Below, piece after piece: positions 1-37,641 of a stretch of 37,641 nt of DNA. Each line of letters starts with the position of its first letter. Positions within the stretch are counted from its first letter, which is position 1. A program made the translations under genes and the position numbers. The DNA is from Bdellovibrionales bacterium (GTDB lineage Bacteria > Bdellovibrionota > Bdellovibrionia > Bdellovibrionales > UBA1609), in NCBI GenBank assembly GCA_020628165.1, contig JAHDFM010000023.1, positions 16,487 through 54,127 of the forward strand, written 5' to 3'. The notes beneath the pieces were generated by a model. It did no database searches, was not told where the DNA came from, and saw only the letters and a program-made list of their open reading frames with translations.

Positions 1-55
1 GTAGATTAGTAGATTAGTAGATTAGTAGATTAGTAGATTAGTAGATTAGTAGATT
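1..55. repeat. Octamer tandem repeat, unit GTAGATTA
   Basis: Six perfect head-to-tail copies of GTAGATTA are followed by a seventh that decays to GTAGATTT. The array touches the window edge, so the true copy number is unknown. It lies downstream of the terminator of the minus-strand gene ending at 111 and contains no coding sequence that I can support. Slippage-prone arrays like this vary in copy number between strains. Confidence 0.9.
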
Positions 56-81
56 TTAAATTCAAAAATAAGAATTACAAA

Positions 82-108
82 AAAAAAGCGCAATCAAGCG
101 CTTTTTTT
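82..108 (-). terminator. Rho-independent terminator of the minus-strand gene at 111
   Basis: GCGC arms at 88-91 and 98-101 enclose an AATCAA loop and are flanked by an A tract on one side and a T tract on the other. Read on the minus strand the GC stem is followed by a long U run, a few bases past the stop at 111. The flanking A and T tracts are symmetric, so it could work in both directions. Confidence 0.75.
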
Positions 109-110
109 AG

Positions 111-719
111 TTAGTCTGTAACATCAAGACAGTCAGGAATTTTATATTTAATCGTACGAACAAATGAGTCGTAATCTTTATTCGGGTAAAGGTGTGTTCC
201 ACCATCACCAATAGATCTACGATAAACATCTAATTTATAAGTTAACGGGAAAGGTTTGCTATTAGCTTTATATTTAGTGCACACTTGCTCAATTCCATTA
301 CCTGGAACCGCTACAGTTTGATAGAGCTCACACTCAGGGCTATCTTCAGGAATCATTCTCTGGACATGAGCTTTTCTATTTTTGCAATACGATAAGTCAA
401 CTGCAGTTTCGTCAAAAGCTCCGAACTTCGTGCTCCTTTCGACATATTCGTCACAAACCCAAACCTTATTTATAGTATTGAGAGTGTTTATAACGTTGTT
501 GTCAGGCATGACTTGCTTGTGCTTACAAGCATTGACCACTTGTATGTCAGGAGCAATGTAACGAGCTCCACCATCTAAAGCGTAATGCCTCTTATCTAGG
601 TATTGTCGAATCTCAACGTTTTGAGGGCCACCACCGCCTCCTTGAAAAGTTCCGGCGTATAATGATAATGAAACGCAGCTTATAAGCGATAGTATAGTTA
701 AAACAGTTTTTTTAATCAT
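111..719 (-). CDS. Small secreted protein of unknown function
   Basis: A 202-residue protein starting MIKKTVLTILSL, a clear signal peptide with cleavage expected near residue 22 (SLYA|G), then a Gly-rich stretch of five glycines. The mature part has about six cysteines, which suggests disulfides in the periplasm or outside the cell. The ATG at 719 is chosen because it begins the signal peptide; a TTG at 737 would add six residues and overlap the upstream gene. The start lies 4 bases after the stop of the HTH gene, so the two are probably co-transcribed and translationally coupled. I do not recognise a family. A role in the pathway controlled by the upstream HTH protein is inference from coupling only. 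Confidence 0.7.
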   Translation of the reverse strand: MIKKTVLTILSLISCVSLSLYAGTFQGGGGGPQNVEIRQYLDKRHYALDGGARYIAPDIQVVNACKHKQVMPDNNVINTLNTINKVWVCDEYVERSTKFGAFDETAVDLSYCKNRKAHVQRMIPEDSPECELYQTVAVPGNGIEQVCTKYKANSKPFPLTYKLDVYRRSIGDGGTHLYPNKDYDSFVRTIKYKIPDCLDVTD

Positions 720-723
720 AATG

Positions 724-1581
724 TCACTCAAAACCAAAGTTCTCTACAAATGTTGTTAGTAAATAGACTTCGCCATCTGGCGTTTTATCCCTCTCCATGA
801 GTTTGTAACATTTCATGAAGGTCTCATATTGTAAATCAATAATTTTTTTTATCGTTTCTTGTGGAACAGACTCTTGATACGCGTACATTATATTGGTTTT
901 TTTATGCATGTTCTTTTCTTTAAAGAAAGTGAACAGTTTCGGTAGATAACGTTTCGTGTGAGACACTTTCACACGCGTACTTGGCACTAAATTAATCAGT
1001 CGACCATCCAGCTCTTTCAATACATTGTTATCAATTAATTTATTAATTTTTACTTCAGCTATGACACCCAAGTTTTCTAAAAGGTCAGGACATAAGTTGT
1101 TGTCCTCAATGCTCAAGTTCATACTTTCTAGCGAATAAGTACCAATGATTGTTTTAATGCTCTTTCTTGTCATCTCTTTACTGGTGTCACAGAGTAAATA
1201 AATAAAATAGCAGTAAAAGTCCTCAAAGATTTCGTCGATATTCAAAGCATAATCAACTGGCATGGCCTCAAAATCACCAGGGAATGACTTTTTTAGATAA
1301 AGCTCAATTTCACCGCCAACATGACTGGCGACTTCAACAATGCTGTCTTTTTTGGTCACGAACTTTACCAATGACAATACATGGTAAGGATTCGGAGATT
1401 TGGTGTTTTTAAAGTTTACCCATCTCCAAAGTGTTGGTTTTGAAATAGACACCTTTTGTGCTAAGGCAGCTAAACCACCTCCATAGCTCTCAACGTAAGG
1501 CTTCAGTTGGCTATACAATGGGTAATATGGGTTGTTTGATAGTTTATCACTGACAGTTTCAGATGAAATATCTATTTGCAA
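724..1581 (-). CDS. HTH-domain protein, probable regulator
   Basis: A 285-residue cytoplasmic protein. Residues about 37-55 (LAALAQKVSISKPTLWRWV) read as a helix-turn-helix: two helices, a turn at VSIS and a recognition helix KPTLWRW. The remaining ~220 residues form a helical domain I cannot assign. The start is a TTG, supported by a purine-rich ribosome-binding site (GGGGGGAAG) about 5 bases upstream and by the lack of a better ATG before the HTH. It is the first gene of a two-gene unit with the secreted protein ending at 111. The function as a transcription factor is inferred from the HTH; no ligand domain is recognised. Confidence 0.65.
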   Translation of the reverse strand: MQIDISSETVSDKLSNNPYYPLYSQLKPYVESYGGGLAALAQKVSISKPTLWRWVNFKNTKSPNPYHVLSLVKFVTKKDSIVEVASHVGGEIELYLKKSFPGDFEAMPVDYALNIDEIFEDFYCYFIYLLCDTSKEMTRKSIKTIIGTYSLESMNLSIEDNNLCPDLLENLGVIAEVKINKLIDNNVLKELDGRLINLVPSTRVKVSHTKRYLPKLFTFFKEKNMHKKTNIMYAYQESVPQETIKKIIDLQYETFMKCYKLMERDKTPDGEVYLLTTFVENFGFE

Positions 1582-1825
1582 TTTGTCTTCCCCCCAACAA
1601 AGTTAACAACTTCGTTACATACGAAATAATCAAATTACTTATAAAATCACATGGGATTTTTCTTATTAGAAAATATTTCATTTTTTCATAAAACTAACTA
1701 ATAGCGCTATAAAAGCTCAATAATTGCAACTGACCGTCAAAGCCTATAATTCATTCAAATTCTTAGATTGACATTTTTTCATCATTTATTGAAATGGCGG
1801 GAACAAACGTCCCTAGAAGCGCTTA

Positions 1826-2464
1826 CTACTTAGATGATTCGCAAAAATTCACACTTATCTGGCTACGTTCGTATAGTTTATAAGACATGTAACACGTTTT
1901 AAAACACTCTCTTCCTGTTGGTGAATTCGTTTGCTCCAGTTCGTAATAACAGGATTTTTTTATAATATTCGGATTATTATAATTCGCTTTCTGAGAAACT
2001 GCTTGTACTTTAAAACTTGAAATTGGCTCACATTTTCTACGTATTAAAACATCATCACTATTTTCATCAATGTATGGGATCAACTTGTAATCAACTCCAC
2101 ATTCTAAATCCAACATGTTTTGTACAGATATTCGAAAACCACCGCGAATACATTTCGTTTCACCAGCTATAACTTCATCATCATTCTTTAGATCGACGAC
2201 AACCCACTCGACAGTCTGATCATGACTGTCGCGACTGCACAAACCATCGTAATTGATAACATCAGCATCATGCTTGGAAACAACAAGAGACTCTACAAAT
2301 GCCAGTTTTCTATTCGGTAAATCGTCAACCAAGCCTGGAGTCATATCGTCATTTGAAGATGAATAGACTTCGTCAGACCCTTCAGGTGGAGATCCACAGT
2401 TCTGAAACTGAACCAATATGACAGAAAGTAATAAGATAATAAAAGATACTTTAATTTTCCGCAT
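1826..2464 (-). CDS. Lipoprotein of unknown function
   Basis: A 212-residue protein with a basic N-terminus, a hydrophobic core and a lipobox ending FQNC-G; Cys23 would be lipidated. The FQNCG form is frequent in lipoproteins of Bdellovibrio-like bacteria. The start is taken as the ATG at 2464, with AGGGG upstream; a GTG at 2476 would sit on that ribosome-binding site. The mature part is acidic at its start, then has a scatter of cysteines (e.g. GLCSRDS, KKSCYYEL, FKTCYM) that may form disulfides. No family recognised. It stands alone, with 244 bp to the next minus-strand gene and 151 bp upstream. Confidence 0.65.
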   Translation of the reverse strand: MRKIKVSFIILLLSVILVQFQNCGSPPEGSDEVYSSSNDDMTPGLVDDLPNRKLAFVESLVVSKHDADVINYDGLCSRDSHDQTVEWVVVDLKNDDEVIAGETKCIRGGFRISVQNMLDLECGVDYKLIPYIDENSDDVLIRRKCEPISSFKVQAVSQKANYNNPNIIKKSCYYELEQTNSPTGRECFKTCYMSYKLYERSQISVNFCESSK

Positions 2465-2615
2465 TACGTACGACACCCCTATTAGACAAGAGTATCATTT
2501 AAAATTTAACTATGGTGATTTTGTTTAGCTAATGTCTCGATAGGAAACAATTCGTCTCATAAAAGTACAAAATATTTCACTTTTGCAATAGCAATTATAG
2601 AGGCAAAGCACTCCG

Positions 2616-3827
2616 TTATTCGCTTATTTTTTTAATTCGAGCCATGTAAAACCCATCAGAATTCATCTCCGTAGGAAGTAACAATCGCTCTTCCTCTAGC
2701 TCCCAAGCGGCGTTGTCTTTTAAAAAAATTTCGACTTGCTGTTGATTTTCACAACTAAAAATACTGCATGTGGCATAAACCATATAACCGTCGACCTTCA
2801 CCATTTTGGAATATCGCTTTAAAATGTCCTGCTGTAAAATTAAGAGTTCATTCAACGTTTTCAGATTAAATTTCCACTTGGTGTCCGGGTTTCTTTTTAA
2901 CACCCCATAACCAGAACATGGCACATCTAATAACAAACGATCTGCTTTTTTTTCTAATCTTTTGATCACCTTACTAGAACTGATCAATCGCACCTCTATG
3001 TTATCAACTCGATTTCGTTTTGCTCGCCTCTTTAGCTCTTTTAGCTTCCATTCATGAATGTCTAAACTTAATATTCGTCCTTTATTACCCATCATATCAG
3101 CGAGGTGAAGAGATTTCCCACCAGCGCCAGCACAAGCATCAATAACAAGCTGCCCGGGCTCAATTTTTAAAAAGGGAGCAATCAGCTGCGAACCTTTGTC
3201 TTGCACTTCAAAGTCGCCCTTTTTAAAACTTTCGGTTTTAAAAACATTACTTCGCTTTAACACTTCAATGCATGAATTGACTTGAGAATCCGCTTTGACT
3301 TCTAATTCTTCTGTTTTTAACTGCTGCAAGAGAGTTTGTCTTGATGTGTTCTTTAAGTTTGCGCGCAAATAAATGGGGGCTTTTTTATTCAACTCTTTTG
3401 CAACTTGCTCACTCTCTTCAGAAAAATTGTCTTGAAGCAACTGAGCCCCTTGCTCACTTAATGAGTGCTTAATAGCAAATGATTTCTTCTGAGACTTCCA
3501 ATTTTTTTTATATCGTCCACAAGGGTAACTCTCAAAATTTAGAAAATCTGCAGGCGCATAGCCTTGCAAGTAAAACCAAAACGTAACTGCTTTTTCTACG
3601 CTTGCTTCTGTTGTTTGTTTGATTTCACAACTGTACTCAATGAGTTTCCACCAGCGCACCATTTCGTAGACATTCTCAGCTATGAACTTTCTATCTCGAG
3701 AGCCTAATTTTTTATTGTATTTGAATTCTTTTTCGATCAGCTTATGAGAGTATTTACCTTCTAGAAAAACTTCACTAAGCATGGTTAGAACTACATTGTA
3801 GTTCGCTCTGTACATTTTTTTATTCAT
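2616..3827 (-). CDS. rsmB: RsmB-like rRNA (cytosine-5) methyltransferase
   Basis: A 403-residue SAM-dependent RNA m5C methyltransferase of the RsmB/NOP2/NSUN family. Residues ~6-130 resemble the NusB-like RNA-binding domain that marks RsmB. The SAM site is DACAGAGGKS (230-239); motif IV DVPCSG has Cys304 and motif VI YATCS has Cys354, the release and nucleophilic cysteines of the family. RsmB methylates C967 of 16S rRNA in E. coli; the length is slightly below the usual ~430. The start ATG at 3827 has only a weak ribosome-binding site; a second ATG four codons on is possible. It is followed on the same strand by no gene for 150 bp and preceded 24 bp upstream by the barrel protein, so the two may share a transcript. 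The exact target base is inferred, since other NSUN paralogs share these motifs. Confidence 0.85.
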   Translation of the reverse strand: MNKKMYRANYNVVLTMLSEVFLEGKYSHKLIEKEFKYNKKLGSRDRKFIAENVYEMVRWWKLIEYSCEIKQTTEASVEKAVTFWFYLQGYAPADFLNFESYPCGRYKKNWKSQKKSFAIKHSLSEQGAQLLQDNFSEESEQVAKELNKKAPIYLRANLKNTSRQTLLQQLKTEELEVKADSQVNSCIEVLKRSNVFKTESFKKGDFEVQDKGSQLIAPFLKIEPGQLVIDACAGAGGKSLHLADMMGNKGRILSLDIHEWKLKELKRRAKRNRVDNIEVRLISSSKVIKRLEKKADRLLLDVPCSGYGVLKRNPDTKWKFNLKTLNELLILQQDILKRYSKMVKVDGYMVYATCSIFSCENQQQVEIFLKDNAAWELEEERLLLPTEMNSDGFYMARIKKISE

Positions 3828-3851
3828 TTTACTAAAACTTACTTATGAAAA

Positions 3852-4616
3852 TTAGAATCTAAAAACAGACCCTAGTGAAAAGAAATAACCGTTAAATTGG
3901 CCTGTAGAAGTCAAAAACACATGGTTCTTAACACCAGCTTCAGCTATGAACCCAATACCGTTGTAAATGTCGAGTACGCGGGCTCCAACTAATAGCTGAT
4001 AATCAAAACTTAAGTTGGACTCGTCATCCACTTGATCAAAGAAAACTCCTAAGCCCAATCCACCACCGAAATAAATAGGAAAACCACTTCTCACATCTGG
4101 AAATGTGATTAATCCATTCAAACTGAGTTTATTTGAAGCTTCATCATCAATTTTGTAACCAATGAGGTCCCCTCTGAAGTAGAGGTCCATGCTATTGAGC
4201 CATTCTCCAAGTAAGTAGGTAACACCTAAATTCCACTGACCGACATCTTCATCATTCGATTTTTTTCCCCAGCGATGAGCTTTGTCATCAACAAAAAATC
4301 CGAGCTGAAGAGCCATCACGTGAGGACCAGGGCTTTGTTGCGACGCTCTAGGCGGGAAATACTGCTGTTGTTGCTGTACAGGTGCTTGCTGTCGTTTGTT
4401 TTGCAACTGTTGAGGCGACTGCTGTTTGTTATTATTTTGTTGCGGCTGAGCGTAAGGATCATCTGGAACAACCACTGTGTTTTGAACACGGCGAGAATTT
4501 CTTTGAATAAAGTAAGAGTCCGCCTTTTTTTTGCCATATTGAGGGGCTGGTTTATATTCTGCATGTGACAAAGGAGCCACCAAAAAAAACATCAGTAGAA
4601 CAGGTAGAAACTTCAT
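3852..4616 (-). CDS. Outer-membrane beta-barrel protein with Gln-rich linker
   Basis: A 254-residue exported protein. Residues 1-19 (MKFLPVLLMFFLVAPLSHA) are a signal peptide. Residues ~55-95 are a low-complexity Gln/Pro/Asn linker. The rest, from about 98, alternates polar and hydrophobic residues with Gly-rich turns (FGGGLGLGVFF) and ends in Phe, the classical signal for outer-membrane barrel insertion. Eight strands would fit the length. A good ribosome-binding site (AGGAAAG) precedes the ATG. Function unknown: structural or small porin-like roles are both possible. It faces nrdR divergently. Confidence 0.7.
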   Translation of the reverse strand: MKFLPVLLMFFLVAPLSHAEYKPAPQYGKKKADSYFIQRNSRRVQNTVVVPDDPYAQPQQNNNKQQSPQQLQNKRQQAPVQQQQQYFPPRASQQSPGPHVMALQLGFFVDDKAHRWGKKSNDEDVGQWNLGVTYLLGEWLNSMDLYFRGDLIGYKIDDEASNKLSLNGLITFPDVRSGFPIYFGGGLGLGVFFDQVDDESNLSFDYQLLVGARVLDIYNGIGFIAEAGVKNHVFLTSTGQFNGYFFSLGSVFRF

Positions 4617-4729
4617 ACTTTCCTCACTAAAAATTGAAGATTACTTCAGTTTCTGCGGAGTGACAAGAATTTAGAATTAAATTGACATAAATTGAGCACC
4701 ACCTAGAAAAAATCAGTGATTTTATATGC

Positions 4730-4758
4730 TTGACCCCCTATTGATTTTAAAATACTTT
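4730..4758 (+). promoter_or_regulatory. Candidate sigma70-type promoter for the nrdR operon
   Basis: TTGACC at 4730-4735 and TACTTT at 4753-4758 are separated by 17 bases, 37 bases upstream of the nrdR start. The -35 is good and the -10 moderate. Confidence 0.4.
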
Positions 4759-4794
4759 CACAAGCTAACCACTTAACAAGATAGAGCAATTATT

Positions 4795-5268
4795 GTGAGA
4801 TGCCCTGAATGTAACAGCAGTGAAAGCCGCGTGCTTGAAACTCGTACTTATAAGTCGAGTGAAATACGCCGCCGCCGAGAATGCAACTCTTGCAAATCCA
4901 GGTTCACTACTACAGAAACAATCATTGTGTCTTACCCTCTCATAAAAAAAAGAGACGGTTGCCAAGAACCTTTTAACAAAGAAAAGTTAAGAAAAGGCAT
5001 ACAACTTGCCTGCTTAAAAAGGCCTGTCAGTTTGTCTCAAATCGAAGACATCGTAAATCAAGTCACCCAAAAAGTTTTAGAAGACAACTACAAAACGGTG
5101 TCTGCTAAAGATGTTGGTCAAATTGTTATAAAAGAGCTTAAAAAATTAGATGATGTAGCCTATGTTCGATTCGCGAGTGTTTACAAAGAGTTTAAAGACG
5201 TCAATGAGTTCGTCGAAACCTTAAAAAAAGATTATGTCATAAAACCTAAGCCAGAAACACAGTTATAA
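4795..5268 (+). CDS. nrdR: Transcriptional repressor NrdR
   Basis: A 157-residue protein that matches NrdR in order and length: a zinc ribbon with cysteine pairs at 3/6 and 30/33, then an ATP-cone domain (~47-137) that senses ATP/dATP. NrdR represses ribonucleotide reductase genes. The start is the GTG at 4795, which gives the canonical beginning M-R-C-P; there is no alternative in frame that keeps the first zinc cysteines. It is the first gene of a run nrdR, nusB, unknown, ppsR-like with gaps of 9 bp or overlaps. I saw no obvious pair of NrdR boxes within the window. Confidence 0.95.
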   Translation: MRCPECNSSESRVLETRTYKSSEIRRRRECNSCKSRFTTTETIIVSYPLIKKRDGCQEPFNKEKLRKGIQLACLKRPVSLSQIEDIVNQVTQKVLEDNYKTVSAKDVGQIVIKELKKLDDVAYVRFASVYKEFKDVNEFVETLKKDYVIKPKPETQL

Positions 5269-5277
5269 GGCCTGACC

Positions 5278-5700
5278 ATGCTAAGACGACAATCGCGAGA
5301 GCTTTGTTTACAAATTTTATTTCAAAAAGAATTCAATGCCGAGCTCAATGTAGAGTCCAGCATTAATTACTTTAAACAAAGTTTCTCTCTCGACGACAAC
5401 TCCCTGTCATATGCACGCACCATCACCCTAGGGGTTTTAGACAACTTAGAAACTATTGACGAAAAAATTAATAGCTCTAGCCAAAACTGGAAAACATCAA
5501 GAATGTCAAAAGTAGATCTTAACATTCTAAGAATGTCTTTTTTTGAAGCCTTAATGCTTGAACCGGCTAATCAACCTAAAGTTGTTATTAATGAAGCTCT
5601 AGAAATTGCCAAAAAATATTCGTCTTTAGATTCACCCACATTCATTAATGGGGTCTTAGATCATTTGTTCAATTACCAGTTAAAAGACAGTAAGGCATGA
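5278..5700 (+). CDS. nusB: Transcription antitermination factor NusB
   Basis: A 140-residue all-helical protein of the NusB family: an N-terminal RRQSRELCLQILFQ helix, central WKTSRMSKVDLNILRMSFFE, and the diagnostic VVINEALEIAKKYSS followed by FINGVLDHL near the end. NusB with NusE binds boxA RNA and allows antitermination at rRNA operons. The ATG at 5278 follows AAGG and sits 9 bp after nrdR. The stop overlaps the next start by 4 bases (ATGA). Confidence 0.95.
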   Translation: MLRRQSRELCLQILFQKEFNAELNVESSINYFKQSFSLDDNSLSYARTITLGVLDNLETIDEKINSSSQNWKTSRMSKVDLNILRMSFFEALMLEPANQPKVVINEALEIAKKYSSLDSPTFINGVLDHLFNYQLKDSKA

Positions 5701-6071
5701 CACCAAAAAATAAACCTACATTCAGTCAGTCTGATCTTTCAGCAGGGGCTGATTTATGGATCTTAGCTGATGCCAAACACTCCAAATTACTTCGTAAGAT
5801 CGATTGGTTTTTAAATTTTTTATTTTTCAACTCTAGCTTCACTCGCCAAGACAAGCCGACCCTCGTATTTGCCGGTGGAAAATTGCCAACGAAGCAAGTT
5901 TTATCAGTGCCTTTTCATGGCAACCTACAAGACTGGATTATAACTGTGCAAGAGCAGATAAAAAAACTGGGTAATCCCCGATCACGCGTCTTTATCCCAA
6001 AAAGCAATACATATGTAGAGCAAGACATCATTAAAATTTTTTCCACCACACAGGTCGTATTTGAAAAATGA
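5697..6071 (+). CDS. Conserved-looking hypothetical protein between nusB and ppsR
   Basis: A 124-residue soluble protein without signal peptide or membrane segment that I can support; residues ~36-47 (IDWFLNFLFFNS) are hydrophobic but short. It shares 4-base ATGA overlaps with both neighbours, so it is translated from the same message as nusB and the kinase/phosphotransferase gene. I do not recognise the family. The beta-rich pattern (TLVFAGG, SRVFIPK, TQVVFEK) suggests a small alpha/beta fold. Tight coupling on both sides argues it is a real gene. Confidence 0.75.
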   Translation: MTPKNKPTFSQSDLSAGADLWILADAKHSKLLRKIDWFLNFLFFNSSFTRQDKPTLVFAGGKLPTKQVLSVPFHGNLQDWIITVQEQIKKLGNPRSRVFIPKSNTYVEQDIIKIFSTTQVVFEK

Positions 6072-6919
6072 ATCCAAGCAATGACGTCCCAAGTATTTTT
6101 ATTATCTCTGATGGAACCGGCGAAACGGCGGCAACTATGGTTCGCGCTGCCGTCGTACAATTTCCTAATCAAGAAGTGAACATCACCCGCGCCAAAAATG
6201 TTAGAACTAAAAATCAAGTGGAAAAAATCATAGAACAGATTGACCAACAAAAAGGCTTTCTAGTGCACACCGTTGTAAGCCCGGCACTCAGCACTGAGAT
6301 CATTGATCAAGCTGCTCGTCGCAACATTCCTTGTGTCGACTTACTAGGGCCTCTGCTAACCGAACTCAATCAATATTTAGGAGTTAAAGACTCTCTCTTT
6401 CAAGCTGGGATTTTAAGATCTGCAATTGGAGATCGTTATAAAAAGCGCATCGAAGCCATTGAGTATACAGTTAGACATGATGATGGAAAACTCAATACAG
6501 ACCTTGATGAGGCAGACATCATTTTAGTAGGTATCAGTCGTACGAGTAAAACTCCCCTTTCTATTTTCTTAAGCCATAAAGGTTGGAAGGTTGCTAACAT
6601 TCCACTCGTTTTGACATCTACGTTACCTGAAGAACTATTTACCATTGATCAGCGCAAAATCGTTGGCCTGATCATCGATGAAGAAATCCTTTATAAAATT
6701 CGCCGTAAGCGCTTAGAAAAGTTTGGTCAAGATCCAGGAGGTGAGTACGCTTCACTGGACTACATCACTAAAGAACTTGAATACGCCAAAACTGTGTTTA
6801 AGAAGAACCGCAAATGGCCTGTGTTTAATGTCACTGACCGAGCTCTTGAAGAGACGGCCTCTGAAATTATCAAGGTTGTGAGTTCGCGCCTGGGTTTAAT
6901 ACCTGATAACTATTTGTAA
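6068..6919 (+). CDS. ppsR: PEP synthase / PPDK regulatory kinase-phosphotransferase (PSRP, DUF299)
   Basis: A 283-residue bifunctional regulator of the DUF299 family. It starts with the family signature IFIISDGTGETA (10-21) and has the P-loop-like GISRTSKT (155-162) typical of these proteins. Family members use ADP to phosphorylate, and Pi to dephosphorylate, a threonine in PEP synthase or pyruvate phosphate dikinase, thereby switching the enzyme off and on. Which of the two enzymes is the target cannot be told here, as neither gene is in the window; ppsR is therefore a family-level symbol. The start overlaps the upstream gene by 4 bases. The operon appears to end here: 225 bp without a gene follow, with no strong terminator hairpin that I see. 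Confidence 0.9.
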   Translation: MNPSNDVPSIFIISDGTGETAATMVRAAVVQFPNQEVNITRAKNVRTKNQVEKIIEQIDQQKGFLVHTVVSPALSTEIIDQAARRNIPCVDLLGPLLTELNQYLGVKDSLFQAGILRSAIGDRYKKRIEAIEYTVRHDDGKLNTDLDEADIILVGISRTSKTPLSIFLSHKGWKVANIPLVLTSTLPEELFTIDQRKIVGLIIDEEILYKIRRKRLEKFGQDPGGEYASLDYITKELEYAKTVFKKNRKWPVFNVTDRALEETASEIIKVVSSRLGLIPDNYL

Positions 6920-7144
6920 ACTGTTTATTTGTATTAATAAATTGAGCGCATTATTGTTGTATTTACAATTAGGCTTTACCTAAAACATAAAACCTGCTTA
7001 TTATGACTAACTAAAGTTAGATGAATAAAGATTATTTTAGCTTGGTTAATTACTTAAACCCTTCAACAAAGCCACTAAGGACCAACGACTCCTACACCAC
7101 ATTCTACTAACGACTGTTCTTATTTTAATTTATAGAGGTCTCAG

Positions 7145-7945
7145 ATGAAAACTAATATTAATGCAACCCCATTCTTACTGTTTATTCTTGTATTTATAAC
7201 TGCTCAATTTTCTACTGCTGCAGAAGTGAAAGAGAGTAATAATACTATTCTCATAGCTGTCGAGGAAGACTTCTCTGAAGAAGGTTTGAGAGAGTTAAAA
7301 CAGTTTACTTCTGAATGGGCAACTCAGTCTGAGAATATTGATAAAGTTGAATTTTTAGAGCTAAACCTTGTAGACTTCGTTGGACTTAAAAAAGATAAAA
7401 GGCAATTTGATATTGTTATTGCCAGCCCAGTTAAACTAGCTCGTTTGTTTGAAGAAGACCATTTGTCAACCTACTCCAATTCTTCCCCGAGCGTTATTTC
7501 TTCACTAAGGGCAACTTCTTGGACTTCATCCATCTGTGTCAACACAATTGCAGCTTATGATATTGGCCTGTCCTTAGACCGTAGTTATTCAGAGTTGTTA
7601 ATGTCTAGTGATATAAATCACATTTTTGAACTTGAAAGCACTTGGTTAGAAATTGGAGCCGGTTGGTTTAAGTTACAGCCAGGTGACATCGAAGAGAGAA
7701 TTGATCAGTCAACCGAATCACCTTGTTCATTGGTAGCTATGGGAATTTTACCTATGGCTCATTCTACCGGTTACGATGGACTTTATCAAAGAGCTGGAGG
7801 AGCGCCTCTTAAATTGCTTTTTACAAGATTGAAAAACTTAATGCACCCTGTAGCTACCAAAACTGGATCTCTTAAACAATCAGTTCGAAGCTTTATTATG
7901 GAGTATTCTAAAAGTCCGCAATTATGGGACCTATCTAATAAATAA
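7145..7945 (+). CDS. Exported protein of unknown function
   Basis: A 266-residue protein with a signal peptide (hydrophobic residues ~9-25, cleavage near TAA|E) and a good ribosome-binding site (AGAGGT). The mature part alternates strands and helices (TILIAVEED, FDIVIASPVKLARLF) in a way that recalls periplasmic solute-binding folds, but no family signature is visible, so that is only a guess. Two cysteines (SSICVN and ESPCSL) may pair. It is monocistronic: flanked by 225 bp upstream and a strong bidirectional hairpin downstream. Confidence 0.65.
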   Translation: MKTNINATPFLLFILVFITAQFSTAAEVKESNNTILIAVEEDFSEEGLRELKQFTSEWATQSENIDKVEFLELNLVDFVGLKKDKRQFDIVIASPVKLARLFEEDHLSTYSNSSPSVISSLRATSWTSSICVNTIAAYDIGLSLDRSYSELLMSSDINHIFELESTWLEIGAGWFKLQPGDIEERIDQSTESPCSLVAMGILPMAHSTGYDGLYQRAGGAPLKLLFTRLKNLMHPVATKTGSLKQSVRSFIMEYSKSPQLWDLSNK

Positions 7946-8065
7946 TGTCTATCGTAAATCTTGAAAGATGAATTATGAGAAAAGACTCGCTGATAAAACG
8001 TGATTAATAAGCCTTTCCTAATTCAACTAAAATTCTACGGCTCATTTATATAGTATTAGGATTTT

Positions 8066-8100
8066 AAAGCAACAATCTCACTTGTGGAGATTGTTGCTTT
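8066..8100. terminator. Hairpin between convergent genes
   Basis: A perfect 14-bp stem (8066-8079 with 8087-8100) around a 7-base loop lies between the plus-strand gene ending at 7945 and the minus-strand gene ending at 8121. Both strands carry only short T runs after the stem, so termination is likely in both directions but not certain. Confidence 0.65.
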
Positions 8101-8120
8101 ATCAATTTATATTTAATGAA

Positions 8121-8453
8121 TTACCAAGCTCTTACGTATTTTCTCTTCTTAAAGGGTTTGTTGCGCTTGTGGTACTTTCTTACCTTATTGTACTTATATT
8201 TTACTTTTGGCTTTTTATATTTGTAATGATTTGTCTTGATGTACTTCACCACTCGTGGCTTTGGCTGGATCACTTTATAACGATGCTCTACCACTTGATA
8301 CTTAGGCCTAACCACCTTAACCACTTTGGGCTGTGGAAAGAACCAGGCAAATGGGTTGATGTATATGTTGGCTCGAACTTCTGCCTTTGCTAAAGATGGG
8401 GTTCCGATAAATAATAATAAACCTGCCATTGACATAAATAGAGTTTTTTTCAT
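8121..8453 (-). CDS. Small Lys/Tyr-rich secreted protein
   Basis: A 110-residue protein with a signal peptide (about residues 1-24, SLAKA|E) and a strongly basic mature part dominated by Lys, Tyr, Val and Arg with quasi-repeats such as PKVVKVVRPKY, PKPRVVKY and KPKVKYKY. It has no cysteine. The ribosome-binding site AGAGAGGT precedes the ATG. Upstream on the minus strand is an ECF-type promoter that matches the one in front of the Spy-like/sigma/anti-sigma operon, so it is probably a regulon member. A basic envelope protein could bind lipopolysaccharide, peptidoglycan or nucleic acid; this is inference. The opposite strand is open over much of the gene but lacks a start signal and is a shadow. 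Confidence 0.75.
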   Translation of the reverse strand: MKKTLFMSMAGLLLFIGTPSLAKAEVRANIYINPFAWFFPQPKVVKVVRPKYQVVEHRYKVIQPKPRVVKYIKTNHYKYKKPKVKYKYNKVRKYHKRNKPFKKRKYVRAW

Positions 8454-8497
8454 TTATTACCTCTCTTGCTAATGAAGCCATCGCTTCGTTCTAGCAA

Positions 8498-8525
8498 TTA
8501 GACGCGCGCAGCATCATGAGGGTTC
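8498..8525 (-). promoter_or_regulatory. ECF-type promoter for the Lys/Tyr-rich protein
   Basis: On the minus strand GAACC (8525-8521) is followed after 16 bases by CGTCTAA (8504-8498). This is the typical ECF sigma factor pattern (GAAC at -35, CGTC at -10). Transcription would start near 8490, about 37 bases before the gene. The motif and the spacing are the same as in the plus-strand promoter at 8591. Confidence 0.7.
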
Positions 8526-8590
8526 ATTTTTTATCTAAAAAAATATAAACTAAGTGTTATTAGGTACTTATAATTATTATTCTTTATTTT

Positions 8591-8618
8591 GAACCTTTCT
8601 ACCAACAGCTTCGTCTAA
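8591..8618 (+). promoter_or_regulatory. ECF-type promoter for the Spy-like/sigma/anti-sigma operon
   Basis: GAACC (8591-8595), 16 bases, then CGTCTAA (8612-8618). Transcription would begin near 8624, about 50 bases before the ATG at 8676. Because the operon encodes an ECF sigma factor, positive autoregulation is the natural reading. Confidence 0.7.
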
Positions 8619-8675
8619 TGGGTGATGCGTATTTAAAAGGACTTAATAAAAAGCCCAATTAACAAGGAGACAAGA

Positions 8676-9086
8676 ATGAAACGTTTAATGACTGCACTCA
8701 TCGGTATCGCTTTAATAAGCCCAATGGCCTATGCCAAGCGAGGACATCACAAAGCCAAACATGAAGAGATCTTTAAACAACTCGACTTAAGCGAGAAACA
8801 AAGAACAGAGCTCAAAGCTTTGAGAGAAAACAATAAAGACAATATGAAGTCTTTAAAGGAACAAAAGAAAAAGTTCCGTAAAGAAATGAATGAAGCAATG
8901 GCTTCAGACGCCAGTGAAAGTCAGCTCAGAACTTTGCATAACGAAATCACTCGTTTAAAAAATAAAATTAAAGACACTCGTTTTGAAAAAATGTTGTCTA
9001 TTCGAAAAATATTAACTCAAGAACAAAGAGTTAAGTTTTTTAAGCTTAAACAAGAAATGAAAAAGAATAAACGCAAAGGGTACTAG
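8676..9086 (+). CDS. Spy/CpxP/CnrX-like periplasmic protein with LTXXQ motifs
   Basis: A 136-residue exported protein: signal peptide to Ala20, then a helical, very basic mature part. Two LTXXQ-type motifs are at 38-42 (LSEKQ) and 113-117 (LTQEQ), the hallmark of Spy/CpxP chaperones and of metal-sensing relatives such as CnrX. A histidine group (H24, H25, H29) near the mature N-terminus could bind metal. The ribosome-binding site AAGGAGA precedes the ATG. It is the first gene of an operon with an ECF sigma factor 8 bp downstream and a membrane protein. The likely role is a periplasmic sensor that restrains the anti-sigma protein, as in CnrYXH-type systems, or a stress chaperone. Family assignment is from motif and length. 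Confidence 0.8.
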   Translation: MKRLMTALIGIALISPMAYAKRGHHKAKHEEIFKQLDLSEKQRTELKALRENNKDNMKSLKEQKKKFRKEMNEAMASDASESQLRTLHNEITRLKNKIKDTRFEKMLSIRKILTQEQRVKFFKLKQEMKKNKRKGY

Positions 9087-9094
9087 TTGAAACA

Positions 9095-9595
9095 ATGACC
9101 ATTTCCGATTTTAAATCTTTTTATAATGAACACGAGGCTTTTGTACGCAAAAGCCTCTACTACATTATAAAAAATACCGGTTTTGTTGACGATGTCGTGC
9201 AAGAGGTGTTTGTCAAAGTTTGGAAAAAGCAAAACAGTTTTAAGGAGCAAGCCAATGTTCGTACCTGGCTTTACCGCATCACTGTTAACTGTGCACTTGA
9301 CCATTTAAGGAAAAATAAAAAACGACTGGCCAATACAAATCTAGAGGACTTACCTGAGTTGCCGTCTGAAGAGTCAAATTCTTTGCATATGCGACAGCTT
9401 ATCAAATTGGCCATTGATCAACTTGACGATAAGTCAAAACCACTGTTTGTACTTTATTATATTAATGAGGTTCCACAAGCTAACATTGCCCTTGCTTTGA
9501 AAGTTCCTATTGGAACAGTCAAATCTCGTTTGAACAAAGCGCGCACCATTGTGACCGATTACCTTAAAACACAAGGAGTGAATTATGAATCATAA
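9095..9595 (+). CDS. ECF-family RNA polymerase sigma factor
   Basis: A 166-residue sigma70-family protein with only regions 2 and 4. Region 2 holds DDVVQEVFVKVW (32-43) and WLYRITVNCALDHLRK (58-73); region 4 spans about 105-155 with the HTH QANIALALKVPIGTVKSRL. There is no region 1 or 3, which defines the ECF class. It starts 8 bp after the Spy-like gene with a weak ribosome-binding site, so it is probably translated by coupling. Its last 11 bases overlap the following gene. The matching ECF promoters at 8498 and 8591 are its likely targets. Confidence 0.92.
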   Translation: MTISDFKSFYNEHEAFVRKSLYYIIKNTGFVDDVVQEVFVKVWKKQNSFKEQANVRTWLYRITVNCALDHLRKNKKRLANTNLEDLPELPSEESNSLHMRQLIKLAIDQLDDKSKPLFVLYYINEVPQANIALALKVPIGTVKSRLNKARTIVTDYLKTQGVNYES

Positions 9596-9902
9596 TGACA
9601 ACAATGATCCATTAAAGTCCTTTATAAAAAAACACACCTCAGAAGAACTTAGTAAACCAGTCAATGAGTTCAGTGAGATTTTAAATACCATCGAAAAGCC
9701 AAAGCGCCCCTTCTTTTTAAATAACTGGGCTTATTCGTCTCTTGCTGCTGCTTGTTTAATTCTTATGACTAGTTTTTATTTTTACCAGGGTGCTATACAA
9801 GAACCGATCAATGAAGAAGAGATTAGCTTTTTATTTGAGTCGTTTGGTGATGATTTTTATGATGATGACGTTGATGATCTTTATGGGGATGGGTTTTCTT
9901 AA
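9585..9902 (+). CDS. Small single-pass membrane protein, probable anti-sigma factor
   Basis: A 105-residue protein with a soluble N-terminal part (~1-45), one membrane span (~48-67) and a periplasmic tail that is extremely acidic (about 13 Asp/Glu between residues 77 and 102). This is the layout of short anti-sigma factors such as CnrY: the cytoplasmic helix would bind the sigma factor and the outer tail would receive the signal. No zinc-binding anti-sigma motif (HxxxCxxC) is present. AAGGAG gives a strong ribosome-binding site and the start lies inside the sigma gene (11-base overlap). Function is inferred from operon position and topology. Confidence 0.75.
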   Translation: MNHNDNNDPLKSFIKKHTSEELSKPVNEFSEILNTIEKPKRPFFLNNWAYSSLAAACLILMTSFYFYQGAIQEPINEEEISFLFESFGDDFYDDDVDDLYGDGFS

Positions 9903-9979
9903 GATTTAGAGCTAGTGTTCTAGCCGTGGTCCTTCGCTGTGCATAGAATGAAGGTGATCCTACTCAGGTTGACGTTTTT

Positions 9980-10699
9980 TTAAGTGTAGGTTGAGTTTAG
10001 GTTTAGATTTTTTTCGTACTCTTTATTCATTTTTATTTTTGAAGTTCCTAGATGGAATTGCAATTTCATTTTTTGGTTGAGGAAAGCTTGTTTAAAAAAG
10101 CCATTGCTTTCAAAGCGCACAGGCGAAGTGATCGAGTGGCCCTTTAAACGGATTGGTCTGGCAATAGAACGCAATTTATAACTTAAATAGGTGTCTTCAA
10201 ATATATCTACCTCTTTAACTAGGTCTTCACCTTGTGACAACATCGACTTACTAAAGAAAATGCAATGATCTAAATAAATCACATTGGCTAAACGCAAGCG
10301 CACATGATTGGAGTAAAAAGAGGTGAATTTCAATAGCGGGCTGTTGTTGTTATAAAATTTATGAGTGAAACCACCCCAAATTTGTTGTGAACTAAAGTCG
10401 TAGTGGCTGACCTGGTCTAATGCCTCCGCCGTTAGGAAAGATCTTGGGTGATTTAGTAAAACAACATCATTTTTAGCTTCTCTAATGCCAATGTTCAATC
10501 GAGCCGCGCGCGAGTTTTTAACTGTGGTCACTACTTTTTGTCCAAGTTTCTGCAAATCTTCAAAAGTGCCGTCATTGTTTTTGCCTAAAACCCAAATCAG
10601 ATCAAAGTTATCTCGTCCTATGAAACTCTTTATGATTTTTCTATGAAACTTCAGTTTCATCTCATTTTTGACAGGTATAACAACAGAAATTTTGTTCAT
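9980..10699 (-). CDS. Glycosyltransferase family 2, diverged TIGR04283-like
   Basis: A 239-residue GT-A protein without membrane spans. ISVVIPVKNE (4-13) opens the nucleotide-binding fold; later landmarks (SRAARLNIGI, LDHCIFFSK, FEDTYLSYKLR, FHLG near the end) follow the TIGR04283 group, named after arsenosugar clusters but widespread without arsenic genes. Two core motifs are altered: the usual DGGSTDGT is reduced to GKNNDGT around residue 43 and the DXD-like HADT is HPRS (84-87). This could mean a different donor or loss of activity. Its start overlaps the DUF2064 gene by 4 bases (ATGA). It is the last gene of a five-gene operon. Confidence 0.75.
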   Translation of the reverse strand: MNKISVVIPVKNEMKLKFHRKIIKSFIGRDNFDLIWVLGKNNDGTFEDLQKLGQKVVTTVKNSRAARLNIGIREAKNDVVLLNHPRSFLTAEALDQVSHYDFSSQQIWGGFTHKFYNNNSPLLKFTSFYSNHVRLRLANVIYLDHCIFFSKSMLSQGEDLVKEVDIFEDTYLSYKLRSIARPIRLKGHSITSPVRFESNGFFKQAFLNQKMKLQFHLGTSKIKMNKEYEKNLNLNSTYT

Positions 10700-11385
10700 A
10701 ACTCTTGCAAAAACTCCCTAAGATTAACAGCGGCTGGATGATTTTGCAGCTGTAGTTGGCTCATTAATTTGTCTAAATCCGTTTTGTAATCAACATCAAA
10801 TGTGGGAGGTAACTTTTGAGTGATGAATTTATTGCTTTCGAGAACTTCTATCAATGACAGTGCTGTGTTGTCTTGACTGTACTCCACTGAACACCATAGT
10901 TCTTGTGATATAGGCGCTCCGCTCACAAAAGTGTAAAAACCACCATCATCGGCAGGACCAATCATATACTCATTGTCAAACAAAGGTTGAGTCACCCAGC
11001 TCAAATAGTCTTTATAGCTCAATTGGGGCGAGTCCCCACCCAAAAGAATCACCTTCTTATAACCTTTATCAATCAACCCGTTGTAGACTGAAGAGATCTT
11101 CTCACCTAAGCCTTCGCCCTTTTGATGAATGCGCTTGTGATCATTCCATTTGAGGGCATGCAAGGGAGTGAAGGCCTCTGACAACGACCAATAAACATCG
11201 ACCTCGCCAAACTTTATTTCATTCAGCAAGAGCTCTATTTCTTTTCTGATTTTTTGTATGGACAACTTGTAAAACTCACCGGCTTTTTTCAAACCGATCT
11301 CACCCCCTAGGCGAGTTTTAACAGGAGACAACTCCGGCGTTTTTACAAAGATTGCAATGGCTGTTTTGTTTTTATTAGATAGCAT
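10696..11385 (-). CDS. DUF2064 / TIGR04282-type glycosyl- or nucleotidyltransferase-like protein
   Basis: A 229-residue protein of the TIGR04282 group, a GT-A/nucleotidyltransferase-like fold. Signatures: IFVKTPELSPVKTRLG (12-27), LLGGDSPQL (114-122) and GPADDGGFYTF (143-153), all well conserved. In other bacteria this family is paired with TIGR04283, as here. The name refers to arsenosugar synthesis, but no arsM or arsS-like gene is nearby, so a different sugar product is likely. It overlaps the upstream DUF547 gene by 11 bases and the downstream GT2 gene by 4. The biochemical reaction of the family is, to my knowledge, not firmly established. Confidence 0.85.
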   Translation of the reverse strand: MLSNKNKTAIAIFVKTPELSPVKTRLGGEIGLKKAGEFYKLSIQKIRKEIELLLNEIKFGEVDVYWSLSEAFTPLHALKWNDHKRIHQKGEGLGEKISSVYNGLIDKGYKKVILLGGDSPQLSYKDYLSWVTQPLFDNEYMIGPADDGGFYTFVSGAPISQELWCSVEYSQDNTALSLIEVLESNKFITQKLPPTFDVDYKTDLDKLMSQLQLQNHPAAVNLREFLQEL

Positions 11386-12367
11386 CGTTTAACTTCCAAC
11401 TGTATAGGCTTGATTTAATTTTTAACTTCTTATCTTTTATCAATTGAACTGTTTTTGGATCATCGGCAAGGTGTTCAGCATTTTTAGCGGCAAAGTCTTT
11501 GACCGAATTATAACCCAACAAACCCCTTTCAAAGTCTTTCTCATACCAATTGGATATAATTGGAGAAAGAAAGAGCTTATTGCCCTCGACATAGTTTCTG
11601 TCGCGGTCTTTAAGAAAATTAACCATAGCTGTTTGCATTTGCTCGTCTAATTTGTCAGCAGTGAAAGCTTGTTGCAACAGAGCAGGGCATCCTTTGGACG
11701 CACAGTTCACCGCAAAGTGAATTCTAGGGTCACTGAATTCTTTTTTACTTTGTTTAAAATCGTCGCCTTTAAGCTCTCCTCTGATGAAACCATGCTCAAT
11801 ATCATTCAAGGTGCGTTTCTTACCAAACAAAGTGAAAAATGACTGCTCCCAAGGGTCTTTTAAAAACTTGCCAAGATCTTTAATGGAATTGCTTTTTTTC
11901 TTAATTGTGTCCAAGTTGTCTTTAATAAGCTTTAGAGTCAGAGCATTGTATAGATTTATAAAGTAAGCGAGTCTTTCACTCTTCGAAAAATCATTCATAA
12001 CTTGTTCACGACCTAAAGAAAGCAAATTTTCAACGACGGAATCTACTTTTTTAGAATCTAATTTTTTGTAGTCCACAGAGCTTTTCTGTTGGTTGTTATG
12101 AAGCTTCACCGTTTTACCCAAAACTGTAGAGAACTTAGAAAAATTGTGGTCAAAATTCACTTTCGTCACCTTGCTTAGCTTTTTAGAAGCCTGCACGCGC
12201 CTGCGCATTGCTTCTCTTGCATCATAAACCTTTTGTGGACTCACCTCTTTAGCGCGCGAGCTCGACCCACCTGCAGCGGCTCCACCAGATCCGCCACCCC
12301 CACCGCCTGAAGCGATGACGACACTTGAAGACGTGGCAACAATCAGAGTTAATATGGCTTTTATCAT
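11375..12367 (-). CDS. Exported DUF547 protein with Gly-rich N-terminus
   Basis: A 330-residue protein: signal peptide (~1-20), then a Gly/Ser/Ala-rich linker (20-38), then a DUF547 domain. Diagnostic parts are ERLAYFINLYNALTLKLI (131-148) and DPRIHFAVNCASKGCPAL (213-230) with Cys222, Cys227 and His217. Conserved Cys and His suggest an enzyme, but the family activity is unknown to me. A strong ribosome-binding site (AGGAGG) precedes the ATG. It shares the ADKLD-x-Q segment after the cysteines with the DUF547 lipoprotein two genes upstream, so the two are paralogs. The 3' end overlaps the DUF2064 gene by 11 bases. Confidence 0.88.
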   Translation of the reverse strand: MIKAILTLIVATSSSVVIASGGGGGGSGGAAAGGSSSRAKEVSPQKVYDAREAMRRRVQASKKLSKVTKVNFDHNFSKFSTVLGKTVKLHNNQQKSSVDYKKLDSKKVDSVVENLLSLGREQVMNDFSKSERLAYFINLYNALTLKLIKDNLDTIKKKSNSIKDLGKFLKDPWEQSFFTLFGKKRTLNDIEHGFIRGELKGDDFKQSKKEFSDPRIHFAVNCASKGCPALLQQAFTADKLDEQMQTAMVNFLKDRDRNYVEGNKLFLSPIISNWYEKDFERGLLGYNSVKDFAAKNAEHLADDPKTVQLIKDKKLKIKSSLYSWKLNDAI

Positions 12368-12396
12368 TCGTGCCTCCTGGGCTCAATCATTTTAAG

Positions 12397-13608
12397 TTAT
12401 AACGTGGCTGATATATTTAAAGAAAAAATGTTTTCAGAGTAAACAGAACCGATCTCAGAGCCAAATGGCTTGTAGTTGGAGTCCTTGTCTATCTCATTAT
12501 ATTTCAACTCTAAATTAAACAAACCAATTTCTTTTTTAGCACTGATTTGAAAAGAGGAATCTAAATCTTTTCTAAAATCTCTGGATGTTGGATTTTGTTG
12601 TGGATTGGTGACAAAATTGTCAAATTCTCTTTGTGACCAAGAGTACTTACCTAACAGCTCAAATACACCGAACACTGGCAAACCGAGCTCTGCTTGTAAC
12701 CCAAACAAGTTGGCATTATTTGCCTTAAATATTAGGTCTTTTTCTTGGGCATAGGTTAATTTGAGTACAGTTTTTAACTTGTCCTCAGATTTAAAACCTA
12801 AGGTCATACCACGGTAAAGTTCAGATAGGACTGGGTTCACACCTTGATTGGTCGTTCCTTCCGTGTGCCTTGCCGACCTTTCTTTGTAATCTCTTTTGGT
12901 GTACGAAGGCTCAATATAAATGTCAGTCACATTCGACAAATGATAATTCAATTTGAACCTAGCACCCACTTGGCGGTAATCATCTTTGAACTCCGCAAAA
13001 GACCCTCCTGCACTCAACACATCATCTTGCACAAAACTGTCGTGAGTCTTTTCACTGTAGTTTCCCGAAACTTCAAAGTAAAAATCATCTTGGTTGAATG
13101 AGTAATAAGGCTCAACAAAAATTTGATTGTATTTGACATCCCTTGCCTGTTCACTCAAACCTTGTGCCGTAAAGTTAAAAGCACCGCTGTCTTCAATTTT
13201 ATAAACTGACGAAAAACCTAATTCGTGATCTGGGGTTACGAAGTGAGTTAAACCTAAAGACAATTCACCACTGATCTTCTCTTTGATTTCATCGACTATG
13301 TCGTCGTTGTGTTTTTTAAGCTCCCCTTTGAGTTCTGAATACAACAATAACTTGTTTTTTAAAATTTCAAAATTCATTTCAAGGCTCGGTTGTACTGTTA
13401 AAAACGAAGAATCTAAATCTTTTTCTGGCAACTGCAGTGGGTTGTCACTCACTCCAGACTCCAGAGTCACTTTAGGTTGAAACTTCAATTGAGACTCAGT
13501 GTAGATTTTAGCTTTGCTCTCTTGCTTCACCCGCGTAGTGTTGGTCGTGCTGGCTGAGGTGTTGAAACCAGTTGCTAATAAAATTGTTGTCACTATTAAT
13601 TTTTTCAT
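12397..13608 (-). CDS. Outer-membrane beta-barrel protein of the DUF547 operon
   Basis: A 403-residue protein with a signal peptide (~1-20) and then continuous amphipathic strands with aromatic girdles (DHELGFSSVYKIED, QVGARFKLNYHL, NIFSLNISATL), typical of a large barrel of perhaps 16-18 strands. The start is the ATG at 13608, which overlaps the stop of the upstream DUF547 gene (TGATG) and has GAGGTG before it; a TTG one codon earlier is less likely. It ends in Leu rather than Phe, which still fits barrel C-termini. Placed between two DUF547 genes and two transferases, it may be the outer-membrane exit or anchor of the product. No closer family is recognised. Confidence 0.75.
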   Translation of the reverse strand: MKKLIVTTILLATGFNTSASTTNTTRVKQESKAKIYTESQLKFQPKVTLESGVSDNPLQLPEKDLDSSFLTVQPSLEMNFEILKNKLLLYSELKGELKKHNDDIVDEIKEKISGELSLGLTHFVTPDHELGFSSVYKIEDSGAFNFTAQGLSEQARDVKYNQIFVEPYYSFNQDDFYFEVSGNYSEKTHDSFVQDDVLSAGGSFAEFKDDYRQVGARFKLNYHLSNVTDIYIEPSYTKRDYKERSARHTEGTTNQGVNPVLSELYRGMTLGFKSEDKLKTVLKLTYAQEKDLIFKANNANLFGLQAELGLPVFGVFELLGKYSWSQREFDNFVTNPQQNPTSRDFRKDLDSSFQISAKKEIGLFNLELKYNEIDKDSNYKPFGSEIGSVYSENIFSLNISATL

Positions 13609-14612
13609 CAAATCACCTCATTTAAGGACCAATCATAATCACTGTACTCTTCTAACCAAATATCTAAGTTGGTTAAGTCTGCTTTTGGAAAACCTAACTC
13701 CTCATCAGTCCTGTCTAAGTGATACACTATGAACTCTTGAAAGCTGCCATATCGACCTGAAATGTCGTTTTCAAAATCTTCAGCGTACCAATCAAAGATC
13801 GAAGACACTTCATAAAAATTATCACCATTTTCAGGGTCATAAACATCATCCAGTAACTCTATTGAATTGTAAGCTGGACTGGTCACAAAGAAGGTCGACA
13901 TTTCATCTAACTGAGCGTCGAGTTTATCAGCAGTGAAAGCTTCATTGCGCAAGGGTGGACAGCCCTTAGAGGCACAGTTCACTGCGAAGTGAATTCTCGC
14001 ATCGCCCATAGGTATAAGTATTTCTTTTTCAATTTGGTTAAGTGATAAGTTTTTGGTCCCCACCTTCCACTTAAAGACATCCCAAACTTGACTGTCAAGC
14101 CCGCCAATGTTGCGAATGCTCTTCTGCAAAGGAAATTCCGTAGTGTCTCTGTTCACCCCTTTGTCTAATTCCAGTAAGTTTTTTAAAATGAGCTCTATGG
14201 TCAACATGTTATAGGCATTGATGTAAAAGCTCATTTTTTGGTTGCGATCAAAACTGTCAGGATCGGTGTTATTGATGTGATTAACGACAACACACAAGTT
14301 CTTTTTGTCATCAAAGCTACTGATCCAGCTGTTGTAATTCACTTGACCTGACAAGCTAAAAGAATCTTTTGGCTGTAATGGTGTGACATACTTTTGTAAC
14401 AACTCGTCCATAATTGCCACGGTATTATCACCATAAACTTCATCCGTCGGTGTGTAATTCACTTCGGCAAATGGACAGTTCGTAGAGACACTGACTTTGT
14501 TATTTTTCCCAGCTTGTTCTTTAAAGTTTTCAGAAAAATTAGTGCCCATATCGGCTTCTGAACAGGCCAACAATGATAAAAAAACAAAAGTTAAAATAAA
14601 TCTCAGAAGCAT
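13608..14612 (-). CDS. DUF547 lipoprotein
   Basis: A 334-residue lipoprotein: LSLLAC places the lipidated cysteine at 17. The DUF547 domain has KMSFYINAYNMLTIELI (126-142) and DARIHFAVNCASKGCPPL (204-221) with Cys213 and Cys218. Compared with the Gly-rich paralog it has an acidic C-terminal extension. A long purine-rich ribosome-binding site (GGGGGAGGGG) precedes the ATG, the best in the operon, consistent with it being the first gene. The stop overlaps the barrel gene start by one base. Function unknown; membrane anchoring next to a barrel suggests work at the cell envelope. Confidence 0.88.
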   Translation of the reverse strand: MLLRFILTFVFLSLLACSEADMGTNFSENFKEQAGKNNKVSVSTNCPFAEVNYTPTDEVYGDNTVAIMDELLQKYVTPLQPKDSFSLSGQVNYNSWISSFDDKKNLCVVVNHINNTDPDSFDRNQKMSFYINAYNMLTIELILKNLLELDKGVNRDTTEFPLQKSIRNIGGLDSQVWDVFKWKVGTKNLSLNQIEKEILIPMGDARIHFAVNCASKGCPPLRNEAFTADKLDAQLDEMSTFFVTSPAYNSIELLDDVYDPENGDNFYEVSSIFDWYAEDFENDISGRYGSFQEFIVYHLDRTDEELGFPKADLTNLDIWLEEYSDYDWSLNEVI

Positions 14613-14744
14613 GATCCCCTCCCCCTGACTGTTGATGTTTTTAAATTAAATGAAAATGACTTGCGAAGACAGGTTTTAAAAGTTAATAGAACGTTTAGTT
14701 TTTCTTTAACTCAGATATACAAAGAATTACAGGAGGTTAGAGTC

Positions 14745-16088
14745 ATGAATGCGTTTTCAACAACTTGTCTTTTATTTGTTCTTTCTAACCTTTTGTATTT
14801 CTTATACGACAGAGATTTTAACGACACCCAATCAGCTTTACTTATCTTTGCGATCACTCTTGTACAAGGGGTGTTAATGGTCATTGCATATAAGACAAGC
14901 CTTCACGAAAAACTCAATTTAAAATTACTAATAATTTGCGCCATTATTTCTAGACTCATTGTGATTCCTTCAAGCCCAATCCTTGAAGATGATTTTTATC
15001 GTTACTTATGGGACGGACACGTTTTAAGCCACAATATCAACCCTTACCTTTATGCTCCTAGTTCTGAACAGCTCGATCACTTACACACAGACTACCGACA
15101 AAACATTGGTTACATCAATGTTGCCACTATTTACCCACCACTGGCCCAGTACATATTTGCTTTTAACAGCCTTCTCGGAGGAGGGCTAACAGGTTTAAAA
15201 ATTATATTTGTTATTTTTGATTTACTAACTGCTCTCATAATCGTGCGCTGGTTGCATCTAATAAACCAGCCTATCAGCTTATCTATCTTTTACTTACTGA
15301 ACCCTATTGTGATTAAAGAAGTCGCCAACTCAGCCCATCTCGATTCTATTTTGGCTTTTTTCTTAGCGACATCTTTTTATTTACTTGATGTGTCTCGCCT
15401 AAAAACAAATTTTAAAAAAACATTCAACATGCCAACAGCCCTTGCAGCCATAAGTCTTTCCTTTGCCACTTTAATTAAAGTGAGCCCCATCTTTACCCTG
15501 CCTGCTTTTTTGCGTCAGCAAAAACATTGGTTCAAAGCTACTCTAGTTATGGCTGTCACCACAGCAGTGTTTTTTATACCCTTTATGTTTGCAGACAGGC
15601 TCATGCCCGGCATGACCTCTTTTGCCAAACACTGGGTGATTAATGAAAGTTTATTTTATCCCATCTCATACTTGGCAACAGAGATTGTTTTGCTTTTAAA
15701 GCTGGATCAGTTTCAAATGGTGAAAGGTTGGTTACTCAATGAAATTCCAGGAAAGCTCCTCTCCACTACAATTCTTGCCATGATTGTCTTTTATTATTAC
15801 TTTAAGAAAAAGTTGAGTGACAGTGCATATGCACTTCTCATTATTGTGAGCTTATTGTTATTATCACCTGTTTTTAACCCTTGGTACACCTTGTGGTTTT
15901 TACCACTGGCAATAGTTAATCGACATATGCCGACGATTTTTCTGAGTGTTGTCCTTGGATTGTCGTACAGTTACTATCTCGACCGCCCTTACTATGAAGT
16001 TTTGCGACTGATCGAGTATTTGTTATTTTTTGGCTTTTTGTACCACTGGCACTTTTTGAAAAAAGTTGTACCTAAACAGAGTGAGTAA
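14745..16088 (+). CDS. GT-C type integral membrane glycosyltransferase (mannosyltransferase-like)
   Basis: A 447-residue protein with about ten or more membrane spans. The first periplasmic loop reads EDDFYRYLWDGHVLSHNINPY, with the acidic pair typical of polyprenyl-phosphate-sugar-dependent GT-C enzymes, followed by IYPPLAQY. These enzymes transfer a sugar from a lipid-linked donor on the outer face of the inner membrane. The ATG at 14745 is chosen because AGGAGG sits just before it; the open frame begins 28 codons earlier with no such signal. Its 3' end runs 66 bases into the oppositely oriented GT2 gene. The GT2 next door would make the lipid-linked donor, a plausible two-step pathway. Sugar identity is unknown. 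Confidence 0.8.
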   Translation: MNAFSTTCLLFVLSNLLYFLYDRDFNDTQSALLIFAITLVQGVLMVIAYKTSLHEKLNLKLLIICAIISRLIVIPSSPILEDDFYRYLWDGHVLSHNINPYLYAPSSEQLDHLHTDYRQNIGYINVATIYPPLAQYIFAFNSLLGGGLTGLKIIFVIFDLLTALIIVRWLHLINQPISLSIFYLLNPIVIKEVANSAHLDSILAFFLATSFYLLDVSRLKTNFKKTFNMPTALAAISLSFATLIKVSPIFTLPAFLRQQKHWFKATLVMAVTTAVFFIPFMFADRLMPGMTSFAKHWVINESLFYPISYLATEIVLLLKLDQFQMVKGWLLNEIPGKLLSTTILAMIVFYYYFKKKLSDSAYALLIIVSLLLLSPVFNPWYTLWFLPLAIVNRHMPTIFLSVVLGLSYSYYLDRPYYEVLRLIEYLLFFGFLYHWHFLKKVVPKQSE

Positions 16089-16742
16089 AATCTTATAACC
16101 TGCAAGTACGGATCCTTTCACCGTTCCACTAATTTTAGAAACTCCGACACGTTTGCGGTAACGAACTGAAACTTCATCACAAACTAAACCTAACTTCATA
16201 GCTTTGATTTGCATTTCCATGGTCCAACCAAAGTTAGTGTCTTGCATTGCAATGCGATCGTAAGCTGTTCTAGAAATTAAGCGAAAAGGTCCTAAATCTG
16301 TAAATCTTGAACCTGTGAAAAGGTTCATAAGTGTGGTTGCCAGCCAATTTCCAAACACTGCTTGTGGCAACAAGGCGCCTGGTTCGGCCTCTCCCAAGTT
16401 GCGTGAGCCAATGACCAAGTCACTGCCTGTTTGCCTTTGTTTTTGAATCAAACGATGAATATCTTCTGGGTAATCACTGAAATCACCATCCAGAAAAACA
16501 AGTGTGTTAAACTCAAATGTTTGCTTTGCATAAGCGACACCAGCCAAACAGGCACTTCCATATCCTGGTCGAGCTTCGGAAGTGACGTGTACGCCTAAGT
16601 CTTTTACAACTTTGACAGTATTATCGGTGCTTCCATTATCAACCACGACTGTTTGTGACAAAAACTCTTTTGGAATGTTATTTAACACAAGCCCTATCGA
16701 GTCTTGCTCATTGTATGCTGGTATCACTATAGCAATTTTCAT
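16023..16742 (-). CDS. Polyprenyl-phosphate glycosyltransferase-like GT2 (DPM1-type)
   Basis: A 239-residue family 2 glycosyltransferase. It has IAIVIPAYNEQDSI (3-16), VVVDNGSTDNT (32-42), the DXD-like LDGDFSDYP (84-92), and QAVFGNWLATTLMNLFTG plus LGPFRLI typical of dolichyl/undecaprenyl-phosphate mannosyl- or glucosyltransferases. The product would be a polyprenyl-phosphate sugar. No membrane spans are evident, as in DPM1. It starts 6 bp after the YHS gene on the same strand. Its last 66 bases overlap the convergent GT-C gene, and both reading frames are clearly coding there. Confidence 0.87.
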   Translation of the reverse strand: MKIAIVIPAYNEQDSIGLVLNNIPKEFLSQTVVVDNGSTDNTVKVVKDLGVHVTSEARPGYGSACLAGVAYAKQTFEFNTLVFLDGDFSDYPEDIHRLIQKQRQTGSDLVIGSRNLGEAEPGALLPQAVFGNWLATTLMNLFTGSRFTDLGPFRLISRTAYDRIAMQDTNFGWTMEMQIKAMKLGLVCDEVSVRYRKRVGVSKISGTVKGSVLAGYKILLTLFRYNFFQKVPVVQKAKK

Positions 16743-16748
16743 AATCTC

Positions 16749-17270
16749 TTACCTTCTTCTGGCCTTGACTAATATTCGTCTCCATCTTCTATCAGCTGAA
16801 GACTCTAGGCTTGATTTATCATCCAACCAGCTTTGTCTTGCATCACTATTAATAAAGAAATGAAGACGGTCGCCATCTAAGTCAAAAAGAACTGGGTCAA
16901 TATCTACTTTTTGACCAGCCACACCCATGGCATAAGCACACCAGCCACCATAAGTCGGCTCATACTTAAGAACTTTTTGCCCTGTTTGCTTGTTTTTTAT
17001 AGCCTCATCCATAAAAAGATCAAGGTTCTCTTGGTTGGCAAAGTAATAAGTCACACCGCCAAAATCCATAGATATTTCAGGATTCCCTTTTAATGCAGCT
17101 CCGCCACCTTCAGGAAAATAAGACACTGGATCATAGCCCTTTAAGCCCAACCCCTTATCTAAATTGTACTCTTGAATTTCTTTGAGACGATCGGCACCGT
17201 CTGAGGCTAAGCTCATAGACCCCCAAGAACAAAAAGCTAACAATGAAACCAATATGGTTAACAACTTCAT
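16749..17270 (-). CDS. Exported YHS-domain protein
   Basis: A 173-residue protein with a signal peptide (to about Ala22) and a YHS-type domain: LKGYDPVSYF (43-52), GGVTYYFANQENLDLF (71-86), EPTYGGWCAYAM (104-115), then VDIDPVLFDLDGDRLHFF. This exact layout is common in exported YHS proteins of proteobacteria; a metal or haem ligand has been suggested for YHS domains but the role is unknown. GAGGGGG precedes the ATG. It is the first gene of a two-gene unit with the GT2. Confidence 0.87.
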   Translation of the reverse strand: MKLLTILVSLLAFCSWGSMSLASDGADRLKEIQEYNLDKGLGLKGYDPVSYFPEGGGAALKGNPEISMDFGGVTYYFANQENLDLFMDEAIKNKQTGQKVLKYEPTYGGWCAYAMGVAGQKVDIDPVLFDLDGDRLHFFINSDARQSWLDDKSSLESSADRRWRRILVKARRR

Positions 17271-17340
17271 AAATCCCCCTCTTATTTTTAATGTTTATGT
17301 TGTGTTGTTTGCTGTGTTCAAATTGGCATAAGTGGAAAGT

Positions 17341-17368
17341 TTTATAAATTTTTATATAATTAATTCAA
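17341..17368 (-). promoter_or_regulatory. Candidate promoter of the YHS/GT2 unit
   Basis: On the minus strand TTGAAT (17368-17363) and TATAAA (17346-17341) are 16 bases apart, with transcription expected about 60 bases before the YHS gene. The surroundings are AT-rich, so chance matches are possible. Confidence 0.4.
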
Positions 17369-17720
17369 AGTTTAGATTTTCTTAAACAGTTTTAGAGCCT
17401 GCAATTTAAACAGATCGACGAATATAACTACCCACTATTTCTTCACTTTTTTATAACTCTTCAGGTGAAGCTGATTTATCTGTATGTGTTTCCCCTTAGA
17501 AAGTTTAAGTTTAAAAATAGAGACAGTCTGCTTTTTCAACTCTAAAGAACTAAGCGCAAAAAACTGTAACCAATAGAACGACCTAACTGCATGATTATTA
17601 TCAAATAAAACCTATCACATGGACAATTGTTGACAGTAAAGTGAGCTCTATCCCAGCACAATGGTCGAACAAGTGATTATTGTAGAACAACTTATCAATA
17701 AGAAAATTTTATAGACCAGC

Positions 17721-17751
17721 TTGAATTTTTTTGTTTATAAGATTATCTTAT
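17721..17751 (+). promoter_or_regulatory. Candidate LysR-gene promoter with overlapping inverted repeat
   Basis: TTGAAT (17721-17726), 17 bases, TATCTT (17744-17749). Overlapping the -10 is ATAAGAT-T-ATCTTAT (17737-17751), a perfect 7-base inverted repeat around one base. Its position suggests repression when bound, possibly autoregulation by the LysR protein, though the spacing is not the classical T-N11-A. Confidence 0.45.
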
Positions 17752-17841
17752 GTCAGCAAGGTTAAGAGCCTGAATTGCTAGATATAGCATAAATATTTTA
17801 AATACCGGCGACAAGCCTGATTAAAAAAGGAAGGTCTGATA

Positions 17842-18747
17842 ATGAATTTGCAACAGCTCACCACATTCTGTACCGTATTAAGTGAAGGCAGTATGACTGC
17901 CGCTGCTGATAAATTATTTCTAACACAGCCAGCTGTTAGCCAACAAATTCGAAGCCTCGAAGAAGACATGGCAGCCCAACTCTTAGTAAGAGGAGTCAGG
18001 CAAATCAAACCTACATTGCAAGGTCAGCTCCTTTTTGATTACGCTAAAAAAATTCTCCACCTGACCCAGCAAGCTGAAGTGGCCATTCAAACCATTTCAC
18101 AAGATATATCAGGAAGTCTTAGAATCGGAACCGTCAATTCAATGGGAATGTATTTGATCAGTCCTATTATCGGTCTTTTCCTCAAGCACAACTCTAAATT
18201 AAATATCAAACTTGTTTACGGTAGCTATGAGCAAGTTATTGACGGAATGAAGACAAACCAAATTGATGTTTCGATCTTACCAGACTCTGAAAGTGAGTTT
18301 AATGTCAACTTAGAAGAGTTTGAATCACAGTTTTTATTCAAAGATGAAATGTGGTTAGCAGCTTCAGGACGTGACAGCTCAGTTCCTGGCAACATCGATG
18401 TTAAAGAATTCAATAGTCGCCCTATTGTTATTTATTCTGAAATGTATCCACAATTTAAACGACTTTTTGAAAAACAAATGATAGCAAACAATATTGAGTT
18501 CTATCCGGTGTTTGAGTCTGATAACGTAGGAACATTAAAGCGCGTTGTCGAGTCTGGATTAGGCTGGGGTTTCTTACCAGCTCACAGTATCAAAAAACAA
18601 ATCAGAACCAATCGCTTAGTGAGGGTTCTTGCCGACGACCTAAAGTACTCAGTGAATATTAATTTATACACACGTAAAACGGCGTCTTTAAAGCAAATGT
18701 CTGAAGTCTTGTATAGAGCTTTGAAACAGCAAGCCCTAAATCAATAA
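17842..18747 (+). CDS. LysR-family transcriptional regulator
   Basis: A 301-residue LTTR. The N-terminal winged HTH (1-60) has the family signature MTAAADKLFLTQPAVSQQIR, followed by the linker helix and a two-lobed substrate-binding domain (~88-295), with the typical SGLGWGFLPAH near the end. AGGAAGG lies upstream of the ATG. The gene shares one base with the start of the next gene (TAATG), which is unusual since LysR genes are more often divergent from their targets. The co-inducer cannot be inferred. Confidence 0.93.
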   Translation: MNLQQLTTFCTVLSEGSMTAAADKLFLTQPAVSQQIRSLEEDMAAQLLVRGVRQIKPTLQGQLLFDYAKKILHLTQQAEVAIQTISQDISGSLRIGTVNSMGMYLISPIIGLFLKHNSKLNIKLVYGSYEQVIDGMKTNQIDVSILPDSESEFNVNLEEFESQFLFKDEMWLAASGRDSSVPGNIDVKEFNSRPIVIYSEMYPQFKRLFEKQMIANNIEFYPVFESDNVGTLKRVVESGLGWGFLPAHSIKKQIRTNRLVRVLADDLKYSVNINLYTRKTASLKQMSEVLYRALKQQALNQ

Positions 18748-20561
18748 TGAGGTTTAGTCGCCGATTTAAAACAATCAATTTCATAGTTTTGTTATCGATT
18801 ATGACGGTCGGCAACTCATACGCATCAGCTGAAACAAGTTGCCCTCCGCAAAATAGTCATCTTGAAATTATAAAACGCCTCGACCTGAATATAGATGCAG
18901 AATCTTTTATAACAAAATCTGAAAGTGGCACCTGCGATTCTCTTGCCTTAGATCAAGTTTTAAAAACGTTCACACAACTTCATCAGTTAAAATTTGCCGA
19001 GCTACCTGAAAAGTGGAACAATAGAAGCACTCGCAAACTCATGAGTCCATGGCAGTTTTTTAATAAAACAAATGTAAAGATCACTTATACTCAGCGTTTA
19101 GGTATGGCGGCTTTCTATGTCTATAAACAGAATTTAATGGTCATCACACAAAACTTTTTTAAATCTAATGTTGTAGAACAAATGGGAATCCTCATTCATG
19201 AAAGAGCCCATGCTTTGGCAGAAGTCAAAGATCATACAAAGTGTCGACATGGTCAGCTTCAATTTGTACACGGAGCTTGTGATAACTTTTTATCAGAGAG
19301 AAGTGCTGTGACTTCCTACGGAATGCATTACTGGTTCTTTAAACTGTACGCCAACTTGTCTCTTAACACATCTCATGACAACAAAATGCTAGCCCTCATT
19401 GCCGCAGAACAAATCATAGGTCACCGGGTTAACTTTCCTAAAACAGAAATGTCATACAACGATGTCTTAACTGTCAGTTTAGAAAAAGACGGAATTGTGA
19501 CCGTCGCAGTCATCGATCCTATCACTCAAAATCTCATTCCAATGACTGGACTCAGGGATAAGGTTCTTAATATTTCTGAAGATAAAAAAACAAGTGGAAC
19601 ATTGCTTAAACTTAATAATGGTGAATATTTAGGCTTGAGCACAAACCAGCTCCTTTCACCTGAAACAACCAAAGCTTTTAGCTTTGATACTGATATCACC
19701 ATATCATCTGTCAAAGCCATTTTTCATCCAGACCTTCTATCGAGTCGATACGCATTGCTTGACCAAGACAACCATATGCACATCGAACAGCTTGATAGAA
19801 AGCAAGGAACTTTAAAGTATCAACCTAATAAGTCCCTCAAACAACAAGTCCGTCATGTTTTCAGCCTCAGTGAATACTTTAACGTTGGATTGACCGTTGA
19901 TGATATCGTTCACGTTTATGATTTTTCTTTTAATTCTTTAGGCTCTGATCGTTACAACTTATTTAGAAGTATTTCCCCGTCCTACTTTGGTGGAAGCATA
20001 TTGGGTGTTAATTCACTGGGTGAAGCCATGAATGTCGACTTGATCATAGAGCCTATGTCACAAGGATTTCAAAGTTTAGACATCAATTCCGCTCATGATA
20101 ACATTAATGATGCATTGATGTTTAAAGAAGGTTCCAGTATTCAAGTGATTCTTAAACAAGACGACTCACTTTATATTCACTCTTTAGATTTTGAAAACAC
20201 AAATAATGAAATCAAAATTGGAAGTAAGGTCAATAACATAGTTATTAATCAAGCTATCTTTGTCGATTCCGACTTATACAAAAATTCACCTGAATCACAA
20301 AAATTTTCAGCTCAGTGTCAAGTAAAGAAAGTTAAGACAGAGCCATGGTTAAAACGACCTATAGGAATAAATAACAAGAATGAGCTTGTTGTTCTGACAA
20401 ATGATGAGTGTGTCCTAGTCAGCTCTAAAGTTAAAAACTTTCACTTTGATCAGTCAGACCCAGAAAAAAGTCAACATGGATTTTCTAGCAGCTTGCTTGT
20501 CATTGAAAAGACTGATCAAAGCAAAAAAGTTGTAAAAGCTTATTTAGATAAAGCTGACTAA
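18747..20561 (+). CDS. Exported protein with HExxH zinc-peptidase-like motif
   Basis: A 604-residue protein with a signal peptide (hydrophobic ~11-26, cleavage near YASA|E). Residues 147-161 (GILIHERAHALAEVK) contain H151-E152-x-x-H155 in a helix-like context, and a possible third ligand, Glu184, in FLSERSAVTSYG 29 residues on. Two cysteines between them (166, 178) may stabilise the site. The rest (~230-604) looks beta-rich, like a propeller or repeat domain, without a recognised signature. It starts on the last base of the LysR gene and ends exactly where the opposing M16 gene ends, with no spacer. Peptidase activity is inference from the motif. Confidence 0.7.
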   Translation: MRFSRRFKTINFIVLLSIMTVGNSYASAETSCPPQNSHLEIIKRLDLNIDAESFITKSESGTCDSLALDQVLKTFTQLHQLKFAELPEKWNNRSTRKLMSPWQFFNKTNVKITYTQRLGMAAFYVYKQNLMVITQNFFKSNVVEQMGILIHERAHALAEVKDHTKCRHGQLQFVHGACDNFLSERSAVTSYGMHYWFFKLYANLSLNTSHDNKMLALIAAEQIIGHRVNFPKTEMSYNDVLTVSLEKDGIVTVAVIDPITQNLIPMTGLRDKVLNISEDKKTSGTLLKLNNGEYLGLSTNQLLSPETTKAFSFDTDITISSVKAIFHPDLLSSRYALLDQDNHMHIEQLDRKQGTLKYQPNKSLKQQVRHVFSLSEYFNVGLTVDDIVHVYDFSFNSLGSDRYNLFRSISPSYFGGSILGVNSLGEAMNVDLIIEPMSQGFQSLDINSAHDNINDALMFKEGSSIQVILKQDDSLYIHSLDFENTNNEIKIGSKVNNIVINQAIFVDSDLYKNSPESQKFSAQCQVKKVKTEPWLKRPIGINNKNELVVLTNDECVLVSSKVKNFHFDQSDPEKSQHGFSSSLLVIEKTDQSKKVVKAYLDKAD

Positions 20562-21965
20562 TTACTTAAGGTCAGTATGTTTATAGTGCTGAAATTCACC
20601 CATATTCTTGATCTGTTCGTAAACCTCTGATTTGTCAGACACCAATATCACTTGAAGGTTTTTTGGTGTGATGTATTTTTTTGCGACTCGCTGAACATCC
20701 GCCACTGTCACTTGGTCCACTTTGCTAGTATAAGTCTTTAAATAGTCAAGAGGCACACCTAAGTATTTAAGTAACATGATATTGTATGCCACACTCGTCG
20801 GTGTTTCTAGCACACTTGGAAATGTTCCTTTCAAGTATTGTTTTGTCAGTGTCAGCTCATCTTCGGTGACCCCATCAGCAATGAACTTATTAACGGTTTC
20901 ATACACAGTGTCGAGCGTTTCTTTGACTCTTCCATGTTGGGTGAAGGTACTTATTGTAAATGCACCTGTCTGTTTAGGTGATGAGAAAAATGAACCAATG
21001 CTATAGGTCAGACCTTTTTTAACTCGCACCTCTGTAAGTAGCCGCGAACTAAAACCACGTCCTAAAATAGCGTTCATAACTCTAATAGGGATAAAGTCTT
21101 TATTGTTTCTTGAGATTCCCAAGTGAGTAAAACGAATCTGAGTTTGTTTAGCTCCTGGCTTATGGACCAAGTGTATTTTTGAATCTGTTTTGCTCACTTT
21201 CTCAAATTCAACCTCCTCAAAGTCTCTTGTTGATGGCCAGCGCTCGACAAGTGTTTCTAACTTAGCCATCACTTGAGCTTTATTAAATTGACCAACAACA
21301 GCTAACATAGCCCCCTTTGGCTGATAGAATTTTTTATAATAGTTCACAACGTCTTTCTGTGAAATGCGTCGGACAGTTTTAGCTGAGCCCGAAACTGAAT
21401 TTTCATAGGGGTGCCCTTTAAAAACCACCTTATTCGCCAAAGTGCCTGCCAATGAAGAGGCATCATCCAAAGACTTTAATTTTTGAGCATCTAGCTTTTT
21501 TTTGAAGCGACTGAACTCTGACCAGCTATATCTTGGCGAAGTTAACACCTCAGTAAAATCACTAAAAAGCTCATCCTGATACGTTGATAATGATGACGCC
21601 TCCACCATGGTGTAGTCTCGACTCACAGACACACTTAAGTCACTGCCTTTTTGCTCAAGGCTGCTTGCAATTTGTTTAGCTGAGCGCTTATGTGTTCCCA
21701 TTTTTAAAAGCTCACCGGCGAAGTAGGCAACTCCACTCTTTTGCGCAGGATCGTTCACTGAACCTGCTGGAATCAATAAACTCAAATTAAGAAGTGGCAA
21801 TTTATCACTTTTTAAAAAGAGAACCTCTAGGCCGTTACTAAGAACTTCAACTTCATAATTCGGTAACACAAATCGCGCATCTGCAGAGGGCGATGTGATG
21901 TTTTTCACTTTGGTTGCACACGAGCTCAAAAACAAACTTAATATTATTAACGCTAATATTTTCAT
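20562..21965 (-). CDS. M16 peptidase-like lipoprotein without the zinc motif
   Basis: A 467-residue M16-family protein that starts with a lipoprotein signal (SLFLSSC). It keeps the M16 fold (VLSNGLEVLFLKSDKLPLLN, RISQKDVVNYYKKFYQPKGAMLAVVG) but the HxxEH position reads AYFAGELL, so it should be catalytically dead. Active/inactive M16 pairs forming one chamber are well known. Its start is taken as the ATG at 21965, where the signal begins and AGG is well spaced; an ATG three codons upstream is adjacent to the stop of the active partner. Only about ten bases separate it from that partner, so both come from one message. Confidence 0.85.
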   Translation of the reverse strand: MKILALIILSLFLSSCATKVKNITSPSADARFVLPNYEVEVLSNGLEVLFLKSDKLPLLNLSLLIPAGSVNDPAQKSGVAYFAGELLKMGTHKRSAKQIASSLEQKGSDLSVSVSRDYTMVEASSLSTYQDELFSDFTEVLTSPRYSWSEFSRFKKKLDAQKLKSLDDASSLAGTLANKVVFKGHPYENSVSGSAKTVRRISQKDVVNYYKKFYQPKGAMLAVVGQFNKAQVMAKLETLVERWPSTRDFEEVEFEKVSKTDSKIHLVHKPGAKQTQIRFTHLGISRNNKDFIPIRVMNAILGRGFSSRLLTEVRVKKGLTYSIGSFFSSPKQTGAFTISTFTQHGRVKETLDTVYETVNKFIADGVTEDELTLTKQYLKGTFPSVLETPTSVAYNIMLLKYLGVPLDYLKTYTSKVDQVTVADVQRVAKKYITPKNLQVILVSDKSEVYEQIKNMGEFQHYKHTDLK

Positions 21966-21975
21966 AAAAACCATC

Positions 21976-23286
21976 CTATTTTTTGATCACTGCTACGTAA
22001 GAACCAAACTCTTTTCTAAAATATTTTTGAGCCACTCGCTTTATATCTTCGTTGCTCACTTTGTTATAACGTTCTAAATCTTTAAAGAACTGTGTGTAAT
22101 CACCAAAATAAATTTCGTTGAGAGCCAGTAATTTAGCCTTGCTATTCACAGTGCTCAAAGCACCCACATAAGATTTCATCACTTGATTTTTTGATCTTTC
22201 TAGTTCGCTATCTGTAATTCCATTTTTTATGATTTTCTCAAGCTCTTCACGTACGATTTGCCGTGATCGCTTAAGATATTTTTTATTTTTAACTGAAACA
22301 AAAACAGCAAAAAGCCCAGGGTCCATAATACTATAGGAGAATGAGTAAGCTTGAGTAGCAATCTGACCTTTGTACACAAGTCGTTGATACAATCGACTCG
22401 TTTCCCCACCCCCTAAAACTGACGACAAAATATCTAAAGCAAAGCTATCATCTGTACCCGCAGCTGTACCTTTGTAGGCCATATAAAAACTTGGGCTTTG
22501 CACATCTTTTTTAAGAACAGTTTCTCGAGGTGACAGCTGATTAGGTTCTTGTGGCAACTTCACATCAGGCAAAGGTTGAGAAGGAATGGACCCATAGTAT
22601 TTTTCAATGAGTGATTTTACATACGGAATGTCAAAGTAACCGGCAATGACGATGATAGAATTATTTGGGGCATAATAGGTTTTATAAAAAGTTTTTAAAT
22701 CAGAAATGGTTGCTGCATTGAGATCTTTCATTGAACCTAGAATGGACTCTTTATAAGGGTGCACTTTATACACCGTTGAGAACATAGCTTCTTGCAAATA
22801 ACCACTCACACGATTTTCAACTCGGAATCGCCTTTCTTCTTTGACAACCTCACGCTCACTGTCAATGGTCTCTTGCTTGAATAACAAGTTGATCATGCGA
22901 TCGGATTCAATGTCTAAAACTTTATCGAGCTTTCCAGCTGGCAAGTTAACAAAATAGCCAGTGTAATCACGACTGGTGAAGGCGTTGTTACTACCACCAT
23001 TGAGTTTAATCAATTTTTCAAAATCTGCGCCACTGTACTTAGCTGTTCCCTTAAACATTAAATGTTCAAAAAAATGTGCTAATCCTGTTTGACCTTTTTT
23101 TTCATTGCGGGACCCAACACGGTACCATTGATGAAAACTAACTATGGGCACTGACTTATCCTGATGGAGCAAAACCGTCAGTCCATTTTTAAGTTTGTAC
23201 TTTTCAACTTTAAAGTCCAGTTTTAGCTGGGCCTCAGTCAAAGATGAAAACAATATGAGGAACATTAATATTAATATATTTTTCAT
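21976..23286 (-). CDS. M16-family zinc metallopeptidase
   Basis: A 436-residue exported peptidase: signal peptide (~1-19), then the M16 N-terminal domain with LAHFFEHLMFKGT (69-81), in which H71-x-x-E74-H75 is the inverted zinc motif; the EREVVKEERR helix downstream supplies the third ligand. The C-terminal M16 domain (~180-430) follows. Family members degrade unfolded peptides. Length fits the short M16B type that works as a pair. A ribosome-binding site AGGGA precedes the ATG. Confidence 0.93.
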   Translation of the reverse strand: MKNILILMFLILFSSLTEAQLKLDFKVEKYKLKNGLTVLLHQDKSVPIVSFHQWYRVGSRNEKKGQTGLAHFFEHLMFKGTAKYSGADFEKLIKLNGGSNNAFTSRDYTGYFVNLPAGKLDKVLDIESDRMINLLFKQETIDSEREVVKEERRFRVENRVSGYLQEAMFSTVYKVHPYKESILGSMKDLNAATISDLKTFYKTYYAPNNSIIVIAGYFDIPYVKSLIEKYYGSIPSQPLPDVKLPQEPNQLSPRETVLKKDVQSPSFYMAYKGTAAGTDDSFALDILSSVLGGGETSRLYQRLVYKGQIATQAYSFSYSIMDPGLFAVFVSVKNKKYLKRSRQIVREELEKIIKNGITDSELERSKNQVMKSYVGALSTVNSKAKLLALNEIYFGDYTQFFKDLERYNKVSNEDIKRVAQKYFRKEFGSYVAVIKK

Positions 23287-23327
23287 GAAATCCCTGCTCG
23301 TGATGACGTTAGGCTTATTGATCTCAT

Positions 23328-23356
23328 ATGATACGAAATAGTTTTTTTAGAAGCAA
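23328..23356 (-). promoter_or_regulatory. Candidate promoter of the M16 pair
   Basis: On the minus strand TTGCTT (23356-23351), 17 bases, TATCAT (23333-23328), about 40 bases upstream of the M16 start. Confidence 0.35.
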
Positions 23357-23404
23357 ACAATAAACTGACTGTGTTTTCGAGAGTATTCAATTTAAAGTAC
23401 TTAT

Positions 23405-23465
23405 AGTTTGGTAGGTCCTTCGCTGCGCTCAGGATGACAGTGCTTTACTCGGAATGACGGGTATG
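23405..23465. repeat. Intergenic repeat-like element
   Basis: The stretch holds GTCCTTCGCTGCGCTCAGGA, whose ends TCCT and AGGA can pair, and two related sub-units CTCAGGATGACAG and CTCGGAATGACGG. Motifs of the type TCCTTCGCTGCGCTCAGGATGACA recur between genes in many unrelated bacterial genomes. A degenerate partner (GGTCCTTCGCTGTGC) is at 9929-9943 in this window. Confidence 0.5.
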
Positions 23466-23496
23466 TGCTGGGTGACTTTGTTTGATTTTTTTAAAA

Positions 23497-23994
23497 TTAT
23501 TGGATTGCGAATTCGGTGAAATAGGCATTTTTGACAATTCCATCTGTTAGAATAGAATTTACCTCTGCCATAATTTCATCCTTAAGAATTAATTTTCCTT
23601 GCACGGACCGAATGTCGGCAACTGTCTTTTCATTGATTAACTTTAGAATAGAGTCACGGGCTTCTGCTCCTAGATCAGAGATCTCTTCAAAACCCCTTTC
23701 GTCTAACATTTCTAATTGTAAAGATAAGCGTACGAACCGCCTTGGAGTTCCACTCAAATTGACGTTAAAAGGAACGAGCTTATAGACATAATCCTCATTA
23801 GCATCACTCTTCTGAGCGTCTTTCCACTGTTGCATCAGTATATCTTCATTGGTTTGTTTTTTTGTCGGGAAAGAACCCTGATACGCCAAGAAAACACCGA
23901 CAGCCACAACTAAAAAATTTGTTGCCAAAAAGGCAATTAATAAAATGGGGGATCGTGATTCACTGACTACTATGTCATCAATTTCTTCAGACAT
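23497..23994 (-). CDS. fliL: FliL-like flagellar basal-body protein
   Basis: A 165-residue inner-membrane protein with a short cytoplasmic N-terminus, one span (~16-38) and a periplasmic domain. The end of the domain, with DGIVKNAYFTEFAIQ, is the FliL signature, and FNVNLSG...RFVRLSLQLEM matches the first strands. FliL binds the stator and supports torque. AAGGAGAG precedes the ATG. No other flagellar gene is adjacent, so it could be one of several FliL copies outside the flagellar cluster. Confidence 0.82.
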   Translation of the reverse strand: MSEEIDDIVVSESRSPILLIAFLATNFLVVAVGVFLAYQGSFPTKKQTNEDILMQQWKDAQKSDANEDYVYKLVPFNVNLSGTPRRFVRLSLQLEMLDERGFEEISDLGAEARDSILKLINEKTVADIRSVQGKLILKDEIMAEVNSILTDGIVKNAYFTEFAIQ

Positions 23995-24194
23995 GATTCT
24001 CTCCTTAAAAACATATCGGAAGCATTGACCATTGCCTTAAGCCCAACTAAAGCCTTGCAAGAAGGCTTGTATCATTTCGATATAATGCGCAGCAAAACTG
24101 AGTAGAAATAAAGATTTTAGGATCACTTAGTGATAATAAACTATCTTTATAGAAAGATGATAGATTAACACGAACCATATGGCAAAATAGGTTT

Positions 24195-25172
24195 ATGCAT
24201 TCGTTAAGCAAATACATACTGACTCTATTAATGTTCACCCACATGACAGCTTTTTCAAATGAGCCAATTGTGACCGACCCAAGTCCAGTGGCTCCTCCTG
24301 AAGGCCTTGTCCCTTCTGGTCTTATTCAGCTCGGAACAGGCAGTTACCACCCAAACAAAGCGATTGTTGCTGATAAAGCTCGACGAACCCTCTCTGTTTG
24401 GAAAAACAATAACGGCGATATTCAGCTTCTTGCTCACTATGCCATGGACCATGGAAAAAAAAGTGGCGACAAAGTAAAACAGGGCGATCTTAAAACTCCT
24501 GAGGGAATTTACTTTGTGCAAGATAAAAAATACTCAAAAGAGCTCGACTTCAATGAGTACGGTGTTATGGCTTTCACGCTCAACTACCCAAATCATTTTG
24601 ATCGCATGCTAAAAAAAACTGGCAGCGGTATATGGCTTCACTCCATCCCACCTCACAAAACACTCAAGCGAGGATCTCGTGGTTGCTTAGTTTTACGAGA
24701 AAACAACATTAAAAAAATTGATAAACATATAAAGCTCGACAGCAGAACTCCTATTCTTATTTACGACCAGGTCGAGTACATAACTAAAGAACAACTCAAA
24801 GCACAACAGCAAAAATTGATGGCCTGGCTTAGTGCTTGGAAGCAACAATGGCAGACTAAAGATTCAAACTCTTACATCAGCAATTACTCTAAAAAATTTC
24901 AATCAAAAGGTATGAATTACAATCAATGGAAACTCTATAAAAAAAATGTCAGCCAAAGCACACGCCAAATCAAAGTGCAAGTGCGACAACCTGTGATCTA
25001 TAAAAATAAAGACCAAATCATAGTGCGCTTTTTACAAGACTATAGCTCTGATGTAACCAATGATTTTGGTGAAAAAACTCTGTATTTGAAGCTTGAAAAT
25101 CAACAACCAAAAATTGTTTCAGAAATCTGGAAACAAGAAAAGAAAGAACTTCTAGGCTCGATGAGTTTATAA
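24195..25172 (+). CDS. L,D-transpeptidase (YkuD) with C-terminal NTF2-like domain
   Basis: A 325-residue exported enzyme. The signal peptide is residues ~1-21. The YkuD domain (about 54-188) has the catalytic His149 in IWLHSIPP and SRGC (161-164) with nucleophile Cys164. The C-terminal part (~195-318), with AWLSAWKQQW and NYNQWKLYK, resembles the NTF2/SnoaL-like domain often found after YkuD in proteobacterial enzymes. Such enzymes cross-link peptidoglycan or attach lipoproteins; in predatory bacteria related enzymes remodel the prey wall. The ATG at 24195 has AGG five bases upstream. It is monocistronic and divergent from fliL. Confidence 0.88.
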   Translation: MHSLSKYILTLLMFTHMTAFSNEPIVTDPSPVAPPEGLVPSGLIQLGTGSYHPNKAIVADKARRTLSVWKNNNGDIQLLAHYAMDHGKKSGDKVKQGDLKTPEGIYFVQDKKYSKELDFNEYGVMAFTLNYPNHFDRMLKKTGSGIWLHSIPPHKTLKRGSRGCLVLRENNIKKIDKHIKLDSRTPILIYDQVEYITKEQLKAQQQKLMAWLSAWKQQWQTKDSNSYISNYSKKFQSKGMNYNQWKLYKKNVSQSTRQIKVQVRQPVIYKNKDQIIVRFLQDYSSDVTNDFGEKTLYLKLENQQPKIVSEIWKQEKKELLGSMSL

Positions 25173-25178
25173 AAAAAA

Positions 25179-25202
25179 GAGTCACATCTTTTAATGTGAC
25201 TC
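25179..25202 (-). terminator. Rho-independent terminator of the sppA-to-rhomboid operon
   Basis: A 9-base perfect stem (25179-25187 with 25194-25202) and a 6-base loop. On the minus strand eight U residues follow, 30 bases past the stop at 25232. It lies just after the stop of the convergent transpeptidase and may stop both. Confidence 0.8.
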
Positions 25203-25231
25203 CAGATTCAATATCAAAAAAATTTAATAAA

Positions 25232-25492
25232 TCACCCAAGTGGGTTATTTGGATCGAAGCTTCCATAGCTTGTTTGCTGAATGTTGCTGTCAGCTTCTTG
25301 AGTTGCTTCAGGAGTGTTGGTATCTGTCATCGCACCGTCATCGATTTCTACTTTGATGGCGTTGCTTGAGCAGTCTTCCAAAGACGACAAATGAGCATCG
25401 ATTTCGCTTTGTGAAATTAGCTTATCATTTAAGTTAATGTCTAACATGCGCGTATCGAATTTAAGTTTGTTGAATTCAGTTTTTAAACTCAT
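25232..25492 (-). CDS. Small acidic protein of unknown function
   Basis: An 86-residue soluble, acidic protein with no signal peptide, membrane span or recognised motif; the last ~35 residues look disordered (Thr, Asp, Gln, Asn-rich). The ATG at 25492 follows GGAGAC at good spacing and lies 10 bases after the rhomboid stop; the longer frame from 25540 would overlap the rhomboid gene. It is the last gene of the operon. Function unknown. Confidence 0.6.
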   Translation of the reverse strand: MSLKTEFNKLKFDTRMLDINLNDKLISQSEIDAHLSSLEDCSSNAIKVEIDDGAMTDTNTPEATQEADSNIQQTSYGSFDPNNPLG

Positions 25493-25502
25493 AAAGTCTC
25501 CG

Positions 25503-26255
25503 TTAATTCCAGTATTTAGGCTCTCTGGAATTTTTATCATTGTCTACCACTAATTTGAGTTTACGTCCATGCCTGTTGGTTTTTTTTCTCAGTCTCTGCC
25601 CCTTATTTCTGACCCAGAATGTAAGAAATAAAAAGCCAACAATCACACCACCTAAGTGAGCTAAGTTTGCGACTTCACTACTAAAACCAGAACTCAACAA
25701 ACTCAAAAGCTCAATCACACCCAAAATCATCACAAAGTACTTGGCCTTGAGTGGAAAAATTCCAAAGAAGTAAATCAAGCGATCAGCAAAAATAATCCCG
25801 TAAGCTAAGAACAGCCCATAAACAGCCCCAGAGGCTCCGACGACAGGGCTGTACAATGGAACCCCATTCTTTGTAATTAAGTAGTACACACCCATGATAA
25901 GGGTGTACAAGATGCCGGCCCCAACTCCACACACCATATAGTATATGAAGAAAAAACGGCTACCCCAGCGCTGCTCGAGCTCTGATCCCAACATCCACAA
26001 CATCAACATATTAAACAAGACATGAAATAAACTGTTCGAGTGCAAGAACATGTAGGTGAAAAATTCCCACAACCAAAACTTGGCAAAGATAGTGACTGGC
26101 TGCAAACCAAACCACAAGAACAGGTTGTCCTTCTCAAAGAAATATTGCTGGATAATTAAAACACCAATCACCCAAACGGCCACATTGATAATGATCAGTT
26201 TTTTCACTACAGGGGTGAGTTTTGGTATTTGAAACTGGACTTGCTGCTGACTCAT
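25503..26255 (-). CDS. Rhomboid-family intramembrane serine protease
   Basis: A 250-residue protein with six or so membrane spans. It has the rhomboid landmarks in order: HSNSLFHVLFNM (72-83) with H78 and N82, ELEQRWGSRFF (92-102), GASGAVYG (140-147) with catalytic Ser142, and the second catalytic His200 in AHLGG. Rhomboids cut membrane-embedded substrates. The C-terminal tail is basic. It follows the epimerase gene after 2 bp with a weak ribosome-binding site. Substrate unknown. Confidence 0.93.
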   Translation of the reverse strand: MSQQQVQFQIPKLTPVVKKLIIINVAVWVIGVLIIQQYFFEKDNLFLWFGLQPVTIFAKFWLWEFFTYMFLHSNSLFHVLFNMLMLWMLGSELEQRWGSRFFFIYYMVCGVGAGILYTLIMGVYYLITKNGVPLYSPVVGASGAVYGLFLAYGIIFADRLIYFFGIFPLKAKYFVMILGVIELLSLLSSGFSSEVANLAHLGGVIVGFLFLTFWVRNKGQRLRKKTNRHGRKLKLVVDNDKNSREPKYWN

Positions 26256-26257
26256 AT

Positions 26258-26683
26258 TTAGCTTTTTTGGCTGACCTCTAAGAGCACTCCTCCGGTTGAT
26301 TTCGGATGAACAAAGGCCACCATCATATTGTGAGCTCCTTTTTTAGGCTCATCATTGATTAATCTCACATTCGCTCTTTTTAAATTATCCATGACTTGAA
26401 CAATATCATCAACCCGTAAACATATATGATGAATGCCTGGACCTCTTTTATCTAAAAACTTTTGGATGGGACTGGCCTCATTGGTTGGCTCTAAGAGCTC
26501 TAACTTAGATGAATTCTGCAAATTAAGCATTGCGACACGAACCCCTTCTGACTCTACTGTTTCATACACAATGTCTTCAATTCCCATAGCTTGGTAAAAG
26601 CCAATGCTTTCTTCGATTGACTTAACGGCGATGCCGACGTGATCAAAATTAAAGGCTCCTAAGTACTTTTTGACCTCTTCCAT
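26258..26683 (-). CDS. mce: Methylmalonyl-CoA epimerase
   Basis: A 141-residue VOC-fold enzyme. FDHVGIAVKSIEESIGFY (13-30), KLELLEP (60-66), GPGIHHICLRVDDI (81-94) and the closing GGVLLEV (131-137) are the features of methylmalonyl-CoA epimerase, including metal ligands His15 and Glu136. It converts (S)- to (R)-methylmalonyl-CoA in propionate and odd-chain degradation. No mutase or carboxylase is next to it. GGAGGAACC precedes the ATG. Confidence 0.88.
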   Translation of the reverse strand: MEEVKKYLGAFNFDHVGIAVKSIEESIGFYQAMGIEDIVYETVESEGVRVAMLNLQNSSKLELLEPTNEASPIQKFLDKRGPGIHHICLRVDDIVQVMDNLKRANVRLINDEPKKGAHNMMVAFVHPKSTGGVLLEVSQKS

Positions 26684-26701
26684 CAGTGGTTCCTCCCCAA
26701 C

Positions 26702-27241
26702 TTATGCGGTTAATTTTTTGAAATACTCTTCGTAACTTTTGTATGTGTCTTCAAGGCTCACTGGAATCAACTTTGTTTCGGCGATCAAAGGGAAAAAATT
26801 TGTATCACCGCTCCATCGAGGGATCACATGCCAATGCAAGTGATCTGGAATACCAGCACCTGCCACTTTGCCGTGATTCATACCCAAGTTAATGCCTGCA
26901 CAGTTATAAATGGTTTTAACTGCCTTCACAGTTGTTTTTAGTAACTCACTCAAATCCAAATACTCTTCTGAACTCAATTCTAAAAGATCACCGACATGCC
27001 TATGTGGCAAAACTAAAGCATGACCAGAATTATAAGGGTACTTGTTTAACACCACCATGGAGTGTTTACTTTTATAAACACAAAGACTTTCAAATGATGG
27101 TCCTTTAGCAAAAGCATTACAAAAAACACACTCATCGCCGTCTGGCTTCACCACCCGTCTTAAATATTTCAAACGGTCTGGACGAGAGATATAATCCCTT
27201 TCCTGTGGCCAAATCTCAGATAAATCTATTTTATCACTCAT
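26702..27241 (-). CDS. HIT-family nucleotide hydrolase/phosphorylase
   Basis: A 179-residue histidine-triad protein. The motif HLHWHV (134-139) gives H134, H136 and H138; HALVLPHRH precedes it. CVFC (38-41) with the later histidine could bind zinc, as in the longer HIT branch related to Ap4A phosphorylase. Members hydrolyse or phosphorolyse dinucleotides or nucleotide conjugates. Its start shares a base with the sppA stop (TAATG). Confidence 0.9.
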   Translation of the reverse strand: MSDKIDLSEIWPQERDYISRPDRLKYLRRVVKPDGDECVFCNAFAKGPSFESLCVYKSKHSMVVLNKYPYNSGHALVLPHRHVGDLLELSSEEYLDLSELLKTTVKAVKTIYNCAGINLGMNHGKVAGAGIPDHLHWHVIPRWSGDTNFFPLIAETKLIPVSLEDTYKSYEEYFKKLTA

Positions 27242-28152
27242 TAGTCAATATACCCTGGCATAATAGCTAGTGGTTTACCCAATAATTTTAAACGCTGCTC
27301 AAAAGGGTTCACTTTTACAAGGCCTGATTTCATTTCACCTATCACTTCGTATATGTCAGGTCTTTTCTTGGGTGGAGTGAACATTTCTGGATCATCACCA
27401 AGCCCAGTCATTTCACCAATCATTTTTTTGGCGTCACTGTAAGTTCCGATTTGGTCAGCAAAGCCTAACTCTACTGCTGTTTCACCAGTAAAAATTCTTC
27501 CGTCTGTGTACTTTTCAACAATATGTTCAGCAATCTTTCTATTGGCTAAGATATCTCTAATAAACTGAGACTGAACCTCATCAATCATCTCTTTGAAATA
27601 GACTCTTTCTTCTTCAGTCATAGGGCGACTCTCAGAACCCGCATCTTTTAAAGCTCCTGATGTGATTGATTGTGGTTTGATCTTGGCCCATGAGTAAAGT
27701 TCTGACAAATCAGCAAATTGCATGATCACTCCAATAGAGCCCATCAAAGTACCGGGGTTGGTTACAACTTTTGAACCCGCAGAAGCAATGTAGTACCCAC
27801 CACTAGCAGCCATAGAGCTGCTCACCACGACCACTGGTTTTTTTAACTCATTTTTTATACGCATTAGCTCTGCGTAAATCTCTTGGCTAGGTCCAACCAC
27901 GCCACCGGGAGAGTTCAATTGCAACAACACCCCTTTGATATTTTCTTCAGCTGCATAATCGCGAATTGGCTCGAGCACAGACTTTCCGTCCATGATCACG
28001 CCTTCCAACTCTAAATTTAAAATAGAGCTCTTTGAAACCTTGTTAAAAGTAGATGTTGGGTTGAACTGAGAACTCATGGCCCCCAAAGACATCAATAAAA
28101 AAATAAAAAAGATGGCTGCACAAATGGTTACGAAATTCTTTAAAAAACTCAT
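27241..28152 (-). CDS. sppA: Signal peptide peptidase SppA (short form)
   Basis: A 303-residue S49 serine peptidase of the short form. An N-terminal membrane anchor (~7-26) is followed by the S49 domain: LLQLNSPGG (76-84), SSSMAASGGYYIA (111-123) with nucleophile Ser117, GSIGVIMQ, and SGALKDAGS (165-173) with the general base Lys169. It degrades signal peptides and membrane proteins. The ATG at 28152 is preferred (AAAGGAAAG upstream, anchor begins directly after) over the longer frame from 28218. First gene of the operon sppA-HIT-mce-rhomboid-small protein. Confidence 0.93.
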   Translation of the reverse strand: MSFLKNFVTICAAIFFIFLLMSLGAMSSQFNPTSTFNKVSKSSILNLELEGVIMDGKSVLEPIRDYAAEENIKGVLLQLNSPGGVVGPSQEIYAELMRIKNELKKPVVVVSSSMAASGGYYIASAGSKVVTNPGTLMGSIGVIMQFADLSELYSWAKIKPQSITSGALKDAGSESRPMTEEERVYFKEMIDEVQSQFIRDILANRKIAEHIVEKYTDGRIFTGETAVELGFADQIGTYSDAKKMIGEMTGLGDDPEMFTPPKKRPDIYEVIGEMKSGLVKVNPFEQRLKLLGKPLAIMPGYID

Positions 28153-28174
28153 GGCTTTCCTTTGCAGTATTTTG

Positions 28175-28193
28175 TTTGCACAAACGTTATACC
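28175..28193 (-). promoter_or_regulatory. Possible extended -10 promoter of sppA operon
   Basis: On the minus strand, just beyond the rpsA terminator, TGGTATAAC (28194-28186) forms an extended -10. It is followed by GTTTG-TG-CAAAC, a small inverted repeat that could be an operator. No good -35 is seen at normal spacing. Confidence 0.3.
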
Positions 28194-28201
28194 AAAAAAT
28201 A

Positions 28202-28232
28202 AAAAAAGGCTCTAACAATTAGAGCCTTTTTT
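28202..28232 (-). terminator. Rho-independent terminator of rpsA
   Basis: GGCTCTAA (28208-28215) pairs with TTAGAGCC (28219-28226) across a CAA loop, with A and T tracts on the two sides. On the minus strand a U run follows. It is 30 bases past the rpsA stop. Confidence 0.85.
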
Positions 28233-28261
28233 AATAAATATTTTATGAATACAATGAGTAA

Positions 28262-30076
28262 TTAATCGTCTTTTTGCGGAGTCACCTGCGCTGTTTTAAG
28301 AGCATCTCCAAAAACATCACCTAAGCTAGTTTTAGAGGTCGAAGTGGCTTTTTTGATGTACTCATCAACATCTACTTTCTGCTCTCTTAATTTGACAATT
28401 TTTGCACTCAAGCTGATTTTACGAGCGTCTTTATCAATAGTAATCACTTCAGCTTTGATGGTCTCGCCTTCTTTGACAAACTCTTCAGCTTTATCGATTC
28501 TTTTTGTCGTTAACTCACTGATGTGAATTAAACCCTCGATATGAGACTCTAGTTCAACGAAAACACCAAAATCAGCAAGCTTCACAACTTTAACATCATG
28601 TTGTGAACCAATTGAGTATTTATCATCAATGCTTGCCCAAGGATCGCCATCTAATTGCTTTATACCAAGACTGAATCTTTCGTTTTCAATATCGACGCCA
28701 AGAACAACAGCTTTCACTTGCTGACCTTTTTCTACAACTTCAGATGGGTGATTCACTCGCTTCGTCCAAGAGAAGTCAGAAATGTGAATCAAACCGTCAA
28801 TACCTTCAGAAATACCGATGAAAGCTCCAAAGTCAGTCAATGACTTGACTTCACCTTCAATGATCGTGCCCGGAGGATAGCTGTCTTTCAACGTCACCCA
28901 AGGGTTTGGCTCAAGTTGCTTCATACCAAGACTGATTCGTCTGTTTTCAGCATCAAGATCAAGTACGACAACCTTCACTTCGTCACCAACGTTAACTACA
29001 TCTGACGGATGTTTCACGCGCTTGACCCAGCTCATTTCACTAACATGGATAAGGCCTTCAATGCCTTCACCAAGTTCAACGAAAGCACCGTAGTCTGCTA
29101 AGTTAACGATTTTACCTTCAAGCTGTTTTCCTTTCGGGTAATCTTGAGAAATTTTGCCCCAAGGATCTTCGCTCATTTGCTTTAGACCTAAAGACACTCT
29201 TTCTTTAGAGTTATCAAATTTTAACACTTTAACATCAAGCTCATCGCCCACGTTTAACATTTCTGATGGATGTTTAACACGTCCCCAGCTCATGTCAGTG
29301 ATGTGCAATAGACCATCCATTCCGCCAAGATCTAAGAACGCACCGTAATCAGTGATGTTCTTAACGATCCCTTTGACGATAGATCCTTCAGACATGTTGT
29401 CTAAAGTTTGTGATCTGAGGCTTTCTCTTTCAGCTTCTAAAATTGCTCTACGTGAAAGAACAATATTGCCTCTGCGCTTGTTGAATTTAATCACTTTAAA
29501 TTTATAAGTATTGCCAATGTAGACGTCCATGTTTCTCACCGGGCGAAGATCAATTTGACTTCCTGGTAAGAACGCTTTCACTCCGATATCAACACTCAAG
29601 CCACCTTTAACTTTGGCGATCACTGTGCCTTCAATGATTTCTTCATTTTCAGCCGCTCTTGAGATGTCGTTCCAAGCTTTCAACATGTCAGCTTTATCTT
29701 TCGATAGAACAACCATGCCGTTTTCATTTTCAATTTTATCGACGTAAACTTCGACTTCCTCACCCACTTCTATGCTTTTGCCGTCAACTAAACGGAATTC
29801 ACTGATCGGGATGAGACCTTCACTTTTGTAGTTGATGTCGACAAGAACAAAGTCTTCCTGAACAGAAACAACTTTACCTTTAACAACTTCGCCTACTTTC
29901 GCTTCGTTTGTGCTTTTGAGTGAGTCCTGATACATGGACTCGAAAGAATCGACGCCAGATGCTTCATAATCATCTTGTGGGTTTTTTGGCACCTCACTGT
30001 CTGCAGCGTCTAAGACAGCTAAAACCTTTTCTCGCTCCATTTGAGCTTTTGACTTACTTGTGTTTGATGTGTTCAA
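28262..30076 (-). CDS. rpsA: 30S ribosomal protein S1
   Basis: A 604-residue protein with six S1 (OB-fold) repeats at roughly 60-127, 144-210, 227-297, 312-384, 397-470 and 484-556; the repeats carry the typical GAFV/GLIHISE/KRVKHPS segments. S1 binds mRNA and helps translation start. It is longer than the E. coli protein (557) because of an acidic N-terminal extension of about 45 residues and a C-terminal tail. The start is a TTG, firmly supported by AGGAGG six bases upstream; the first ATG lies 12 codons later with no such signal. It has its own promoter and leader hairpins (30092-30180). Confidence 0.96.
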   Translation of the reverse strand: MNTSNTSKSKAQMEREKVLAVLDAADSEVPKNPQDDYEASGVDSFESMYQDSLKSTNEAKVGEVVKGKVVSVQEDFVLVDINYKSEGLIPISEFRLVDGKSIEVGEEVEVYVDKIENENGMVVLSKDKADMLKAWNDISRAAENEEIIEGTVIAKVKGGLSVDIGVKAFLPGSQIDLRPVRNMDVYIGNTYKFKVIKFNKRRGNIVLSRRAILEAERESLRSQTLDNMSEGSIVKGIVKNITDYGAFLDLGGMDGLLHITDMSWGRVKHPSEMLNVGDELDVKVLKFDNSKERVSLGLKQMSEDPWGKISQDYPKGKQLEGKIVNLADYGAFVELGEGIEGLIHVSEMSWVKRVKHPSDVVNVGDEVKVVVLDLDAENRRISLGMKQLEPNPWVTLKDSYPPGTIIEGEVKSLTDFGAFIGISEGIDGLIHISDFSWTKRVNHPSEVVEKGQQVKAVVLGVDIENERFSLGIKQLDGDPWASIDDKYSIGSQHDVKVVKLADFGVFVELESHIEGLIHISELTTKRIDKAEEFVKEGETIKAEVITIDKDARKISLSAKIVKLREQKVDVDEYIKKATSTSKTSLGDVFGDALKTAQVTPQKDD

Positions 30077-30091
30077 ACAAAACCTCCTCGC

Positions 30092-30144
30092 GAAAACAGA
30101 GTCCTTAATTCTGTTTTCAAATTTTATTTCTCATATTAATGAGA
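30092..30144 (-). promoter_or_regulatory. rpsA 5' leader with two hairpins
   Basis: A 9-base stem (GAAAACAGA at 30092-30100 with 30110-30118, 9-base loop) ends about 4 bases before the rpsA ribosome-binding site, and a second stem (TCTCAT/ATGAGA, 30129-30144) lies further upstream. Both are in the inferred leader of ~70 bases. Such leaders allow S1 to repress its own translation in other bacteria; here this is inference. Confidence 0.55.
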
Positions 30145-30152
30145 TAGATGAG

Positions 30153-30180
30153 GTTATAGACGCTCTGTAGCCAAAGTCAA
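30153..30180 (-). promoter_or_regulatory. Sigma70-type promoter of rpsA
   Basis: On the minus strand TTGACT (30180-30175), 16 bases, TATAAC (30158-30153). Transcription would start near 30146, giving a leader of about 70 bases. Confidence 0.6.
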
Positions 30181-30215
30181 AATAAATCTTTAATATTATT
30201 GAAATTCTAGAGGAT

Positions 30216-30875
30216 TTAAATTTGTAATTTTTCTCTAATGGACTGCTCCACTTTGCGCACAACTTGCTGCAAATCCATGTCGGTAGTGTCGACCACAATT
30301 GCATTTTCTGGGATTTGCAAAGGTGAAGTCACCCGTTGGCTGTCTTGGGTGTCTCTAACCTGTTGAGATTTGTGGACTTCCTCAAAAGCCTTACCTTCTT
30401 CAAGTGCTCGGCGCTGAGCGCGATCTTCATCTTTAGCAGTTATATAAAATTTTAAATCGGCTTGTGGGAACACCACAGTCCCGCAATCTCTCCCTTCAGC
30501 GATGAGCCCTTTAACACCAACCGTGCAATCACGTTGAGCCTGCAGTAGCTCCTTTCTGACTTGAGGAAACTTACTAATTTGACTGGCGACACTGCCAACA
30601 TCATCTGTGTAGATTTGTTCTGTAACGTCTTTTCCTTCACAAAAAACAAGAGTTTTTTCTGAGCTCAGATGAACCTTCCATAAATCACTTTTTATGGCTT
30701 GAGCAAGATCCTGTTCCGACTCTAAAGACACCCCTTTATAAGAGGCAAAAAAAGCCAAGGCTCGGTAAAATGCCCCTGTTGAAACCCACGACCAACCAAG
30801 TGATGAGGCCACTTCTCGGCTGACAGATGATTTGCCGGAGGCTGCAGGACCATCAATTGTGACTACGTAACTCAT
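30216..30875 (-). CDS. cmk: Cytidylate kinase
   Basis: A 219-residue (d)CMP kinase. YVVTIDGPAASGKSSVSRE (3-21) holds the P-loop, STGAFYRALA is the CMP-binding motif, IAEGRDCGTVVFP contains the conserved GRD-GT-VF, and a C-terminal VDTTDMDLQQVV is typical. It phosphorylates CMP and dCMP. It overlaps the aminotransferase gene by 23 bases and precedes rpsA by 139 bp, the usual cmk-rpsA order of proteobacteria. Confidence 0.95.
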   Translation of the reverse strand: MSYVVTIDGPAASGKSSVSREVASSLGWSWVSTGAFYRALAFFASYKGVSLESEQDLAQAIKSDLWKVHLSSEKTLVFCEGKDVTEQIYTDDVGSVASQISKFPQVRKELLQAQRDCTVGVKGLIAEGRDCGTVVFPQADLKFYITAKDEDRAQRRALEEGKAFEEVHKSQQVRDTQDSQRVTSPLQIPENAIVVDTTDMDLQQVVRKVEQSIREKLQI

Positions 30876-31968
30876 TTAAAACCTTTTTAATTTCTTGCAT
30901 GGCAACTTGATTTTCTTCCCCAGTGCCAACACTCACTCTGAGGTGAGTCATTAATTTGTACGGCTTCACTGGCCGGGTGATGACACCTTTTTTTAAAAGC
31001 TTGTCAAAAACCACTTGTGAATCAAAGCCGGTATCAAATAAAACAAAATTAGCTTGTGACGGCCAGTATGTCACTTCCATTTTTTCAAATTCATTGTAAA
31101 AATAATCGAGACCTTGCCAGTTCACAGCTTGTGCTCGCTCTAAAAATTCAGTGTCCTCAAAGGCGGCAATGGCTGCCACTTGAGCCAAATGATTGACGTT
31201 GAATGGATTACGAATTCTGTTGATATAATTACAAACCATTTTATCAGCAATAATATAACCAACGCGCAAACCCGCAAGACCAAAAACTTTACTCAAAGTC
31301 TTTAAAATAACCACTTGTGGATATTTCTTTTGTAATTTTTGACTGTTGGGAAAATCTTTTGCTCGAACAAAATCATTGTAGGCTTCATCAAGCACTACCA
31401 ATGTGTTTTGCAAATCTTTAGTGGCTTCTAAGAGCTCGACAATTTTGCTCTCTGGTAAATAAGTGCCAGTTGGGTTATTAGGGTTTGCAACAAATATGAG
31501 TTTGTAATCTGAAGACTCTGATAACTTATTAACAAAACTATTTATATCGAGCTGCATTTGGTCGTTGAGGGGGACTTCGTCAACATGAATGTTGGCCGCT
31601 GTGGCGCAAATTTTATAAGCAATGAATGAAGACTCTGAGGTCAGAAGGCGATCATTATCAACACAAAATGTTCGAATCAAAAGGTCGATCAACTCATTAG
31701 AACCATTCCCAACGACAATTTCTTCAGGAGTGACATCATATTTTTTTGCCAGTAAATCTTTGAGTTGAGTGCAATTTGGATCGGGGTAACGATGTAGGTT
31801 TTCAACTTCTTGCTTTAAAGCTTGCTTGACCTTTTCACTTAAGCCCACTGGAGACTCGTTGCTGGCAAGTTTATAAACCTTATCGAGGTTGTGTTCTTTT
31901 TTTGTGGCTGCTATCGACTTTCCTGGCTTGTAAGGAACAAGCCCTAAAATATTCTTTGAGACTAACAT
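30853..31968 (-). CDS. hisC: Histidinol-phosphate aminotransferase-like (HisC family)
   Basis: A 371-residue fold-type I PLP enzyme: KLASNESPVG (33-42), NPNNPTGT (162-169), DEAY (194-197), and TLSKVFGLAGLRVGY (224-238) with PLP lysine K227. These fit HisC, which makes histidinol phosphate from imidazole-acetol phosphate. Next to cmk and rpsA, relatives often act on aromatic keto acids instead, so the substrate is open. The ATG at 31968 is preferred to a TTG at 32004 whose ribosome-binding site would be too close. The stop lies 23 bases inside cmk. Confidence 0.85.
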   Translation of the reverse strand: MLVSKNILGLVPYKPGKSIAATKKEHNLDKVYKLASNESPVGLSEKVKQALKQEVENLHRYPDPNCTQLKDLLAKKYDVTPEEIVVGNGSNELIDLLIRTFCVDNDRLLTSESSFIAYKICATAANIHVDEVPLNDQMQLDINSFVNKLSESSDYKLIFVANPNNPTGTYLPESKIVELLEATKDLQNTLVVLDEAYNDFVRAKDFPNSQKLQKKYPQVVILKTLSKVFGLAGLRVGYIIADKMVCNYINRIRNPFNVNHLAQVAAIAAFEDTEFLERAQAVNWQGLDYFYNEFEKMEVTYWPSQANFVLFDTGFDSQVVFDKLLKKGVITRPVKPYKLMTHLRVSVGTGEENQVAMQEIKKVLNELRSHN

Positions 31969-32064
31969 GAGCAACAACCTATCTAGAAAAAACGAGAAGC
32001 TCAACCCTCATTCTGCTTAGATTTCATTTTATTGCTAGGATTAGCTGGCTCAAACCTCATTGCA

Positions 32065-32547
32065 TTAGATCTGATGCTCTTCAACCTCAATCACTAAGAC
32101 TGACTTGCCATTTTTTTTGACCTTTCTATAACTTTTACAGCGTTTCTTACGAGAAAGTTTTCTCTTTTCGCTGGTGGCCTCAAGCACGACCGTGCTGGCT
32201 TTTCCCGGTGGTTTGTAAATAGCACATGTTTTCATACTAGCTATGATTGCTTTTTTAGACTTCTTTTTGGCTTTTTTCTTAGCCACTTTTTTACTTTTGC
32301 TAATTTTTTTCTTTCTTTTTTTAGCTTTAGCAATTTTTTTCTTTCGTTTCTTTTTATAGACTTTCTTTTTTTTCTTCGTCACCTTTTTTTTAGTAGAGAT
32401 CAATTTGACATTGACACTTTTGCCACCAGAGCCCTTGCTTAAAATGCGTGTTGATTTTTTCTTGATTGTGCCTGACGACTTCGGTGTCACTTGAGCAAAG
32501 ACATCTATAAAGAAAAATACAAAAACAATTATAAGTATCGTGCGCAT
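32065..32547 (-). CDS. Lys-rich secreted protein
   Basis: A 160-residue protein with a signal peptide (1-18, IDVFA|Q) and then a mature part that is extremely rich in Lys in its middle (residues ~50-100 are mostly Lys with Ala, Ser, Arg). A C-terminal segment is less skewed, with two cysteines (KTCAIY, KRCKSY). The start shares a base with the ilvA stop (TGATG). Poly-Lys suggests binding to an anionic polymer such as DNA, LPS or teichoic-like glycans; no family is recognised. The AAA/AAG codon run makes a long poly-A/T tract in DNA. Confidence 0.65.
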   Translation of the reverse strand: MRTILIIVFVFFFIDVFAQVTPKSSGTIKKKSTRILSKGSGGKSVNVKLISTKKKVTKKKKKVYKKKRKKKIAKAKKRKKKISKSKKVAKKKAKKKSKKAIIASMKTCAIYKPPGKASTVVLEATSEKRKLSRKKRCKSYRKVKKNGKSVLVIEVEEHQI

Positions 32548-33776
32548 CAGACCTCAATATCTTCTTTGATTCGCCTTTTATAAATACTGCTTGCTTCCAT
32601 ATTGTCGATCGTATCTTGTAAATGAACTAGGCCTCTGGTTTCTATCAAAACTTCAACCATGGTCTCTCTGAGTTCTAAACCCATACCTAAACGCACGTGG
32701 TTAACGTCTAATATATTCACTTTTTGATCTGCTAGAAACTGAGTGACCTTATTGAGGTTTCCTGGGTAATCATCGATGACAAACTTGAGCCTTGCCAAAC
32801 GACCCGACTGTGTTAAGCCTTGTTCGATCACCTTAGTTATTAAATTTAGGTCAACGTTTCCACCACTTAAAATCAAACTGCAGTGCTCACCTAACTCCCA
32901 GTTAGTGTTAAATACAGCAGCAAGTGGTAAAGCACCTGACCCTTCGACAACTGTTTTCGCTCGCTCAAGGAGAAATACCATCGACTGTGCTATTTGGCGT
33001 TCACTCACGCTCATAATGTCATCAACATACTTGGATATGTAATTGTTGTAGATATACTCGTCAGGGGCTTTCACAGCCGTACCATCAGCAATGGAAGGTC
33101 CTTCAATACTATTGATTTGCGGTTCATTTTTGTACATCGTGCGCATAGCTTCAAAACGTTCCGGCACAACCCCATAAACTTTGATTTTTGGGTTTACTTC
33201 TTTAATAAATTTAGCCATTCCTGAGATAAGACCTCCGCCACCAATGGGAATGATAACAGAACTCATTTTTGGTAACTGCTGCATAAGTTCTAAAGCAAGT
33301 GTGCCTTGCCCGGCAATGATGTCTGGATCTTTGTAAGGATGTACAAAAGTATAACCTTCATTCTCAGCAAGACCAATCGCATGCTTATAGGCGTCGTCAT
33401 AAATCTGCCCTTTTAAAATCACCTCAGCACCATAACCTTGTGTTGCAAGAACTTTTACCATCGGACTGGTTTCAGGCATAACAACTTTGGCTTTGACACC
33501 TGTTAAACGAGAGCTATAGGCAAGGCCTTGGGCATGGTTGCCGGCAGAGCTAGCAATGACCCCTTTTTCTTTTTCTTGAGGTGTGAGATTAGACATTTTG
33601 TTAAGAGCACCTCTGATTTTAAAACTGCCCGTTAACTGTTGATTTTCAAATTTTAAATGTATATTTGTGCCGACAATTTGTGAACAGTTGCGCGAATACT
33701 CAAGCGTAGTTTCTCTAATGGTGTCTTTAATTTTTGCGTAAGCGGCTTGAATATCCGCAACTGTTACATCTCTCAT
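32547..33776 (-). CDS. ilvA: Threonine ammonia-lyase (short biosynthetic form with ACT-like domain)
   Basis: A 409-residue PLP enzyme. GSFKIRGALNK (50-60) holds PLP lysine K53; ASSAGNHAQGLA and the phosphate-cup GGGGL (179-183) follow. A single ACT-like regulatory domain (about 328-404) is at the C-terminus, as in the short form of threonine ammonia-lyase, which makes 2-oxobutanoate for isoleucine or for catabolism. A good AAAGGA ribosome-binding site precedes the ATG. Catabolic (tdcB-like) use cannot be excluded. The Lys-rich secreted protein is coupled to its stop. Confidence 0.9.
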   Translation of the reverse strand: MRDVTVADIQAAYAKIKDTIRETTLEYSRNCSQIVGTNIHLKFENQQLTGSFKIRGALNKMSNLTPQEKEKGVIASSAGNHAQGLAYSSRLTGVKAKVVMPETSPMVKVLATQGYGAEVILKGQIYDDAYKHAIGLAENEGYTFVHPYKDPDIIAGQGTLALELMQQLPKMSSVIIPIGGGGLISGMAKFIKEVNPKIKVYGVVPERFEAMRTMYKNEPQINSIEGPSIADGTAVKAPDEYIYNNYISKYVDDIMSVSERQIAQSMVFLLERAKTVVEGSGALPLAAVFNTNWELGEHCSLILSGGNVDLNLITKVIEQGLTQSGRLARLKFVIDDYPGNLNKVTQFLADQKVNILDVNHVRLGMGLELRETMVEVLIETRGLVHLQDTIDNMEASSIYKRRIKEDIEV

Positions 33777-33799
33777 GCTGTCGTCCTTTTATTAGTTAT

Positions 33800-34039
33800 T
33801 TAACTAACAGAGTTGTCCCAAAAAGCACTCAACCCCTTTAATGGGTTGTAATCTTCGTGAGATAAAACCGGTCGCAAGTTGTTTTCACTTTCTACCGGTG
33901 AATACTTTTCATCGAAAAAACAAAAAGGAGCTAAAGGGTAATCACAGAACACACACTCACTCACATGCTTCATACACATATCCGCTTCAATGACCCCGCC
34001 ACATTTGTGACATCGACGATAATAGTTACCATCTTTCAT
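33800..34039 (-). CDS. Small zinc-ribbon-like protein
   Basis: A 79-residue protein with six or seven cysteines: CHKCGG, MCMKHVSEC, VFC and PFC, arranged as CxxC pairs that could bind one or two zinc ions. The ATG at 34039 (MKDGNYYRRCHKCGG) follows AGAGG at good spacing; a start six codons earlier lacks one. No other domain. It lies 23 bp upstream of ilvA on the same strand and may be co-transcribed. Function unknown. Confidence 0.65.
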   Translation of the reverse strand: MKDGNYYRRCHKCGGVIEADMCMKHVSECVFCDYPLAPFCFFDEKYSPVESENNLRPVLSHEDYNPLKGLSAFWDNSVS

Positions 34040-34388
34040 AAAAAACCTCTTATGCAATGGTAACTCTTTCTTTCTTAATCCCTAAACCCAGTTTACGAGA
34101 TTTCTTTTTTTTTTCAAGGTTCGGATAGAGCCAATTTGAGACAAATTTGAATAGAAATGTTGATTATCTAATCAGAATAACAGTGCCTCCAAAAAGTCCT
34201 GTTATAACAGATAGTCTCTGCGTCAAGTCATTGAGCAAATTGAAATGGGTCATCATTTTTTTTTATTTTTAATTGATATCAAATTGATACCCCTAACAAT
34301 ATATTTTTGCTGAAGACTCTAACTCCCAAAAATGTGAAGACTTATAGGTTGAGCCTTATTCCTAAAGCTACGCTTTGGCTCGATCACT
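34040..34388. other. 349-bp intergenic region with palindromes
   Basis: No gene that I can support. It carries a perfect 12-base palindrome CTGTTATAACAG (34199-34210), a 10-base palindrome TTGATATCAA (34273-34282) followed by a near repeat TTGATACC, and a weak hairpin (AAAGC/GCTTT, about 34363-34375) just past the stop of the gene at 34389. A promoter for the zinc-ribbon/ilvA unit is expected here but I could not place one with normal spacing. Confidence 0.5.
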
Positions 34389-35513
34389 TTATAAAATGTC
34401 ATTGCAAAATAGTTTTAAGTGATCAAAATAGGACTTTGTTTCGTAGGGGTAAAATTCAGGTCGAAAAAAATTGTACAGCTCTTTTCCTTCATATTTAATT
34501 GCACTTATATCGCTTGTATCTATATCTAATGTAAAACCTCTATAGTCGATCATTTCATTGAACAAGGTAGCTACGATTGTCTTTTTAAAAAAATCTAAAA
34601 GTAAATCGTAATTAGCAGGATTTACGAAAGTCATAAACGTTTGAACGTGTGGCGATTGAAAGACTTCAACAGGAATAGTGACCGAACCTCTTGGGCGCCC
34701 CATACTATTATAAACAAAGAGTCCTTGAGGGCTGACCGAAACAGCGCTGGTCTGTGTTTGTTCTCTATAATAAGTTTGAATGAGTTCTTTAAAATTGTGA
34801 GCCCGGCTCAAGCGATTTTCGTATTGAGTGAGTAAATGTGTGAAAACTAACTGCCCCAGGGCTTCGGAGACTTCAGGGTTTTGATTTAAAAAATCAAACA
34901 AAGCTGTTTTGAGCTGTGCTTTAATGGTTTTTTTGCCAACCCATGGAAGCCGGTACGGCCAATTTTGTAGATCGGATTGAGATGAGTCTTTATGAACCAT
35001 TTTGGTAAGAATGTTTTCGACCGTTGCCAATAATGCCTTGAGCATTTCAATGTGCTCAGAAGAAAGAATAGGTTCACCTGTTGCTGAGTTAACTGCAGCA
35101 AAACGAAAATGAAAGCCACCAGATCGCAATCCATTTACGACACCAATATCTTGCAAAGCTTGAGCTAAAATACTTTGCGGCTCATAAACGCTTGTTAAGC
35201 TCTGAGTTGTATAGCCTTGTTCTGTAATATAAAAAAAAGCTTGTGTGCCTGAACTTGGCGGAAATGCTCGAGCTTTTAAAGGGAAGTGAATAGCATTGAC
35301 TAGCTCACTAAACACTTGAAAATCAAACTGTGACCATGCACTCGGAAATGTTTTTCCAGACAGCTGGTAATGATTTCTTATCACTTCTAAGGTGGAAAAC
35401 TGCTTACCAGGCTGACTCCCCTCATTGCCACCATTTAGACTTATATCAGCCTCAGAGTAAAAACTAATGAGTGCGGTTAAAAGTAAAATAATGCAGTTCA
35501 TATTTTTCATCAT
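34389..35513 (-). CDS. Secreted protein of unknown function
   Basis: A 374-residue protein with a signal peptide (about 1-22) and a mature part beginning with a Gly/Ser/Gln-rich stretch (SLNGGNEGSQPGKQ). The middle is helical and the C-terminus aromatic-rich. I see no motif that assigns it to a family. The ATG at 35513 is followed by a second ATG; the ribosome-binding site is weak (AAGGAA is too far). It is monocistronic with 235 bp to the divergent transporter. Confidence 0.65.
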   Translation of the reverse strand: MMKNMNCIILLLTALISFYSEADISLNGGNEGSQPGKQFSTLEVIRNHYQLSGKTFPSAWSQFDFQVFSELVNAIHFPLKARAFPPSSGTQAFFYITEQGYTTQSLTSVYEPQSILAQALQDIGVVNGLRSGGFHFRFAAVNSATGEPILSSEHIEMLKALLATVENILTKMVHKDSSQSDLQNWPYRLPWVGKKTIKAQLKTALFDFLNQNPEVSEALGQLVFTHLLTQYENRLSRAHNFKELIQTYYREQTQTSAVSVSPQGLFVYNSMGRPRGSVTIPVEVFQSPHVQTFMTFVNPANYDLLLDFFKKTIVATLFNEMIDYRGFTLDIDTSDISAIKYEGKELYNFFRPEFYPYETKSYFDHLKLFCNDIL

Positions 35514-35823
35514 AAATCTTTATAATATTTCCTTCTTTTCTTAAGATATAAAAGCAAGTTAAGTGCCAACTGCCCTGAAAATAAGATCATCCATAGATGC
35601 TTTGTAAAAACAAAAGTTCAACTCAGTTTACCTATAGAAATCTAGGAGTTATCAACTGAGACTTTCGCATCAAAAGTAAGGGTACGTCATGGCTTGAACT
35701 CTCATCAAACACTCTTTGAGTGTATTGAGAACTTTCTTTTAAACACCTGTGAAATATTTACTTCATCAGATCAAAACTATTGTCATATGTGTGCTGGGCA
35801 CACTAATTGCTAATGTCTTATTT

Positions 35824-37137
35824 ATGTTTAAATCATTTTTTCCAAACCCTAAATTGTTCTTCTCAAGTATCATGCTTTGGTTTTTTGCATGTATTTTTGT
35901 ATGGGAAAAATGGGGAACGATCCTCTCAAAAAAAATTGGTTTGGACATTAGCCAGCCTGTTGAGCTCGGCATCAAACACTTCATATCTGATAGCTATATA
36001 TGGTTCACAATTTTTTACGCAACATCAGCCATTTTGTTTGGAAGTCTATGGGCTCTCATAAATAAAAACAAATGGTCGCGTTGGTCAATCTTTGGTTCAG
36101 CTTTAATCATATATACAACATACTTCACAGTGCAGTTCTCAGTGGCCTACAACAATTGGTTGGGCCCTTTTTACGACCTCATTCAAAAAGCCTTGTCTGG
36201 AGGAAATGAAAAGATCGAAGCCACCCAGTTGTATGGTCTCGTTTTCGATATCATTGGGTTGTTTGTTTTTGGAGTTGTTATTTTTGTCATTAACCGCTTT
36301 TTTATAAGTCATTTTGTGTTTCGTTGGCGTACGGCAATGAACAATCATTACACAAGCTACTGGCAACGTATCCGTCACATTGAAGGAGCCTCACAAAGAA
36401 TCCAGGAAGACACCATGAAACTGGCACGTATTATGGAAGAACTGGGGGTGTCTTTAGTGAATGCCATCATGACTTTGATTGCCTTTTTACCATTACTGCA
36501 CAACCTTTCAAAACATGTCACTGAAGTTCCTATACTTGGACAAATTCCATACCCGCTTGTTACGATTTCATTGGCGTGGTCTCTACTAGGTACTGGAGTT
36601 CTTGCCCTTGTAGGTATCAAACTACCAGGCCTTGAATTTAATAACCAAAAAGTAGAAGCGGCTTACAGAAAGGAGCTCGTCTACGGCGAAGATGACGCCT
36701 TAAGAGCTAAAAATAACGATCTTATGTCACTCTACAAGGATGTCAGAAAAAACTATTTCCGACTTTACTTCCATTACATGTACTTCAATATTTTTAAACG
36801 CACCTACATGTATATAGATTGGATTATTATTCTTGTTATCATGACTCCAACCATTGCTGCTGGCGCTATCACCTTTGGTGTCTTCACTCAAATTTACATG
36901 TGCTTTAACCACGTCGGCAATTCATTTCAGTACATTGCAAATTCATGGAATCAAATTGTTGATTTAATGTCTATACACAAACGTCTCAAACAACTTGAAG
37001 TAGCCATAACTCAAACCACCCACACACCACCGCCGAGTCACCCAAGCTTTATAGATATGGAAACATTAGAAGTCACTGAGGAAGGCCGCGAACACTTTGT
37101 CAGCATTAAAGACGGTGTTAAAAAAGAAAGTCAATGA
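35824..37137 (+). CDS. sbmA: SbmA/BacA-like peptide transporter
   Basis: A 437-residue inner-membrane protein of the SbmA/BacA family, which imports peptides (microcins, proline-rich antimicrobial peptides) using the proton gradient. MFKSFFP at the start, YNNWLGPFYDLIQKAL, FRWRTAMNNHY, HIEGASQRIQEDTMKLA, SLLGTGVLALVGIKLPGLEF and YRKELVYGEDDA follow E. coli SbmA closely as I recall it. The ATG at 35824 is chosen because it matches that start; a GTG at 35749 would add 25 residues. Neither has a clear ribosome-binding site. Compared with E. coli (406) it has a longer C-terminus. Its stop overlaps the next start (ATGA). Confidence 0.92.
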   Translation: MFKSFFPNPKLFFSSIMLWFFACIFVWEKWGTILSKKIGLDISQPVELGIKHFISDSYIWFTIFYATSAILFGSLWALINKNKWSRWSIFGSALIIYTTYFTVQFSVAYNNWLGPFYDLIQKALSGGNEKIEATQLYGLVFDIIGLFVFGVVIFVINRFFISHFVFRWRTAMNNHYTSYWQRIRHIEGASQRIQEDTMKLARIMEELGVSLVNAIMTLIAFLPLLHNLSKHVTEVPILGQIPYPLVTISLAWSLLGTGVLALVGIKLPGLEFNNQKVEAAYRKELVYGEDDALRAKNNDLMSLYKDVRKNYFRLYFHYMYFNIFKRTYMYIDWIIILVIMTPTIAAGAITFGVFTQIYMCFNHVGNSFQYIANSWNQIVDLMSIHKRLKQLEVAITQTTHTPPPSHPSFIDMETLEVTEEGREHFVSIKDGVKKESQ

Positions 37138-37641
37138 AGTTCATACTATTAATAGTGTTTTTATTTGTTGAAACTTTATCAGCGACTGATCTTGACGGAC
37201 AGACCATCATTGCACCTTTTTTAAATGCTAAAAAATTATGTGCTGACAACGTCCCAGACGAAATCAAAATAAATAATGACCTCAACCAAACCGAAACTAA
37301 ACTTTCGAGCTTAATTGGCAATATTGCAAAAAGGCCTTTCAATGAGCTTTTAACAGCACGTCAGTTAGAAACTGAAGATGAATATTTAATTCGTGAGAAC
37401 TCAAAATATGTGAACGAGTTTCTAAATCTCTTTTCCGTCTCGCCCTTTCAAGATGAGCTCAGGCAGAAAGGGTATATCCATAGATTGATCGATAAAATCA
37501 AGCCCAATATCATTCTCCCTCTGAGTCTGGCAAAAATCCGCAAACTAAAAAGTAAATATCAAAATATTGATGACAACACAGTAGAGCGCTTATGGAGCCT
37601 ATCGCCTGACCTAGTTGATTTCAGCATGAATGTAGAAGACA
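37134..37641 (+). CDS. Exported protein, cut by the window end
   Basis: The frame is open from ATG at 37134 to the window edge (169 codons). It begins with a signal peptide (MKFILLIVFLFVETLSA) and a helical, charged mature part (e.g. LSSLIGNIAKRPFNELL) without recognised motif. It overlaps the sbmA-like gene by 4 bases, so the two are coupled. It may be a periplasmic partner of the transporter; family unknown. Confidence 0.65.
   Translation, partial: MKFILLIVFLFVETLSATDLDGQTIIAPFLNAKKLCADNVPDEIKINNDLNQTETKLSSLIGNIAKRPFNELLTARQLETEDEYLIRENSKYVNEFLNLFSVSPFQDELRQKGYIHRLIDKIKPNIILPLSLAKIRKLKSKYQNIDDNTVERLWSLSPDLVDFSMNVED

Follow-up and report, generated by a model that had tools for sequence, protein, structure and literature searches.

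We describe here a gene module of a Bdellovibrionales bacterium that, judging from its sequence, quite probably works as a self-regulating envelope-stress switch, in which a Spy-like chaperone and an ECF sigma factor are combined with a likely membrane anchor for the latter. The window, by which we mean the whole 37,641-nucleotide stretch of DNA that was analysed, contains the following features:

8121 to 8453, minus strand: Lys/Tyr/Arg-rich secreted protein, the putative divergent output gene (110 aa, predicted signal peptide)
8498 to 8526, minus strand: predicted ECF promoter TGAACC-N16-CGTCTAA on the basic-protein side (44 bp to the ATG)
8565 to 8570: TACTTA block between the promoters (from the alignment of the intergenic regions of three genus members)
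8590 to 8618, plus strand: predicted ECF promoter TGAACC-N16-CGTCTAA on the operon side (57 bp to the ATG)
8676 to 9086, plus strand: Spy/CpxP-like (LTXXQ) periplasmic protein (Pfam, profile match to Spy, AlphaFold/Foldseek)
9095 to 9595, plus strand: ECF sigma factor, orthologue of Bd0881 (166 aa; Pfam Sigma70_r2 and r4_2; PDB profile matches)
9585 to 9902, plus strand: predicted membrane anti-sigma factor (105 aa; position and predicted topology)

The three genes of the plus strand had been proposed in an earlier note to form one operon, and their tight packing agrees with this, the open reading frames being separated by a gap of 8 bp (spy-like and sigma genes) and then overlapping by 11 bp (sigma and membrane-protein genes). 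Between the two divergent start codons lie 222 bp. The gene of the basic protein (8121-8453, minus strand) falls slightly outside the region to which the module had been assigned in that note (8498-9902).

The sigma factor matches Pfam Sigma70_r2 and Sigma70_r4_2 above cut-off. It has regions 2 and 4 without region 1.1 or 3, as do the ECF (sigma-70 group IV) factors, and its profile matches in the PDB are SigW, RpoE and CnrH. The window operon matches bd0880-bd0881-bd0882 of Bdellovibrio, in which the order of the three genes is identical. Bd0881 is a 162-aa protein whose gene was found by RT-PCR to be co-transcribed with bd0880 and bd0882, and whose mutant, examined for its predation and its flagellin and chaperonin genes, is a less efficient predator (Lambert et al. 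2012, PMC3464611). The expression of bd0881 is specific to the attack phase (PMC3627812). A 162-aa sigma factor from one of the genomes that we compared (L054, in G048) matches, by eye, all 12 of the 12 -35-contact residues given for Bd0881; we infer this genome to be that of B. bacteriovorus or of a close relative.

The first protein of the operon has the properties of the Spy/CpxP (LTXXQ) family, that is, a periplasmic, all-helical protein made with a signal peptide. Indeed, its N-terminus is signal-like, it reaches 48.3 bits with Pfam LTXXQ (cut-off 24.3), and its AlphaFold model (pLDDT 82) is a helical bundle of four helices. Its mature pI is ~10.3, and every homologue is likewise basic, with a mature pI of 9.2-10.7. 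The module had been likened to the CnrYXH metal-sensing system. In a true sensor of this type, the Spy-like protein would bind a metal and signal via the membrane protein, and the sigma factor would then be released. The layout does support such a likeness, as the three functional parts are the same in both systems. The Spy-like protein also scores over the cut-off for Pfam Metal_resist (34 bits), its predicted fold resembles those of CnrX and ZraP (the top Foldseek matches include ZraP, CnrX and CpxP, none better than E 0.045), and CnrH controls an RND pump, a type of transporter that appears as a target in relatives of the window genome, as detailed below. The metal-sensing part of the claim, however, was not supported. 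The profile of the Spy-like protein matches E. coli Spy with an E-value of 8e-12, versus 0.44 for CnrX. The metal ligands of CnrX, His119 and Met123, appear to be missing from 11 of 11 homologues, neither His nor Met occupying the equivalent positions in an hhalign alignment that has itself a probability of 7%, and no histidine is conserved throughout these 11 proteins. Moreover, homology between the membrane protein and CnrY is not detectable (hhalign probability 0.2%), the gene order is X-H-Y here versus Y-X-H, and the pump of the relatives reaches 854 bits with a multidrug model against 396 with CusA/CzcA, both under their cut-offs, its best models being multidrug RND permeases. A metal sensor of the CnrYXH type thus seems unlikely to us.

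We would sooner guess at envelope stress than at metals as the signal, because the pairing of Spy with an RND pump parallels the Bae regulon of E. coli. The Spy-like protein itself is likely to be a chaperone and, at the same time, a periplasmic cofactor of the anti-sigma factor. CpxP and RseB are analogues for the role of a removable cofactor; by this analogy, and considering the opposite charges of the two proteins, we propose that the Spy-like protein could play such a role here.

The third gene very probably encodes the anti-sigma factor. Hydropathy and charge, on which the topology is entirely based, place ~50 residues of the 105-aa protein inside, followed by one helix (~53-71) and by an acidic C-terminal tail outside (net -13). 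The homologues have an N-terminus of 39-52 residues, a single hydrophobic stretch and a tail of net -5 to -14, and the stretch ahead of the membrane helix is conserved among them; the gene found at the position of bd0882 belongs to a family conserved across the order. The size, the N-terminus, the helix and the co-encoding with an ECF factor are those of the short one-helix anti-sigma factors (CnrY/AabA-like, class II). In particular, AabA of Acinetobacter has 107 aa and one helix, is encoded in the same operon as an ECF factor, was modelled like CnrY, and its anti-sigma activity was tested (PMC12153292). An anti-sigma function is strongly suggested because of the position of the gene, the predicted topology of its product and its retention with the sigma gene. 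Still, the protein might be a structural or effector passenger of the operon, with a sigma factor controlled by its amount alone. No homology to any known anti-sigma factor is detectable, which would fit with a passenger, and the authors of the Bdellovibrio study saw no anti-sigma homologue downstream of bd0881 and considered bd0882 unique (PMC3464611). Short anti-sigma factors do diverge, RseA and CnrY having ~3% of their sequence in common (PMC7406223). We nevertheless regard a passenger as quite improbable, since the protein resembles AabA and CnrY in its size and predicted topology, and its gene resembles theirs in its position and in overlapping the sigma gene. In addition, the gene accompanies the sigma gene in every operon whose contig does not end there, and the N-terminal stretch before the helix is conserved. 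The AlphaFold model of the membrane protein is poor (pLDDT 56), and the PDB matches of the anti-sigma profile were all implausible and were discarded.

The predicted promoters would connect this operon to its own product. The motif GAACC-N16-CGTCTA is found at 8499-8525 (minus strand) and at 8591-8617 (plus strand), for an expectation of 0 in dinucleotide shuffles (n=100). One extra base at each end extends both sites to TGAACC-N16-CGTCTAA, and together the two sites, which face apart, cover 121 bp. The matched divergent ECF promoters, with identical core and spacing, that had been noticed by the earlier note are therefore present, and the search of the whole 3.19-Mb genome with the same motif gave only two exact copies, both here; the base composition predicts ~0.08 exact sites. 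No site with one mismatch was found in the genome. There are 50 sites with two mismatches, a class that is background because the reversed pattern, used as a control, gives more (75 sites with no more than two mismatches). A site spaced by N15 is also present at C41:3237. A second divergent pair (L134), with two mismatches in each site and genes absent downstream, was attributed to chance, and the one-mismatch sites examined away from the operon in three genomes (G002, G048 and G053) were rejected as they lie inside coding frames. A GAAC/CGT-type promoter sequence is thus found, and conserved, upstream of the sigma factor's own operon. As the promoters are paired and co-occur with the operon, the sigma factor very likely activates its own operon and directly controls the divergent gene.

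G002 and G003, which belong to the genus as well, have the same four genes in an identical arrangement. The divergent promoter pair is kept in both, with one G002 site carrying a single mismatch (TGAACT), while the spacer and the surroundings have diverged. Accordingly, the identity in the three-way alignment of the intergenic regions is mainly at both -35/-10 pairs and at the TACTTA block (8565-8570). This block is common to the three genus members and runs into TATAAT in the window; it could be a basal promoter element or a regulator site. Further out, the gene downstream of the operon in G002 (L050:7142-9958) codes for a protein of 938 aa whose domains are galactose-oxidase-like (GlxA-type). 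In the window, two glycosyltransferases of the TIGR04283/TIGR04282 arsenosugar-biosynthesis type (under cut-off) adjoin a DUF547 protein at 9980-12367 on the minus strand. A similar-looking second protein, at 13608-14612, shares an ARIHFAVNCASKGCPxL stretch with the DUF547 protein, and a beta-barrel protein at 12397-13611 separates the two.

At the scale of the order, 141 genomes were searched with the profile of the sigma factor, and 26 of them have a clear orthologue, two much lower-scoring matches (one in G001 and a second one in G002) being set aside as paralogues. The Spy-like gene is upstream of the sigma gene in all 26 operons and the small membrane protein downstream of it in 25, with a weak score in G129, about ten of the 26 operon sequences matching by construction since they built the profiles; in the 26th operon (G022), the contig ends after the sigma gene. 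The membrane-protein gene also follows the sigma gene in locus L034, and no Spy-like or anti-sigma neighbour was found at the more distant ECF loci (L035-L049). As for the promoter, 16 of the 26 operons have the exact N16 site upstream, one (G062) has an exact N15 site, and five carry a single mismatch (G022, G051, G058, G094 and G100), the spacing being N15 in two of these, so that 22 of 26 operons are preceded by a promoter at 0-1 mismatch with a spacing of 15 or 16. The G122 promoter has two mismatches, and none was found upstream of the G129 operon, which an RND gene adjoins. In G019 and G038, CGTCTAA is kept and the -35 is changed to GGGAGC. Alongside this altered -35, region 4.2 of their sigma factors (L052/L053) reads VRSRVSRAR, versus VKSRLxxAR in most others, as if the promoter and the sigma factor had changed together.

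The site can also be followed away from the operon. An order-wide search gave 31 exact sites, versus 18 for the reversed control, and the operon is present in 17 of the 21 genomes with an exact site versus 9 of the 120 without one (Fisher p = 4e-12, a value that ignores relatedness). Seven of these 31 sites lie 17-41 bp upstream of the open frame of an RND transporter, distances that become 17-74 bp when measured to the methionine of its conserved MNLIDLS start. Within a Bdellovibrio-like genus (g38), the presence of the site at the pump depends on that of the operon: the pump promoter carries it at 0-2 mismatches in 10 of the 10 genomes with the operon and in 0 of the 10 without it, whose best matches have 4-5 mismatches (Fisher p = 5e-6, again ignoring relatedness); one additional g38 genome could not be scored. 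An RND pump lies beside the operon itself in G019, G038, G108, G128 and G129. Because of this dependence, the sigma factor of the operon very probably reads TGAACC-N16-CGTCTAA, and the Bdellovibrio module probably turns on a drug-efflux-type pump too. That another ECF factor would read the promoters, the local sigma gene serving other targets, could be argued from the wide occurrence of GAAC/CGTC among ECF promoters and from the presence of at least one other ECF-like gene in the genome (C15:12324), but this is very unlikely, considering how the site tracks the operon order-wide and, in g38, at the pump promoter.

In the window genome, no further exact site, and hence no pump site, was found, and the second target is probably the basic secreted protein (mature pI ~10.7), a genus-restricted output of the sigma factor. 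It had been presented as a new class of basic envelope protein, which is true only in the sense that no family model (Pfam or NCBIfam) matches it and that it was found in one genus; its role as a second output is supported, as three species of the genus have kept it and its gene has a divergent site of its own in each of them. G002 and G003 are the only genomes with homologues, whose genes always diverge from the operon, and no convincing relative was found outside the genus among the 141 genomes, a weak match in G038 (E 0.008) being rejected because it contains four stops. We may speculate that this lysine/tyrosine-rich protein replaces the efflux output of the Bdellovibrio relatives, shields or cross-links the envelope, and perhaps also competes with the basic Spy-like protein for the acidic tail, which would make it part of the signalling loop, but we consider this doubtful.

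Our preferred reading, in which we have good confidence, is thus an ECF switch for envelope stress, dedicated and self-contained. The membrane protein would hold the resting sigma factor at the inner membrane through its cytoplasmic N-terminus, and the Spy-like protein would stabilise this inhibited state via the acidic periplasmic tail of the anti-sigma factor. We propose this contact with moderate confidence, the binding to the tail being suggested solely by the opposite charges. Misfolded proteins or membrane-active compounds would then occupy the Spy-like protein, so that the anti-sigma factor lets go; the nature of this signal is put forward with moderate to weak confidence. The freed sigma factor would transcribe from TGAACC-N16-CGTCTAA its own operon, providing extra chaperone, sigma factor and brake, and a single local output, which would be the basic secreted protein in the window genus or the multidrug-type RND pump in the Bdellovibrio-like genus.

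A switch made of an ECF factor, a short anti-sigma factor and a periplasmic partner is of an already known kind. What appears to be new is this family in the Bdellovibrio order, together with its promoter and probable anti-sigma factor, and an output that would be a pump in some members and a basic secreted protein in others; we found no description of these in the literature searched, which included few subscription journals. The Bd0881 study recognised neither an anti-sigma factor, nor the promoter, nor these targets (PMC3464611); in Bdellovibrio, the second target is most likely the RND pump (site 17-77 bp upstream), whereas in the window it would be the basic secreted protein. One ECF switch would thus be coupled to differing outputs in related bacteria, and its promoter is defined precisely enough for a single reporter assay.

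CnrYXH of Cupriavidus metallidurans shares with the window module the ECF factor, the short one-helix membrane protein, the helical periplasmic protein of CnrX/CpxP/ZraP/Spy fold and, through the relatives, the RND pump target. It differs by its gene order, the sequence of CnrY, apparently the metal ligands, and the heavy-metal type of its pump; no excess of GAAC/CGTC sites was found in the cnr region of pMOL28. The SigAb-AabA-AabB system of Acinetobacter likewise combines an ECF factor, a one-helix anti-sigma factor (107 aa) and a periplasmic partner with autoregulation and very few direct targets, but it is copper-responsive and has another gene order (PMC12153292). Finally, the BaeSR regulon of E. 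coli, also small, brings together the Spy chaperone and a multidrug pump of the RND type and responds to indole, tannins and other envelope insults (PMC2731931, PMC4107485), as well as to zinc and tungstate; it does so through a two-component system, where the Bdellovibrionales module would use an ECF sigma factor.
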